Assembly (NCBI GenBank): GCA_030604525.1
Contig: JAUVVQ010000008.1
Location: forward strand, 1 to 64,000
From: Phycisphaerae bacterium
GTDB taxonomy: Bacteria > Planctomycetota > Phycisphaerae > Sedimentisphaerales > Anaerobacaceae
Length of the DNA stretch: 64,000 nt
Reading direction: 5' to 3'
This document shows positions 1 to 64,000 of the stretch, piece after piece. The notes beneath the pieces are model-generated. The model saw nothing but the letters and a program-made list of their open reading frames with translations, searched no databases and was not told the DNA's origin. A program made the position numbers and the translations under genes. Every line of letters begins with the position of its first letter. Position 1 is the stretch's first letter.

Positions 1-65
1 AGACTCCGTTCTTCCTCTGAAAGCTGAACAATGTATTTTTTGACCATGATAAATCTCCATGATAA

Positions 66-461
66 TTTAACCATAGAGAATTATCGGCAATACCCACCCA
101 AATCTTTAACCGTGACAAAGCACTAGTCACTTACCCCCTCGACAAGGACACCCCTTGTGTCCTCAGTCATCCTTGGATCGATGTCCCCGCCGAAAGAAAG
201 ACGACCCTCGCACTAACCGTCGGCAACCACCCCGAGGGCGACTGGGACCTTATCGTGCGACGAGTCGAAAACAAACAGGAACTCTTTCGTAAAACGATCG
301 GCGAATCCACCACAACCGACGGTTGGGTAGACATAAACATCGACCTCTCCAAGTACGTCTATGAAAATGATGCGGGCATTCTGATCGAACTCTGCAACCA
401 GCCAACCGACTGGTCGTTCGAGGTCGGATACTGGGCCAAGATTGCCATCGAAACAGAGTAA
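66..461 (+). pseudogene. C-terminal fragment of a larger protein; beta-sandwich/carbohydrate-binding-like domain, no N-terminus
   Basis: Frame is open from 66 to the stop at 461 and reads ...ALVTYPLDKDTPCVLSHPWIDVPAERKTTLALTVGNHPEGDWDLIVRRVENKQELFRKTIGESTTTDGWVDINIDLSKYVYENDAGILIELCNQPTDWSFEVGYWAKIAIETE. It looks like coding sequence, but an in-frame stop lies at 63 and there is no start with an RBS. Confidence 0.4.
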
Positions 462-607
462 CACAACCTGAACGAGTCGGATGGCGACAGAAGGAAGAAG
501 AACACGGAGTAAAAATGAGTGCACGGAGGAGGTTTTTAGGTTAAATGCTTTTAAAACATAATTTCTCCGTATGACATCAATGAACTTACAAAAATTACCT
601 TAAACAA

Positions 608-1729
608 TCAAGAATTTTTCGGACTCGGCGGCGTTGTATCGGCCTCGCCTCCGCCTGCCTCGGTCGGGTCGAAATCAGTACTTGTTACCACCGGCCAGCC
701 CTGCGCATCAAAAGTCATCACCTTGGCAGCAAGGCTCTCAGCACCGCCACCATTCGGATGGAAGTGGAACGAGAAAACAAATTTGGTTCCACCACCAGTC
801 ACGGGGTATTCACATACCCCCGGATGGCCCGGAACCTGATAATGGCTGTTACCTATTATGCTGCCGGCGTCATCAAGCAGTAGCGTACCGCCGGAGCCGG
901 GACCGTGCTCAAGGTCCATCCGTTTGCCAGACTTATCAATGTAAGGCCCCGTCGGAGAGGTCGCCCGGCCCATGCGGATCTCGTAGCTGTTCCATATATC
1001 CGGGCTGTTCTCGCCCCAAGTGCAAAACAGATAGTAATATTGCGTTCCCTTGTGTTCATGTGGAAATAGGAATGGGCCTTCAATGGTTGGGTCATCTGCG
1101 TTTCTCCCGCCGTTAGCTATATTAGTCCATCGGCTGTCACCATCCGAGAACTGCTTCTGTAAGGGATTCTGCCTCAATAGCAGCGTATCAGGGTCAAGCT
1201 CAACAATCCAGATACTTCCGCAGCCATGCGCCAGCCAGAGCCTGCCCTGGAAATCCACCATAAGGCAAGTATCTATCAAAGAGACCGTTGCCGGCGGCGG
1301 GTTATTTTTGGAATTCACGAAGCAGATCTCTTCGCCGAGGTCGGTCCATGTATAACCCGGTGCTGTACCCATTGCCGTCATTATTCCGATAGCGCCGCCA
1401 CGGCAGGTATAGCTTTGCCTATATAGGCCGTTGACAATCGTTCCACCCGGCACGCCACCTGCATATAAGCCGCGATAAGAACTCCACCAGCTGTTATTGC
1501 TTATGTTTCTCTTCCCGGCATATTGCCAGGTCTGGCTTCCAGGTGCAATGTAGTAATTCCTACCAGCTCTGTCCATATCTGTACCCCAGCAGGAAAAGTA
1601 GCCGCTTGACGCATCGTAGTAAATCTCAGCCGTATCGGGAGATGCGGGTTCGTTAGTTAAAGTGCTGGCGACAGACGCACAGAAAGCAAACACCATCATT
1701 ACAGACACAACCATTAATTTCTTTTTCAT
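608..1729 (-). CDS. Secreted GH43-like glycosidase (five-bladed propeller type)
   Basis: Signal peptide MKKKLMVVSVMMVFAFCASVAS; GH43-style motifs EGPFLFPHEHKGTQYYYLFCTWG and YEIRMGRATSPTGPY. Confidence 0.6.
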   Translation of the reverse strand: MKKKLMVVSVMMVFAFCASVASTLTNEPASPDTAEIYYDASSGYFSCWGTDMDRAGRNYYIAPGSQTWQYAGKRNISNNSWWSSYRGLYAGGVPGGTIVNGLYRQSYTCRGGAIGIMTAMGTAPGYTWTDLGEEICFVNSKNNPPPATVSLIDTCLMVDFQGRLWLAHGCGSIWIVELDPDTLLLRQNPLQKQFSDGDSRWTNIANGGRNADDPTIEGPFLFPHEHKGTQYYYLFCTWGENSPDIWNSYEIRMGRATSPTGPYIDKSGKRMDLEHGPGSGGTLLLDDAGSIIGNSHYQVPGHPGVCEYPVTGGGTKFVFSFHFHPNGGGAESLAAKVMTFDAQGWPVVTSTDFDPTEAGGGEADTTPPSPKNS

Positions 1730-1751
1730 TACTCTCTCCTTAAACAGGAGT

Positions 1752-4700
1752 TTAATCTTTACAATTTTCAGGGAAGTCGTCTGTTAATCCGATTTTGCTC
1801 ATATCGATTTGTTTAAAGCCGAGTTCGAACATCGGCGACCCGTCTTTAAGACGGAAGTTTTCATTTTTCAAATCGACAAACATTGGGTCGGCTGAAATAC
1901 TGTGTCTGTCGGTTCCTTTCTGCTGCAATTGCTGAAGTAATTCTCTACCGGCATCCAGATTGCCCTTGCTGTAATAGAGGTTATAATCGCCTGGATACGG
2001 CTCCACTTCCCTACGGGTTGCAAAAAACTGGCTTCTTTGGTCACTAAAATAAAGCACGTTCCTCTGAATCCTGCCTGGCCGAGGCCCGCCCCTGTAATAC
2101 ACCATATACCTCTGCCAATCCGAATCCGTTTCTTTGCCGGTATCCACTACGATGTTGTTTTCAACATGATTGTTTCTATCGTTTAAGACAATCCCCTGAG
2201 GCGCACAGCGGTAGATAATGTTCTCAGTAATTAAAGTTCCCCTTCCATTGGCGTCGAGACGAATCACGGCATCCGGCCCATCATTAACAATATCATGAAT
2301 GTAATTACGCCGGATAACATTGCCTTCACCGTTGCCCGTTATATTGATAACAGCACCATCGTTTCCAATCTTGCACATTCGGTACGCTTCATTGTCCTCA
2401 ATGATGTTATTATAAACATGTAAAAATCCCACTGTATAATCCCAACCTCTTGGGTCGCCAATTTCCGCCCAACGAATCTGCTTCGAGCATTCTCTGTTGT
2501 TTTTGGGTATTCTCGATGTATCGAAAAAATGGGCACGAACACCTGCAACCAGAACAGCTTTTCGAGGACCATCGTGTATGAGATTGTTCGCTACCCGATT
2601 GTCCCTGCTCTGCCAGATAATAATACCATGACCGCTTTTGTAAATCTCGCCGCAATGATGGATATGATTATTTATAATCTCGTTATGGAAACTGACATCT
2701 TTTGTGCCCGGGCCATAGCCGCAGACAAAAATCCCTGCCTGGCCGAGGTAATCAAACAAAGAACGCTGCACCCTGTTATATTGACTGTAAAGGTCAAAGC
2801 GAAGACCGGTCCCGCCGGTATTGGTGAAACGACATCCATCAACGAGACAGTGCGCTGTGGAACGGAAACGCAGCAGGGCACTCGCCTTGTCATACATTTC
2901 CCAGTCATGCTGAATGCCCGCATCGTCCTTTGTCCACACGTCGCGGTCGCCGTGGGTAAAGGTTAATCCTCTGAAAGTCAGATACTGAACCGGCACATCA
3001 ACCGGTCCCGTCTTGTCCACATTGCCTTCTACACGAATAAGCTCCCTTAGCTTCGGTGCGACAATATTATCACTCGGTTTTTCATCTTGAGGCCACAGGT
3101 ATAGTTCACCTTGTTGGGTATTGAGAACCCATTCCCCCGGCTCATCGAGTGCCTCAAGGACATTTTCGACCCACGCAGATGGTGGTATGTCTTCTTCCCA
3201 TGGCCAGGGTTTTATCGGATAAGTGGCCGGGACACTTGTCCGTACCACCCTCGTCTTCTCATCAACCGATGCCAATCCCAGCATATTCATCGTATAACCG
3301 GCTGGGAATACCCTTATCCCAACATCCTCCAGGTTTTCCCAGTTTTTTAGAGCCCCCTCGGGGAAGCGAAATGTGCTTTTATCCTCGATACTCGCAAATA
3401 CTCCCCGCCACCACTCATCCGGTGGTTTGCCCTCCGGCACCCATCCTTTTCCTCTTGCCCGCGGCAGCATTTTATCACCATCGAACAAACAAAAGAACCG
3501 CCACCTGCCTCCTTTAGTTTCGGGCATGTCTGCAACCCAGATTTTGCCTCGGGCCGCTTCCGGCAGTGAATCAGGATAATTTGTAAGTTTTGTCCAGCCG
3601 GAGATTTTCCTGGCACTGCTGAAGATAGGTGTTTCGCCCTGGTAAGCGGTATAGATAATCCTCTGTTTTTTACTTCCGGAATCGTCCAGACCGAAGACAA
3701 CGGTTTTATGAATTATATAAGTGCCGCCTCGAATAAAGACTGTGATATCACCCTCATCTTTTTGTTTTTTAAACTCTCTGACAGCATCACGAGCTTTTCT
3801 CAATGTTGCAAAGGGCTCCTCGATAGTGCCTGGGTTATTGTTGTTACCATCCGGTGCGACGTAAAAACTCTGGCTGTAAAGCCGTGTCGTATTCGGCTTC
3901 GGCGGTGTAGTATCACCAAGTGTCTCCGGCGCTATCTTCATAAGGCCAAAGTTATTGGGTTGCATGTCACCGGCAGTATCGGAGTCGGTGAAAATTACAT
4001 AACCGCCGTCGCTTGTCAGATTGATGTACTCACCGGCATTATTACCGGCAGGGTCACCATAAAGACCTTCCCACAGCAGCTTCCCGTTACTATCTGTCTT
4101 TACAACATAAGATTTCCAGATATCCGATGGACCGGCAGGATGACCTGAAGCAGAATACGAATCTTCATCTCCTGTCCCACCAACCATAATATATCCGCCG
4201 TCGAACGTTGCCTTGACACCGTAACATTCGTCACGAATATGAATAGCGTCATACCCTCGGGGCTGACCAAAGGTTTTATCCCACTGGAGGTTTCCGTCAC
4301 TGTCAACCTTTACCAGCCAGAAGTCAAATATGTCGGTATTATCGCTGATTTTGCCAAATACTAGTTTATGTCCCGCCAAAATGTATCCACCATCTTCGGC
4401 CAGGTCAGAATCAAAGAGGTCTTCCTGTTCATTACCCCCATAATTCTTATGCCATTGTATATTTCCCGAATCATCTGTATTAATAAGACAGAAGTCTCTG
4501 CCTCGTTCTCGAGATACTCCGGAAATCGTATAACCACCGGCGACTTCATACACCCTCATACCATGAGAAGCAGCAGATAGAGTTTTCTCCCATTGTAAGT
4601 TCCCCTCTGCATCTGTCTTTAGTATGGAACCTTGTCCGTCATCTGATATAAACAGATAACCACTTCGCCCACTGCCAACGTATCCCGTGGCAACAAATCC

Positions 4701-7649
4701 TCCATCGCCGGTTTCAGCTACACCTCGGATTTCACCATTGCCGACAGAGGCGTAGGTCTTTTGCCATACTATCTTTCCTAAGCTATCAAGTTTTACCAAG
4801 CCCCTCTCCTGGTCGCCTGAAACAGATAATGCTCCTGCAACAATGAAACCACCTGATACTTCAGTTACGAAGGTAGCAAAATCAGGTTCTCCGCTAACAC
4901 CAATAATCTTCTGCCACCGCAAATCGCCTTCGGCATCTGTCTTCACAACGAGCATATCAGAAGAACCTCTTTTCCACTCTGATGTTTGCCCTGCCATAAT
5001 GTAACCGCCGTCGCTACTCTGAAGGCCGTAATGAACATGGTCGCCATTGTCGGTACCATGCCCTTTATGCCACTGCATTTCAGGCACCTGAGTATGCGCC
5101 TGTTCCCCACACTTCATCGAACTCTGTCTCGGCAATCTACCCTCACCACCTGCATCCGGCGCTATCTTCATAAGGCCAAAGTTATTGGGCTGAGGGCCGG
5201 GCGCAGAATCAGAATCTGTACAGACTATATACCCGCCATCGCTGGTCAGATTGATGTGCTCTGCTGCATTATTACCTTCACTGGTAGGCGGGTAAAGTCC
5301 CTGCCATTGGACATTTCCATCGGCGTCTGTTTTTACCAGGTATGCCTTCCATTCATCTGATGGGCCAGCAGGATGACCGGAAGCAGAATACGGATATTCG
5401 TCCCCGGAGCCGCCGGCTATAATATAACCGCCGTCGGGAGTCTGCTGAACACCGTATGCCTCGTCGTGAATGTATTTAGCATCATAGCCCCTGGGCTGGC
5501 CGAAGGTCCTGTGCCACTGCTCTTTTTTATCGCTGCCGACCTTTAACAGAAAAAAGTCCCAGTTGACAGTTCCGTAAAAAGGTGACCGTGAGTGCCCGCC
5601 AAAAATATAACCGCCGTCGGCAGTTACATCAAAATCAAAAACCTGGTCGTCGCCGTCGCCTCCGTAATAGCTATGATAAGTCTCGTCGCCGTCACTGTCT
5701 GTCAGCACAAGAACCACATCCTGCTGACTTTTACCGCCACTATGTATCCATTGATTACCACCGACTGCAAATCCTCCGGGCACTTCCTGAACCCTCATAC
5801 CATGCATCGTAGAGGGCAGGATTTTGTCCCATTGTAAGTTCCCGTTCGAATCGGTCTTCATAATCGAGCCATTTCCGGAATCACATATAAACAGATAACC
5901 AGGCTTCGAGCCGCCGACATAACCGGTAGCAACGATGGAACCATCACTGGTTTCATCAATGCCCCGAATAGCATCTGCTCCGTCTTTATGGTAGGTCTTT
6001 GGCCATCCCGACAAGATATTTCCTGAGGTTTTATTAAGTTTTACAATGCATCTTTCCTGGTCACCTGAGTCGGACAATGCTCCTGCAACAATGTAACCAT
6101 CAGCTACTTCAGCCGAAATATTTGCCCAGTCATATTGATTAGTTGTTCCAATGATTTTCTGCCACTGCTCGTCTCCATCAGCATCGGCCTTGATAATAAG
6201 CATATCACTGGCACGTCCGGTTTCTTCATCTGTCATTCCTACCATGAGATAGCCGCCATCGCTGGTCTGCATAACATATTGCGGTTTTTCTCCAGTGTCG
6301 GTTCCCATACCATAATGCCACTGCATTTCAGGCGCCTGAGCAGGCGGCTCTTTCCCGGACTTTGTCGGACTCGGTCTCGGTGGGGTAGTGCCACCACAAG
6401 CATCCGGCGATATCTTCATAAGACCAAAATTATTGGAGCCCATGGAACCTGCGGAATCAGAGTCGGTGAAAATTATATAGCCGCCGTCGCTCGTCAGATT
6501 AACATACTCCGCTGCATTATCACCTATATCACCCTCGACCGGATAAACCCCTTGCCATTGCACATTTCCATCGCCGTCGGTTTTTACGAGGTATGCCTTC
6601 CATTCATCTGATGAGCCGGAAGGATGACCTGACTCAGAATACGGATATTCGTCTCCGGAGCCGCCCGCGATAATGAAGCCGCCGTCGGGCGTCTGCTGAA
6701 GCCCGTATGACTCATCGTGAATGTATTTGGCATCATAATCCCTGGGCTGACCGAAGGTCCGGTGCCACTGTTCTTTTTTATCACTGCCGACCTTCAACAA
6801 AAAAAAATCCCAGTTGACTGTTCCGTAAGAAGGTGACCGTGAGTGCCCGCCAAAGATATAACCGCCGTCAGTCGTTACAGCAAAATCAAAAACCTGGTCG
6901 TCGCCGTCGCCTCCGTAATAGTTGTGATAAATCTCGTTGCCGTCACTATCGGTCAGCACAAGAACCACATCCTGGTGGGCTTTTTCCTCTGAACGTATCC
7001 ATTGATTACCGCCGATTGCAAACCCTCCGCCCGCTTCTTGAACCCGCATACCATGCGTCGTAGAGCTAAGCGTCTTACTCCACAGCAGCTTTCCATTTGC
7101 ATCGGTCTTCAGGATGGAGCCATGTCCATCTTCTGATATAAACTTATATCCTTTTTCACCGCTGCCGATGTATCCGACGGCAATGATTCCGCTATCTTTT
7201 GTAATATCAATACCCCGAATAGAGCCATTTCCTTCAGAGGAATAAGTCCTTTTCCAAATGATATCCCCTTTGGCATCAAATTTTATCAGAGCTCTTTCCT
7301 GGTTATCTAAGATATCCAATGCTCCTGCAACAATAAAGCCGTCCGAAGCTTCAGTTACAAAAGTGGCATAGTCAGCTTTGCCTTTTGAACCAATAACCTT
7401 CTGCCACTGCAGGTCGCCTTCGGCGTCTGTTTTTACAACGAGCATATCAGAAAAACCTCTTCTCCCTTCCGATGTTTGTCCTGTCATAATGTAACCGCCG
7501 TCGCTGGTTTGCAAGCCGTAATGAACATGGTCTCCACTGTCTGTACCATGTCCTTTATGCCACTGCATTTCAGGCGCCTCGGCAGCATATACAACCGTTC
7601 CTGAAAGTATAAAAAGAACTACAACCAATAAAACTAATCGCTTAAACAT
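1752..7649 (-). CDS. Giant secreted protein: three ~415-aa propeller-like repeat domains plus C-terminal right-handed beta-helix (pectate-lyase-like)
   Basis: 1965 aa, signal peptide; three copies starting (A/V)PEMQWH(K/Y)G; repeated DGGYI.(A)GG motifs; C-terminal FYVAPDGNNNNPGTIEEPFATLRKARDAVRE...IFIRGGTY-type start followed by HNEIINNHIHH/NNLIHD parallel-beta-helix repeats. Confidence 0.8.
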   Translation of the reverse strand: MFKRLVLLVVVLFILSGTVVYAAEAPEMQWHKGHGTDSGDHVHYGLQTSDGGYIMTGQTSEGRRGFSDMLVVKTDAEGDLQWQKVIGSKGKADYATFVTEASDGFIVAGALDILDNQERALIKFDAKGDIIWKRTYSSEGNGSIRGIDITKDSGIIAVGYIGSGEKGYKFISEDGHGSILKTDANGKLLWSKTLSSTTHGMRVQEAGGGFAIGGNQWIRSEEKAHQDVVLVLTDSDGNEIYHNYYGGDGDDQVFDFAVTTDGGYIFGGHSRSPSYGTVNWDFFLLKVGSDKKEQWHRTFGQPRDYDAKYIHDESYGLQQTPDGGFIIAGGSGDEYPYSESGHPSGSSDEWKAYLVKTDGDGNVQWQGVYPVEGDIGDNAAEYVNLTSDGGYIIFTDSDSAGSMGSNNFGLMKISPDACGGTTPPRPSPTKSGKEPPAQAPEMQWHYGMGTDTGEKPQYVMQTSDGGYLMVGMTDEETGRASDMLIIKADADGDEQWQKIIGTTNQYDWANISAEVADGYIVAGALSDSGDQERCIVKLNKTSGNILSGWPKTYHKDGADAIRGIDETSDGSIVATGYVGGSKPGYLFICDSGNGSIMKTDSNGNLQWDKILPSTMHGMRVQEVPGGFAVGGNQWIHSGGKSQQDVVLVLTDSDGDETYHSYYGGDGDDQVFDFDVTADGGYIFGGHSRSPFYGTVNWDFFLLKVGSDKKEQWHRTFGQPRGYDAKYIHDEAYGVQQTPDGGYIIAGGSGDEYPYSASGHPAGPSDEWKAYLVKTDADGNVQWQGLYPPTSEGNNAAEHINLTSDGGYIVCTDSDSAPGPQPNNFGLMKIAPDAGGEGRLPRQSSMKCGEQAHTQVPEMQWHKGHGTDNGDHVHYGLQSSDGGYIMAGQTSEWKRGSSDMLVVKTDAEGDLRWQKIIGVSGEPDFATFVTEVSGGFIVAGALSVSGDQERGLVKLDSLGKIVWQKTYASVGNGEIRGVAETGDGGFVATGYVGSGRSGYLFISDDGQGSILKTDAEGNLQWEKTLSAASHGMRVYEVAGGYTISGVSRERGRDFCLINTDDSGNIQWHKNYGGNEQEDLFDSDLAEDGGYILAGHKLVFGKISDNTDIFDFWLVKVDSDGNLQWDKTFGQPRGYDAIHIRDECYGVKATFDGGYIMVGGTGDEDSYSASGHPAGPSDIWKSYVVKTDSNGKLLWEGLYGDPAGNNAGEYINLTSDGGYVIFTDSDTAGDMQPNNFGLMKIAPETLGDTTPPKPNTTRLYSQSFYVAPDGNNNNPGTIEEPFATLRKARDAVREFKKQKDEGDITVFIRGGTYIIHKTVVFGLDDSGSKKQRIIYTAYQGETPIFSSARKISGWTKLTNYPDSLPEAARGKIWVADMPETKGGRWRFFCLFDGDKMLPRARGKGWVPEGKPPDEWWRGVFASIEDKSTFRFPEGALKNWENLEDVGIRVFPAGYTMNMLGLASVDEKTRVVRTSVPATYPIKPWPWEEDIPPSAWVENVLEALDEPGEWVLNTQQGELYLWPQDEKPSDNIVAPKLRELIRVEGNVDKTGPVDVPVQYLTFRGLTFTHGDRDVWTKDDAGIQHDWEMYDKASALLRFRSTAHCLVDGCRFTNTGGTGLRFDLYSQYNRVQRSLFDYLGQAGIFVCGYGPGTKDVSFHNEIINNHIHHCGEIYKSGHGIIIWQSRDNRVANNLIHDGPRKAVLVAGVRAHFFDTSRIPKNNRECSKQIRWAEIGDPRGWDYTVGFLHVYNNIIEDNEAYRMCKIGNDGAVINITGNGEGNVIRRNYIHDIVNDGPDAVIRLDANGRGTLITENIIYRCAPQGIVLNDRNNHVENNIVVDTGKETDSDWQRYMVYYRGGPRPGRIQRNVLYFSDQRSQFFATRREVEPYPGDYNLYYSKGNLDAGRELLQQLQQKGTDRHSISADPMFVDLKNENFRLKDGSPMFELGFKQIDMSKIGLTDDFPENCKD
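3920..7580 (-). repeat. Three in-frame tandem copies of a ~1.24-kb coding unit inside the giant gene
   Basis: The string cactgcatttcaggc recurs at 7561, 6319 and 5071 (spacing 1242 and 1248 bp, both multiples of 3), with long near-identical stretches between copies. Confidence 0.85.
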
Positions 7650-7783
7650 AATAAGTCCTCCGAGTTTTTATTTGTTTTTGGTATCAATTGTTACAAAAGA
7701 AGCATTTTATCTTAACCGGCACGCTTAGGTGACCCTATTCGAAGGTAAGAGCCAACTTTAATTTTAAAACGGTTTACAAAAAT

Positions 7784-9346
7784 TTATTTTCTTTTGATTT
7801 TGAAAGCGTATGCGTATTTGCAGGGTCTTTTATCGGGAGTTTTTATGTGCAGTCCATCTTTGCTAAAGTGCCAATCGAGCTTTTTGTCAACGCCGAGCAT
7901 TGTTATGCTTTCAATGTCATCTTCCGTCCAGTAGATTGACAGTTCCTCTTCCAACCTTCTTAACGAATGAATGGTCACTTCATCCCCGGGCCAGTCGAGG
8001 CAGATAGCATAAAGGTTGTTGTCTTTAACGGTGAACCGGATATTTTCTCCTGTATACACTATAGCTCTACCTCTTCTTTCAGTGTATGCACCGGCAGCTT
8101 CCATTACGAGGGGGTCTTCGCCATAGATAAACCAGGGCATGGTGCCGTAAATTGCGTCACCGTTTACTTCGAGCCATTTACCGATTTCGAGCAGTCTTTC
8201 TTTTGCTTCTTCAGGGATGGTTCCATCAGCTTTTGGTCCGACGTTCAGCAGGAGTAATCCGTTTTTGCTGACACGGTCTATGAGGTTATCAATGAGTCGG
8301 TTGGCGGTTTTGTATGTCAGCCCCTGGACGTATGACCAGGCGCCCTGCTCATCTATGGAGGTATCTGTTATCCACATATGTCGCGTCAGGTTTGCCTCCG
8401 TCCCCAACTCCAGGTCATTGACCGCAACGCCTGCTGGAACATCCCATCCTTTAAACAACACCTCGACCTGCTTACCCCGGCGTGCTTCCTGGTTAAAGTA
8501 ATAAGTGAAAAACTGCAGGATAGAATTTTCTCCCATTCTGTCCAGTGAGCCGTCAAACCAGATGATGTCCGGCTGGTAATTATCGATAACTTCCTTCAGT
8601 TTTCCGAGCCATACTTCCTTGAATTCCTTTGACGGCTGCTGCTGCATAAATGCCAATTCGTCCGCCCCAATTTTATACCACTGAGGCCAGTTTTTGTCCT
8701 GGTCGTGAACTTGTCCGTAAAGACCCGAGTATTTGGGATTCGAGCAATCGAAGCTTTTTACCCAGTGTGGATAATAAGCCCAGTTCGTGGCATGGTGAAA
8801 TGTAGTTATGAACTTCATTCCTCTTTTTTTGATGGCTTTTTCGAGTTCACCCACCACATCCCGCTTGGGTCCCATTTTGGCCGCATTCCATTTGGAGTAC
8901 TTCGTATCCCACATTGCAAATCCGTCATGGTGCTCAGCGACAGGGCCTGCGAACTCTGCGCCTGCTTTCTTAAAAAGCTCCGCCCATTCATCAGCGTCGA
9001 ATTTTTCCGCCTTAAACATCGGAATAAAATCCTTGTATCCAAATTCGCTCGGTAAACCGTAGTGTTTAACGTGATAGTTGTATTGTTCTGTTCCCTTTTT
9101 GTACATATTGTGTGGATACCAGGAGCCGTTTCTTCCATAAGCGGGAACAGAATAGACCCCCCAGTGCGTATAGATTCCGAATTTTGCGTCCTTAAACCAT
9201 TCCGGGATTTGGTGTCTTCCGAGAGAATTCCATGTAGGTTGGTAATTTTTATCTTCAGAGCTATTTCCACAGTAGCTGTTTGGTGAACCGATTAAGACGA
9301 AGAACATTACAAAAGTGAGAGTTTTGAGTGAAATGTGAGTTTTCAT
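7784..9346 (-). CDS. GH29 alpha-L-fucosidase (secreted)
   Basis: WFKDAKFGIYTHWGVYSVPAYGRNGSWYPHNMY, EHHDGFAMWDTKYSKWNA, IIWFDGS, GLLLLNVGPKADGTIP; N-terminal signal peptide. Confidence 0.9.
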   Translation of the reverse strand: MKTHISLKTLTFVMFFVLIGSPNSYCGNSSEDKNYQPTWNSLGRHQIPEWFKDAKFGIYTHWGVYSVPAYGRNGSWYPHNMYKKGTEQYNYHVKHYGLPSEFGYKDFIPMFKAEKFDADEWAELFKKAGAEFAGPVAEHHDGFAMWDTKYSKWNAAKMGPKRDVVGELEKAIKKRGMKFITTFHHATNWAYYPHWVKSFDCSNPKYSGLYGQVHDQDKNWPQWYKIGADELAFMQQQPSKEFKEVWLGKLKEVIDNYQPDIIWFDGSLDRMGENSILQFFTYYFNQEARRGKQVEVLFKGWDVPAGVAVNDLELGTEANLTRHMWITDTSIDEQGAWSYVQGLTYKTANRLIDNLIDRVSKNGLLLLNVGPKADGTIPEEAKERLLEIGKWLEVNGDAIYGTMPWFIYGEDPLVMEAAGAYTERRGRAIVYTGENIRFTVKDNNLYAICLDWPGDEVTIHSLRRLEEELSIYWTEDDIESITMLGVDKKLDWHFSKDGLHIKTPDKRPCKYAYAFKIKRK

Positions 9347-9500
9347 ATTTTACCCTTCCGAAATTTGTTTGCTGATTTATTTATTCTGTCCCGGTAGTAT
9401 AATCACAAATTCCCGGTTCCTCAACTTTTATTTTGCGTTTACCCCCATAGCCCACTTAGTAAAAACCTTTTCTTCTTTTCTCCTCAGTAATGCAATTTAC

Positions 9501-10823
9501 TTAATACTGGGGTATTTGCGTTATTTGTTTTGTCAATTCCCCCAAAAGTGCGTGCATCGCGGAATCGCTACAACTGGCTTTATCAATTTTGCTACAGGCA
9601 TGCATAACCGTCGTATGGTCTCGGCCACCAAGATGCCCCCCAATTTCCTCAAGACTATGTTTCGTAAGATTCCGCGCCAGATACATACATATTTGTCGAG
9701 GTTCCGTAATACTCTGACTCCTCTTTTTGCTCTGTAAATCCGCAAGTCGAACGTTAAAGTGGCTTTTTACTACTTCAATAATATCTGTTATACTGATGGG
9801 TTTCCGGGTTAAATTTATCTGTCCTTCCAATGCTGCTCGAGCTGATTTGAGTGTTATCTCTTCGCCTGACGTCGTTGCTACCGCATATATCGTCGTCAAT
9901 GCCCCTTCGAGCTCCCGAATATTCGCCTGAACCTTACGGGCAACATATTCCGCTATCTCATCGGAAATCTGTAAACCTCTCAGGTGTGCTTTCTTTTGAA
10001 CTATGGCAACACGCGTCTCATAACCAGGTGGGTCTATCCTCGCTACCAGGCCCCAGTTAAATCGGCTGATAAGACGCTCTTCCAGTGAGGGAATCTCGCC
10101 AGGCGGATTATCTGCGCTTAATATTATCTGTTTACCGTTATGATAAAGGGCGTTAAATGTGTGAAAAAACTCCTCCTGACTCTGCTCCCGCTCCCTGAGA
10201 AACTGAACGTCATCGATTACAAGCATATCCACCGTTCTAAAACGATTTTGAAAACCTGACAAATCGCCCTCTTCTATCCCTCGAATAAACTGGTTAACAA
10301 AATCTTCACAATTTAAAAGCTGGGTTACAAAAACCGTATGCTTACTCCTGACCTCGCTGCAGACGGCATGCAGAAGATGAGTCTTACCCAAACCGGAACT
10401 GCCATACAAAAAAAGAGGATTGTAAGTTGTTCCGGGCGATTGACCGACAGCTACGCAGCTCGCCTGGGCCAAACGATTGCTCGGACCTACCACAAAATTA
10501 TCAAATGTGTAATCCGGATGAAGCTTTAATCCTCCTGCAACTGATACTGTATCTCTGTTCTGCCTGCCCTGTTGATGGTCAACTTTGAAATCAATCGTGA
10601 TTAGATGTCCGGTCCTCTGCTGGCCTGCACGAGTAAAACTGCTTTTACAGTGTTTGTCTAAATAATCTGCCGTAGAGTCATCAGGGCAGCTTATCTCAAG
10701 CAAGCCGCCATTCAAATGCAATACCCGTAACTTATCAAACCATTTCCGACTGTTAACGGGGTCAAGGACTTTCGCTCGCTCCAGTATATCTGAAAATATG
10801 CTTTCTATCCCTTCGGAAGCCAA
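9501..10823 (-). CDS. dnaA: Chromosomal replication initiator DnaA
   Basis: Walker A (YGSSGLGKTHLLHA), Walker B (MLVIDDVQFL), domain IV signature GGRDHTTVMHACSKI. The ORF is open to 10940; a TTG at 10823 with GAAGGAG 8 nt upstream is the likelier start. Confidence 0.9.
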   Translation of the reverse strand: MASEGIESIFSDILERAKVLDPVNSRKWFDKLRVLHLNGGLLEISCPDDSTADYLDKHCKSSFTRAGQQRTGHLITIDFKVDHQQGRQNRDTVSVAGGLKLHPDYTFDNFVVGPSNRLAQASCVAVGQSPGTTYNPLFLYGSSGLGKTHLLHAVCSEVRSKHTVFVTQLLNCEDFVNQFIRGIEEGDLSGFQNRFRTVDMLVIDDVQFLREREQSQEEFFHTFNALYHNGKQIILSADNPPGEIPSLEERLISRFNWGLVARIDPPGYETRVAIVQKKAHLRGLQISDEIAEYVARKVQANIRELEGALTTIYAVATTSGEEITLKSARAALEGQINLTRKPISITDIIEVVKSHFNVRLADLQSKKRSQSITEPRQICMYLARNLTKHSLEEIGGHLGGRDHTTVMHACSKIDKASCSDSAMHALLGELTKQITQIPQY

Positions 10824-11103
10824 AGACCTCACTCCTTCAAAATTCAATGCCAATAAATATATCCCCCATTGAATCCGCCGCTGCGGACTGCTAAGCCGGC
10901 CTATAAAGTTGATACTATCTAAAAATTGATTTCCCCGCAAGACCTATGATAGGAAATTAATCACATCCGTTGAATTTGTCAACTAAAAATACGTTACTTT
11001 TTACTAAAATTAAAAAAACTTCGCACCAAAAATCAAAGAATATCTTGCTTGAAAATTCCTTCAATATTTGAGAAACTCTTTTGTCTATGATTTTTCTTAA
11101 GGA

Positions 11104-12036
11104 ATGATGGTTATGGGAATTTTTGCAAAAAGCGTCGATTATTTCAAAAATCGGCTTGGAAAAACGCGAAATAAGATAAACTCTTCGCTTTCTAAAATTA
11201 TTGCCTTAGGCAGAAACATCGACGACGACCTGCTCGATGAGCTTGAGGAGACTCTTATTACCGATGATATAGGTGTTGAAACTACCGAGAAACTCGTTGA
11301 GCAGCTAAGAACCGCCTATAAGGAAAGAAAAATTAAAAACACAGATGATATCATCCCCTTCCTCAAAGAGCATATCAAAAACTACTGGCCGGAACGCGAT
11401 AGAAAACTACACTCCGCAAAATCAGGACCCACTGTCATCCTCGTTGCAGGCGTCAACGGCTCAGGAAAAACCACGAGTATCGCAAAACTCGCATACATAC
11501 TGAATCAAAACAAAAAAAAAGTTATAGTCGCTGCCTGTGATACCTTCAGGGCTGCTGCCGTCGAACAACTCACAATCTGGGCACAGAGAATCGGCTCACA
11601 AATCATAAAACACAAAAGCGGCTCCGACCCCGCCGCCGTCGCCTTTGATGCCTGTCAGGCCGCTATCGCAAGAAATGCTGACTACCTCATACTCGATACC
11701 GCAGGAAGATTGCATACGCAAAAAGACCTTATGAAACAGCTAACAAAAATTCATGACGTCGTTGCTAAAAAAATACCAGACGCTCCAAATGAAGTCATTC
11801 TTGTTCTCGATGCCACAACAGGGCAGAATGCTGTAGTGCAGGCAAAAATGTTTACTCAGGCAATTAACGTTACCGGAATATTTCTTGCAAAACTCGATGG
11901 AACAGCGAGAGGAGGAATTGTTATCGCTATAAAAGACCAGCTTGACATCCCGGTAAAGTTCGTCGGTCTCGGCGAAAAACCCGAAGACATCGCTGAGTTC
12001 GACCCACAAACCTTTGTTGAAGCATTATTTAATTAA
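11104..12036 (+). CDS. ftsY: Signal recognition particle receptor FtsY
   Basis: NG domain: AGVNGSGKTTSIAKLA, CDTFRAAAVEQL, LDTAGRLHTQKDLM, KLDGTARGGI, FVGLGEKPEDIAEFDPQTFVEALF. Confidence 0.95.
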   Translation: MMVMGIFAKSVDYFKNRLGKTRNKINSSLSKIIALGRNIDDDLLDELEETLITDDIGVETTEKLVEQLRTAYKERKIKNTDDIIPFLKEHIKNYWPERDRKLHSAKSGPTVILVAGVNGSGKTTSIAKLAYILNQNKKKVIVAACDTFRAAAVEQLTIWAQRIGSQIIKHKSGSDPAAVAFDACQAAIARNADYLILDTAGRLHTQKDLMKQLTKIHDVVAKKIPDAPNEVILVLDATTGQNAVVQAKMFTQAINVTGIFLAKLDGTARGGIVIAIKDQLDIPVKFVGLGEKPEDIAEFDPQTFVEALFN

Positions 12037-12158
12037 GCATTCAAAGAAATACATCCAAAAAACTCAAACAAATGTGTGTATCTCTTTTAAATCGGACCAA
12101 TACAAACCCGCCCCACTTATGTGATTAAAATAAGAATGGAAGCTCTATGGATTTCGAC

Positions 12159-14123
12159 TTACTGGCTTTGCTCCTGCTGCTGTTCGACAATTTGCTGAAA
12201 TAATTGTTCCATCATCGATTTTCGCTGGCCGCCTTTACCCGTTGTGGTTAGAGAAGACTTGCTGCGCAGTAACGAACGACTGTTCCAGCCTCGCAATGGC
12301 TCCCGCTTCGCCTTCTCAGAAATAAGAATCTCATTGTATGTCAGACGTGCATCATTTGCCCAGTAAATAGATGTCACCGGCATATGTTTTATCTCTGTTC
12401 CGTCATAACTGTAAAGCATATCGTAATAACCCTGCCTGAGATTTTGACCTCCTACCCATTCATTTACCGGAACAATATCTACTAAAACAGTTCCTGTATC
12501 GTAATCAATCTGCTCAGGTATCTTAATCTCCTCTTTCTTGCCTTCTTTGCTCGATGTTTCTGTCTTAGCAACTTTTCCTATTTTTTCTCCTGGCTTCATT
12601 GACTTGAAAACTTTGCTGTACCAGTAACCCAGAACTAATTTGGAAACTTTTATATCTACGCTATTCGTAGCTTCTTGAACGCTAAGCGGAAAGAAGTACA
12701 TCCGGCCGGGGATACTTATGGGCTTAGTAACTTTCGCAAAGCTATCCCATAATATAACATCATCATTGTATGATTCGTAATCTTTCTCAAATTGACCAGT
12801 CCCCGCCAGCGGATTAAATACACCTAAACGTATCTGATAGCGGTAAGTTTTCTTCGGCTCTACTGTGTCATCGAAAGCCCATAACAATAACGGCTCACTC
12901 ATCTCGGAAAGTTTGCTGTTTTGAGTGAGCAATTGCTTCTTAAAGTCATTCTCGATATCTTGAATATTCGGTTTCTTTGGCTGATTTGTCTGTGTCGTGC
13001 CCGTCGCTTGCTGACCGGAGCCAGGTGTATTACTGCGGAATCTACCACCTTGTGTGGTGCGTGCGCCTCTGCCTGCTGCACCACCCTGGCCAAATAAGCT
13101 GCCAAGAGCTGACCCACCCGTAACTCCTCGACCCTTTGTCCTTGTTCTGCCCATCCCTCCCATTCGGTTTTGTCGATTAAGTTCATCGTCCTTTTTCTTT
13201 TTCTCGGCCTCTTTAAGCCGGTCCTCACGCTCTATGTCTTTACGATATTGCTCATACTTGCCGTGGAGACTTGGAGGATACCATTCTTGTTTTGGTGATG
13301 CAATTTTGTAAGGTTCCGGCTGTAACAAGTTCTTCATTACACTGAAGGAATTATATTGCAGCAAACGAACTGTCACACCTCCGTTCGGAAGATTATCCAC
13401 TTTTTCTACAATCTTAAACAGGTCTTTATGCGCTTCGATTTGTGCTCGGGGGACATGTTCCCACTCACCCCAACGACCGTCATCGGAAAGCTCTTGCCTT
13501 TGCAAATCAACTGCAGCGAATATCGGCTCTGCAAGACAAGGGTCTCGCCATTCTAAACGAACATCGCTGCCGGCATAAACTCGCTTGAAATCCTGATAAA
13601 GCTTTGATACATCGAGTTTGGCTTCAACTGTTACAACATCGATATCATTGGGCTCATGCTTGGCTTTGCGGTAAGAGTTTCGGACACTAACCTTTTCGGT
13701 GGGCACGTAAGCTACAAACCTGATGCGTTCTGCTGAAACATCTTGGAGCTCTTCTATAGACGGTACCGCATATTTCCGGTTGGATTTACGTATGTCTTTC
13801 TTTACCAAAGGGGGGATAGGCAATGTGATTTTACTGCTTAAATTACCTATCGGCGAACTGAATTGCGCAAGAAAGCTGTCATACTGCGGGATATATTCCG
13901 CCCTCGGCTCAGAAGCACGGCCAAGTTTAATCTTAAGTTCATCGGCTTGTTTTTGTATATAGCTGTCAAGTTCACCTGGGGTGAATTTCTTGCCATCATA
14001 AGCCACGTAATTCGGACTTATAACCACTTTGCTAAGTAGAAGCCAAAGGCATACTATTCCGACTATAACCAAAATTATCTTCTCTATATGCTGTTCCAGA
14101 AAGTCAAGACCTTTAATTTTCAT
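12159..14123 (-). CDS. Uncharacterised single-pass membrane protein, pilM-linked
   Basis: 654 aa; N-terminal TM IILVIVGIVCLWLLL; Gly/Arg-rich low-complexity middle segment (GGMGRTRTKGRGVTGGS...). Co-oriented with the pilM-like gene. Confidence 0.6.
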   Translation of the reverse strand: MKIKGLDFLEQHIEKIILVIVGIVCLWLLLSKVVISPNYVAYDGKKFTPGELDSYIQKQADELKIKLGRASEPRAEYIPQYDSFLAQFSSPIGNLSSKITLPIPPLVKKDIRKSNRKYAVPSIEELQDVSAERIRFVAYVPTEKVSVRNSYRKAKHEPNDIDVVTVEAKLDVSKLYQDFKRVYAGSDVRLEWRDPCLAEPIFAAVDLQRQELSDDGRWGEWEHVPRAQIEAHKDLFKIVEKVDNLPNGGVTVRLLQYNSFSVMKNLLQPEPYKIASPKQEWYPPSLHGKYEQYRKDIEREDRLKEAEKKKKDDELNRQNRMGGMGRTRTKGRGVTGGSALGSLFGQGGAAGRGARTTQGGRFRSNTPGSGQQATGTTQTNQPKKPNIQDIENDFKKQLLTQNSKLSEMSEPLLLWAFDDTVEPKKTYRYQIRLGVFNPLAGTGQFEKDYESYNDDVILWDSFAKVTKPISIPGRMYFFPLSVQEATNSVDIKVSKLVLGYWYSKVFKSMKPGEKIGKVAKTETSSKEGKKEEIKIPEQIDYDTGTVLVDIVPVNEWVGGQNLRQGYYDMLYSYDGTEIKHMPVTSIYWANDARLTYNEILISEKAKREPLRGWNSRSLLRSKSSLTTTGKGGQRKSMMEQLFQQIVEQQQEQSQ

Positions 14124-14190
14124 CTTTTCTTCCCCATCTATTAAAATTATCTTTGAATATTAAATTACTCAAACTGTCGGCCATTATGAT

Positions 14191-15396
14191 TTAGAAGCTA
14201 CTGGATTTTTTCCCTTCTTCCTGCTCTTTCTTAACAGATTCCGGCTTGATTGACTCATAACCTTTCTTGTCAAATACATATTCGCAAACCAGGTTCAATA
14301 CAACCACCGCATCTTCTCCATAACGATACAGCTTATGTTCTTGTGTCTTAAGGTCCACCGGTTCTATTCTCGTTGTTAATATTGTTATCTGATTGTGTTT
14401 GAGATGTTGAACGGGTTTTGTGCCATCGAAACCTCTGAATGTGTGGTCTTTAGAACTGCAGAGCTCCTTCATAAAGGAGGAAACCCCTTCACTGCTGACT
14501 ACTACTGATACGTTAAAATGAACAATATCTATCTCTGTATTTGAAAATCTGCCTGTGCAGGGAATTTCAAGGCCATTGAACAAACTCGAAACATAATACG
14601 GGCTGCCTTTTTCACCCTTCTTGCTCCTGGAAGATGAAATATTCTCAGTGCTAAAACGAGTATACATAAGCCGTTTTACAGGAGATGTAAAAACACTGGT
14701 AGAACCTTCGTTCAACGAAGCTATGGTATCGACTACATCCTCGATTATCCAATAGCCCACTTGCCAGTGCCAGCAGTCTTTAACTGCTTTGGGAATACCT
14801 TCGTATTTATAATTCTCCCAGTATTTATAACCGGCAAATAGTGAAGGTGTGGCATAGAGAGAAATTGACTGGGCATTCTCTCGGCAAAGAACGCCTTCTA
14901 TCTCGGATTTAGTAGTGGAAGAACTTTGCCTCGTTGCACTCATACTCCTTCGCATCTCTGCTTGAGTCGGACAATCTCGAGCGTTCAGACTGGAAACAAA
15001 ACCCTCAATCAATTGACGATACTTTTGAGCAAACTCCTGGAAAATTAGTCTTGATGTCTCCTGTGGCTTGGGAAAGATATTATAACTTAAAAGCTCTCGT
15101 TCAGAAGTCTGATTGACTAATGAAACTATCTGTTTGGCGTCTTCTTCGTAAGCTTGTTGATACTGAAGCTCCTTTTTCCACTGCTCTTTTGGAGGAGCCG
15201 TCTTGATAAGGGAGTCAATCTGCCTGCCTTTAGATATGCTGTCCTGTTTAATCGCTGAACCAAGTTTATTACTTATAAGTTGAGTGGGGATAAAAATAAC
15301 TATCCCGACTACTGCAATTATTATTGGTACCACCAGCGATGCGTAACTTTTAAGAAAACTGAGTTTCCCAAGATTTTCTTTTAGTTTAGCGGCCAT
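14191..15396 (-). CDS. Uncharacterised single-pass membrane protein in PilN/PilO-like position
   Basis: 401 aa; N-terminal TM SLVVPIIIAVVGIVIFIPT followed by a coiled-coil-like stretch; lies immediately downstream of the pilM-like gene. Confidence 0.55.
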   Translation of the reverse strand: MAAKLKENLGKLSFLKSYASLVVPIIIAVVGIVIFIPTQLISNKLGSAIKQDSISKGRQIDSLIKTAPPKEQWKKELQYQQAYEEDAKQIVSLVNQTSERELLSYNIFPKPQETSRLIFQEFAQKYRQLIEGFVSSLNARDCPTQAEMRRSMSATRQSSSTTKSEIEGVLCRENAQSISLYATPSLFAGYKYWENYKYEGIPKAVKDCWHWQVGYWIIEDVVDTIASLNEGSTSVFTSPVKRLMYTRFSTENISSSRSKKGEKGSPYYVSSLFNGLEIPCTGRFSNTEIDIVHFNVSVVVSSEGVSSFMKELCSSKDHTFRGFDGTKPVQHLKHNQITILTTRIEPVDLKTQEHKLYRYGEDAVVVLNLVCEYVFDKKGYESIKPESVKKEQEEGKKSSSF

Positions 15397-15471
15397 ATCT
15401 AACTCACAAATATAATTCTTCTCTCAACTTAATTCTTTACAAAATAAAGAATAACCTGAAACCTTTTATTA

Positions 15472-17679
15472 TTAATCACTCCCGCCAAATGCCGGAGAGG
15501 GTTCCTCCCAAACAAATTTCATATCTAATGCAAACCAGTGGTCATTGACCTGGTAAACAACATTGCCGGAGTTGTCCAGAACCTGTTTACCATTCGAGTC
15601 AAGCTCAGCAACTTTACTGATGATTTCTTTGGTCATCGGGTCAATCAACACTCGCTCCTCAGCGCTATTGTTATTCTTGTCTTTGGTTACCCTGGTATCC
15701 TCAATCCCAATCCCTTTTGGCATTTGATCAACGATGTCTATCTCTTTCGGCTGTTTTAAGTCAAATTGTTTCATATCGTCCTTTTTGTAGAGCTTAAAGG
15801 GACTGTTAGCATCCATAACTTCATCAAGATTCATCAATCTTGTAATAAATCCCCATTTACCCCGGTCGTCGCCTACTCCCGCAGGGTCCATTAACTCAAG
15901 CGGTTTCCTATAAGGAGTATAACCTGCAATGCTTACCACAAAGCCAGGTTGCATTATGGCTTCCGTTGATTTGGCGCCTTTTTTTCCTCTTGCAGTTGAT
16001 TTAATTACTCCATACGCGCTTTTTTTGCTTTTTCCACTCGCTTGTTGCATTAACAATTTCAATGCCTCCGCCATCCCGCTTCTCCTTTTACCCTTTTGCT
16101 CCCGCTTGCCTCCTGATACAAAATCCGTTGAACCAAATGACGCCGCATCAATATCGTCCGCAAAACGAACTGCCATACTCGTTACGAACATCTGCTTTCG
16201 GTCCTTGCGGGGAGTCCTCAATATCGTATTTATATCGGTTTTAGCAAAAGCTTGATAAAGCTCTTTCTGACCCGGGTTGTTCTCAGCGTTTGGAAGGGCT
16301 GAAAGAATCGTTTGATACATAGTCGGTACCACTTCGCGATACCGAAGGGATTTTTCAGCTTCTGCTATCAGCGACTGCGATTTAGGACTTTTACTCTTTT
16401 CACTCTGTAGTTTATTCTCTGCTGTATTGGCAGTCTGAATAACATTTTTTATCTGGGACCTGATGTTTGAATTAGTTTCGTATTTCATCCTGTCAAAAAA
16501 CGTCCTTGCAAAAGCCAACACTGATACCACCAAAAGAAGACAGGCCGCTACGGTAAAATATTTCGACTTGCGAACCCATTCCATAGAGCGGGATATGTTC
16601 TGAGGCAGAAGATTACTCTCTATCTTCCCCAACCCCAGACTTTGTAAAGCAAGGCCATATACCACTCCAAAGTCACTTACATGCTCGTGAAACTTCGCCT
16701 CTGAAACTTCTGAGCCAATCCCTAACTTCTTGAATGTATCCGGCTTCTCTACGGGAACGTTAAGCGTCTGTTGAAGATACTTAAGCAATCCTCGCATCTT
16801 GGTTCCGCCGCCAAACGCAATTGCCTTCACAAATTTAGTCTTTGCATTAGACCTGCTGTAAAAATTCAGCGACCGCTGTATCTCAGAACCTAAATCCGTA
16901 AACACCGGTTTCATCGCCTGATAAATCTGTCGGGCATATTTACTCATAGGTGCTGTACGCTTAAGCTTCTCTGCTTTGGCGAATTTGAGCTTAAAGCCTT
17001 CCGCTATCGCCTCGGTGAAATTATTACCTCCCATAGGAATGCTTCTCTGCCATACTGAGGATTCTGTGCAGACGACTAAATCTGTATTGTCAGCACCAAT
17101 ATCAAGAACGATGATGCCGTTCTGCTCGGATTTTTTCAAAATCTCTGAATATTCGTATGAAACAAAGTTATACAACGCCATCGGTGTCATCTGAACATAG
17201 CTCGGCTGGATACCCTCGCCGCCGAAGTAATTTAAAAGTGAATCAACCTCTTCGTTCTTGATTGCAAATATACCAACTATGTTTTCGCCTTTCTCTGTTT
17301 CTCCCATCAACTGCCAGTCCCACTGGATATCGTTAATATCAAATGGTATCTGTTGAGCCGCTTCAAACTTTACTATTTCGGGAATCCGTTTCTTCTCCAC
17401 CGGTGGCAGATTTACAAACCGGGCAAAACTGTTCTGGCTTGCCACCGATATAATGAGTTCGTCTTTGCCTATCTCGTTTTGAGTAACAAACTGACGCAGA
17501 CTCAAGGCAATCAGCTCATCTTTTTCAGTCTTCTCAACGCTGCTGGTAAGTATCTTGCCGTGTTGAATATTATCAAACCCGATTACTTCCAACGTGCCGG
17601 TTTCGATACTGAGATGTAATGCCTTTAGACCGTTATTTCCTAAATCTAATGCCCAGATTCTGCCGGTTTTAGAAGCCAT
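15472..17679 (-). CDS. PilM-like type IV pilus/secretion ATPase-fold protein with C-terminal membrane extension
   Basis: Actin-like PilM motifs WALDLGNNGLKALHL, KFEAAQQIPFDINDIQWDWQL, GIIVLDIGADNTDLVV, GGGTKMRGLLKYL; then TM FTVAACLLLVVSVLAFA and a ~330-aa C-terminal region. Confidence 0.8.
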   Translation of the reverse strand: MASKTGRIWALDLGNNGLKALHLSIETGTLEVIGFDNIQHGKILTSSVEKTEKDELIALSLRQFVTQNEIGKDELIISVASQNSFARFVNLPPVEKKRIPEIVKFEAAQQIPFDINDIQWDWQLMGETEKGENIVGIFAIKNEEVDSLLNYFGGEGIQPSYVQMTPMALYNFVSYEYSEILKKSEQNGIIVLDIGADNTDLVVCTESSVWQRSIPMGGNNFTEAIAEGFKLKFAKAEKLKRTAPMSKYARQIYQAMKPVFTDLGSEIQRSLNFYSRSNAKTKFVKAIAFGGGTKMRGLLKYLQQTLNVPVEKPDTFKKLGIGSEVSEAKFHEHVSDFGVVYGLALQSLGLGKIESNLLPQNISRSMEWVRKSKYFTVAACLLLVVSVLAFARTFFDRMKYETNSNIRSQIKNVIQTANTAENKLQSEKSKSPKSQSLIAEAEKSLRYREVVPTMYQTILSALPNAENNPGQKELYQAFAKTDINTILRTPRKDRKQMFVTSMAVRFADDIDAASFGSTDFVSGGKREQKGKRRSGMAEALKLLMQQASGKSKKSAYGVIKSTARGKKGAKSTEAIMQPGFVVSIAGYTPYRKPLELMDPAGVGDDRGKWGFITRLMNLDEVMDANSPFKLYKKDDMKQFDLKQPKEIDIVDQMPKGIGIEDTRVTKDKNNNSAEERVLIDPMTKEIISKVAELDSNGKQVLDNSGNVVYQVNDHWFALDMKFVWEEPSPAFGGSD

Positions 17680-17753
17680 AATTTACCTCATTTTCAGACT
17701 TAAAGTTATTGGTCTTGTCAAAACTTCACAACAAATATAAATTATAACATATT

Positions 17754-19142
17754 ATGAACGCTTTTGCCATAAACACACTTGGCTGCAAAGTCAACCAGTA
17801 TGAAAGCCAGCAGATTCGAGAACTGCTCGAACAGATGGGTCTGACTATGGTGCTGACTGCTGACAGCCCTGATTTTGTAATTATAAATACCTGCTGTGTA
17901 ACCAGGTCTGCTTCTGCCAAGTCTCGACAATACATCCGAAAAGCTCAGAAGCTGAACCCTGAAGCCGAGATTATCATCTGCGGCTGCTTGGCGACAGCCC
18001 AACTTGATGAACTAAATGACATAGACGGCAAAGTTCATCTGATTGATAACCGTCGACACCTTGCAGGTCGGTTAAAAAAGATAATAAAAAATAAAATTAC
18101 CAACCAAAAAACACATACTTATCAAACACATCAACCAAAGGATATTAAAACAGAAATCCCTTCTAAAATCAAGTGTAAAAACGACTTGGACGGAATTTGT
18201 GAGCTTCCTTTATTAACTTGTTTTAAAGGGCATACCAGGGCATTCGTAAAAATCCAGGATGGCTGTGACGCATATTGCAGCTATTGTATCATACCCAAAA
18301 CACGACCGGTTGTTCACAGTATATCGGCTGAAAAGGTGCTCCGGCAGGTAAAAAATTTAGTTAATGCGGGGCATAAGGAAATTGTCGTAACCGGTGTGTT
18401 TTTAGGGGCTTACGGGCAGGATACCACAATCCGTAAGAGATGGAGCGATGGTAGAAACGCTAAGCTGGCAGAGCTTTTGGATAAGATGGCAGCGATAGCG
18501 GGTTTAGCACGCATTCGGCTAAGCTCGCTGGAGCCGGCAGATGTAACAGAGCGGCTGATTGATACATTTTGCAGGCATCGTAACATTATGCCGCATCTGC
18601 ACTTATCGCTTCAGTCCGGTTCGGATGCGATTTTGAAAAAGATGCGCAGGCAGTATGATATAAGCGAATTCAAAGAGAAGATTGATTTGATAAAATCCCG
18701 GCTGGACAGGCCTGCAATAACGACGGATATTATTGTCGGATTTCCAGGTGAGAGAGAGGAGGATTTTCAGCAGACGGCGGCATTGGCGAAGGAAGTCGGG
18801 TTTGCGAAGATGCATATATTCAGCTTTTCGCCGAGAGAAGGAACGTCCGCAGCGAAGATGCAAGATGCTGTTACAAATAGAGTTATAAAAAGTCGGTCGG
18901 CGATGCTGCATAATTTAGGTAACCAGTTAGGCAGGGATTTCAGGGAACAGTTTATCGGGGAAACGGATGCGGTTTTGCTTGAAAACGGCAGAGGACGGAT
19001 TTGCGGACGGAGTAAGCGGTATTTTATGGTTTCTGTCGAGGGAGACGGTTTTCAGTGTGAAAAAAACGCATTGGTTGAGGTAAAGCTGGTTAAAAACACT
19101 CCGGATGGGGCTGTTGGAGAGTTTATTCGAAGGATAGATTAG
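17754..19142 (+). CDS. mtaB: tRNA (t6A37) methylthiotransferase MtaB-like radical SAM protein
   Basis: MNAFAINTLGCKVNQYES, INTCCVTRSASAKSRQ, radical SAM CDAYCSYC, C-terminal TRAM-like segment. Confidence 0.9.
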   Translation: MNAFAINTLGCKVNQYESQQIRELLEQMGLTMVLTADSPDFVIINTCCVTRSASAKSRQYIRKAQKLNPEAEIIICGCLATAQLDELNDIDGKVHLIDNRRHLAGRLKKIIKNKITNQKTHTYQTHQPKDIKTEIPSKIKCKNDLDGICELPLLTCFKGHTRAFVKIQDGCDAYCSYCIIPKTRPVVHSISAEKVLRQVKNLVNAGHKEIVVTGVFLGAYGQDTTIRKRWSDGRNAKLAELLDKMAAIAGLARIRLSSLEPADVTERLIDTFCRHRNIMPHLHLSLQSGSDAILKKMRRQYDISEFKEKIDLIKSRLDRPAITTDIIVGFPGEREEDFQQTAALAKEVGFAKMHIFSFSPREGTSAAKMQDAVTNRVIKSRSAMLHNLGNQLGRDFREQFIGETDAVLLENGRGRICGRSKRYFMVSVEGDGFQCEKNALVEVKLVKNTPDGAVGEFIRRID

Positions 19143-19271
19143 CCGATTGGAGTTGTCGGGGTTCATACCTTTTTGATGGTTGACTTTAAAGCTTTTTGGA
19201 CACCTGGTGGGGTGGGAAAATGGTCAAAATTATCAATCAAATGCGCAAGTGTTAAAATAGGTAAGGCAAAA

Positions 19272-19331
19272 AGTTGTAAAAAATTGTAAAAAATCGCAGA
19301 AAATCGCAGAAAATCGTAAAAAGTGGTCGAA
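19272..19331. repeat. Degenerate 10-bp tandem array (A-tract phased)
   Basis: agttgtaaaa aattgtaaaa aatcgcagaa aatcgcagaa aatcgtaaaa agtggtcgaa: six consecutive units at exactly 10-bp spacing. Confidence 0.8.
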
Positions 19332-19805
19332 AATCCGCACTTTTTAGCAAGTCAAGTGAAGCACGCTTGCGCAAATGATAGCGCTCTGCTGAAGGTGGAG
19401 AAATACGAAATGCTAATTTCTAAACCCTAAGGAAATTCAAATATCTAAATCTTAATGTTCAAAATATTTTGGCACGAAGATTTTGGTTTCGCCGAAGGCG
19501 AATCTTTGATATTGTGTGGGGCGCGTGTTTGCGATAGCAAGCAGAAAGTGGAACATTTGAACAGGAGAACAGTTGAAAGAGGTAAAAGTCAAGAAAAAAG
19601 AGGACAGATGACGGAATATGAAAAGTTGAGGGCGTTCTAAATTCTTAATGGATTTTATATATCAAAAATAATTTATTGTATAATCAAAAAAACTGTAGCA
19701 AATTGGGGCTTAAAGAAGGTGTGGTGCGGAGTTTTAAAGGCCGCTCTTTTGCTGAATTAAGACAGGCAATTGTTAAAATGGTGCGGTAAAATGGAGATAT
19801 GAACT

Positions 19806-20261
19806 ATGGATAAATCTGATTCGCTCGAAGAGCTATTTGAATACGCGATTGACAGAGAAATCGACGCCAACCAGTTTTACCTGGCTTTGGCTGAGCGTGT
19901 TGACAATGCGGAAATGCGTAAGGTTTTTGAGGATTTGGCCGAGGAAGAACTGGAACACAAGGCCAAGCTGGAATTGGAACTTATGAAGTTAGGCAAAACC
20001 ACAGTGATAAAAGTACCCCCAGCCAGTCCTCAAAGAGATTACATCATATCAGACGGTAAGTCGCTGCTGGATATGGACTACAAAGATATGCTATTGATGG
20101 CGATAGAAAAAGAAGAGGCGTCATTCAGGACTTATGTCAATTTAGCGCCAAGAGCTTATGACTCTGAGACCCGCGAAGTACTACTGTCACTGGCCCAAGA
20201 GGAAGTCAGGCACAAACTGAGGTTTCAGATGGAATATGATATGATAATGAAGCATCAATGA
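19806..20261 (+). CDS. Ferritin-like / rubrerythrin-like di-iron protein
   Basis: Two four-helix-half repeats with ExxH-type motifs: AIDREIDANQFY...EEELEHK and AIEKEEASFRTY...EEVRHK. Confidence 0.8.
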   Translation: MDKSDSLEELFEYAIDREIDANQFYLALAERVDNAEMRKVFEDLAEEELEHKAKLELELMKLGKTTVIKVPPASPQRDYIISDGKSLLDMDYKDMLLMAIEKEEASFRTYVNLAPRAYDSETREVLLSLAQEEVRHKLRFQMEYDMIMKHQ

Positions 20262-20655
20262 GTAAGTACGAAGGTAATTCTTTGAGACGGATTAAGACTG
20301 ATTGACGCGAAATAACACAATTTTAATTTTGCCACTAAGGCAGAAAGACGTGAATATATCTCGAAAGGTAATAGTGCCTATCATAAGACCTCATGTAAAA
20401 CATTGGGATAAATTTTTGTGCGGTGCCCTGGACGGTGTGTTGTGGGCCATAATAATATCAATCCTCCGAAGGCGGACGCAAGCGAATGTGGAATCGGAGA
20501 CGGTCTGGATGATTGGCAGGGGTTTATAATAGAAAAATTTTTATACTAATCGGCTTGCATTGATACAGTGCGCGATATAAAATCAAGCATCGTTCAGCGG
20601 TTAATCGGAACGTTAAAATATGCACTAACTTTATTATCTAAAAGGAGGAACAAAA

Positions 20656-22155
20656 ATGATGTGGAAAAAACCCTCAATTACAAGAGCAGTTCTGGTATGT
20701 TCGCTTTTCGTGTTTGCAGTTTTTTTGGCCGACTGTCAGGCGAAAAAAGTCTATGAGGCAAACTGGCGTTCACTAAAGCAGCACCAGACGCCGCAATGGC
20801 TAAAAGACGGCAAATTCGGGATATATACCCACTGGGGTCCTTATTGCGTGCCGGCTTTCGGCGGAAATGCGACGTGGTATTCACATAATATGTACTTTAA
20901 TAAAAACTCAGAGGCATATAAGCATCAGGTAAAAACATACGGCCCGTTAGAAAAGTTCGGTTATAAAGATTTTATTCCGATGTTCAAAGCGGAGAAATTT
21001 GACGCCGACGAGTGGGCCAAGCTTTTCAAGAAAGCAGGCGCTAAATTTGCAGGCCCTGTGGCAGAACATCACGACGGTTTTGCGATGTGGGATACCAAAT
21101 ATTCGAAGTGGAATGCCGCTAATATGGGTCCAAAGAGGGACGTTGTCGGGGAGCTGGAAAAGGCCATCAAGGGGCAGGGGATGAAGTTTGTCACCGCATT
21201 CCACCATGCAGAGAACTGGTGGTTCTTTCCCGTATGGGACAAGCGATATGATTGCGGCGACCCGAAATATTCCGGCCTTTATGGTCCCATCCACAAAGAA
21301 GGTGAATTGCCCTCCAAAGAATACCTCGACGAATGGTACGGTAAAATTATCGAAGTCATCGATAAATATGAGCCGGACCTTATCTGGTATGATTTCGCAT
21401 TAGGTCAAATGAAGGAGAATTTGCGGAAGGAATTTATGGCTTACTACTACAACAAAGCCGAAGAGCTGGGCAAAGGAGTTGTGGTAACATATAAAGACCA
21501 CGACTTCCCGCCGGGCACCGGCGTCCGGGACCTCGAGCTCGGCAAGATGGCTGATTTAACTTATTATAACTGGATAACAGATTCCTCCGTTGACGACCAG
21601 GGTGCGTGGGGATATGTCAAAACCGCAGGCTACAAATCCGTCAATGAGCTGGTGGATAACCTCGTGGATAGGGTAAGCAAAAACGGCTTCCTTCTGCTGA
21701 ACGTCGGACCGAAATCCGACGGGACAATCCCGGAAGAAGCCAGGAAGCGCCTTTTAGGTATGGGAAAATGGCTCGATGTGAACGGCGAGTCGATTTACGG
21801 GACAACCGCCTGGATGTATTACGGCGAAGGACCTACAAAAATGAAAAGAGGCGGTGGATTCACCGAAGAAGCCCGAAAGGAATATACTCCGGAAGATATT
21901 AGATTTACCGTAAAAGACAATGTCATCTATGCAACCTGCCTGGGCTGGCCTGAAGAGGAAGTCGTTATCGAAAGTTTCGTCGAGAATGAAAATTCCATCG
22001 TCTATCCGGATGAAATCAAATCAGTTGAAATGCTTGGCGTCGATGGTCAGCTTGATTGGGAAATGACAGACGAAGGACTGGTCATCCAGAGGCCTCCGGA
22101 AAGCAAAAAACCCTGCGAGCACGCTTTTGTCTTCAAGATTATCCGTAAAAAATAG
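20656..22155 (+). CDS. GH29 alpha-L-fucosidase (secreted)
   Basis: WLKDGKFGIYTHWGPYCVPAFGGNATWYSHNMY, EHHDGFAMWDTKYSKWNAANMGPKRDVVGEL, GFLLLNVGPKSDGTIPEE; signal peptide; AAAGGAGGAACAAAA upstream. Confidence 0.9.
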   Translation: MMWKKPSITRAVLVCSLFVFAVFLADCQAKKVYEANWRSLKQHQTPQWLKDGKFGIYTHWGPYCVPAFGGNATWYSHNMYFNKNSEAYKHQVKTYGPLEKFGYKDFIPMFKAEKFDADEWAKLFKKAGAKFAGPVAEHHDGFAMWDTKYSKWNAANMGPKRDVVGELEKAIKGQGMKFVTAFHHAENWWFFPVWDKRYDCGDPKYSGLYGPIHKEGELPSKEYLDEWYGKIIEVIDKYEPDLIWYDFALGQMKENLRKEFMAYYYNKAEELGKGVVVTYKDHDFPPGTGVRDLELGKMADLTYYNWITDSSVDDQGAWGYVKTAGYKSVNELVDNLVDRVSKNGFLLLNVGPKSDGTIPEEARKRLLGMGKWLDVNGESIYGTTAWMYYGEGPTKMKRGGGFTEEARKEYTPEDIRFTVKDNVIYATCLGWPEEEVVIESFVENENSIVYPDEIKSVEMLGVDGQLDWEMTDEGLVIQRPPESKKPCEHAFVFKIIRKK

Positions 22156-22186
22156 AGTTTTCCGACGGTAACTTTAACGAATAAAG

Positions 22187-22217
22187 AAGCTCCGGCGTAA
22201 AAACCGGAGCTTTTTTT
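22187..22217 (+). terminator. Rho-independent terminator downstream of the fucosidase
   Basis: aagctccgg cgtaaaaa ccggagctt followed by ttttt. Confidence 0.9.
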
Positions 22218-22286
22218 ATTCGAACCCTCTTGCTTTTTATGAGTTTCAGTGTATCAGGTTTTCACCCGTGAAGGGCAAATTTCCAG

Positions 22287-24923
22287 TTACTTTTTTGACA
22301 ATTCGAAGTCCATCGGCTCGTCGCTTTTCATACGTATCCAGATTACAAGCTCCGGTTTGCCTGTTGTATCGAAAACAACACCCTGCTCAAAATCAGAGCC
22401 GTTTTCCATTTCCCTGCCGTTTATTTCCAATCGAGCTTTTACGTCTCTGCCCGGCCAGTTTTTAATTTCAAAAGCGGGGTGATAAATCGGGGAATCTTCA
22501 CTTCCGTTTAATTCAAATGAAAAGCTGTTCTTTTCAGGCTCAATTTGATATGACCGTTCCTCTGGGTTATAACCTTTGTTCTTAGCACCCGTTACCTTAA
22601 TAAGCTTTGGCGGATTATTCCAGGATTTGGCAAGGGACATAAGCTCTTTGGCTTTTTTGTTTGTCAATCCAACCATCAAATAATCTTCTGTGGGGTTTCC
22701 CCAAACCAAAGATGAATGCGCCGCCCGGTCATTTGCCTCCGCACTTCGTCCGTCCGATGCCATCTGATTAGCTGGATAATGATTAGCCCAGTGAAAAGCG
22801 GAATAATCCCGGCGGACAAGAGGAGGAACAAAAGTTTCGACTGTCGAGCCCGGTGGATAAATATAAAACGGCTTATATTCGGATTTCATATTCACCATTG
22901 TAACACAAGCCGGTTTCGGCTCGCCGGGATAGGGATAATGATAGCTCCAGTCAAATACAATTTTGTTACCTTCTTCGTCAATTACTGTAAACGCTTTGAG
23001 GTCAATATTATCTTCCGGTTTCGTACCCGGTTCGCTGTAAAACATCGTCTCCTGCCAGCCGCCTTCACCACGGGCTACGTAACGAATACCCACACCATCA
23101 GGATAAAAAGTCCAGTACTCATCCGCCCACGGCCCGTTGTCATCATCGTAAGGGAACTTATATCGCACGTCTACTTCAGCATAGCGCCAGTGAACAACAG
23201 CCCGTGCATCCGTATTTTCGATAATCCGAACGTGACTGTGCCGACACTGCTTGTCGGACATATGTTCACAACAGCCGCGGGCCTCATCTTCACCCCATAC
23301 CTCACAGCTCTGGTCACCACACCATTTACCATTATCAGTTACAAATCCAATCCCGTATCTAAGCCCCCGCCAGAAGGCAAATCGTGCGGGGCTATTCTCG
23401 AATTTGACCAGCACATCCGGATGCTCGCTTACCCGCCACATATTATCCCACGTCTCATAGTAGTCCAGCTTGCAATATTCCGCCCCGAAGTTATCCGCTT
23501 TATTACCGTTTGGATTGGCGGGAAAGTGCCTTTCATCCATATCCGGATTCATACGCACATGCTCGCTCGGTTTATATAATTCATACGATTCTTTAATTTG
23601 CTCCCAGCTTAACGGCTCATCGTAGATTTTCACTTCATCAATTAAACCGTCGAAGCCGAAAATTGCCGGATACGTCCACTGACGGTGGGCATTTGTCGCT
23701 CGCATTTTCTCGTTATTCAGACCAATGATTACATCTTTTTCATCCGCCATTCGGATTTTCTCTTCATCAACGTCCGGAGCAATCTCGCGTTTAGTCCTGT
23801 TGCAGCTTATAAGCTCGCCATCGAGGTAAATACAAAGCAAGCCGTCTTCCGTGTCGAACGTCCCAGCTACATGTCTCCACTGAAAACGTTCGAGTTTGTT
23901 CTTACTTATAACTTTCTCCCAGATATTCCCCACTTTGGCCATAAAACCGATGTGACCTGCATCATCAATTCCAAGATAATAACCCCTTTTGCCCCAACTG
24001 CTTTGATGTACGATAGGCGACCATTGCCAGGAATATGCCCCTATCGCAATCCAGGCTTCAACGGTAAAACCGTCACTTACCTGCGGTGCTTGTGACGCAG
24101 ACAATCTAACCGAGGAAAAATAACCATCGAATCCTAAAGCTGTCCCCGAAACGCCTTTTTTCCATAAGCACTTATGTCCGGATATTTCACATTCCGTGCC
24201 TCCGATTGTTTCTTGGGTTAAATCCTTCTGTTGGTAATCGCGGCCAGTCATCCCTTCATTAAACTTCCACCATACCGCCGGCCGGCCAAGGACACCGTGT
24301 ATTATTTTATTCCCTTCTATTGCCACCGCCGGGGCCTTTGTCAAATGGGGCTGCTTGAAGGATATCTCTTCGATGCCGTCTTCGCTCATCCGCAGAACCT
24401 GCCTTGCCAGATTCGCCGGGTCTTGCCAGCTATTAATCTTCTCCGTCCCTTTCCTGATTGTTCGTATCACCTTGCCCGAAGGATATATCCTGAAATACTC
24501 ATCAACAAAGCTATCCCAGCCAAGCTTCGTAAAGTCGGGGACATAACGCCAGTGAACCATGACCTGCTCCGCTGTATTTTTGATTAACCTGACATGCGAA
24601 TAGCGGTTAATCTTATCCGGGCAAATCTTCGTGCCATCGCCTTTGCGTTCAATTATCTCATCGAAATACCATTTTCCTTTATTTGTCTGCAAATAGGGCA
24701 GAAAGCTTGATTCCCGACAAAACGTAACTTTCCCCCCGTCTGAAAGATGAACTACGATATCAGCATACTTGCCGAAGCTGTCCTTGTGCTGCTCACCAAT
24801 ATCAACTTTAGTATAATAGGCATAAAACTCATCCTCGGCCGCCCCGCTTACATTACTGTTTAAAGATACTACTGTTACGACCAAAACCGCAAATAAAAAC
24901 CGCATAAATTTTACCGTCCTCAA
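22287..24923 (-). CDS. Secreted protein with central LamG/concanavalin-like domain flanked by two related domains
   Basis: 878 aa; signal peptide; LamG-3-like GFTVEAWIAIGAYSWQWSPIVHQSSWGKRGYYLGIDDAGHIGFMAKVG...WRHVAGTFD...GLIDEVKIYDEPLS; flanking domains share the pattern ADIVVHLSDGGKVTF../..SHVRLIKNTAEQVMVHWRY. Confidence 0.75.
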   Translation of the reverse strand: MRTVKFMRFLFAVLVVTVVSLNSNVSGAAEDEFYAYYTKVDIGEQHKDSFGKYADIVVHLSDGGKVTFCRESSFLPYLQTNKGKWYFDEIIERKGDGTKICPDKINRYSHVRLIKNTAEQVMVHWRYVPDFTKLGWDSFVDEYFRIYPSGKVIRTIRKGTEKINSWQDPANLARQVLRMSEDGIEEISFKQPHLTKAPAVAIEGNKIIHGVLGRPAVWWKFNEGMTGRDYQQKDLTQETIGGTECEISGHKCLWKKGVSGTALGFDGYFSSVRLSASQAPQVSDGFTVEAWIAIGAYSWQWSPIVHQSSWGKRGYYLGIDDAGHIGFMAKVGNIWEKVISKNKLERFQWRHVAGTFDTEDGLLCIYLDGELISCNRTKREIAPDVDEEKIRMADEKDVIIGLNNEKMRATNAHRQWTYPAIFGFDGLIDEVKIYDEPLSWEQIKESYELYKPSEHVRMNPDMDERHFPANPNGNKADNFGAEYCKLDYYETWDNMWRVSEHPDVLVKFENSPARFAFWRGLRYGIGFVTDNGKWCGDQSCEVWGEDEARGCCEHMSDKQCRHSHVRIIENTDARAVVHWRYAEVDVRYKFPYDDDNGPWADEYWTFYPDGVGIRYVARGEGGWQETMFYSEPGTKPEDNIDLKAFTVIDEEGNKIVFDWSYHYPYPGEPKPACVTMVNMKSEYKPFYIYPPGSTVETFVPPLVRRDYSAFHWANHYPANQMASDGRSAEANDRAAHSSLVWGNPTEDYLMVGLTNKKAKELMSLAKSWNNPPKLIKVTGAKNKGYNPEERSYQIEPEKNSFSFELNGSEDSPIYHPAFEIKNWPGRDVKARLEINGREMENGSDFEQGVVFDTTGKPELVIWIRMKSDEPMDFELSKK

Positions 24924-24927
24924 CTTT

Positions 24928-27651
24928 CTAATTATTTTCTTTCCTCTCGTTTTTTGTTATCGCAAATTTCGTATTTGAGTTTGACCGCATTTTTACCCAG
25001 ATGATTTTTTTCAGCCTGCCGTCGGTATCCCTTACAACCCCCTGCCTGAAATTTTCCCCTGGTTTAATAGTTTTGCCGTTAATTTTCAAATCGGCTTTGC
25101 TTTTACCGCCCCAGTTTTTGATGACAAAACAGGGATTAAAAACCGGAGTGTTCTCCGCTGCTTCCAGCTTAAATGACATCTGCGGTTTGCCAAATTCCAG
25201 AACGTATGCCCTCTGTTCCTTTTTATAACCGCTGCTTAAACATCCCTTGGGACCGGTTAATTTCGGCGCTTCATTCCACGACCTCGACAAGTTCACAAGC
25301 TCCTCAATCCCCAGCTTAGTCATACCTTCCAGTTTCAGCTTTACTCCATAAGGCGCTAACGTATTGGTCCTTTTCTCGTAAAACGGGAAATCGAGATGGG
25401 ACAGGGCCGTATGTCCCACCCGGGTATTATCAAAGCGTTTTCTGCCATCGTTTTTTATTAATGCCACAGGCCAGTGATTCCACGCCAGAAAATCCCCATG
25501 TCCGGCTTTGCCTCCGCTCGACGTCCATCTCTGCGTTAATTCCCTGATAATAATGAACGGGTCGTATTCATCTACATAGTTTACCTTTTGCACACTGATA
25601 TTATTCGGTGCGTCAATCTGGAAATCTCCCTGTTTGCCCCAGTCGTATTCCTTGTATTCGCCCTTTGTATTTGCCATTGTCAAAGTGGTTTTTCTTTGGA
25701 CGATGTTTTCCGGTCCCCTGCCCGGCCCGTAAAGCACCAGGGTCTCCTGCCATTCACGATAACCATCAAAGGTTTTATCGGAAAAGTCACTCCACAGGAC
25801 CATCTTCACCGCCGCAACGCCGTCAGGATAAATATAATAATACCAGTCAGCCCATTCTCCCCAGCCGGTTTTGGAATTCTTATATCCGATATTATGGAAA
25901 ATATCTATCAAGGGATATCGCCAGTGCACCAATACACGGGCATCGGTGTTCTCGAGTATTCTGACGTGGTTGTGGTAATTAACCGTATCAGACATCGGCT
26001 CCTTACAGGGTTTGTCTTCTATACAGAATATCTCGCAAAACTCATTGGAATACCAATTGTTATTTTCAGAAACTATCATCGGGATATATCCGGCACCGTG
26101 CCAGAATATGAATTGCGTAGGGAGTCCGTTGAAATCGACCACGATATCGGCATCCTTACCGAGCCGGAACATATTGTCCCAGGCCTCGTGATAAGAAAGG
26201 TTTGTGTACTTTGCACCGAACCGGTTTTGTTTTGCCGATGCCGGAAGCACCCTCCTGGGCAGAGCAGGGTTTGTCACCTGCCTGCCTGGCGGCTCGTAAT
26301 TTTTAAAGGAGCGTTTTAACAGTCCCGGACTCAAGGCCTTATCATATATTTTCACCTCGTCAATAAGACCGTCAAACGAATACGGACTTTGAAAAGCCAT
26401 TCGCTCCAGATATTTTGCTGCTCTCGGCCTGCCTTTGCCGATTCTCACCGGCTCGGCCGCAGTTTCTACGTCAGAGAACAATTCGCTTTGCTCGGCAATG
26501 ATTTTTGAAGCAATCTGCTCACCGTTCAGGTAAAGAGCTATTCTGCCCGTCGCTTTATCATAAGTCCCCGCCGTATGATACCACCGCCGGGGTGCAAGCT
26601 TCTGCTCAGAGAGAAGCTCATTCCATTGATAGCCGGCACTTACCTTAAAAGCTATATGGCCGTCTGCATCCATACCCAGGAAATATCCTTTTTCGTCTCC
26701 CTGCTGAACAATGGGACACCAGTTCCAGGGATAAGCGCCCACGGCAATCCAGGCCTCGAGCGTCAAGCCGGTCCGCAAATCCGGCGATTTGGATAAAGGC
26801 AGATTCACCTCTGTATTATAACCGTCAAATTGTATGGCGGTTCCTGAAACACCTTTTCTCCAAAGTGTTTTCGGGCCGGGTATGTCGCTGAGATGACCTG
26901 TAATGCTTTCCTTTGTCCTGTCACCGAGGCCCTCATCAAATCGCCAGTATCGCACCGGCTCGGCAACCAGCATCTCCTTTACGGCGCTGCCCTTGACGCT
27001 CTCCGCTTTAACCGTAGAGCTTGGGTATTTAGTCTCTACACTCTTTATGCCGTCCGGACTGAGAGTAAATATCTGCGTTACCTTATTCATCGGGTCCTGC
27101 CAGTCGCTTATTTTTTCCGTTGCCTTTTTAACTTCCCGGGTGACTTTCCGTTCGGGCGTGATTGTGTAGTATTCGTCAACGAAATTAACCTGTTTAACGC
27201 CCCGATTCGGATTGCCCTGCTTAAAGTCGGAAAGATAGCGCCAGTGAACCTCCACCTGTTTGTCGGTATTTTTTATAATTCGGACATAGGAATAGGCATT
27301 TACTTTATCAGGCCTTTCTTCAGTGCCGTCTCCGGTGCGCGGAACTATTTGCTCTACATACCACTTGTCTTTCTTGGTCTTCCAATACGGCAGATAGCTC
27401 GAACCACGCTGGAATACGAATCGCTCTTCATCATTAAAATGCACCACGATGTCGGCATAATCCCCTGTTCGGGAGTATTTCTCAAAGTCCTGGCCGGCAT
27501 CGAGCTTCGTATAGTATGCATAAAAATCGGCCCCGTCGTCCGCTGCTTTTGCAGCCATCAGGCCGCAGCCGAGTAATACAGCGAAGAGTAAGCAGGCACT
27601 TTTGGTAACTCCAATATTTCTTTGAATGCCGGACATCATAAACCCTTTCAT
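24928..27651 (-). CDS. Paralogue of the preceding LamG-containing secreted protein
   Basis: 907 aa; same domain order; LTLEAWIAVGAYPWNWCPIVQQGDEKGYFLGMDADGHIAFKVSAG...WYHTAGTYD...GLIDEVKIYDKALS. Confidence 0.75.
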   Translation of the reverse strand: MKGFMMSGIQRNIGVTKSACLLFAVLLGCGLMAAKAADDGADFYAYYTKLDAGQDFEKYSRTGDYADIVVHFNDEERFVFQRGSSYLPYWKTKKDKWYVEQIVPRTGDGTEERPDKVNAYSYVRIIKNTDKQVEVHWRYLSDFKQGNPNRGVKQVNFVDEYYTITPERKVTREVKKATEKISDWQDPMNKVTQIFTLSPDGIKSVETKYPSSTVKAESVKGSAVKEMLVAEPVRYWRFDEGLGDRTKESITGHLSDIPGPKTLWRKGVSGTAIQFDGYNTEVNLPLSKSPDLRTGLTLEAWIAVGAYPWNWCPIVQQGDEKGYFLGMDADGHIAFKVSAGYQWNELLSEQKLAPRRWYHTAGTYDKATGRIALYLNGEQIASKIIAEQSELFSDVETAAEPVRIGKGRPRAAKYLERMAFQSPYSFDGLIDEVKIYDKALSPGLLKRSFKNYEPPGRQVTNPALPRRVLPASAKQNRFGAKYTNLSYHEAWDNMFRLGKDADIVVDFNGLPTQFIFWHGAGYIPMIVSENNNWYSNEFCEIFCIEDKPCKEPMSDTVNYHNHVRILENTDARVLVHWRYPLIDIFHNIGYKNSKTGWGEWADWYYYIYPDGVAAVKMVLWSDFSDKTFDGYREWQETLVLYGPGRGPENIVQRKTTLTMANTKGEYKEYDWGKQGDFQIDAPNNISVQKVNYVDEYDPFIIIRELTQRWTSSGGKAGHGDFLAWNHWPVALIKNDGRKRFDNTRVGHTALSHLDFPFYEKRTNTLAPYGVKLKLEGMTKLGIEELVNLSRSWNEAPKLTGPKGCLSSGYKKEQRAYVLEFGKPQMSFKLEAAENTPVFNPCFVIKNWGGKSKADLKINGKTIKPGENFRQGVVRDTDGRLKKIIWVKMRSNSNTKFAITKNERKENN

Positions 27652-27879
27652 TCTCTTACAGTCTGGATTTCAGTTTCCTTCTGCGTTTCAAACTCAAATC
27701 GGATAACCGGCTTTCCAGCTCCACTGGTGTATCTTACAATACCCCGCCCCTGCCGGAAATCCTTGCCGGATTCTACCATTTTCCCGCCAATTTGCAAATA
27801 TACTTTTCCTGCACTGCTTTTGGCCTTGATTACCTTCTCAGGAATGGTATGATTACGATGTTTTGAATTGGTTCAGAGG
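27648..27879 (-). pseudogene. Truncated C-terminus of a third member of the same LamG-linked paralogue family
   Basis: Minus-strand reading ...HTIPEKVIKAKSSAGKVYLQIGGKMVESGKDFRQGRGIVRYTSGAGKPVIRFEFETQKETEIQTVRE* aligns with the C-termini of both paralogues (e.g. KSKADLKINGKTIKPGENFRQGVVRDTDGRLKKIIWVKMRS). Its TGA overlaps the ATG of the next gene (ATGA). Confidence 0.65.
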
Positions 27880-27893
27880 AAAAAACGGAGTAT
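27831..27893 (+). repeat. Direct repeat copy A (left of SUMF1-like gene)
   Basis: taccttctcaggaatggtat...ttttgaattggttcagagg resembles 29171-29234. Confidence 0.65.
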
Positions 27894-27977
27894 TTATGCA
27901 AGCACATACCCAAAACCAGCTATTTTATGAAGCGATTGCGGTGCGCTTATTTCTGACTTAAGAGAACCACTACAATT

Positions 27978-27992
27978 TTCCTGAGGAGGTAG
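27978..27992 (+). repeat. 15-bp inverted repeat arm (ttcctgaggaggtag)
   Basis: Exact reverse complement of ctacctcctcaggaa at 29170-29184. Confidence 0.8.
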
Positions 27993-27993
27993 A

Positions 27994-29088
27994 GTGGTGA
28001 GAAATGTAAGAAGAACAATTTGTGTGATGGTAATCGGTATGTGTTTGAGCAATTCGCCGGCAGCGATTGCTGATTGTCCATCGGCTGACGTTACCGGCGA
28101 TTGTTTTGTAGATTTCGAGGATTTCGCACTAATAGCAAATCAGTGGCTTACCGGTGATTCCAATATCCCGGATGATATGGCATATATACCGGACGGAGGG
28201 TTTGAAATGGGAGACCATTTTGCAGAAGGCGATGATGAAGAACTGCCCCTCCACGCTGTATTGCTTGATTCGTTCTTTATGAGCAAATACGAGATAACCA
28301 ACCAGCAGTATTGTGATTATCTCAATTCAGCGTTGGGCAGCGGCTCAATTTACCTATCCAGTAACGTGGTGTGCGGCACCGGGAACAATCAAGACTATTG
28401 CGATACATCAGCAAGCAGTTCTTACAGTCAAATCGTTTACAGCGGAGGTGTTTTCGCTGTTGGTACCAAAGGCGGCCGTGATATGTCAGATGACCCGATG
28501 GTGATGGTAAGCTGGTATGGTTCGGCTGCATATTGTAACTGGCGGAGCAGCGAGGAAGGATACGAGAGTTGCTATAATCTTTCGACCTGGACGTGCGATT
28601 TCTCGAAAAACGGTTACCGTTTAGCTACCGAGGCCGAATGGGAATACGCTGCACGCAGAGGTGAGCACAGTCCGTACTGCCGCTTTCCCTGGGGCGATAC
28701 CATTTCGCATAGCCAGGCGAATTATTACGTTGCCCCCGACAGTTACTCGTACGATGTAAGCCCGACCAGTGGCTATCATCCGGATTGCAATGATGGGATT
28801 TCCCCCTATACGTCGCCTGTGGGTAGTTTCCAAACGAACGGCTACGGCCTGTACGATATGACAGGTAATGTCCGGGAATGGTGCAATGACTGGTATGACT
28901 CAGAGTATTATGGTGCAAGCCCTTATGATAATCCGCAGGGCCCTGCTGGCAGCGGTAGCTATCGTGTTCTTCGCAGCGGCAGCTGGGACGACGCTGCGAA
29001 CAACTGCCGGGTAGCGAATCGCAATCACTACTGCCCCAATAGCCAGTACAACAACATCGGGTTTCGTGTTGTCCTGAACTCGAATTAA
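27994..29088 (+). CDS. Secreted SUMF1/formylglycine-generating-enzyme-fold protein with N-terminal dockerin-like motif
   Basis: Signal peptide; DVTGDCFVDFEDFALIANQWL dockerin-like motif; SUMF1 motifs FEMGDHF...DSFFMSKYEITNQQYCDYLN, GYRLATEAEWEYAARRG, YGLYDMTGNVREWCNDWY, GFRVVL. Confidence 0.85.
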   Translation: MVRNVRRTICVMVIGMCLSNSPAAIADCPSADVTGDCFVDFEDFALIANQWLTGDSNIPDDMAYIPDGGFEMGDHFAEGDDEELPLHAVLLDSFFMSKYEITNQQYCDYLNSALGSGSIYLSSNVVCGTGNNQDYCDTSASSSYSQIVYSGGVFAVGTKGGRDMSDDPMVMVSWYGSAAYCNWRSSEEGYESCYNLSTWTCDFSKNGYRLATEAEWEYAARRGEHSPYCRFPWGDTISHSQANYYVAPDSYSYDVSPTSGYHPDCNDGISPYTSPVGSFQTNGYGLYDMTGNVREWCNDWYDSEYYGASPYDNPQGPAGSGSYRVLRSGSWDDAANNCRVANRNHYCPNSQYNNIGFRVVLNSN

Positions 29089-29169
29089 CCATTTGTACTT
29101 TGTTCCCCGGTGTATGCGCAGTGCCTGAAACAGTTATGCAGCGGCCTACTCGGAACATAATGTTCTTGA

Positions 29170-29234
29170 CTACCTCCTCAGGAATGGTATAACTGCATCG
29201 GTTTTGAATTGGTTCATAGAAAGAAAACAGAAGT
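29170..29234 (+). repeat. Direct repeat copy B plus inverted arm
   Basis: ctacctcctcaggaatggtat...ttttgaattggttcatag; see copy A (27831) and inverted arm (27978). Confidence 0.65.
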
Positions 29235-29287
29235 GTTTTTTGTTGGATTAGTTGAATTGGACAAATAAACAGGAAGGAGAATTAATA

Positions 29288-30658
29288 ATGAAAGTAAAGT
29301 CGCTGTGCTTGAGTATTATATTAGCCGCCCTTGGGCTTCTATGGCAGGGTTGTGCAAATATTGAGACCTCTAACCTCTATGAAGGGTCCCTTAATCCTTA
29401 CGCGAACGAAACTAAGCAGGAGCATAATGCGCGGATGAAATGGTGGCGTGAGGCGAGGTTCGGGATGTTTATCCACTGGGGAGTATATTCTGTTCCGGCT
29501 GGGACGTATAAAGGCAAGCAAATCGACAGTATCGGCGAGTGGATAATGTACAACGGCGAGATACCTGTGGCTGAGTACAAGAAGTATGCCAAGCGATTCA
29601 ATCCCGTAAAATACAATCCTGACTTATGGGTGCGACTTGCCAAAGAGGCAGGTATGAAGTATATCGTCATTACCTCAAAGCATCATGACGGCTTCGCTTT
29701 GTTTGATTCCAAGGCGACGGACTGGGGCGTTGTTGATGCTACGCCTTACGGCAAGGACCTTTTGAAACCATTGGCTAAGGCGTGTAAGAAATACGGTATA
29801 AAACTCGGGTTCTATTACTCGCAGGCCCAGGACTGGTGTCATCCGGGCGGTGCGGCAATGGAAAAGAAACAGTGGGACCCGGCGCAGGCAGGAGATATGG
29901 ATGAGTATATCCGCAATATTGCGGCACCACAGGTGCGTGAGATTCTTACAAATTATGGGCACATTGCCGTTCTATGGTGGGACACACCCTGCGATATGAA
30001 CAAGGAACGAGCAGATATGCTGCTGCCGCTACTCAAGCTGCAGCCGGGAATTATCATCAACAACCGGCTTTGTGAAGACGTTTATCAAGGAGATTTCAGG
30101 ACGCCGGAACAGGATATCCCTGCGACGGGGCTTGACAGTGACTGGGAAACGTGTATGACGATGAACGAGACCTGGGGATATAAGAGCTATGACAATGAAT
30201 GGAAGAGCAGCAAAATGCTCATACGCAACCTGATTGACATTGCGAGCAAAGGCGGCAACTACCTCCTGAATGTCGGGCCTACTTCTGAAGGAGAAATTCC
30301 CGGACCAAGTATCGAACGTCTCAAGGCGATAGGTAAGTGGATGAAGGCCAACGGCGAGGCGATTTACGCTACTACGGCAAGCCCGTTCGTAAAACTTAGC
30401 TGGGGGCGCTGCACGAAGAAAATCGGCAAAGAGGGCGCCACGCTCTATCTGCATATATTCGACTGGCCTGTTGACGGTAAGCTGACAGTGCCCGGACTTC
30501 GAAACCGAATAAAAAAGGCCAGACTGCTTGAAGGCGGAAAAGAACTCCGTGCCGGCAATACCGCCGAAGGTGTCGTGATAAATGTTCCAAAGCAAGCCCC
30601 CAATGCAATTGCGTCAGTCATCGTTCTGGACGTGAAAGGAAAGCTGAACGTTGAATAG
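29288..30658 (+). CDS. GH29 alpha-L-fucosidase (putative lipoprotein)
   Basis: LGLLWQGCAN lipobox; WWREARFGMFIHWGVYSVPAG, SKHHDGFALFDSKATDWGV, GGNYLLNVGPTSEGEIP. RBS aggaagga upstream of 29288; the annotated ORF start at 29252 is probably too early. Confidence 0.85.
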   Translation: MKVKSLCLSIILAALGLLWQGCANIETSNLYEGSLNPYANETKQEHNARMKWWREARFGMFIHWGVYSVPAGTYKGKQIDSIGEWIMYNGEIPVAEYKKYAKRFNPVKYNPDLWVRLAKEAGMKYIVITSKHHDGFALFDSKATDWGVVDATPYGKDLLKPLAKACKKYGIKLGFYYSQAQDWCHPGGAAMEKKQWDPAQAGDMDEYIRNIAAPQVREILTNYGHIAVLWWDTPCDMNKERADMLLPLLKLQPGIIINNRLCEDVYQGDFRTPEQDIPATGLDSDWETCMTMNETWGYKSYDNEWKSSKMLIRNLIDIASKGGNYLLNVGPTSEGEIPGPSIERLKAIGKWMKANGEAIYATTASPFVKLSWGRCTKKIGKEGATLYLHIFDWPVDGKLTVPGLRNRIKKARLLEGGKELRAGNTAEGVVINVPKQAPNAIASVIVLDVKGKLNVE

Positions 30659-31060
30659 GTATTGCCCGCTGCTGATGAAAATGACCTTTATCCTGGTATT
30701 AAGTCAGTGACTTTAAGAGGTTGCCGTTTTGATGATTTGGGGGATGAGTATTTGCCAACGCCTGCTGATATTGAATCAGTATCAGATAGCTGAACCAGAA
30801 CAACAGCTTACTCCAGTAAACACAGATTTGTCGGGGCAGGATGTCTGCTTGAAGGACATTTCAGGGAAGCAGCCAATTCAAACGTCAAGTTAAGTATTTG
30901 TTTGTGGATTAACAATTTGGCTTGTTTCAGCGTTTTTTGTAGCTGCGAATCCTTACTATGTGTTAAGATTAGCAAATAGCTGCAGTCGTTTCAAAAACAA
31001 AAACTGCAGGAGCTTGAGAGCGAAGCAACTGCTGAACAAACCCCGGCTAACTTGAAATGA

Positions 31061-32755
31061 TTGAAAAAATATATGAATAATTTACCCGAAGAACAATGTG
31101 CCGTCCAGCTTATCGGGCGGGACAAGTTGGTCTTGAATCAATCCAAAGCGGTTTTGAAGCCGGGCCCTTACCAGCTCCTTTGCAAGGTGGAAGCTGCGGG
31201 GCTGTGTTTTTCCGACCTTAAACTTCTCAAGCAATTCTCTTCTCACGTGCGCAAAGGGAGGATTATCTCAGGTATCGAGCCGGACGTTCTCAAAACAATT
31301 CCCAGTTATGTTCCCGACGATGCGCCTGCAGTGCCGGGTCATGAAACGGTGGTTCGTATTGCAACGGTTGGTTCCGAGGCCAGGGGTTTCCATCCCGGCG
31401 AGCGTTTCCTTGTCCAGACTGATTATCGCTGGCTTCCTACCAAAGGGTCCAACGCTTCTTTCGGCTACGATTTCGAAGGCGGTCTCCAGGAATATGTGCT
31501 GATGGATTTGCGTGTCATTACATCCCCCCGGGGAGAGACGATGCTGATACCCGTCAGTGACAAACTCAGCGCATCATCCATTGCGCTGGTTGAGCCGTGG
31601 GCCTGTGTCGAAGATGCCTATGCCTGCAAAGAACGTAAAAGAATCAAAAGCGACGGCAAGACGCTGATTGTCACAGATGTGAAGGTTGACGAAAATATGC
31701 TTGCGGATTTCTTCGAACGCTTCGGCGGTGCAAGACGAATTATATGGGTCGGCAATTCCTCCGCTCCGTCAAATATTGGTATCTCTGTCAGAACGAAGCA
31801 AAATCTATCCGAAGTAAGCGAGACCGATTTCGATGACGTCATTTATTTTGGTTCCGACATAAAAACTGTTGAATTTTTATTTGAAAAAACCGGAGCGGGA
31901 GGACTTTTTAATATTGTTCTTTGCGGCGGACAATTCGGCAGGCAGGTCAGAATTCCTGTCGGGCAGGTCCACTACGGCAGCATCAGGATTATCGGCAATG
32001 ATGGAATGAATCCTGCTGAATCGATGTCAACCATTCCGGAAACCGGACAAATTCGCAGAGGCGATATCATCAATGTTATCGGCGCCGCCGGACCTATGGG
32101 CACAATGCATGTGATACGAAACATCTGCCAGGGCATCGAAGGGGTTCGTATTTTTGCATCAGACTTAGATGATGACCGCCTGAGAATATTAACTCGCAAA
32201 GCATCGCCGGTCGCTGAACAACAGAATGTTTCCTTAACGGTTTATAATGCGGCAAAAGAAGGTTCGCTGGACCATTTCAATTACACTGTACTAATGGCGC
32301 CCAGAGCGGAGTTTGTTGCCGAATCGGTAACAAGTTCAGCAAAGGACGGTATCATCAACATCTTTGCAGGAATACCCGCAAATGTTTACGCTGAAATAGA
32401 CCTCGATGCCTATATAAAAAAGCGTTTGTATTTCATCGGGACAAGCGGCTCGGTTCTCGAAGATATGAAAACGGTTCTGTCGCAGGTAGAATCGGGAAAG
32501 TTGGATACTAATCTTTCGGTTGCCGCCGTTTGTGGGCTTGATGGAGTAGCCAGCGGCATCCGTGCCGTTGAAAACAGGACAGTAGCCGGTAAAATAATAG
32601 CGTATCCGGCCTGTAAAGGATTAGGACTTCTCAGCCTGGAAAATCTGAAGCAAAAACTGCCGAAGGTTGCTGAAAAACTGAACAACGGAATCTGGTGCAG
32701 ACAAGCGGAACAGGAACTCCTGAGAACTTACAATAAAAGGCAAAGGGGAGAATAA
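31061..32755 (+). CDS. Large MDR-superfamily (zinc-binding alcohol dehydrogenase-like) protein
   Basis: GLCFSDLKLL, VPGHETVVRIATVG, GFHPGERFLVQTDY, GGLQEYVLMD, IGAAGPMGTMHVIRN...ASDLDDDRL. 564 aa, TTG start. Confidence 0.7.
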   Translation: MKKYMNNLPEEQCAVQLIGRDKLVLNQSKAVLKPGPYQLLCKVEAAGLCFSDLKLLKQFSSHVRKGRIISGIEPDVLKTIPSYVPDDAPAVPGHETVVRIATVGSEARGFHPGERFLVQTDYRWLPTKGSNASFGYDFEGGLQEYVLMDLRVITSPRGETMLIPVSDKLSASSIALVEPWACVEDAYACKERKRIKSDGKTLIVTDVKVDENMLADFFERFGGARRIIWVGNSSAPSNIGISVRTKQNLSEVSETDFDDVIYFGSDIKTVEFLFEKTGAGGLFNIVLCGGQFGRQVRIPVGQVHYGSIRIIGNDGMNPAESMSTIPETGQIRRGDIINVIGAAGPMGTMHVIRNICQGIEGVRIFASDLDDDRLRILTRKASPVAEQQNVSLTVYNAAKEGSLDHFNYTVLMAPRAEFVAESVTSSAKDGIINIFAGIPANVYAEIDLDAYIKKRLYFIGTSGSVLEDMKTVLSQVESGKLDTNLSVAAVCGLDGVASGIRAVENRTVAGKIIAYPACKGLGLLSLENLKQKLPKVAEKLNNGIWCRQAEQELLRTYNKRQRGE

Positions 32756-32940
32756 ATATAAGTAATTCGAAAGAAAAAACCGACCAATTTCGTAACGGGC
32801 ACTGCGATGATTTAGCCGGACAGACTGCGACTATTAGCGGCACCGGCAGATATAGAACAAAAAGACGCAATAAAAACACAGCATCGCATCCAAAAAGAGC
32901 TGTGCAATATTCACCTTCGGTTCGGGAAGTCCGCTCAAGG

Positions 32941-32969
32941 AAAAAACCGGTTGTAAGTAACCGGTTTTA
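32941..32969 (-). terminator. Hairpin terminator downstream of tRNA-fMet (possibly bidirectional)
   Basis: Minus strand AAAACCGGTT ACTTAC AACCGGTTTTTT; A/T runs on both sides. Confidence 0.85.
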
Positions 32970-32984
32970 CCGAACTTTTAAAAA

Positions 32985-33058
32985 TAGCGGGGGCAGGATT
33001 CGAACCTGCGACCTCCGGGTTATGGGCCCGACGAGCTACCAAACTGCTCTACCCCGCG
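32985..33058 (-). tRNA. Initiator tRNA-fMet (CAT), CCA not encoded
   Basis: Minus strand CGCGGGGTAGAGCAGTTTGGTAGCTCGTCGGGCCCATAACCCGGAGGTCGCAGGTTCGAATCCTGCCCCCGCTA; unpaired 1:72, anticodon stem with three G:C pairs (CGGG/CCCG). Confidence 0.95.
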
Positions 33059-33133
33059 GTCAATCCACCTTTGGCGGAAAACAATAATATAACAACATGA
33101 TAATAAAAAGGAAGTGATTTCTCAAGAAAAGAT

Positions 33134-33550
33134 TCACAAATTAGCTTTTATTTTGTCAGCTATTTTTTCAGCTTTCCCTTTTTCATATTCATAAGACGGC
33201 CAATTCGCAAAAAGCTTGTCTTCGCTATGTCGTGGTATTATATGGAAATGAACGTGATTGACAAGCTGGCCTGCGACTCTGCCGTTATTGCATAAAACAT
33301 TATATCCCTGGGCATTTGTCGCTTCCGTCACGGCTTTAGCGATTTTGCCGAGATGTGAAGCAATTTTAGCTAACAGCTCAGGGGGGCAATCGTGAATTTT
33401 CTCGAAATGCTTTTTCGAAATCACCAAGGTATGCCCGTCACTTATAGGCCCGATATCCAGGAAGGCAAGAACATCATCATCCTCATAAAGCTTCGCAACA
33501 GGGATTCGGCCTGTCACCATCTTACAGAAAACGCACTCATTCTCAGCCAT
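33134..33550 (-). CDS. HIT-family hydrolase
   Basis: ECVFCKMVTGRIPVAKLYEDDDVLAFLDIGPISDGHTLVISKKH; HVHFHIIPR. Confidence 0.95.
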   Translation of the reverse strand: MAENECVFCKMVTGRIPVAKLYEDDDVLAFLDIGPISDGHTLVISKKHFEKIHDCPPELLAKIASHLGKIAKAVTEATNAQGYNVLCNNGRVAGQLVNHVHFHIIPRHSEDKLFANWPSYEYEKGKAEKIADKIKANL

Positions 33551-33569
33551 CAGGATATCCTTTTAAGGT

Positions 33570-34229
33570 TTACTTATCTTCCGACTTCTCTTGCTTATCT
33601 TCTTTGTCAGAATCTTTTTCTTCGACGGCTTCTTCCTGTTGATTATCATCTTCCTGCGTTTGTTTTTTATCTTCCTCTTTTGAATCCCCGGATTTATCTG
33701 CCAGTGATTCCTGTTCTTGTTCGGTCGCTACTTCCGCCTCCGGCACGTCTTGCGCTTCTACAGTTTCATTTGTGTCTTTGGTTTCATCGGCTTTTTGTTT
33801 TTTGGTTTTTTCTTTGCCCGCTTTTTCCTGCTTTCCGATAAGCTGGAACAGGACAATACTTCCATTATCGCCCAATCGTTTAAGAGATAATCGGATTATC
33901 CTGGTATATCCGCCAGGCCTGTCAAGATAACGAGGACCTATGTCGCTAAACAACTTTCCGATTACAGTGCCCTTTTTTACAGGTTTGTTGTCTTCATCCT
34001 CTATTATAGCCCTGTCGCCTAACAAAGCAATGGCTCGCCGTCTTGCCGCCAACGTACCTTTTTTCGCCAGGGTAATCATTTTTTCAGCAAACGGCTTTGC
34101 GTCTTTCGCTTTTTCAATAGTCGTAGAGACAGTTTCATGCTCGAAAAGTGAAGAGACCAGATTTCGCCTCATAGCCAATCTGTGTTTACCTGTTCTACTT
34201 AGTCTTCTTCCTGCAACTCTATGCCGCAT
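33570..34229 (-). CDS. rplQ: Ribosomal protein bL17 with long charged C-terminal tail
   Basis: MRHRVAGRRLSRTGKHRLAMRRNLVSSLFEHETVSTTIEKAKDAKPFAEKMITLAKKG; tail from about aa 132 is K/E/D/Q-rich. Confidence 0.95.
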   Translation of the reverse strand: MRHRVAGRRLSRTGKHRLAMRRNLVSSLFEHETVSTTIEKAKDAKPFAEKMITLAKKGTLAARRRAIALLGDRAIIEDEDNKPVKKGTVIGKLFSDIGPRYLDRPGGYTRIIRLSLKRLGDNGSIVLFQLIGKQEKAGKEKTKKQKADETKDTNETVEAQDVPEAEVATEQEQESLADKSGDSKEEDKKQTQEDDNQQEEAVEEKDSDKEDKQEKSEDK

Positions 34230-34290
34230 TTTTTAGAAATCCTTATAATCAAAAACTATATTGGTTATTATAAAGTAATTATCCAAACAA

Positions 34291-35295
34291 TCAGGCCTCT
34301 ACATCGGTCATTCCAAGCGAGAGACCTAAGCTGTCAAGCTTTTTCCTAATCTCAGTCAGAGAAGTTTTCCCGAAGCTTCTGACTTTTAACAGGTCCGCCT
34401 CGGTCATTTTCGCCAATTCTCCGATGGTTTGCACATTAGCAGATTCAAGACAGTTACTGGACCTTACGGAGAACTCCAATTCCTGTATTGGAGTATTGAG
34501 TTTCTGCATCAGCTCTTCATCGACTTGTTCTTCTTCTTGTTCTTCTTCAACTATCTGCTCAGCAACTGTTTCCTGTCCAAGCTCAAAGTATTGCACGAAA
34601 GGATTGGTATGCTTTCGCAGGATTTTAGAAGCTTCCACCAGTGCCATTTCCGGTGTTATAGTCCCATTAGTCCATATTTCCAGAATCAACTTGTCGTAAT
34701 TGGTTTTCTGTCCAACCCGTGTTTCTTCGGTGTTATAACGAACTCTGGTTACGGGAGAGAATACGGTATCAAGCATAATTCTCCCGAGCTCCTGGTCAGT
34801 TTTATCCGCTTCAGCTTCTCTGCCAGAGGCGGGGATATATCCTCGACCATTCTCAACTACCATTTCCATACTGAAATCAACATCATCAGTTAAAGTGGCC
34901 AATACGTGTTCTTTATCAATTATTTCAATACCCAGCTCAGCCTCGATATCGCTGGCGGTTATAATACCGGCCTTGTTTGCAGATACATTCATCATTTTCG
35001 GGCCTTGCTCGTGAAGACGAATGACCAGACTTTTGACGTTTAAAATAATTTCGGTAACGTCTTCCATCACACCGTCTATGGAGGTAAATTCATGGTCTAC
35101 ACCGGCTATTTTGATTGAGGAGACGGCACTGCCTTCCAAAGAAGAAAGCAATACTCGCCTAAGACTATTACCGATAGTAGTGCCAAAACCTCTTTCGAAA
35201 GGTTCGATAAAGAATCGAGAATACTTATCGGTTGAAATTTCAGTATCCTTTTTGACACTTCTCGGCAATTCCAAACCACGCCATGTTACTCGCAT
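34291..35295 (-). CDS. rpoA: RNA polymerase alpha subunit
   Basis: EPFERGFGTTIGNSLRRVLLSSLEGSAV; C-terminal domain NVQTIGELAKMTEADLLKVRSFGKTSLTEIRKKL. Confidence 0.98.
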   Translation of the reverse strand: MRVTWRGLELPRSVKKDTEISTDKYSRFFIEPFERGFGTTIGNSLRRVLLSSLEGSAVSSIKIAGVDHEFTSIDGVMEDVTEIILNVKSLVIRLHEQGPKMMNVSANKAGIITASDIEAELGIEIIDKEHVLATLTDDVDFSMEMVVENGRGYIPASGREAEADKTDQELGRIMLDTVFSPVTRVRYNTEETRVGQKTNYDKLILEIWTNGTITPEMALVEASKILRKHTNPFVQYFELGQETVAEQIVEEEQEEEQVDEELMQKLNTPIQELEFSVRSSNCLESANVQTIGELAKMTEADLLKVRSFGKTSLTEIRKKLDSLGLSLGMTDVEA

Positions 35296-35362
35296 ATAGG
35301 CCTCCTATAAATGCCGACCATTATTATTTCCGTAAAAACAAAATTCAACATATCGTTACAAG

Positions 35363-35995
35363 CTATCTTGAACAGAACTCGACTATTAACTGTTCTTCAA
35401 CAGGTATCTGAACATCTTCTCGTTCCGGCAAAGCAACAATGGAAGCTTTTGGTTCCTGTCGGTCTAATTGCAGCCAATTCTGGGTAGTAAAATTTGGGTT
35501 GCTTTCCAATTGTTCTTTCACCTTTTTCCGGCTTTTTTCAGAATCTTTTACAGCAATTTTATCACCTACATCTACCGTATAACTTGGCACACTTACTTTC
35601 CGACCATTGATATGAATATGGCCGTGTGAAATTAGCTGCCTGGCAGCTTTTCGCGAAGGAACAAAATTCAACTTGTAAATAACATTATCCAAACGTCTTT
35701 CGAGCAATTCTAAAAGTTTTTCGCCGGTATTTCCCCTTTGACGTTTTGCCCTTTGGAAATACCGCATAAACTGACTATCTAAAAGCCCGTAATATCTTTT
35801 CACTTTTTGCTTTTCGCGAAGCCGTTCGGTGTACTCGGTCGCCCTGCGTCTTCTCCAACCATGCATACCCGGAGGCCGATTCCGCTGCTTTTTCTCTATA
35901 GGGCACTTAGCAGTTTCACACCTGGCGCCCTTCAGCATCAGTTTTATACCTTCACGACGACAACGCCTGCAAGATGGACCTAAATAACGTCCCAT
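35363..35995 (-). CDS. rpsD: Ribosomal protein uS4 (zinc-binding C+ type)
   Basis: MGRYLGPSCRRCRREGIKLMLKGARCETAKCPIEKK; S4 RNA-binding domain. Confidence 0.98.
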   Translation of the reverse strand: MGRYLGPSCRRCRREGIKLMLKGARCETAKCPIEKKQRNRPPGMHGWRRRRATEYTERLREKQKVKRYYGLLDSQFMRYFQRAKRQRGNTGEKLLELLERRLDNVIYKLNFVPSRKAARQLISHGHIHINGRKVSVPSYTVDVGDKIAVKDSEKSRKKVKEQLESNPNFTTQNWLQLDRQEPKASIVALPEREDVQIPVEEQLIVEFCSR

Positions 35996-36019
35996 AGGTT
36001 TTTATCACTCCCAAATAAG

Positions 36020-36400
36020 CTATACTCTTCTTCTTTTTTTCGGCCTGCACCCATTATGCGGTATTGGTGTAACATCTTCAATCGAAGCGATTCTCAAGCC
36101 CACGCCCTGCAGAGCAGAGATAGCGGATTCGCGTCCGGGCCCAGGTCCTTTAACTTTTATCTCAACTTCATTGACGCCAAATTTCTTAGCAGCCAAGGCA
36201 GCTTTTCGAGCGGCTTGCTGAGCCGCAAAAGGCGTGCTTTTTCTTGAACCTTTGAATCCAACTGTTCCCGCAGAATCGAAACAAATCATATCTCCATCGG
36301 GGTCAGTAATGGCAATCAAGGTATTGTTAAAAGTTGCTTTTATGTGAACAACCGCTTTTGCAACATTCTTCCTGAATTTTCTTTTTGACTTTTTTGCCAT
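36020..36400 (-). CDS. rpsK: Ribosomal protein uS11
   Basis: [23 protein letters not shown]...[14 protein letters not shown]...[18 protein letters not shown]. Confidence 0.98.
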
Positions 36401-36446
36401 TTTTTCAGCATGACCTCGAATAACACAATTTTCATTAAATAATTTA

Positions 36447-36830
36447 CTATCTTGTCTCTTTGATACCTCTCTTGCCGGCTACTGTTTTTCTTGGACCTTT
36501 GCGAGTACGAGCATTAGTTTGCGTTCGCTGCCCTCGAACAGGCAGTCCTTTTCTGTGACGAATGCCTCTATAACATTTTATATCTCGTAAACGGGAAATA
36601 TTTTGCGTAATTTGTCTCCTGAGCTGGCCTCCGACAATATAACCCTCATCGATTATTCTCGCTATACGACTAAGCTCGTCCTCTGTAAGTTTGTTAGCTT
36701 TCGTTCCCGGTTCGATACGAACCTGCTTCAAAATCTGAGAAGACGCATATTTACCTATGCCGTAAATATGGGTTAAAGCTATCCATATTGATTTGCCATC
36801 CGGAATATCCACGCCTGCAATACGGGGCAT
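36447..36830 (-). CDS. rpsM: Ribosomal protein uS13
   Basis: [59 protein letters not shown]. Confidence 0.98.
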
Positions 36831-36869
36831 ATTTATTTCCTTTCTTTTCTTATCTACGGCAAGGCGAAA

Positions 36870-36983
36870 TTAACCTTGTCGCTGTTTATGTCTGGGGTTC
36901 GTGCAAATAACCCTTACGACACCTTTTCGACGAATAATTTTACAATCTTCACAAATACGCTTTACAGAACTTCTTACTTTCAT
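36870..36983 (-). CDS. rpmJ: Ribosomal protein bL36 (C+ type), absent from the supplied ORF track
   Basis: Own translation: [37 protein letters not shown]. Confidence 0.97.
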
Positions 36984-37035
36984 CTTATCAACTACCCTTC
37001 TTGTAACAATCACCGTCGAGAAAAGACGGCAGTCA

Positions 37036-37251
37036 TTAATTTCTTAATACTATCCTTCCCCTATTCAAATCATAAGGAGACATTTCTACAACCACTGTAT
37101 CTCCCGGTAAAATACGAATGAAATGCATCCGCATTTTGCCGGAAACATGAGCCATAACTTTATGCCCATTTTGCAGCTCAACTCGAAAGACTGCATTCGG
37201 CAATGCTTCAATAACTTCAGCTTCCAATCTTATTGCGTCTTTTTTTGCCAT
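37036..37251 (-). CDS. infA: Translation initiation factor IF-1
   Basis: [71 protein letters not shown]. Confidence 0.98.
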
Positions 37252-37292
37252 TTACTCTATCTTTTATTTCCCGGACTTCAGAGCAAAAAGTA

Positions 37293-38069
37293 TCATATAG
37301 TCAGCACTTTAGAACCGTTTTCCACAATAGCAATTGTATGCTCAAAATGTGCAGAGCACTTTTTATCTTTAGTTACCACGGTCCAGCCGTCTTTAAGCGT
37401 TTTTACCTTATAGCTTCCTTCAGTAATCATAGGTTCAACGGCAATAACCATACCTTCCGTCAAAATTATATCATCATTCAACAAGTCATCGCTTACGAAG
37501 TTAGGCACCTTCGGTTCTTCGTGCATCTCTGTTCCGATGCCATGTCCGACAAAATCCCTTACGACTGAGAACCCGGCCGATTCGGCTCTCTTCTGCATTT
37601 TTCCTGCTATCGTGCTCCATTTAACAGAAGGCGCCGACTCTTTTACGGCGATATCAAGAATCTCTTTCGTAACCTCAATAAGTTTTTGCTTATGAGGCGG
37701 AATTTCTCCGATTCCAAAGGTTACGGCAGCGTCTGCACAATACCCATTCAGTTTAATGACAAAATCGATACTTATGATATCACCTTCCCTGAGAATAACA
37801 TCCTTAGATGGTATCCCGTGGACAACCTGCTCATTCAACGAGGTACAAATAACGCCGGGAAACGGTATATCAGCATAAGGGCTTTTAACGCCTTTGGAAG
37901 GAGCGGTGGCTCCTGCCTCAGCCGTCATTTCTGAAGCTATCTCGTTCAGCTTTCCGGTACTTACTCCCGGCTCAGCCGCTTTTTGCAATTGTGAAAGAAC
38001 ACCGGCTAAAACAACACCTGCTTTTCGCATTAACTCAATTTCTCTTAGACTGCGAAGCGTTATAGCCAT
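37293..38069 (-). CDS. map: Type I methionine aminopeptidase
   Basis: MAITLRSLREIELMRKAGVVLAGVL; VVRDFVGHGIGTEMHEEPKVPNF; GMVIAVEPMI. Confidence 0.97.
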   Translation of the reverse strand: MAITLRSLREIELMRKAGVVLAGVLSQLQKAAEPGVSTGKLNEIASEMTAEAGATAPSKGVKSPYADIPFPGVICTSLNEQVVHGIPSKDVILREGDIISIDFVIKLNGYCADAAVTFGIGEIPPHKQKLIEVTKEILDIAVKESAPSVKWSTIAGKMQKRAESAGFSVVRDFVGHGIGTEMHEEPKVPNFVSDDLLNDDIILTEGMVIAVEPMITEGSYKVKTLKDGWTVVTKDKKCSAHFEHTIAIVENGSKVLTI

Positions 38070-38090
38070 TAAAATTATATATCCTGGATT

Positions 38091-38747
38091 TTATACTTTA
38101 TCAAATGTGTTTAATTGCTCAAAAATCAAACTGGTTATCTCGTCAACATTACCTTCAGCAACGATGTCACAAATATTACCATTTTCTCTATAGTAATCCG
38201 CCACCGGCTCGGTTTGCTGATGATAAGTTTTTAATCTTGTGGCAACCACTTCTGCGGCGTCATCCGGCCTTTGGACAAGCTCCGCACCGTCTTTATCACA
38301 TTTTCCTTCAACTTTAGGTTTCAGGTTCTTAACGTGATAAACAGCACCGCATTTTGGGCAACTCCTTCTGCCGGTCATTCTTTCCATCACCAACCGGTCA
38401 TCTATTTTAAGGTTCAGGACGATATCTATTTGTTTGTTTTTAGAGACCAGCGAATTATCTAATTGGCTGGCCTGGTTAACTGTTCTGGGAAAACCATCTA
38501 AAACAAATCCTGACTCACCAGTTTCCTCGACGGCGTCTGCCATCATTGCAACTATTACCTCGTCAGGCACCAAGCCGCCCGAATCCATATAACTTTCTGC
38601 TTTTTTGCCCAATTCTGTTTCTTTTGCCCTTTCGTTTCTCAATATATCTCCGCTGGATAAATGCAGAACACCGTATCTTTCTACAATTCTTTTGCACTGT
38701 GTCCCTTTCCCGGCACCTGGCGCACCTAATAAAACCATTCTCATCAT
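38091..38747 (-). CDS. adk: Adenylate kinase
   Basis: MRMVLLGAPGAGKGTQCKRIVERYGVLHLSSGDILR; FVLDGFPRTVNQA; CPKCGAVYH lid. Confidence 0.98.
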   Translation of the reverse strand: MMRMVLLGAPGAGKGTQCKRIVERYGVLHLSSGDILRNERAKETELGKKAESYMDSGGLVPDEVIVAMMADAVEETGESGFVLDGFPRTVNQASQLDNSLVSKNKQIDIVLNLKIDDRLVMERMTGRRSCPKCGAVYHVKNLKPKVEGKCDKDGAELVQRPDDAAEVVATRLKTYHQQTEPVADYYRENGNICDIVAEGNVDEITSLIFEQLNTFDKV

Positions 38748-40099
38748 CGGTTCGCTCCTTTAATTCTGCCCGCACTCGAGAAACCATCATAACTTCTCAT
38801 AATAAGGTTAGCTTCGATCTTCTGAACCAGGTCCAGGGAAACAGAGACAACAATCAATAAGCCGGTGCCGCCCAAGAAAGCCGTTACTCTCCAGTCAATA
38901 CCCAATAACAGTGAAGATACTGTTGGCACAACGGCGATTATTGCTAAAAAGGACGCCCCAAAATAAGTTATTCTTGTCATCACGGTTTCGAGGTAATCAG
39001 CGGTTCTTTTCCCAGGTCTCAACCCGGGGACAAAGGCGCCTGAGTCTCTAAGATTTTTGGCCATCTCCTTCGGCTGAAACTGAATTGTTGTCCAGAAATA
39101 AGCAAACAGGAAAATCAATAACATATACACGAAATTATAAGTAAAAGCTCGCGGCATTAACGCCTCTTGAAAAGTATTCAAAGACCAGGAGTTTTGCAGA
39201 GACGGTATTTTTCGTATTTGTGCAATAAGAATTGGTGGGAAAATCATAAAGCTCGAAGCGAAAATTATCGGCATCACGCCTCCATGATTTACTCGCAGCG
39301 GCAAATAATGTCTTTGCCCACCGTAAACTCTCCGACCTCTGGTTAGCTTTGCCTGCTGTATTGGTATTCTTCTCTGTCCCTGCGTTATCAATATAGCGCC
39401 TGCGACAACGAAGATAAAAGAAGCTATCAAGAACAGGATTTTTGCCGGCCCTATGGCGTCAGGCGGAGCGGCAAGACTCAAGTCAACCCGCTGGATAAGC
39501 ATTCTAATCGCCCAGGGCATACGAGAGACGATACCCGCCATAATTATCAAGCTTATACCGTTACCTATACCATATTCATCAATCTGCTCTCCAAGCCACA
39601 TCAGAAAGATAGTCCCTGCCGTCATACCAAAGACGCCCATAATTACAGCTTGCGTCCCCATGCCGACATAAGTATAGCTTCCGAGGACTTTCATAATCAT
39701 CAAAGCTTGAATAACACATATAGGCACTGTTAAATATCTGGTATATTCCTGGATTTTCTTATAGCCCGTTCTGCCTTCCTGCCGCAGTTTTTTCAAGGCG
39801 GGTATAACTTCCCCCAGCAGCATTAAGATAATCGAGGCGGTAATATACGGCATAATTCCAAGCCCGAACAGACTGCTTTTGCTCAGGGTTCCGCCGGTAA
39901 ATATCTGCATATATTCGGCAGCCCTTCCAAGAGGACTGGTCGTATCTCTTGTTTCCACAGACGCCTCTATCTTATCCTGGTCAAAGCAGGGAACAGGAAT
40001 ATGAAAACCAACCCTGTATATTAACAGCAAGGCAACCGTGAAAATGACTTTGTTGCGCAAGTCCGAGATTTTAAATATATTAATTACTGATCCAAGCAT
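38744..40099 (-). CDS. secY: Protein translocase subunit SecY
   Basis: RNKVIFTVALLLIYRVGFHIPVP; LFGLGIMPYITASIILMLL; multiple TM segments. Confidence 0.98.
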   Translation of the reverse strand: MLGSVINIFKISDLRNKVIFTVALLLIYRVGFHIPVPCFDQDKIEASVETRDTTSPLGRAAEYMQIFTGGTLSKSSLFGLGIMPYITASIILMLLGEVIPALKKLRQEGRTGYKKIQEYTRYLTVPICVIQALMIMKVLGSYTYVGMGTQAVIMGVFGMTAGTIFLMWLGEQIDEYGIGNGISLIIMAGIVSRMPWAIRMLIQRVDLSLAAPPDAIGPAKILFLIASFIFVVAGAILITQGQRRIPIQQAKLTRGRRVYGGQRHYLPLRVNHGGVMPIIFASSFMIFPPILIAQIRKIPSLQNSWSLNTFQEALMPRAFTYNFVYMLLIFLFAYFWTTIQFQPKEMAKNLRDSGAFVPGLRPGKRTADYLETVMTRITYFGASFLAIIAVVPTVSSLLLGIDWRVTAFLGGTGLLIVVSVSLDLVQKIEANLIMRSYDGFSSAGRIKGANR

Positions 40100-40160
40100 A
40101 TTCCGAACCCATATTAAATATCAATTACCGGCTTAATTTACATAGTTAAAACAATTAATC

Positions 40161-40604
40161 TTATATTACCTGAACCGTTCCGTCCGAGGCCTCAATTTTT
40201 TGTTTGGCAGCTTTGCTGAATTTGTGTGCCTTGACCTTCAGGTTTTTTGTTATATCTCCGTTACCAAGGACTTTAACTTTAGTTCTCATGCCTGGAATTA
40301 AGCCGGCTTCAGATAACTGCACCAAACCAATGTCCTGGCCGTTATCAAACCTTTCCAGCTGCGATACATTGACAATGCTGTAACGCGTCGCAAAATTATA
40401 ATTGTTAAAACCCCTTTTCGGCAATCTTCTGAACAAAGGCATCTGTCCGCCTTCAAATAATGAGTTTTTAGTAGCACCGGCTCTACTGCCGCTTCCCTTA
40501 TGCCCTCGTCCACTGGTCTTACCTCTGCCGGTACCACGTCCCCTGCCGGAACGCCTTCTTGATTTATTCCTGCCTGCTATAGAAGTTATTTCGTGACTTA
40601 ACAT
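40161..40604 (-). CDS. rplO: Ribosomal protein uL15
   Basis: RRSGRGRGTGRGKTSGRGHKGSGSRAG; FEGGQMPLFRRLPKRGFNN. Confidence 0.98.
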   Translation of the reverse strand: MLSHEITSIAGRNKSRRRSGRGRGTGRGKTSGRGHKGSGSRAGATKNSLFEGGQMPLFRRLPKRGFNNYNFATRYSIVNVSQLERFDNGQDIGLVQLSEAGLIPGMRTKVKVLGNGDITKNLKVKAHKFSKAAKQKIEASDGTVQVI

Positions 40605-40622
40605 TTAAATCATTCCACCTTA

Positions 40623-41141
40623 CTATTGCTTTGTAACAACTTCAATATTTACTCCCCTAAGGGATTCAACCTCTTCTTTATCACGCAACTTCAACAAACC
40701 ATTAAGCACTGCTTTAACAACGCTTTTAGGAGAAGTATTGTTATAAACTTTTGTAAGTACATCCTGGATGCCCGCTAATTCAAGGACCGCTCTGGCGCTG
40801 GAGCCGGCAATAACTCCCGTACCAGGACTGGCAGGGACAAGTACTACCCTGGTAGCTTCGAATCTGCCAATAACTTCGTGCGGTATCGTTCTTCCAGCTA
40901 AAGTTACTCTTTGTAAAGATTTTTTCCCCTCTTTGACACCTTTTTCCACTGCAAGAGGAACTTCGTTTGCTTTACCGTAACCTATGCCGACATTTCCTGA
41001 ACGGTCACCTACGACTACCAAGGCGGCAAAACTAAACTTCCTGCCACCTTTTAAAACCTTCGAAGACCGGTATATCTTGACAACCGACTCTTCCAAGAGC
41101 TTTTCTGCCTGACCACCTATTGTAACAGCTTCTTTAGCCAA
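40623..41141 (-). CDS. rpsE: Ribosomal protein uS5
   Basis: KGGRKFSFAALVVVGDRSGNVGIGYGKANEVPLAVEKGVKEGKKSL. Confidence 0.98.
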   Translation of the reverse strand: MAKEAVTIGGQAEKLLEESVVKIYRSSKVLKGGRKFSFAALVVVGDRSGNVGIGYGKANEVPLAVEKGVKEGKKSLQRVTLAGRTIPHEVIGRFEATRVVLVPASPGTGVIAGSSARAVLELAGIQDVLTKVYNNTSPKSVVKAVLNGLLKLRDKEEVESLRGVNIEVVTKQ

Positions 41142-41165
41142 TTTTATCCTCCGGATTTTATCTCT

Positions 41166-41531
41166 TTAAAAAACCAATCCAGCTTTTCTTGCTGAGTCCG
41201 CAAGAGCTTTTACTTTCCCGTGATACTTATATCTGTTCCTGTCAAACCGAACACATTTAATGCCGACCTGAAGAGCTTGCTTTGCGATTGCCTTACCTAT
41301 TATTCCAGCAGTTTCCTTATTATTGCCTTTAGGTAATTTATCACGCAAACCCTTTGTTCTTGTGTTCGTTGAGACTAAAGTTGCTCCTGCGACATCATCT
41401 ATAATTTGTGCATAAATATGTCTGTTAGACCGGAATACCGAGAATCTTGGTCTGTCCGGCGTTCCCAGAACTTTTTTCCTAACGTGATATTTACGTCTTA
41501 ATGCTCTTTTAGCGTTTCTTTGTTTTCCCAT
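41166..41531 (-). CDS. rplR: Ribosomal protein uL18
   Basis: MGKQRNAKRALRRKYHVRKKVLGTPDRPRFSVFRSNRHIYAQIIDD; start chosen at the internal Met. Confidence 0.95.
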   Translation of the reverse strand: MGKQRNAKRALRRKYHVRKKVLGTPDRPRFSVFRSNRHIYAQIIDDVAGATLVSTNTRTKGLRDKLPKGNNKETAGIIGKAIAKQALQVGIKCVRFDRNRYKYHGKVKALADSARKAGLVF

Positions 41532-41544
41532 AATGAAATCCTGC

Positions 41545-42129
41545 TTATGCCACACCACCTGAAGTAAAGGCCTTGCCGACTTTTCGTCTTACATACTCGT
41601 CAAAATAACGGATACCTTTGCCTTTATATGGTTCCGGCGGCCTTACTTTCCTAATAACCGAGGCAAACTGACCGACAGCTTGTTTATCCATTCCTGAAAT
41701 AGAGAACGCTGCGGGGACGTCGTTTCCGCGAGCATTCTCTGTCTTGATATTCACTTTTATACCTTTTGGAATTTCCATCTTCACTAAATGTGAGAAACCA
41801 ATCTGCAAAACCAATTGTCCGTCTTGTTCTTTGACATTATAGCCCGTCCCGTATATTTGCAATTTCTTTTCGAAACCTTTACTAACACCGGCTATCATAT
41901 TAGCAATCAGCGCCCGCATTGTCCCGTGCAGTTGTCTGTTTTTGCGAACTTGAGGTTTTTCGTTGATAATACGGATTTGATTTCCATCCCCTTCAACCTG
42001 TACTTTTATTTCCGGATGACAATCCATCTGTAAATCACCGAGCGGGCCTAAGACTTTAACCCTGCTTCCGCTAAGCTCTACTTTTACATCCTTTGGGATA
42101 TCTATCAGTTTTTTTCCGATACGACTCAT
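41545..42129 (-). CDS. rplF: Ribosomal protein uL6
   Basis: MSRIGKKLIDIPKDVKVELSGSRVKVLGPLGDL; PPEPYKGKGIRYFDEYVRRKVGK. Confidence 0.96.
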   Translation of the reverse strand: MSRIGKKLIDIPKDVKVELSGSRVKVLGPLGDLQMDCHPEIKVQVEGDGNQIRIINEKPQVRKNRQLHGTMRALIANMIAGVSKGFEKKLQIYGTGYNVKEQDGQLVLQIGFSHLVKMEIPKGIKVNIKTENARGNDVPAAFSISGMDKQAVGQFASVIRKVRPPEPYKGKGIRYFDEYVRRKVGKAFTSGGVA

Positions 42130-42527
42130 CAACTCACCGTACAAAGAATTTCGCCACCTGTTTTATTTTCCCGACACTTTCTACCGCTCATCACACCTTG
42201 ACTTGTTGTAACGATATTTATTCCAAGCCCCGCTAAAACGTGAGGCAAATCGTCGACCGAGGAATAAACTCTACGTCCCGGCTTACTTATCCTTTTAATG
42301 CTATTGATAACAGGTTTGCCCTCAGGGTCATATTTCAATTTTATTCTGAGTATCCCCTGGTTATTATCATCGATACGGTCGTAATCCATTACAAACCCTT
42401 CTTCTTTCAAAACAGAAGCAATCCCCTCACATATATTAGAGGCCTTGATGTTAACCTGCTCTTTATTTGTCCGAACAGCGTTACGTACTCTTGTCAACAT
42501 ATCAGCTATTGGGTCGTTTAGACTCAT
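42129..42527 (-). CDS. rpsH: Ribosomal protein uS8
   Basis: MSLNDPIADMLTRVRNAVRTNKEQVNIKAS; GLGINIVTTSQGVMSGRKCRENKTGGEILCTVS. Confidence 0.98.
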   Translation of the reverse strand: MSLNDPIADMLTRVRNAVRTNKEQVNIKASNICEGIASVLKEEGFVMDYDRIDDNNQGILRIKLKYDPEGKPVINSIKRISKPGRRVYSSVDDLPHVLAGLGINIVTTSQGVMSGRKCRENKTGGEILCTVS

Positions 42528-42579
42528 AATTTTATATCTCTTTTTCTATCACCTATACAATTTTAACATTAACCGCCAG

Positions 42580-42765
42580 CTACCAGCTTGCCTTTTTTAC
42601 TCCGGGAATTTTCCCTTCATTTGCCAATGTTCTAAAACAGATTCTACAAATTTTAAACTTTTGATAGACAGCTCTGGACCTTCCGCAAAGTTCGCATCGG
42701 GTATTCTGTCTAACCCTGAATTTCTGCTTTTTTCTGGTTTTATTTTCTTGCGCTTTTGTTGTCAT
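42580..42765 (-). CDS. rpsN: Ribosomal protein uS14 (type Z, zinc-binding)
   Basis: [39 protein letters not shown]. Confidence 0.97.
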
Positions 42766-42810
42766 TCATACGCTCCAAATCAAACTTTTTTTCGCAGCTA
42801 ATACATAAAA

Positions 42811-43368
42811 TCAATCGTTATCTTTTGTTAATCCCTTAAAAGGCATTCCGAACAGAGAAAGCATTGCCCTTGCTTCATCATTTGTCGCTGCTGTTGTAAC
42901 AAAACAGATATCCATCCCCTGCTGAAACTCAACTTTAGCAGGATTAATCTCTGGAAAAACACTTTGCTCTGTCAATCCCATAGTATAATTGCCTCTGCCG
43001 TCGAAACTTTTGGGGTTTAATCCTCGAAAGTCCCTGACTCTCGGAATCGCAAGGTTTATGAGTCTGTCCATAAACTCATACATTCTGTCTCCGCGTAGAG
43101 TTACTTTCAGCCCGATTTTATCACCTTCACGAAGCTTAAAGTTAGAAACACTTTTCCTGGCTTTGCAAACAGCAGGCATCAGTCCGGTAATCATCATCAG
43201 GTCATTTTTCGCCGCCTCCAGGTATTTCTTATCTTCCGTCGCCCTGCCGACACCCATAGAGACAACGACTTTTTTCATACCCGGGACAGCCATACGATTT
43301 TTATAACCAAATTCCTTGGTTAATTGTTCAATTATTTGTGATTTATATAAGTCTTTTAAACGAATCAT
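42811..43368 (-). CDS. rplE: Ribosomal protein uL5
   Basis: MAVPGMKKVVVSMGVGRATEDKKYLEAA; VRDFRGLNPKSFDGRGNYTMGLTEQSVFPEI. Confidence 0.98.
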   Translation of the reverse strand: MIRLKDLYKSQIIEQLTKEFGYKNRMAVPGMKKVVVSMGVGRATEDKKYLEAAKNDLMMITGLMPAVCKARKSVSNFKLREGDKIGLKVTLRGDRMYEFMDRLINLAIPRVRDFRGLNPKSFDGRGNYTMGLTEQSVFPEINPAKVEFQQGMDICFVTTAATNDEARAMLSLFGMPFKGLTKDND

Positions 43369-43421
43369 ATTAATTCTCGTTATCTTTATCCTTCAAGCAA
43401 TCCGGATACTATTTAAGCCGG

Positions 43422-43754
43422 CTATTTCGCCCTTCTGATAGTTCCAATTTCTGTTCCATCCGCAGCGACTCTTTTTTTGCTTCCATCTTTTTCTATCTTA
43501 TAACGTACACGCGTTTCTCGGGAGCTCTTGGGATTTATTGGCAGGACATTACTAATATCCATAGGTTGTTCAATGTCAATTCGTCCTCCCTGCGGATTTT
43601 TTGTTGACGGACGAACGTGCTTTTTCACCACATTACGGCCCTGCACAACAACTTTTCCTTTTTTCGGATACACGTGTAATACTTTACCGGTGGCGCCTTT
43701 ATGAACACCAGCTATAATCTTAACCATATCACCTGTTTTCACATGCAAAGCCAT
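43422..43754 (-). CDS. rplX: Ribosomal protein uL24
   Basis: MALHVKTGDMVKIIAGVHKGATGKVLHVYPKKGKVVVQGRNVVKKHVRPS. Confidence 0.96.
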   Translation of the reverse strand: MALHVKTGDMVKIIAGVHKGATGKVLHVYPKKGKVVVQGRNVVKKHVRPSTKNPQGGRIDIEQPMDISNVLPINPKSSRETRVRYKIEKDGSKKRVAADGTEIGTIRRAK

Positions 43755-43797
43755 TGTTTCACCTTTTTTCCAGACAAGAATAAATTGCAACTATTTT

Positions 43798-44184
43798 CTA
43801 AACAACCTCACTTGCCAGGGAAATAATTTTCATAAAGTTTTTTTCACGCAGCTCACGTGCCACGGCCCCAAAAATCCTTGTTCCAATCGGATTCCCATCA
43901 TCATCAATCATTACTGCAGCATTGCTGTCAAACCTGACATAACTACCATCAGGTCTTTTGACGGGGCTTTTAGTGCGAATAATAACACATTTATGAACTT
44001 TTTTATCATCCAACTGACAACTCGGCAGAGCTTTTTTTATAGCCACAACAATAATATCACCAACAGCAGCAACCGGTCGAGTTAATTTACCTCTCGAACC
44101 GCTTCTATTGAGAACCTTAACGCAAAGGACTGACTTAACGCCTGAGTTATCAGCAACATTTAATCTCGTTTCCTGTTGAATCAT
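43798..44184 (-). CDS. rplN: Ribosomal protein uL14
   Basis: [54 protein letters not shown]. Confidence 0.98.
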
Positions 44185-44222
44185 TTTTATCTCGAAATTA
44201 TTTCAAGTAACCCTTTTTACTT

Positions 44223-44477
44223 TTAAAGCGCTTTTTCCAAGACTTTTATAAGCCGCCAGCTCTTCGTCTTGCTATAAGGACGGCAGGGTGAAATCACAAC
44301 TACATCACCAACCTTTGCCTGGTTCTGTTCATCATGAACCGCAAATGTACTCCTACGCCGCACATACTTTCCATACTTCGGGTGTTTTACCTTATAATCC
44401 ATCGCAACTCTGAGACTTTTCTCGCCGCTGCAGCTTATCACTTTACCAGTTTGCGTTTTCAATATTTGTTCACTCAT
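44223..44477 (-). CDS. rpsQ: Ribosomal protein uS17
   Basis: TGKVISCSGEKSLRVAMDYKVKHPKYGKYVRRRSTFAVHDE. Confidence 0.96.
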   Translation of the reverse strand: MSEQILKTQTGKVISCSGEKSLRVAMDYKVKHPKYGKYVRRRSTFAVHDEQNQAKVGDVVVISPCRPYSKTKSWRLIKVLEKAL

Positions 44478-44517
44478 TTTTTACTTCCTTTTATTCCTCG
44501 AAGCTGCGGGAAGAATT

Positions 44518-44703
44518 TTATTTCTTTTCACGTATTATCGTTTTGATTCTGGCAATTTCCCGCCTGGCGTTTTTTAAGGCCTTCGAGTTTTCCAGCTTTT
44601 CCGTAACCGCCTGGGCGCCTAAATCAAACAGATGCGTTTTCAGCTCTTCAAACTTCACTTCCAATTCATCCAAACTCATCTCACGATACTGATGCGCCTT
44701 CAT
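44518..44703 (-). CDS. rpmC: Ribosomal protein uL29
   Basis: REMSLDELEVKFEELKTHLFDLGAQAVTEKLENSKALKNARREIARIKTII. Confidence 0.95.
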   Translation of the reverse strand: MKAHQYREMSLDELEVKFEELKTHLFDLGAQAVTEKLENSKALKNARREIARIKTIIREKK

Positions 44704-44718
44704 CCAAACTTTTCCTTA

Positions 44719-45138
44719 TCAAATTGAATGTCTTCGTTTAACAAACCTGCATTTTACAGGCATTTTATGAGCGACTCTAAGAAGGGCCTGTTTTGCAATA
44801 TGTTCTTCAACTCCGCCTATTTCAACCATAATCGTCCCGGGTCTTACAGATGCCACCCAGGATTCAGTTTCTCCTTTGCCTTTACCCATTCTTGTCTCCA
44901 GCGGCTTTGAGCTAACGGGCTTAGAAGGAAATATTCTAAGATATACTTTACCCTCACGATGTAAAAAATGAGTTGCAGAGACTCGAGATGCCTCAATATT
45001 CTTAGCGGATATCCATCCCTTTTCCAGAGATTGCAAACCATAGTCGCCGAAGGCAACGAAGTTATTCCGGCTGGCGTTGCCTTTTATTTTGCCGCGCTGG
45101 CTCTTGCGATATTTTACTCTTTTCGGCATTAATGGCAT
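44719..45138 (-). CDS. rplP: Ribosomal protein uL16
   Basis: MPKRVKYRKSQRGKIKGNASRNNFVAFGDYGLQSLEKGWISAKNIEASR. Confidence 0.98.
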   Translation of the reverse strand: MPLMPKRVKYRKSQRGKIKGNASRNNFVAFGDYGLQSLEKGWISAKNIEASRVSATHFLHREGKVYLRIFPSKPVSSKPLETRMGKGKGETESWVASVRPGTIMVEIGGVEEHIAKQALLRVAHKMPVKCRFVKRRHSI

Positions 45139-45207
45139 TGTTCAAGTCCTTGTATCTAAAAAACTCAATAACCCTTAACGATGCTGGATTATCTTACGAA
45201 TTATTTA

Positions 45208-45996
45208 CTATTGGCTCTTCTTTGGTTCAGTCTTATCAGGTTCTTTTTTGCTGTCATCCTTTTTGGGTATTCTATGTTTACCCTTAACTGCCGGGTTTGT
45301 TTTTTTAGTCCTCCGACTCATTACCGGCCGTCTCTTTACAATAACGGGTTTTTGTTCTTCTCCGTATTTACCTTTGTATATCCATACTTTAACTCCTATC
45401 GTGCCGTATGTCGTTTTTGAGACCGCAAGAGCATAATCAACATTAGCATCTAAAGTCTGCAGCGGAACACTACCCCGCTTTTGAGTTTCTTTACGTGCCA
45501 TTTCCGCCCCGCCTAAACGACCTGAGCAGGTGATTTTCACTCCTTGCGCGCCTGCATTCATACAAGATTCGCACTGCTGCTTCATTGTTCGCCTAAAAGA
45601 AGCCCGTTTTGCAAGCTGCTCGGCAATGGCTTCAGCGACTATATTAGCGTTTAGCTCAGGTTCCTTAATCTCAACAACATTCACACTTACTTTGCTGCCG
45701 GTCAGAACTTCCAATTCCTGACGCAATATATCGACTTCTCCACCTCTCGGCCCTATGACAATGCCGGGCCTGCCGCTGTGCAAAGTTACTTTTACCTCGT
45801 TACGTGTTCTGACAATCTCAGTCTTCGCCACAGCCCCTTTAGGCATCCGGCGATTGCACTTTTCATCTACATATCGACGTATTTTCGCATCTTCGACAAG
45901 CAGGTCGCCGTAAGTCGCCTTGGGAGCAAACCAATGGCTCTGCCAGTCAAGTCTTATGCCTGTTCTAAAACCAATTGGTGATACTTTTTGACCCAT
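45208..45996 (-). CDS. rpsC: Ribosomal protein uS3 with basic/charged C-terminal tail
   Basis: MGQKVSPIGFRTGIRLDWQSHWFA; KH domain VIGPRGGEVDILRQELE; C-terminal YGTIGVKVWIYKG. Confidence 0.98.
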   Translation of the reverse strand: MGQKVSPIGFRTGIRLDWQSHWFAPKATYGDLLVEDAKIRRYVDEKCNRRMPKGAVAKTEIVRTRNEVKVTLHSGRPGIVIGPRGGEVDILRQELEVLTGSKVSVNVVEIKEPELNANIVAEAIAEQLAKRASFRRTMKQQCESCMNAGAQGVKITCSGRLGGAEMARKETQKRGSVPLQTLDANVDYALAVSKTTYGTIGVKVWIYKGKYGEEQKPVIVKRRPVMSRRTKKTNPAVKGKHRIPKKDDSKKEPDKTEPKKSQ

Positions 45997-46021
45997 AACC
46001 GGTATCTCTTATTTCTTAATT

Positions 46022-46576
46022 TTATCTTTGAATTTCCGCTACGGTAACATATATATGAGAGGCCTTCTTACGAATAGGATATGACTTGCCTCTATCTTTA
46101 GGAATCCATCGTTTGGTGCCTACACGTAATCCGGCATCTTCAACATACGCCTGGCTGACATAAAGATTATCAACATCCGCTTCCTGCTCATCAGCATCAG
46201 CAACCGCACATTTTAAAACCTTGTTCACCATTGGAGCAGCTCTTTTTCGAGTGAATTTCAAAACATCCATAGCATCCTGAATACGTCGTTCAACTATCAG
46301 CTCCGTCACCAGCCGGGCTTTCGACGGCGATATAGGTGCATAGCAATAGGAAGAATGCCAGGCCGTCAAATCATTCACATTAACATTCAAAGCAGTCGCT
46401 AAATTACGTATATCTTCTTTCCGGGGTTTAGGGTTGAACCGACCTTTTTCCCAATTCTTTATGGCCACAATCGCCTTTTTCCTGCTCAGTCCGCTTCTTA
46501 CCAGGTGCTCGGCCAACTGACTGCCGCTAACATTCTGCTTTTTACAAAGCCGTGTTAATTTTTCCGGACTTAACAT
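46022..46576 (-). CDS. rplV: Ribosomal protein uL22 with N-terminal HTH (XRE-like) extension
   Basis: Start MLSPEKL at 46576 with GAGGAAG upstream; N-terminal LTRLCKKQNVSGSQLAEHLVRSGLSRKKAIVAIKNWEKGRFNPKPRKEDIRNLATALNVNVNDL; uL22 core SYCYAPISPSKARLVTELI...KRWIPKDRGKSYPIRKKASHIYVTVAE. Confidence 0.93.
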   Translation of the reverse strand: MLSPEKLTRLCKKQNVSGSQLAEHLVRSGLSRKKAIVAIKNWEKGRFNPKPRKEDIRNLATALNVNVNDLTAWHSSYCYAPISPSKARLVTELIVERRIQDAMDVLKFTRKRAAPMVNKVLKCAVADADEQEADVDNLYVSQAYVEDAGLRVGTKRWIPKDRGKSYPIRKKASHIYVTVAEIQR

Positions 46577-46604
46577 AAACTTACTTCCTCTACAAAGAGT
46601 TCTT

Positions 46605-46886
46605 TTAACCGGTTGCTCCCGCAACCTTTCTCGTTGAATGGCCTCTGAAGGTCCTTGTTGGTGAGAACTCACCAAGCTTATGGCCAACCATATCCTCTGT
46701 GACAAAAACCTTATGAAAGATTTTGCCGTTGTGAACCAAAAAAGTAAAACTAACGAATTCCGGTATTATAGTACACCTCCGTGACCAGGTTTTTATCGGC
46801 TCCTTAGAACCGGATTCAATCTGCTTTTGAACCTTACCAAATAACTTCTCGTCAATAAAAGGTCCTTTTTTAAGAGATCTTCCCAT
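46605..46886 (-). CDS. rpsS: Ribosomal protein uS19
   Basis: [39 protein letters not shown]. Confidence 0.98.
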
Positions 46887-46926
46887 ATCTATGCTCTCTC
46901 TACAATTTATATTATGCTATCTTTAT

Positions 46927-47760
46927 TTACCGTTTCTTTTTGCGTCTTCGAATAATTCTTTTATCACTTATCTTTCGAGCACTTCTCGTTTTTCCACCCT
47001 TTGCCAGCACTCCGGTCGGCGAGCAGGGATGTCTTCCGCCATTTGAACGACCTTCCCCGCCGCCCATTGGATGGGAGGCGGGATTTTGTGCCTTTCCTCT
47101 TACGTGTGGACGACGACCTAAATGACGTTTCCGGCCTGCCTTGCCAAGCTTGATGTTTTGGTGTTCGGGATTACTTAACTGACCGACAGTAGCACGACAC
47201 TCTTTTCTCAACATTCGCATCTCGCCGCTCGGCAAAATGATAGTTATCCAATTACCTTCCTTAGCCATAATTCTCGCCGCCCCGCCGGCGCCTCTGACCA
47301 GTTTCCCGCCCTGACCGGGAGTCATTTCGATATTGTAAATTTCAATCCCGTTAGGTATTCGTTCAAGCGGCATCGAATTACCAACCTTTGGCTCACAAGA
47401 CGAGCCGCTTACAATTTTATCTCCCACCCCCAGCCCAACAGGCGCCAGAATATATCTCTTTTCGCCGTCAGCATAATTAACCAGGGCAATAAAACAATTT
47501 CTATTGGGGTCTCGTTCTATTGTTGCAACTTTCGCAGGGATATCTTCTTTATCTCGCTTAAAATCGATGACCCGATAGATTCTGCGCGCCCCGCCGCCTC
47601 GAAATCTCGAGGTGGTGACGCCGTGATGATTCCTTCCACCGGTCTTCTTTATCCGCTTGCAAAGCGATTTTTCAGGTGTAGTTCTCGTTATTTCGGAATA
47701 CTGATTTACCGAGCTTCCCCGGCGTCCGGGTGTTGTCGGTCTATATTTCTTAATACCCAT
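46927..47760 (-). CDS. rplB: Ribosomal protein uL2
   Basis: MGIKKYRPTTPGRRGSSVNQYSEIT; GRRPHVRGKAQNPASHPMGGGEGRSNGGRHPCSPTG. Confidence 0.98.
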   Translation of the reverse strand: MGIKKYRPTTPGRRGSSVNQYSEITRTTPEKSLCKRIKKTGGRNHHGVTTSRFRGGGARRIYRVIDFKRDKEDIPAKVATIERDPNRNCFIALVNYADGEKRYILAPVGLGVGDKIVSGSSCEPKVGNSMPLERIPNGIEIYNIEMTPGQGGKLVRGAGGAARIMAKEGNWITIILPSGEMRMLRKECRATVGQLSNPEHQNIKLGKAGRKRHLGRRPHVRGKAQNPASHPMGGGEGRSNGGRHPCSPTGVLAKGGKTRSARKISDKRIIRRRKKKR

Positions 47761-47799
47761 AAGATATATCTCTGAATTTACAAAACCTGTATTTTCAAC

Positions 47800-48078
47800 T
47801 TAGAATAAATCAATATGATAATCCGACTGCAAATAAACGACCGCCTTTTTCCAGCTTGGCGTCACACCATAGTTTCTGCCTTTGCGTCGCCGTTTGCCTT
47901 TCCTGTTAGCCGTTCTGACTCGCTGCACTTTAACATTGTATATTTTCTCAATCGCCTGTTTAACCTCGGCCTTGTTGGCCCTGTGATGTACCTGAAAAGG
48001 ATACGCTCCGGTTGCATTGGCAAAATGCATGCCCTTCTCAGTAATCAACGGTCGAATTATTACTTTATAATTTTCCAT
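47800..48078 (-). CDS. rplW: Ribosomal protein uL23
   Basis: VIIRPLITEKGMHFANATGAYPFQVHHRANKAEVKQAIEKIYNVKVQRVRT. Confidence 0.97.
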   Translation of the reverse strand: MENYKVIIRPLITEKGMHFANATGAYPFQVHHRANKAEVKQAIEKIYNVKVQRVRTANRKGKRRRKGRNYGVTPSWKKAVVYLQSDYHIDLF

Positions 48079-48089
48079 AACAAACGCTT

Positions 48090-48725
48090 TTAATTTTTGT
48101 CTGCTTTGCTTTTATTCAAAAAAGACAAAAAGGCCTCTTTTGTAAATATCATCTTCTTTCGCCTGCATATATCGAAAACATTCAGGTTATCCACGGGCAT
48201 AATTTCCACTTTGGGAACGTTTCTGCTCGATTTATAAATGTTTTCATTATAATCGCTTATCGTTACCAAACAACCTCGGTCAACGCTCAAATTGCCAAGA
48301 ACTTTTACAAAATCATGAGTTCGGGGTTTTTCGAAATTTAATTCATCCACCACGATAATATCATTACCCAAAAGCTTTGACAGGATTGCCGATTTAACAG
48401 CCAGCCGTTTTTGTTTTTTTGGCATTCGTTTTCTAAAACTTTTAGGCGACTTGGCAAAAGTAACTCCTCCGCCTACGCGCTTACCGGTTCGGCTATTACC
48501 GACTCTGGCGTTACCGGTGCCCTTCTGCCTGAAAAGTTTCCTTCCGGAGCCGGATTTCATACCCCTTCCCCGAGTTGCGGCAGTCCCGGCACGCTTGTTT
48601 GCATGATGCATAACAATCGCCTGCTTAAGCAGACTATATCTGACTGAGCCGCCGAAATCGCTCTCGGCTACCTTGAGCTTATCAACTTCCTGGCCTTCTC
48701 TATTGTAAACCGCTAAATCAATCAT
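48090..48725 (-). CDS. rplD: Ribosomal protein uL4
   Basis: RAGTAATRGRGMKSGSGRKLFRQKGTGNARVGNSRTGKRVGGGVTFAKSPKSF. Confidence 0.97.
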   Translation of the reverse strand: MIDLAVYNREGQEVDKLKVAESDFGGSVRYSLLKQAIVMHHANKRAGTAATRGRGMKSGSGRKLFRQKGTGNARVGNSRTGKRVGGGVTFAKSPKSFRKRMPKKQKRLAVKSAILSKLLGNDIIVVDELNFEKPRTHDFVKVLGNLSVDRGCLVTISDYNENIYKSSRNVPKVEIMPVDNLNVFDICRRKKMIFTKEAFLSFLNKSKADKN

Positions 48726-48742
48726 TTTTTAATATCCCGCCG

Positions 48743-49393
48743 TCAGGAAGACCTCTTAGAGCTTCGAATTACACAATAACCACTTGAAGCCCCCGGCACA
48801 GACCCTTTTACAACCAACAAATTATTCTCCTGTTCAACACTTATCAAGCGATGGTTTTTAGTTGTTACTTTCTCACAGCCCATATGTCCACCCATCTTTT
48901 TACCCTTTTTCGGGCCGGCTCCGTGACCTGCATTACTTGCGTGGCTGGCAATTGACCCGGGTGCACGGTGCTTTCGCTTCGTACCGTGCGTTTTAGGAAA
49001 ACCACCGAAGCCATGTCTTTTCATAGGACCGGCAAAACCCTTGCCCTTGCTGGTACCGGTGACATCAACAAATTCCACCTCAGAAAAAATAGAGACATCC
49101 ACTGAATCGCCTATCTTGTATTCCGCCTCTGCATCATCCGGAAGACGCATTTCTCTTACGAACTTCTTCGGAACGGACCTGGCTTTATCAGCGTGTCCGG
49201 ATTCCGGCTTCTTTCTTCGTGAAGCTTTAACATCGTCAAACCCAAGCTGAACAGCATTATATCCATCGTTCTCGACAGTTTTAACCTGTGTAACGACACA
49301 AGGGCCTGCCTGAATAACTGTCACGGGCAGCAATTTCCCCGCTTCGTCATAGACCTGCGTTATTCCAACTTTTTTTCCCAATAACATTAGCAT
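48743..49393 (-). CDS. rplC: Ribosomal protein uL3
   Basis: LLGKKVGITQVYDEAGKLLPVTVIQAGPCVVTQVKT; GTSKGKGFAGPMKRHGFGG. Confidence 0.98.
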   Translation of the reverse strand: MLMLLGKKVGITQVYDEAGKLLPVTVIQAGPCVVTQVKTVENDGYNAVQLGFDDVKASRRKKPESGHADKARSVPKKFVREMRLPDDAEAEYKIGDSVDVSIFSEVEFVDVTGTSKGKGFAGPMKRHGFGGFPKTHGTKRKHRAPGSIASHASNAGHGAGPKKGKKMGGHMGCEKVTTKNHRLISVEQENNLLVVKGSVPGASSGYCVIRSSKRSS

Positions 49394-49446
49394 TTTTTCT
49401 TACCTTGCCGTCAATTTTTCAGATATTACTTATAAAATCAAAAAAT

Positions 49447-49761
49447 TTAGACCTTTATTTTCACAAAAACCCCGGCCGGGACAACCAAACGATTCAAAAC
49501 CTCAACCGTACGAGTATTTGCCTCGTGAATATCAATCAAACGTTTATGAGTTCTAAGCTCAAACTGCTCGCGAGACTTCTTATTAACGTGCGGACTTCTT
49601 AATACGGTATATCTTTCAATTCTCGTCGGAAGTGGTATCGGGCCGCTAACACGGGCATTGGTCTTGCGGGCATGCATTACTATTTCTTTCGCTGAAGCAT
49701 CAAGCGCCCTATGGTCATACGCCTCCATCCGTATTCTAATTCTTTCACTCTCAACGGCCAT
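49447..49761 (-). CDS. rpsJ: Ribosomal protein uS10
   Basis: [72 protein letters not shown]. Confidence 0.98.
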
Positions 49762-50160
49762 AATTACCTTTCAGCTCGCCACTATCAATTCACTTCTTTA
49801 AAAAGGAAAAAAATATCCTTTCAACATACAGATTTCCTGTATTATCTATTCCAGCTTGTATAGTTTTGGCAGGAAGGGCACTTCTTTATTGCCCGGATTC
49901 TTTACTAAAAATCCTAAATTTCAAACAACAAATTCGCCTTCCTTAAAGATTTTAGGGCTAAAACAACATTTCAAGCAATTCTACCAAAAGTTGCAACATG
50001 CAAACCAGCTCAACATCAAAGTCTTCGAGCTTTTGCTAACCCTATTTCTTAACTAATGTTACCAATAACCCATCCCTGGCTATTTTTTCAGGATATGCCA
50101 CAGCCCAACTCAGAAACGCAAAGCCATCCCTGGCGATGCTCGCTACGGCTAACAACAGAG

Positions 50161-50189
50161 AAAATAACACTTTACGTCAATTCTGTCAA
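50161..50189 (-). promoter_or_regulatory. Sigma70-type promoter upstream of rpsJ
   Basis: Minus strand TTGACA (50189-50184), 17-nt spacer, TATTTT (50166-50161); preceded by long T/A tracts. Confidence 0.6.
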
Positions 50190-50237
50190 CAAATAGTTAA
50201 AAAAAAATAAAAAACACAAAAAAAAAAACAAACTTAT

Positions 50238-52322
50238 CTAAACAATGAGCTTCTCTGCAACCTGTTTAGGTGCTTTTTCGTAGTTAAAAGGTTCCATTGT
50301 GAACGTTCCACGTCCTGCAGTAGCACTTCTTATTTCATTTGAGTAACCAAACATCTCTACAAGGGGCACTTTCGCATCGATTATCCGCATATTTCCATGG
50401 GGCATAGAATTAGTTATTAATCCTCTTTTACCCAACAAACCAGCCTGTATTGGCCCAAAATAGGCCTCCGGAACCAATATCTGAAGCTTCATTATTGGCT
50501 CAAGAAGCACAGGCCCTGCTTGTTTCAAGACAGTTTCGGCAGCTATGGCCGCCGCCTGCTCAAAAGCCAAATCGGAAGAATCTACCTGATGATAAGACCC
50601 ATCGATTAAGGTGATTTTAACTCCAACAACAGGATACCCAGCCAAAATCCCGCTGCTTAAGGCATCTTTTGCACCCCTTTCCACACCTGAGACAAATACC
50701 CTTGGCACTTTATCTCCGCCCGCATTATTTTCAAATTCAATCTCACGCTTCCAGTGACCATCCTCAGTCAGCAGCGGCTCAACTTCCAACACTACATGTC
50801 CATACTGACCATGACCACCCGTCTGACGGACAAATTTCCCCTCCGCTTGAGCTTTTTTGGTGATGGCTTCTTTATAAGCTACCTTTGGTTTACCAACTCT
50901 GATTTTGAGCCCTTTTTCTTCATTCAGCTTATTTTGAATGACTTCCAAATGCAACTCACCCATGCCGCTGATTATGGTCTGTCCTGTCTCAGGGTCCACT
51001 TTGGTATCAAACGTCGGGTCCTCACGTTTTAAATTACTCAATGCTTCGGACAACTTTGCTCTATCGGTTGCGGTTTTAGGTTCAATCGACATACTGATAA
51101 CCGTCTCGGGAAAAGAGATAGTCGGCAGCAAAACGGGCTGTTTCGTATCGCTAATGGTATCGCCGGTAAGAGTTTGCTTCAATCCTACCACAGCAACAAT
51201 ATCGCCGGCCTTTGCTATGTCCAGTATCTTTCGCTCGTTCGCATGCATTTCAAAAATTCTTGTGATATTTTCCCGTCGATTTCTATTGGCGTCTAAGACT
51301 CGGCTGCCGGACTTCAAGGTGCCTTGATAAATCCTGATGAAGCTTAAATCACCGTGTACATCGCTGGTAATCTTGAAAGCAATCGCAACAAGAGGCCTTT
51401 GCTGGTCGCATCTGACCGGTATTTTTTGGTCTTTGTTTTTCGGCTCGTAAGCAATTATTTCAGGCCTTTCCAAAGGCGAAGGCAAATATCGAATAATTCC
51501 ATCCATTAACCTCTGCACGCCAATATATTTCAAAGCTGCGCCAACAAACACCGGATGAACTTTACCACTTAGCGTCCCCTTCCTGACAGCACGGTGGATT
51601 ATTTCGGAATCAATTGCCTTGTCATGAACATAATTATCCATCAATTCCTCATCGTGTTCAGCCGCCATCTCAAGCAATAAGTGTCTCTGCCGACCGGCTT
51701 CAGCCCTTAACTCAGACGGGATTTCAACCTCATCATAAACACTACCCAGTTTCTCCAGCTTATAATAAACCGCCTTCATCTTGATAAGGTCTATTAGGCC
51801 GGAAAAAGAGTTTTCGGAGCCAATAGGCAATTGTAACAAAACCGGCTCAGCCATAAGCTTATCACGTATGCTATCTATCGTCATATCGAAGTCAGCGCCG
51901 ACTTTATCCATCTTATTAACAAAACAAAGACAGGGAAGGTCATATTTGCGACCTTGTCTCCAGACCGTCTCGCTTTGTGCCTGCACACCTTCACTGCCAT
52001 CGAATACAGCAACGGCACCGTCAAGCACTCGAAGCGAACGCTCCACCTCGGCAGTAAAATCAATATGACCGGGAGTGTCGATAAGATTTATAAAGTAATC
52101 TCTCCAGGGAAACTTAGTCACCGCCGAAGTAATAGTAATACCTCTTTCCTGCTCCTGTTCCATATAATCCATTACAGCAGTGCCATCGTGGACCTCGCCC
52201 ATCTTATAGGTCTTGCCGCTATAATACAGAATACGCTCTGTCACCGTGGTCTTGCCGGCATCTATATGAGCTATAATGCCGATATTCCGCAATTTTCTTA
52301 TATCTGTTGTTTCTCTCTTCAT
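50238..52322 (-). CDS. fusA: Elongation factor G
   Basis: RNIGIIAHIDAGKTTVTERILYYSGKTYKMGEVHDGTAVMDYMEQEQERGITITSA; NLIDTPGHIDFTAEVERSLR. Confidence 0.98.
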   Translation of the reverse strand: MKRETTDIRKLRNIGIIAHIDAGKTTVTERILYYSGKTYKMGEVHDGTAVMDYMEQEQERGITITSAVTKFPWRDYFINLIDTPGHIDFTAEVERSLRVLDGAVAVFDGSEGVQAQSETVWRQGRKYDLPCLCFVNKMDKVGADFDMTIDSIRDKLMAEPVLLQLPIGSENSFSGLIDLIKMKAVYYKLEKLGSVYDEVEIPSELRAEAGRQRHLLLEMAAEHDEELMDNYVHDKAIDSEIIHRAVRKGTLSGKVHPVFVGAALKYIGVQRLMDGIIRYLPSPLERPEIIAYEPKNKDQKIPVRCDQQRPLVAIAFKITSDVHGDLSFIRIYQGTLKSGSRVLDANRNRRENITRIFEMHANERKILDIAKAGDIVAVVGLKQTLTGDTISDTKQPVLLPTISFPETVISMSIEPKTATDRAKLSEALSNLKREDPTFDTKVDPETGQTIISGMGELHLEVIQNKLNEEKGLKIRVGKPKVAYKEAITKKAQAEGKFVRQTGGHGQYGHVVLEVEPLLTEDGHWKREIEFENNAGGDKVPRVFVSGVERGAKDALSSGILAGYPVVGVKITLIDGSYHQVDSSDLAFEQAAAIAAETVLKQAGPVLLEPIMKLQILVPEAYFGPIQAGLLGKRGLITNSMPHGNMRIIDAKVPLVEMFGYSNEIRSATAGRGTFTMEPFNYEKAPKQVAEKLIV

Positions 52323-52370
52323 TTTTTTCCGTTACTGTAAAGTCAGATAAGCAAATCCCAAAAAAAATAC

Positions 52371-52418
52371 CTAAAAATAAAAAACTGTCACGGTCGTCAT
52401 ACAAAAACCGTGACAGTT
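52371..52418 (-). terminator. Rho-independent terminator/attenuator between rpsG and fusA
   Basis: Minus strand AACTGTCACGGT...ACCGTGACAGTT followed by TTTTATTTTTAG. Confidence 0.9.
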
Positions 52419-52433
52419 GAAATAGCGCAGGTA

Positions 52434-52907
52434 TTACCAGGCAAAATGAGCAAAGGCCTTGTTAGCTTCAGCCATTCGGTGAACATTCTCACGCACGGTC
52501 ATTGCTCCGCCTTCTTTATTATAAGCATTTATTAACTCTGCCGATAAGCTCTCGGCCGCAGATTTTCCTTTTTTGCTCCTGACAGATTGCAATATCCATC
52601 GAAAGGCAAGAGTTTGCTGTCGTTTGGAATTTACCTGCATCGGCACCTGATAGTTTGCGCCTCCAACCCGCTTACTCCTGACCTCGATTAAGGGCTTTGC
52701 ATTATTAACAGCCGTCTCAAATACCTCCAGCGGCTCAACATCCTTTATTTTTTTTGATACGACATCCATAGCTTGGGAGAAAACACACTGGGCTGTCCGT
52801 TTTTTGCCATCCCACATTAAACAGTTAACAAACTTGGAAACAAGCTTACTGTTATATGTAGGGTCTGGTTTCAACTGCTGCTTTGAAGCTGTGAATTTTT
52901 TTGGCAT
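52434..52907 (-). CDS. rpsG: Ribosomal protein uS7
   Basis: [63 protein letters not shown]; start chosen at 52907. Confidence 0.96.
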
Positions 52908-52953
52908 ACTTAATTCCTCATCGTTCGTCCACCAATACAGGTAAGACGACAAT

Positions 52954-53325
52954 CTATTTTGGTTTTTTGGCTCCGTATTTGCTTCTGCCCTGTTGACGTC
53001 CATCAACGCCGGCACAATCAAGAACACCTCTTATGATATGATATCTGACCCCAGGCAAGTCCCGGACACGTCCGCCGCGAACCAATACGGTGCTGTGTTC
53101 CTGGAGGTTGTGGTCAATCCCAGGTATATAGGCGGTAATCTCTTTCCCGTTAGTCAAGCGTACACGGGCAATCTTACGCAATGCAGAGTTTGGCTTTTTA
53201 GGTGTCTGCGTCCGCACAATAAGACAAACTCCTCTTTTTTGAGGCGAATGAGCCATATCTGTTTCGCGTTTTCGCCGTTTGGCCTTAGCTCGAGGTTTCT
53301 TTACTAACTGATTTATCGTAGGCAT
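52954..53325 (-). CDS. rpsL: Ribosomal protein uS12
   Basis: [60 protein letters not shown]. Confidence 0.98.
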
Positions 53326-53358
53326 AATTCTCTTTCCAAAAACATAAACTTATAATTC

Positions 53359-56300
53359 TTAATCTATTCCCAGTGCCTCTTTAATCTTCATCTCTGCTGT
53401 CTTTTCAGGTTTTTTTTCTTCTTTTGCTTCTCTCAATTCTTTCGGCACCGGCGGTTCAACAAAATGTTTGACTTTCGCTTCAAGATAAGGTTTGAATGCT
53501 GTCCCTGCCGGTATAAGATGACCCAGTATCACATTTTCTTTCAAACCTTGAAGCTGGTCCACTCTACCAACCAAAGAAGCTCCCGTCAAGACCTTTGTAG
53601 TTTCCTGGAAGCTTGCAGCAGCTATAAAGCTGCCTGAGCTAAGAGAAGCTTTGGTTATACCCAAAAGCAGTGTTTCCGCAGTAGCAGACTTCGGCTTCCT
53701 GCCTTTAGCTGATGCTCCGCCGATACTCGCAATCTTATCATTTATGGAAGCGAGCTCTTCTTTAGCAATAATCTGTCCTTCTTCCAGGTCTGGTGAATCG
53801 CCAGAATCAGATATCTTAATGCAGCCCGCCAACCTCTGGTTCTCATGCTGGAAAACAAATCTATCAACGATTTCTCCAGGCAAAAATGAACTATCACCTA
53901 TGGATTTAATCTTAACCTTCCGAAGCATTCTCGAACAGATTATCTCAATATGTTTGTCGTTGATATTGACATTCTGCGAACGATACACATTTTGGATTTC
54001 GCCGGTCAGGTATCTATGCAGCGCCTCTTCTCCTTTAATCCGGAGAATATCATGCGGGACTAAGGGACCATCGGTTAAAGTATCGCCGGCTTCTACAATA
54101 TCACCTGTATGAACATTTAAGTGTCTGTCACGCGGAACATGATGGTCTTTTTCCATCCCGCTTTCACCGCGAATTATAATAGTCATTTTACCTTTACGCT
54201 GCCCGCTCTTGAGCTCCACTTTACCACTGATTTCTGCCATCGCTGCAGGGTCCTTGGGCTTCCGGGCCTCAAATACCTCGGTAACTCTCGGCAAACCGCC
54301 TGTGATATCCTGAGTACCTATGGTAGCTCGAGGCAGGTGAGCCAGAAGCTGACCGGCATCTACCTGTTCATCCTCGGAGACCTCAATCCTTGCACCAGCA
54401 GGCAAATAATGAACATCAAGAATCTTCCCGTCAGAATCTTCTATTACTATCTGAGGATGTTTATCACCTTTGTGTTCTATCACAACCGGTTTCCCGGTTT
54501 GACCCTTACGCTCCTCCTCAAGGCGCGTCGTCTCACCTAAGACAACATCCATAAAACGAATCCTGCCGGATACCTCTGCAAGAATCGGTGTACGGTGTGG
54601 GTCCCACTTGAAAAGGATTGTTCCTTCTTCGATTGTCTGCCCATCCTTAATAATAAGGGTCGCTCCATAGGGTATCTTGTACTTATCAAGCTCTCTTTCT
54701 TTATCATCCAGGACAACCATTTCTCCATTGCGCCTCAAAGCAACATCTATTTGCTCGCCATTTTCTTCAAGAGAAACCGCATTCACGTCTCGATACTGTA
54801 TCTTACCACTATATGCTGAACGCTGCTCATTTTCGAGAATCGCCCTGGAAGCTACACCGCCGGTGTGGAATGTACGAAGTGTCAACTGTGTGCCCGGCTC
54901 GCCGATTGATTGAGCAGCTACTATACCAACTGCTGAACCTTCTTCGACTAATTGGCTGGTGCTCAAATCCCATCCATAACACTTCGCGCATATACCCAGC
55001 GGGTTATCACAAGTCAACGGGCTTCTAACTCGTATAGAATCCAGCCCAAGTTCCTCAATCTTTTTAGCTGCTTCACCGGTAATAACCTCATTTTCACGAA
55101 CAATCATCTCATCAGTAATCGGATTTCGAATATTATCTCTTGCAGTCCTGCCAACTATAAGCTCGGACAACGGTACATCAACCTGTTCTCCCCTGCTGAG
55201 AGTGTTCTTGGTTATACCTTGAAGTGTGCCGCAGTCATGTTCTGTTACAATTACATTCTGAGAAACATCGATAAGCTTACGAGTCAGATAGCCGGAATTA
55301 GCGGTCTTTAAAGCCGTATCTGCAAGACCCTTACGAGCTCCATGTGTTGAACTAAAGTATTCCAGCACGGTCATCCCTTCACGGAAGTTAGACTTAATGG
55401 GAGTTTCAATAATCTCACCGCTCGGCTTTGCCATCAAAGCTCTCATCCCCGCAAGCTGCTGTATCTGGTCAACACTTCCTCGTGCGCCAGAATCGCTCAT
55501 CACGTATACCGGATTCAAATAAGGTTTCCCCTCGTCTGTTGTATCATTTTGGAAACCTTTCATCATCTCATTTGTAACAGCTACTCGGGCGTGCGTCCAG
55601 GCATCGATAAGCTGATTATACCTTTCTCCTTCCGTCAAAATACCCGCCTGATAATTCTTCACAATCTCATGCACTTTCTTTTCAGTTGCAGCAATAATAG
55701 TCTGCTTTTTCTCCGGTATCTTCAAGTCTCTAAGCCCGATGCTCAGCCCTGAAAGCGTTGCATATTTGAAACCCATGCTTTTGATATCATCTAACAGGTC
55801 AACTGTTTTAGAACTGCTTGCAATCACAAAACAGTCACTAATTACCCGCCCTAAGAGCTTTTGCGACATCAAAATATTGTAAAACGGCATTTCTTCCGGC
55901 AACATATCATTAAAAATACATCGACCTACAGTTGTCTCGATTGTCTTGTATCTTTTATTCTCATCCGAAGAAACTTCTGCCTTGGCTTGAGGGCTTTTCT
56001 CAGTTACAACTTTCTTGTCGTTTTCAATTCTTACTTTTATCTTGGCCTGAAGCGAAACCTTGCCCACATCGTAAGCCATAATTGCCTCGAAAGTATCCTT
56101 GAATGCCGTCCCTGTACCTTTTGCCTCTGAATTTATATATGTCAAATAATAGTTACCCATCACCATATCCTGCGAAGGGCCTACCATTGGTCCTCCGTTT
56201 GCGGGTGAGAATATATTACCTGTGGTCATCATTAAGGTATAAGCTTCCGCCTGCGCCTCTACACTCAAAGGAAGATGAACCGCCATCTGGTCGCCATCGA

Positions 56301-57675
56301 AGTCAGCATTGAAACCTTTGCAGGCCAGAGGATGCAGCATAATAGCGTTACCCTCAACCAGTATCGGCTCAAATGCCTGGACTCCCATTCGGTGAAGGGT
56401 CGGTGCACGATTCAACAACACTGGATGCTGATGAATAACTTCTTCAAGCACATCCCATACCTGCTCATCACGCCTTTCTATCATTCTTTTTGCGCTTTTT
56501 ATAGTATCAGAAAGGCCATGTTCTTTAAGCTGGCGAATAATAAACGGCTGATACAGCTCAAGAGCTATTTTCTTCGGCAAGCCGCATTGATATAATTTCA
56601 AGTTAGGTCCAACTACAATCACAGAACGTGCTGAATAATCGACACGTTTACCAAGAAGATTCTCGCGAAAACGACCTTGTTTACCCTTAATCATATCTGT
56701 CAGACTCTTCAAAGGGCGGTTATTACTGCCGAGTACCGGCCTTCGACAACGGTTGTTATCCATAAGAGAATCTACCGCCTGTTGAAGCATCCTCTTTTCA
56801 TTACGGATAATCACTCCGGGGGCATTAAGGTCTATAAGTTTCTTAAGACGGTTATTCCGGTTGATAATTCGACGGTAAAGGTCATTTAAATCACTTGTCG
56901 CAAAGTTACCGCTCTCAAGAAGAACCAAGGGACGCAAATCCGGCGGGATAATAGGAATAACCTCAAGAACCATCCATTCAGGTTTATTACCACTGGTTTT
57001 TATGGCCTCAACTTCCTTGAGCCGTTTTGTAAGTTTATTAAGCTTTTGCTTGCTTTTAGTCTTGTCAATAGCGGCTCTTGAGTCAACACTCACTTTATCC
57101 AGGTCTAGACTTTTCAAAAGTGCTTTTATAGCTTCGGCTCCCATTAATGCCTTGAACCCACCGGAAGCTAAACCATATTTAGCAGTCGCTTCACGATACT
57201 CTTCTTCACCAAGAAGTTGCCCCTTCTCCAGGGGACTATCCCCCGGCTCGACAACAACATAGTCCTGGAAGTAAATCACTTTCTCAAGGTCAGAGTTTTT
57301 CATATCCAAAAGCGTGCCAAGATGATTGGGAATCGCCTTGAAGAACCAAATATGAACGACGGGCGATGCCAGGTTAATATGTCCCATACGTTTGCGACGA
57401 ACCCTGCTATGAGTAACTTTGACGCCGCAGCGGTCGCAAATTATCCCCTTGTACTTGGTTCCTTTATACTTGCCGCAGGCACATTCCCAATCCCTTTCGG
57501 GACCAAAAATACGTTCGCAGAACAGCCCGTCTTTTTCAGGACGGTACGTTCGGTAATTTATTGTCTCCGGCTTACGAACCTCGCCAAACGACCAGCTGCG
57601 AATATCATTTGGACTGGCTAATGAAATCTTTACCGAACCATAATCATTTATCCGGTCGTAAATATTGCCCAACAT
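53359..57675 (-). CDS. rpoC: RNA polymerase beta-prime subunit
   Basis: [22 protein letters not shown] zinc ribbon; [16 protein letters not shown] active site; C-terminal [25 protein letters not shown]. Confidence 0.98.
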
Positions 57676-57722
57676 AAAATCTCAACTCCTTAAGTTAATT
57701 TGCGAAATTAATACCGCTCAAT

Positions 57723-60700
57723 TTAAAAAACCATCCCTCCGAGCTGCTTTTTTTCGAGTTGAATATTTAATCCCAAACCTCTTATTTCATTACACAGAAC
57801 ATCGAAGGATAAAGGCGTTCCGGCATCAAGAATGTTTTTACCTTTTACCATTGATTCGTATATCTTTGTTCTGCCTTCTACGTCATCACTTTTAACCGTA
57901 AGTATTTCCTGTAGAGTGTAAGCGGCACCGTATCCTTCCAGTGCCCAGACTTCCATCTCTCCGAAACGCTGTCCGCCTGTTCTCGCTTTACCGCCAAGGG
58001 GCTGCTGTGTAATTAAACTGTAAGGACCCGTTGCACGAGCATGAATCTTGTCATCTACGAGGTGATGCAGTTTCATCATATAGATATATCCAATGGTTGC
58101 GCTTTGGTCGAATGGCTCGCCTGTTCTGCCGTCATACAACTGGGCCTTAAGGGTATTCGGAGGTATCTTAATGAAAAACTCATCATAAACAGGGGACTCT
58201 TTATTCTCTTCATACTGCTTTTTTCGTGTTTCCATACGCTCGTTTGCTTCTGTAATAAGTTCTTCTATATCTTTCTCGTTAACCCCGTCAAATATCGGGG
58301 TAACTGCCCGAAAGCCCAATACTTTTGCGACCCATCCAAGATATGTTTCCAAAATCTGCCCTACGTTCATTCTACTCGGAACACCAAGCGGATTAAGCAG
58401 GATATCAAGAGGCGTGCCATCTTCGAGAAACGGCATATCTTCCTCAGGTTTTATCTTGGCAATTACACCTTTGTTACCGTGTCGACCTGCCATTTTGTCA
58501 CCGATAGACAACGTCCGCTTGATCGCTATGTAAATTTTCACCATCTCCAGAACGCCGCTCGGCAATTCATCGCCGTGCTTTAGATTGTCCACTTTCCGTT
58601 TCTTTTCTTCTTCAAGCTCGCCGATTTTCCCACGGTATTCGTCAATGACCTTCTGAACATTTTCTCTAACCGATGCCGGCTTGACCCATTTGATATCAAA
58701 GCTTTCTACCTGCTCGTAAATGACATCATCATCGTCACTGGCTCCCACTTTTTGCTTCGTGGAAGGGTCTACGATTGTAACATCAAACTTCTCATGAACC
58801 GCTTCTATCATCTGCCTGAAGAGCACACATTCTTTGGCCTGAATTTTGTTTTTATATTCTTTTATCTTTTCTTTGATTGTTTTTTCCTGTTCATCTTTTC
58901 CGGCACCGCGCTTAGCAAACCTTTCCGTCCTTATTACAACACCTTCATAGCCGCTCGGCAATTCCAACGAATCATTTTTAACATCTTCTCCAACCCTGCC
59001 GAATATCGCATGAAGCAATTTTTCTTCAGGAGTTAATTCCGTCTTGCTCTTCGGCACGACCTTACCAACCAGAATACTTCCCTTTTGAACTCTCGTGCCT
59101 TCTCGAATCACTCCATACTCATCCAGATTGCGAAGTGCTTTTTCACCAACATTTGGAATATCACACGTAAATTCTTCTCTGCCCAGCCGGGTCTCACGTA
59201 CCTCAGCGGTGAATTCATCTATATGGATGCTTGTAAATTCATCGTTCTTTAAAAGTCTCTCACTAATAACAATAGCGTCTTCAAAATTAAAACCATCAAA
59301 AGAGACAAAACCGCAAAGAACATTCCTTCCAAGGGACAGAACCCCACCGTCCGTACCTCCACCATCTGCGATTACCTGGTCTTTTTTTACTTCATCTCCA
59401 AGTTTCACTATGGGTTTTTGATTCAGACATGTCCTCTCATTCAGTCCGGCAAATTTAACGAGATTATATTCATCAGTATCATCAATTACTATATGTTGAG
59501 AGTCCACAGCAGTAACCGTCCCGCTCGTCTCAGCACGAACCACCATACTGGAATTCCGTCCAACCACCTCTTCCATCCCCGTTCCTACCAGTGGTATATC
59601 TTTTTTCAACAGCGGAATCGCTTGTCGCTGCATATTCGAACCCATCAAGGCTCGGTTGGCGTCATCGTGCTCCAAAAATGGAATAAGTGCCGCAGAGATT
59701 CCTACCGTCTGTTTCGGCGACACATCCACATAGTCAACTTCATCACTGGAAACCTGTGCCAGCTCACCGTTCTTCATCGCTAATACCATACCTTTGGGTA
59801 TCCTCTGCGTCTTCTGGTCCACGGTGTTGGGAGCAGCAATTATCGACCGCATATCTTCGTCAGCTCGCAAATACTTAACATCACCGGTTACCCTACTGTT
59901 CTTTACTTTAACATAAGGAGTAACAAGAAAACCGTACTCATCAACCGAAGAAAAAATGGCCAATGACGAAATCAATCCTATATTCGTACCCTCCGGAGTC
60001 TCAATAGGGCAAATCCTGCCGTAATGGCTTATGTGAACGTCACGAACCTCAAAACCGGCTCGCCTTCTATTCAGGCCGCCAGGCCCTAAAGCAGAAAGAC
60101 GCCTTTCATGCGTCAGTTGACTCAAAGCATTGGTCTGGTCAACAATCTGACTTAGCTCGCCACGACCAAAAAAATAATTAATGCTGCTCGATACGCTCTT
60201 GGAGTTAACCAAATCCGCTATCTTAATCTCTTCTTTCTCAGCAGTCCTTTTAGAGCTCATACGTTCCTGAATAGTTCGGCGAAGCTTCAGCATGCCTTTG
60301 CGAATCTCTTCAGAGGCAAGCTCATCTATGGTCCGCACTTTTCGGTTTCCAAGGTGGTCAATATCATCAACCTCACCCTCATTATTTCTTAAAGCCATTA
60401 TGTATCGGATAGTATTCTCGAAATCTTCAGGCCTGAGAGTCATTTCTTTTTCGTCAACAGATTGTCCGAACTTGCGATTCAGACGGAATCTGCCGATTTT
60501 GCCCAGACGATACCGGTTGATATCAAAAAACTTATCTTCAAAAAACTTCTTGGCCTTCTCCGCGTTCAGCGGATTGCCGGGTCTTAATCGTACATAAAAT
60601 CTCAACAACGCCTGCTCATGGTCCTCGCATCTGTCCTCAGCAAGGGTATTTAAAATAATCTGGTCACCAACAGATTCGATAACCTCCACTTTACCGATTG

Positions 60701-63014
60701 CTTTGGATTTGCTATCATCTTTTGGAAAACCATATTCCACCAGCTCTGTCTTTGCCCACCTTTTTAGAAGATTATCTCCGCAATCCTCTGGTTTATCCGC
60801 CTTAAAACCTGCCGTAAAATGCATCCCCAAACTATCCTTCAAAGATGCTGCTAATCCCAGATACCCATCACTGATTTTACCTGTTTTAATGCTGTGGAAA
60901 AAGTAAATCCCCTGTTTGTCAGGCAATCCCTTTTTACACTTCTTTAAGTCCTTGATAACAGTCCAGTCATCCTTACTCTTTATAGCATCTTTACATTCCT
61001 GATAAAAATCTTCAAGGTATGCATTCTTATCCCACAACTTCTTAATCTTATCTTTTGATTTACCGGAATCCTTGTTAAATCGCGGCTGCTCGCTTTCAAT
61101 TAACCTCGCCTCAACCGCCTTTAACTCGGATTTCTTCAATTGCTCCTTCGTTTCTATGTATTTAAAAGCAAACCCGCCCGTTCGCGTCCCCTTGACTCCT
61201 TTTACCATATATCTTTGGCGAAGTTCATCTTGATGCTTTTCCAGCCATTGACGAACATCTTTGCTTTCCTTATCCTTGCTTTTGCCAAGCTTCTTTTCAG
61301 CTTCTTTTTCGCTGAATTTAATCCGGGGAGCCACGCCTGTAGCAATCTTCGAATTCTGCAGCAAAGCAAGATTGTCACCGATTTGTGTGCCGGCCTTGAC
61401 AATTATCTCACCTGTTTCAGTATCGACAATTGAACCTACCACCCACATATCCGGTTTCAGCCCGGAAACAGGAACAGTCTTCGTAGGATAAAACAGGCGG
61501 ATAATATCTTCCGTCCTCCCGTACTCAGGACTTATCGCACGCAAAAGAACCGTGGCTGGTATCTTACTTGACTTGTCTATTTTAATAACCAAAACATCCT
61601 TGCGCGTAACGGCTATCTCTACCCAGCTGCCTCGCTCCGGTATAATCCTTCCTCCATGAAGAACCCTGTCGCCTACTTTGCTTTCGATAAGAAAATCCAC
61701 ACCGGGACTTCTATGCAATTGACTTACTATAACCCTGATAGCGCCATTAACTATAAACTCTCCGCCTCCTACCATAACCGGCATCTGGCCAATGTATATG
61801 GCCTGCTCAGTTAAATCCTCGCCTTCTTTGACGTGCAATCTGCAGGTGATTTTTAGAGGATATGCGTAAGTTAATCGGAGCTGACGACACTCTTTCGGAG
61901 TATAACGGGGTTTTTCAAGCTCGTAATAAAGGTACTCCAAAGACATATTCTTGTCATAACTTTCGACCGGGAATATTTCACGAAACAATGCTTCGAGTCC
62001 TGCGTTTGCCCTTTGGGTGGGCGCCGTATCTTTCTGCAGAAAACTGTCATAGCTCTGCCTCTGGATGGCAGCAAGCGGCGGTATCTTAACAGCATCAGGA
62101 ATGCTCCCAAAATTCCGAACAGTAAGTTTGCTTGGAGGAATCGGCTTGATAACCTTGCGTGGTATTGTCACCACACTGTCCTTTTGGAAAATCGCATCCC
62201 GAACTTTCCCGAAATTCCGAACAGTCTGCCTAGGTGGCTTTGCAATCCCACGTAGATATCCTTCTGCTTTCTTCTCGATCTCGGCTATGTTTCTGTCCGC
62301 ATAATCCCTCAAATATCCCTTTAGCATGCTATCATCGCTTGGTCTGCCGGAAAAATGCTTTTTTAACCGTCCTTTTAAGCCCTGGCTTCCAGGCTTCTTC
62401 TGCTTATCTTTACCACCTAAGCCAACATATCCTTCGTTTACGCTACCACCATAAGGTCGGAAAAAATAAACGCCTTGCCATTCCGTCTTTAGCTTATTTT
62501 TACCAAATTCATCGCCAGTATCAACATCCGAAATCCGCTGCCAATCCTTATCCTTTTGGAGACCATCAATATTGTCACAACACTTTCTAAACAGCCTTTC
62601 AAGTTTGTCACTCTTTTGAAACTCTTTTTCCCATTTTTCAGGTTTCCACGGCTCCTTAACATTAAGCCGAGGCAACCTATAGTAAGGCGGTTCTCTATCC
62701 CATTTTTCCGAAGGATAGGTATAAATCAAGCTCTCTTCAAGGGCTTGAAGTTCTGTTTCGCTTAAAGCACCATTTTCATCGGTACACACATACTTAAACT
62801 CCATCCCCGGAAACTCATCTTTGAGGCCCAGAAGCCCCTCTATATACATCTTGCGGAGCTTCTCAAAATGCTCACTCAGGAACTCATCTTGCACCTTTTT
62901 ATACCGCGGATCTTTCAGGCCTATTGCTGAAAGCTCTCTACAACACTTCCCAAGCTTCTTTAGAAAATCACCTTTACACCACCACGGTTTATCTTGGACG
63001 TTTTTCGAAACCAT
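57723..63014 (-). CDS. rpoB: RNA polymerase beta subunit with two GIY-YIG-like extra domains
   Basis: RpoB core: [102 protein letters not shown]; strong SD TAGGAGCGTAAG before ATG at 63014. Extra blocks at aa 1-~262 and ~558-773. Confidence 0.97.
   Translation of the reverse strand: [1763 protein letters not shown]
60696..61343 (-). other. Insert 2: internal RpoB block, homologous to insert 1
   Basis: [33 protein letters not shown] (aa 615-647) precedes [33 protein letters not shown] (aa 701-733); lies between ...LLQNSKI and [22 protein letters not shown] of the RpoB core. Confidence 0.75.
62229..63014 (-). other. Insert 1: N-terminal extension of RpoB with permuted GIY-YIG-like motifs
   Basis: [31 protein letters not shown] (aa 88-118) precedes [22 protein letters not shown]...LKGRLKKHF (aa 180-221). 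Confidence 0.7.
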
Positions 63015-63082
63015 CTTACGCTCCTATAATTCAATACATAACGTGCAGGTTTATCTATCCGCTATACGCTACACGCTATCTT

Positions 63083-63586
63083 TTAAGCTAATTCAACGAC
63101 CGCACCTGCAGCTTCGAGCTGCTGCTTGACGCTCTCTGCTTCCTCCTTGCTGAGACCTTCTTTGACTGGTTTGGGAACAGCATCAACTAATCCCTTGGCT
63201 TCTTTCAAGCCCAGGCCCGTCAATGCCCTGACTTCCTTGATTACCTGTATCTTCCTGTCGCCGAATTCTTTCAAAATTACATTAAAGCTGCTTTTTTCTA
63301 CCTCCGCTTCACCTTCTGCTCCGGCAGCAGGACCTGCCATCATAACAGTGCCGCCAGACGCCGGCTCAATTCCATGCTCATCCTTGAGATAATCAGCAAG
63401 CTCCTTGGCCTTCATCAATGTCAGAGAAACAATCTTGTCGCCAATTTCTTTAATCTCCTTGCTCCATTCCTTTTTCTCTTCGGCTTTGGCTGCTGCCTTC
63501 TTCTCCGGTTCTTTTTTTACTTCTTCCTTCGCTTCTGCTTTCTTTCCCTTATCTTTTGCTTTTTCGTTCGTTTCTTCTTTAGACAT
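63083..63586 (-). CDS. rplL: Ribosomal protein bL12 with K/E-rich N-terminal extension
   Basis: C-terminal domain [70 protein letters not shown]; first ~40 aa [40 protein letters not shown]. Confidence 0.97.
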
Positions 63587-63745
63587 ATTAAACTAACTCC
63601 TATTCTTTCAATGCCAGAGGTAGCCGATGGACCCGTCTTGCACACTTCTGCAAAACGTATATTATCAATTCAGTCCTGTCGTTTAACCCGCAAAAGGCGG
63701 GACAACCACGCAGCAACAATAATCAACACTTCATTTATAAAACAA

Positions 63746-64000
63746 CTAAGCTGCTTGTTTTTCTTCTTCTTCAGAAAGTTTTTTGATACATCCTGCTATA
63801 ATCCCCGCAGGCGATACCAAAGCAGAAACCAATCTCGCTGCCGGCGACTGAGCCAGACCAACTATCTGCGCCTGCAGCTCACTTCGCGTCGGCATCTTCG
63901 ATAAATCATCAGCCGCCTTCATATCTAATAATGAACCTTCAAGAAAACCGCCCTTTATTTCTAAAGCTGCTATCTTCTTGCCCCATTCCTTCAGCTCTTT
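63746..64000 (-). CDS. rplJ: Ribosomal protein uL10, C-terminal part (runs off window)
   Basis: Minus translation ...[84 protein letters not shown]. Confidence 0.9.

Follow-up and report, generated by a model that had tools for sequence, protein, structure and literature searches.

A laterally moving family of GIY-YIG domains within the beta and beta prime subunits of RNA polymerase in Sedimentisphaerales and their relatives

The rpoB locus and its two inserted blocks

The window, a stretch of 64,000 nucleotides from a Phycisphaerae bacterium, encodes an enlarged beta subunit of RNA polymerase on its reverse strand (Table 1). The gene rplL lies upstream of rpoB and rpoC lies downstream, and a single copy of rpoB is present in the assembly. 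The RpoB product is 1763 aa compared to about 1252 aa in most relatives, which have neither of the two additional blocks. Beta subunits in the PDB match the product only from residue 299 onwards and the match is interrupted at residues 546–786; these gaps coincide exactly with a block at the N-terminus and a second block in the beta lobe. A preliminary description made from the letters alone had reported an oversized ORF with these two blocks, and the PDB gaps bear out its coordinates. The insertion point of the lobe block corresponds roughly to residues 320–335 of E. coli beta, as interpolated from the boundaries of the PDB match. The two blocks align to each other with 30% identity over 223 columns (blastp E 2e-12), and the alignment score of 158 exceeds that of 1000 shuffles (40 ± 6.6), so that their proposed homology to one another also holds.

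Table 1. Features of the rpoB–rpoC region of the window
Feature	Position	Strand	Remarks
rpoB (RNA polymerase beta subunit) with two GIY-YIG modules	57723..63014	(-)	1763 aa ORF; Pfam Rpb2 domains, PDB beta matches
rpoB native core			about aa 298-557 and 774-1763
N-terminal GIY-YIG module	62229..62996	(-)	aa 7-262; Y, Y, R, H, E and N all present
N-terminal module C-half motif LEESLI...PRLN	62661..62741	(-)	aa 92-118; E93, N118; precedes the GIY half
N-terminal module GIY...YVG motif (GVYFF..GYVGL)	62418..62474	(-)	aa 181-199
Lobe GIY-YIG module	60696..61343	(-)	aa 558-773; beta lobe loop; catalytic Arg replaced by Ser (S728)
Lobe module C-half motif VEARLI...PRFN	61074..61115	(-)	aa 634-647; E635, N647
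Lobe module GIY...YLG motif	60855..60911	(-)	aa 702-720
Junction downstream of N-terminal module	62089..62228	(-)	native RpoB start repeated imperfectly
rpoC	53359..57675	(-)	1438 aa; without a module in the window genome

The imperfect repeat that follows the N-terminal module consists of TVRNFGKVRDA and, 34 residues later, a second copy reading TVRNFGSIPDA. The same family of modules is found in rpoC of other genomes, where it occupies three sites. Elsewhere in the window, positions 63083–63586 encode a ribosomal protein L7/L12 with a charged N-terminal extension of about 45 residues, and the regions 1752–7649 and 22287–27651 encode a 1965-aa beta-helix/PQQ-repeat protein and two neighbouring laminin-G-domain proteins, for which secretion is probable.

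GIY-YIG assignment and permuted motif order

The preliminary description derived both blocks from a GIY-YIG nuclease, and this derivation is supported through their relatives. When searched alone, the two blocks of the window fall below Pfam GIY-YIG detection, but they are homologous to modules that pass: PF01541 is above its cut-off of 22.6 bits in the modules of genomes G035 and G042 (27.6 and 24.2 bits), and it is matched by 7 of 18 modules, with PF20815 matched by 6 of 18. The alignment of 18 modules from which the latter counts come has minor errors in two rows, G071 and a partial G205. A profile of the module family retrieves UvrC, and profile-profile alignment matches the UvrC profile to the GIY half of the module with an E value of 6.5e-10. 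The E..LI..P..N half, which is upstream in the module, aligns separately to the downstream part of UvrC (E 9e-4). Since the two halves match UvrC separately and with their order swapped, the module is identified as a circular permutation of the domain. The motif lines of the preliminary description were correct, though it left unremarked that E..LI..P..N comes before GIY..YIG. This permuted order, with E..LI..P..N followed by GIY..YIG..R..H, is featured in 23 of the 24 copies identified. The remaining copy, the RpoC module of G045, has the same elements in canonical order and lends natural support to the permutation. The RpoC site of this copy (L038, about 702–920) is also that of the G138 module (L092, about 699–885), so that one site holds two different circular permutations.

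The catalytic positions are well preserved. The Gly of YIG, the His and the Asn are present in 24/24 modules, the Tyr of GIY and the Tyr of YIG in 23/24 each, the Glu in 22/24 and the Arg in 21/24. All six catalytic residues (Y, Y, R, H, E, N) occur together in 20 modules, and the four that are short of one include the lobe copy of the window, which has no Arg. No columns of the family are more conserved than those of the active site. An AlphaFold2 model of the window lobe block is of middling quality (pLDDT 73, pTM 0.66) and places strands on FKYIE, GIYFF and GYLG and helices at the expected motifs. Foldseek analysis of this model gave no PDB match, but the method follows sequence order and is therefore uninformative for a permuted domain. 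A model of the lobe together with the module was of low confidence (pLDDT 59) and was left unused. Searches with the modules found no match among PDB sequences and nothing convincing in PHROGs. A similarity of the window RpoB to DUF4160 was sub-threshold and was judged to be due to chance.

The modules resemble other members of the GIY-YIG superfamily (PF01541, PF20815; the UvrC N-terminal domain and I-TevI) in their GIY, YIG, R..H, E..LI and P..N motifs. They differ in being embedded within RNA polymerase subunits, in their permuted order (all but one copy) and in that no long or separate DNA-binding region was recognised in them. Judged from sequence, the two blocks of the window belong to the GIY-YIG nuclease domain family, and their activity as nucleases is inferred only.

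Distribution and lateral movement of the modules

A family profile built from seven blocks was used to search whole genomes in six frames, with overlapping sets that comprised 161 genomes for the order, a draw of 397 for the class and one of 392 for the phylum. The searches identified 24 modules, spread over 22 genomes that all belong to a single class (Sedimentisphaerales and relatives), and every module lies inside RpoB or RpoC. Carriers make up 19 of the 161 genomes of the order. No strong profile match was obtained outside long RpoB/RpoC ORFs in the six-frame searches of these sets; most of the weaker matches correspond to UvrC, which was identified from its motif at 21 loci, and outside the class the phylum set (392 genomes) gave only UvrC-like matches in ORFs of 437–793 aa. 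The probability that all 24 copies would fall in rpoB or rpoC through random landing in coding sequence is about 1e-58, a rough value as the copies are not independent. A pattern scan of named genomes identified five carriers, labelled as Planctomycetota, Phycisphaerae or Sedimentisphaerales metagenome-assembled genomes. Phyla beyond Planctomycetota were covered only by this strict pattern scan and by the PDB, phage and plasmid searches. A tblastn search of phages with one module, a plasmid search that gave one weak match, and pattern scans of viral contigs did not find a source for the module, each with a reach limited to close relatives. The carriers are metagenome assemblies throughout, with no transcript or protein evidence.

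The modules occupy six sites in total, of which five are surface loops and one is the N-terminus of RpoB, numbered here on the insert-free proteins of G001. These are the RpoB N-terminus (the window and G170), the RpoB lobe at about 270 (the window and eleven others), RpoB at about 1100 (G113, G117, G079), RpoC at about 515 (G023, G072, G280), RpoC at about 712 (G045, G138) and RpoC at about 1078 (G042, G205). A whole family spread over six RNA polymerase sites is beyond what the preliminary description could see. The internal sites are all loops that vary among relatives; the insertions take the place of some native loop residues and leave every invariant motif intact. In three module-free relatives of the carriers, G017 (L043), G018 (L040) and G033 (L042), the insertion loop of the RpoB lobe contains a lysine-rich spacer of about 20 residues. 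These lobe spacers are possibly scars of lost modules, or they may merely be longer loops.

A second inserted domain, unrelated to the GIY-YIG module, is found in the RpoB lobes of G047 (L035) and G170 (L104). The two copies share 38% identity, occupy different lobe loops and are absent from all others of the 298 genomes searched. Their only Pfam match is PF21790, a putative OGG-like DNA glycosylase family, and it is sub-threshold (E 0.021 and 0.0081). The RpoB of G170 carries this domain in addition to its N-terminal GIY-YIG module, and a two-insert RpoB like that of the window has therefore arisen in another family of the class.

The module tree does not follow the insertion sites, requiring 11 site changes where the minimum is 5, which is no better than shuffled labels. 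The N-terminal module of the window is of a subtype that groups with the modules of the G096 RpoB lobe, G079 RpoB-1100 and G205 RpoC-1078, and the lobe module groups with the lobe modules of G013, G095, G093 and G071 and with the RpoC module of G072. The preliminary description had left open whether the gene was invaded twice or one block was duplicated within it. The first option stands, as the nearer relatives of each block are at other sites and in other species; the module tree and the AU test, which rejects a single clade for the two modules (p-AU 0.00011), rule out the internal duplication of one into the other. The two copies of the window are on this phylogenetic inference separate acquisitions. 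The AU test also rejects a single clade for the RpoB-lobe modules (2.5e-7), the RpoC-515 modules (3e-4) and the modules of the sister hosts G093 and G094 (1e-5), and is only borderline for the three RpoB-1100 modules as a clade (0.054).

In the host tree, which is based on the RpoB core, the families form clades, and this tree disagrees with the module tree. Carriers and module-free genomes are intermixed within genera, and sister species differ in carrying other subtypes or empty sites, the latter seen inside the same genera. The RpoB core of the window has a long branch on this tree (0.30 compared to a median of 0.096). The clearest example is the pair G113 and G117, in which DNA identity is 97.4% across the module compared to 86.8 and 87.1% in the rpoB flanks and 87.2% in rpoC, and the step in identity lies no more than about 60 bases from the ends of the module. 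The dS of the module is 0.09 compared to 0.71 for the core (p 1e-18). As the module identity is below 100%, it is not explained by reads shared in assembly. No clear co-conversion of the flanks was found in this exchange. The RpoC module of G072 is a cross-site chimera whose ends resemble the G023 RpoC module and whose middle resembles the G093 RpoB module. Within modules, dN/dS is about 0.09–0.13, a sign of purifying selection. The anatomy of the modules and their mobility are considered to be established with very little doubt.

Origin and role of the inserts

The best explanation is a homing-like nuclease insert that is tolerated by its host and kept in the mature polymerase, a reading that could as readily prove wrong as right and in which cleavage, retention and homing are all inferred. 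GIY-YIG modules insert in frame into rpoB or rpoC and would remain as extra surface domains of the polymerase. The module domain would nick or cut a copy of the polymerase gene without a module, and repair off the module-bearing copy would install the module there. Modules might persist without self-splicing because only landings in a tolerant loop or at the N-terminus of an essential gene would be viable, and also because exact loss would be rare. They pass between species and among the six sites of beta and beta prime, and copies recombine with one another. The sole grounds for retention as translated protein are the intact frame and a dN/dS near 0.1, and presence in the mature enzyme is an inference.

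This homing-like spread is ranked first because of the module-limited edges of lateral movement, the empty sites, the partial catalytic decay and the precedent of the mORFs of fungal mitochondria (PMC3630166). These mobile ORFs, for example those of Allomyces and Glomus atp6, are endonuclease ORFs (LAGLIDADG or GIY-YIG) in phase with the host gene and without splicing, which duplicate the terminal sequence of the host and spread between species (PMC3630166). The modules are alike in each of these respects, including duplicated terminal host sequence; however, mORFs sit at gene ends and supply a replacement C-terminus, whereas the modules are mostly internal and are inferred to be retained domains of a bacterial polymerase. 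The repeated RpoB start behind the N-terminal module of the window is reminiscent of the duplicated host ends of the mORFs.

Lateral spread into empty alleles, as expected of homing, is met by the empty sites in congeners and the module-limited exchange. A single-target homing endonuclease is also expected to re-enter one site, and this is not met, as one subtype occupies four sites and one site hosts unrelated subtypes. Further points against homing-like spread are that no long DNA-binding region was recognised, that the G113/G117 exchange is without clear flank co-conversion, that restriction to RNA polymerase exceeds what site tolerance alone predicts, that a second unrelated and weakly assigned OGG-like family is present in two RpoB lobes, in one genome alongside an N-terminal GIY-YIG module, and that four modules, including the window lobe copy, have lost a catalytic residue. 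The description of the module as selfish in the preliminary description is plausible but unproven.

The explanation ranked second, held tentatively, is a useful nuclease tethered to the polymerase that has DNA or RNA as its substrate while transcription proceeds, for instance to counter phage or foreign DNA as it enters, or to incise damaged DNA in a transcription-coupled manner, and that is swapped by ordinary recombination like defence genes. It holds this rank because a function accounts better for the confinement of the modules to RNA polymerase, for the number of their sites and for the presence of a second DNA-acting-like domain. The modules are exclusive to RpoB/RpoC in the whole-genome six-frame searches, several independent sites have reached the same outcome, and both the dN/dS of the modules and the retention of catalytic residues across deep divergence fit a useful enzyme, as does the weak likeness of the second RpoB-lobe domain to a DNA glycosylase family. 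Single modules also weakly match the defence-candidate profiles PDC-S14 and UzuA (E about 2e-4), but these PADLOC matches are most simply generic GIY-YIG similarity. The very patchy distribution, with gains or losses within genera, argues against a useful tethered nuclease, as do the lack of a fixed site, the copies that have lost catalytic residues and the failure to identify a partner gene. A broader version, considered unlikely, is that RNA polymerase is a docking platform for mobile DNA-acting domains, with GIY-YIG modules and the OGG-like domain of G047 and G170 retained, cutting or processing transcribed DNA, and swapped between species in the manner of defence genes.

It is improbable that the modules merely decorate the surface, without catalytic relevance, and alter or mask the places where phage proteins, antibiotics or factors bind the polymerase. 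The surface loops of the lobe, beta-1100 and three places in beta prime are suitable for such a role and four copies are without a catalytic residue, but the most conserved columns of the family are those of the active site, which shielding alone would not need. It is highly improbable that the inserts are removed as an unrecognised intein or intron to leave a mature polymerase without them. Homing-endonuclease inteins are known in RNA polymerase genes (PMC1635734), and the modules resemble them in lying in frame in essential genes, in their endonuclease-type domain and in their patchy lateral distribution. In contrast to inteins, the modules have no splicing domain, their variable junctions are without a conserved Cys/Ser/Thr start or His-Asn end, they sit in tolerant loops and not in invariant motifs, and one subtype may occupy several sites. 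No intein family in Pfam matches any part of the window RpoB, the frame is open throughout the insert, and an Rfam scan of 57000–64000 gave no intron or other RNA family up to E 1. Both the intein and the group I/II intron readings were rejected on the lack of a splicing domain, junction residues and intron RNA. An assembly or binning artefact is close to refuted: every carrier is a metagenome-assembled genome, but the inserts are intact and in frame in 22 genomes at six recurrent sites, the five named records include at least two independently named assembly series, dN/dS is low and copies are near-identical yet not identical.

Few proteins are as conserved, or as seldom transferred, as beta and beta prime. 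To our knowledge, no described bacterial RNA polymerase has mobile nuclease domains. The literature on GIY-YIG domains and RNA polymerase returned inteins, organellar introns and mORFs only and no bacterial polymerase with such domains; subscription papers were mostly outside the scope of this search and the absence is not proof. The lineage-specific BEAN and HABAS insertions likewise put homologous domains into more than one position of beta and beta prime. They follow the tree of life (PMC11515920), whereas the modules move laterally among close relatives and their distribution departs from the host tree. The text of that survey mentions neither nuclease nor GIY-YIG (PMC11515920). A mobile family of catalytic domains that enters and leaves the polymerase of close relatives at six places, unspliced, would amount to a novel form of tenancy in an essential enzyme. 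Such a family would make it possible to test how inserted enzymes are accommodated by an essential complex, whether homing in bacteria depends on self-splicing and whether an RNA polymerase is able to bear a nuclease of its own. Full-length rpoB is a widely used phylogenetic marker, and inserts of this kind would disturb its alignments. In the carrier G096, contig C214 (26650–27582) contains a partial second rpoB (residues 948–1258) in addition to the full module-bearing copy, representing either contamination or a genuine second copy.
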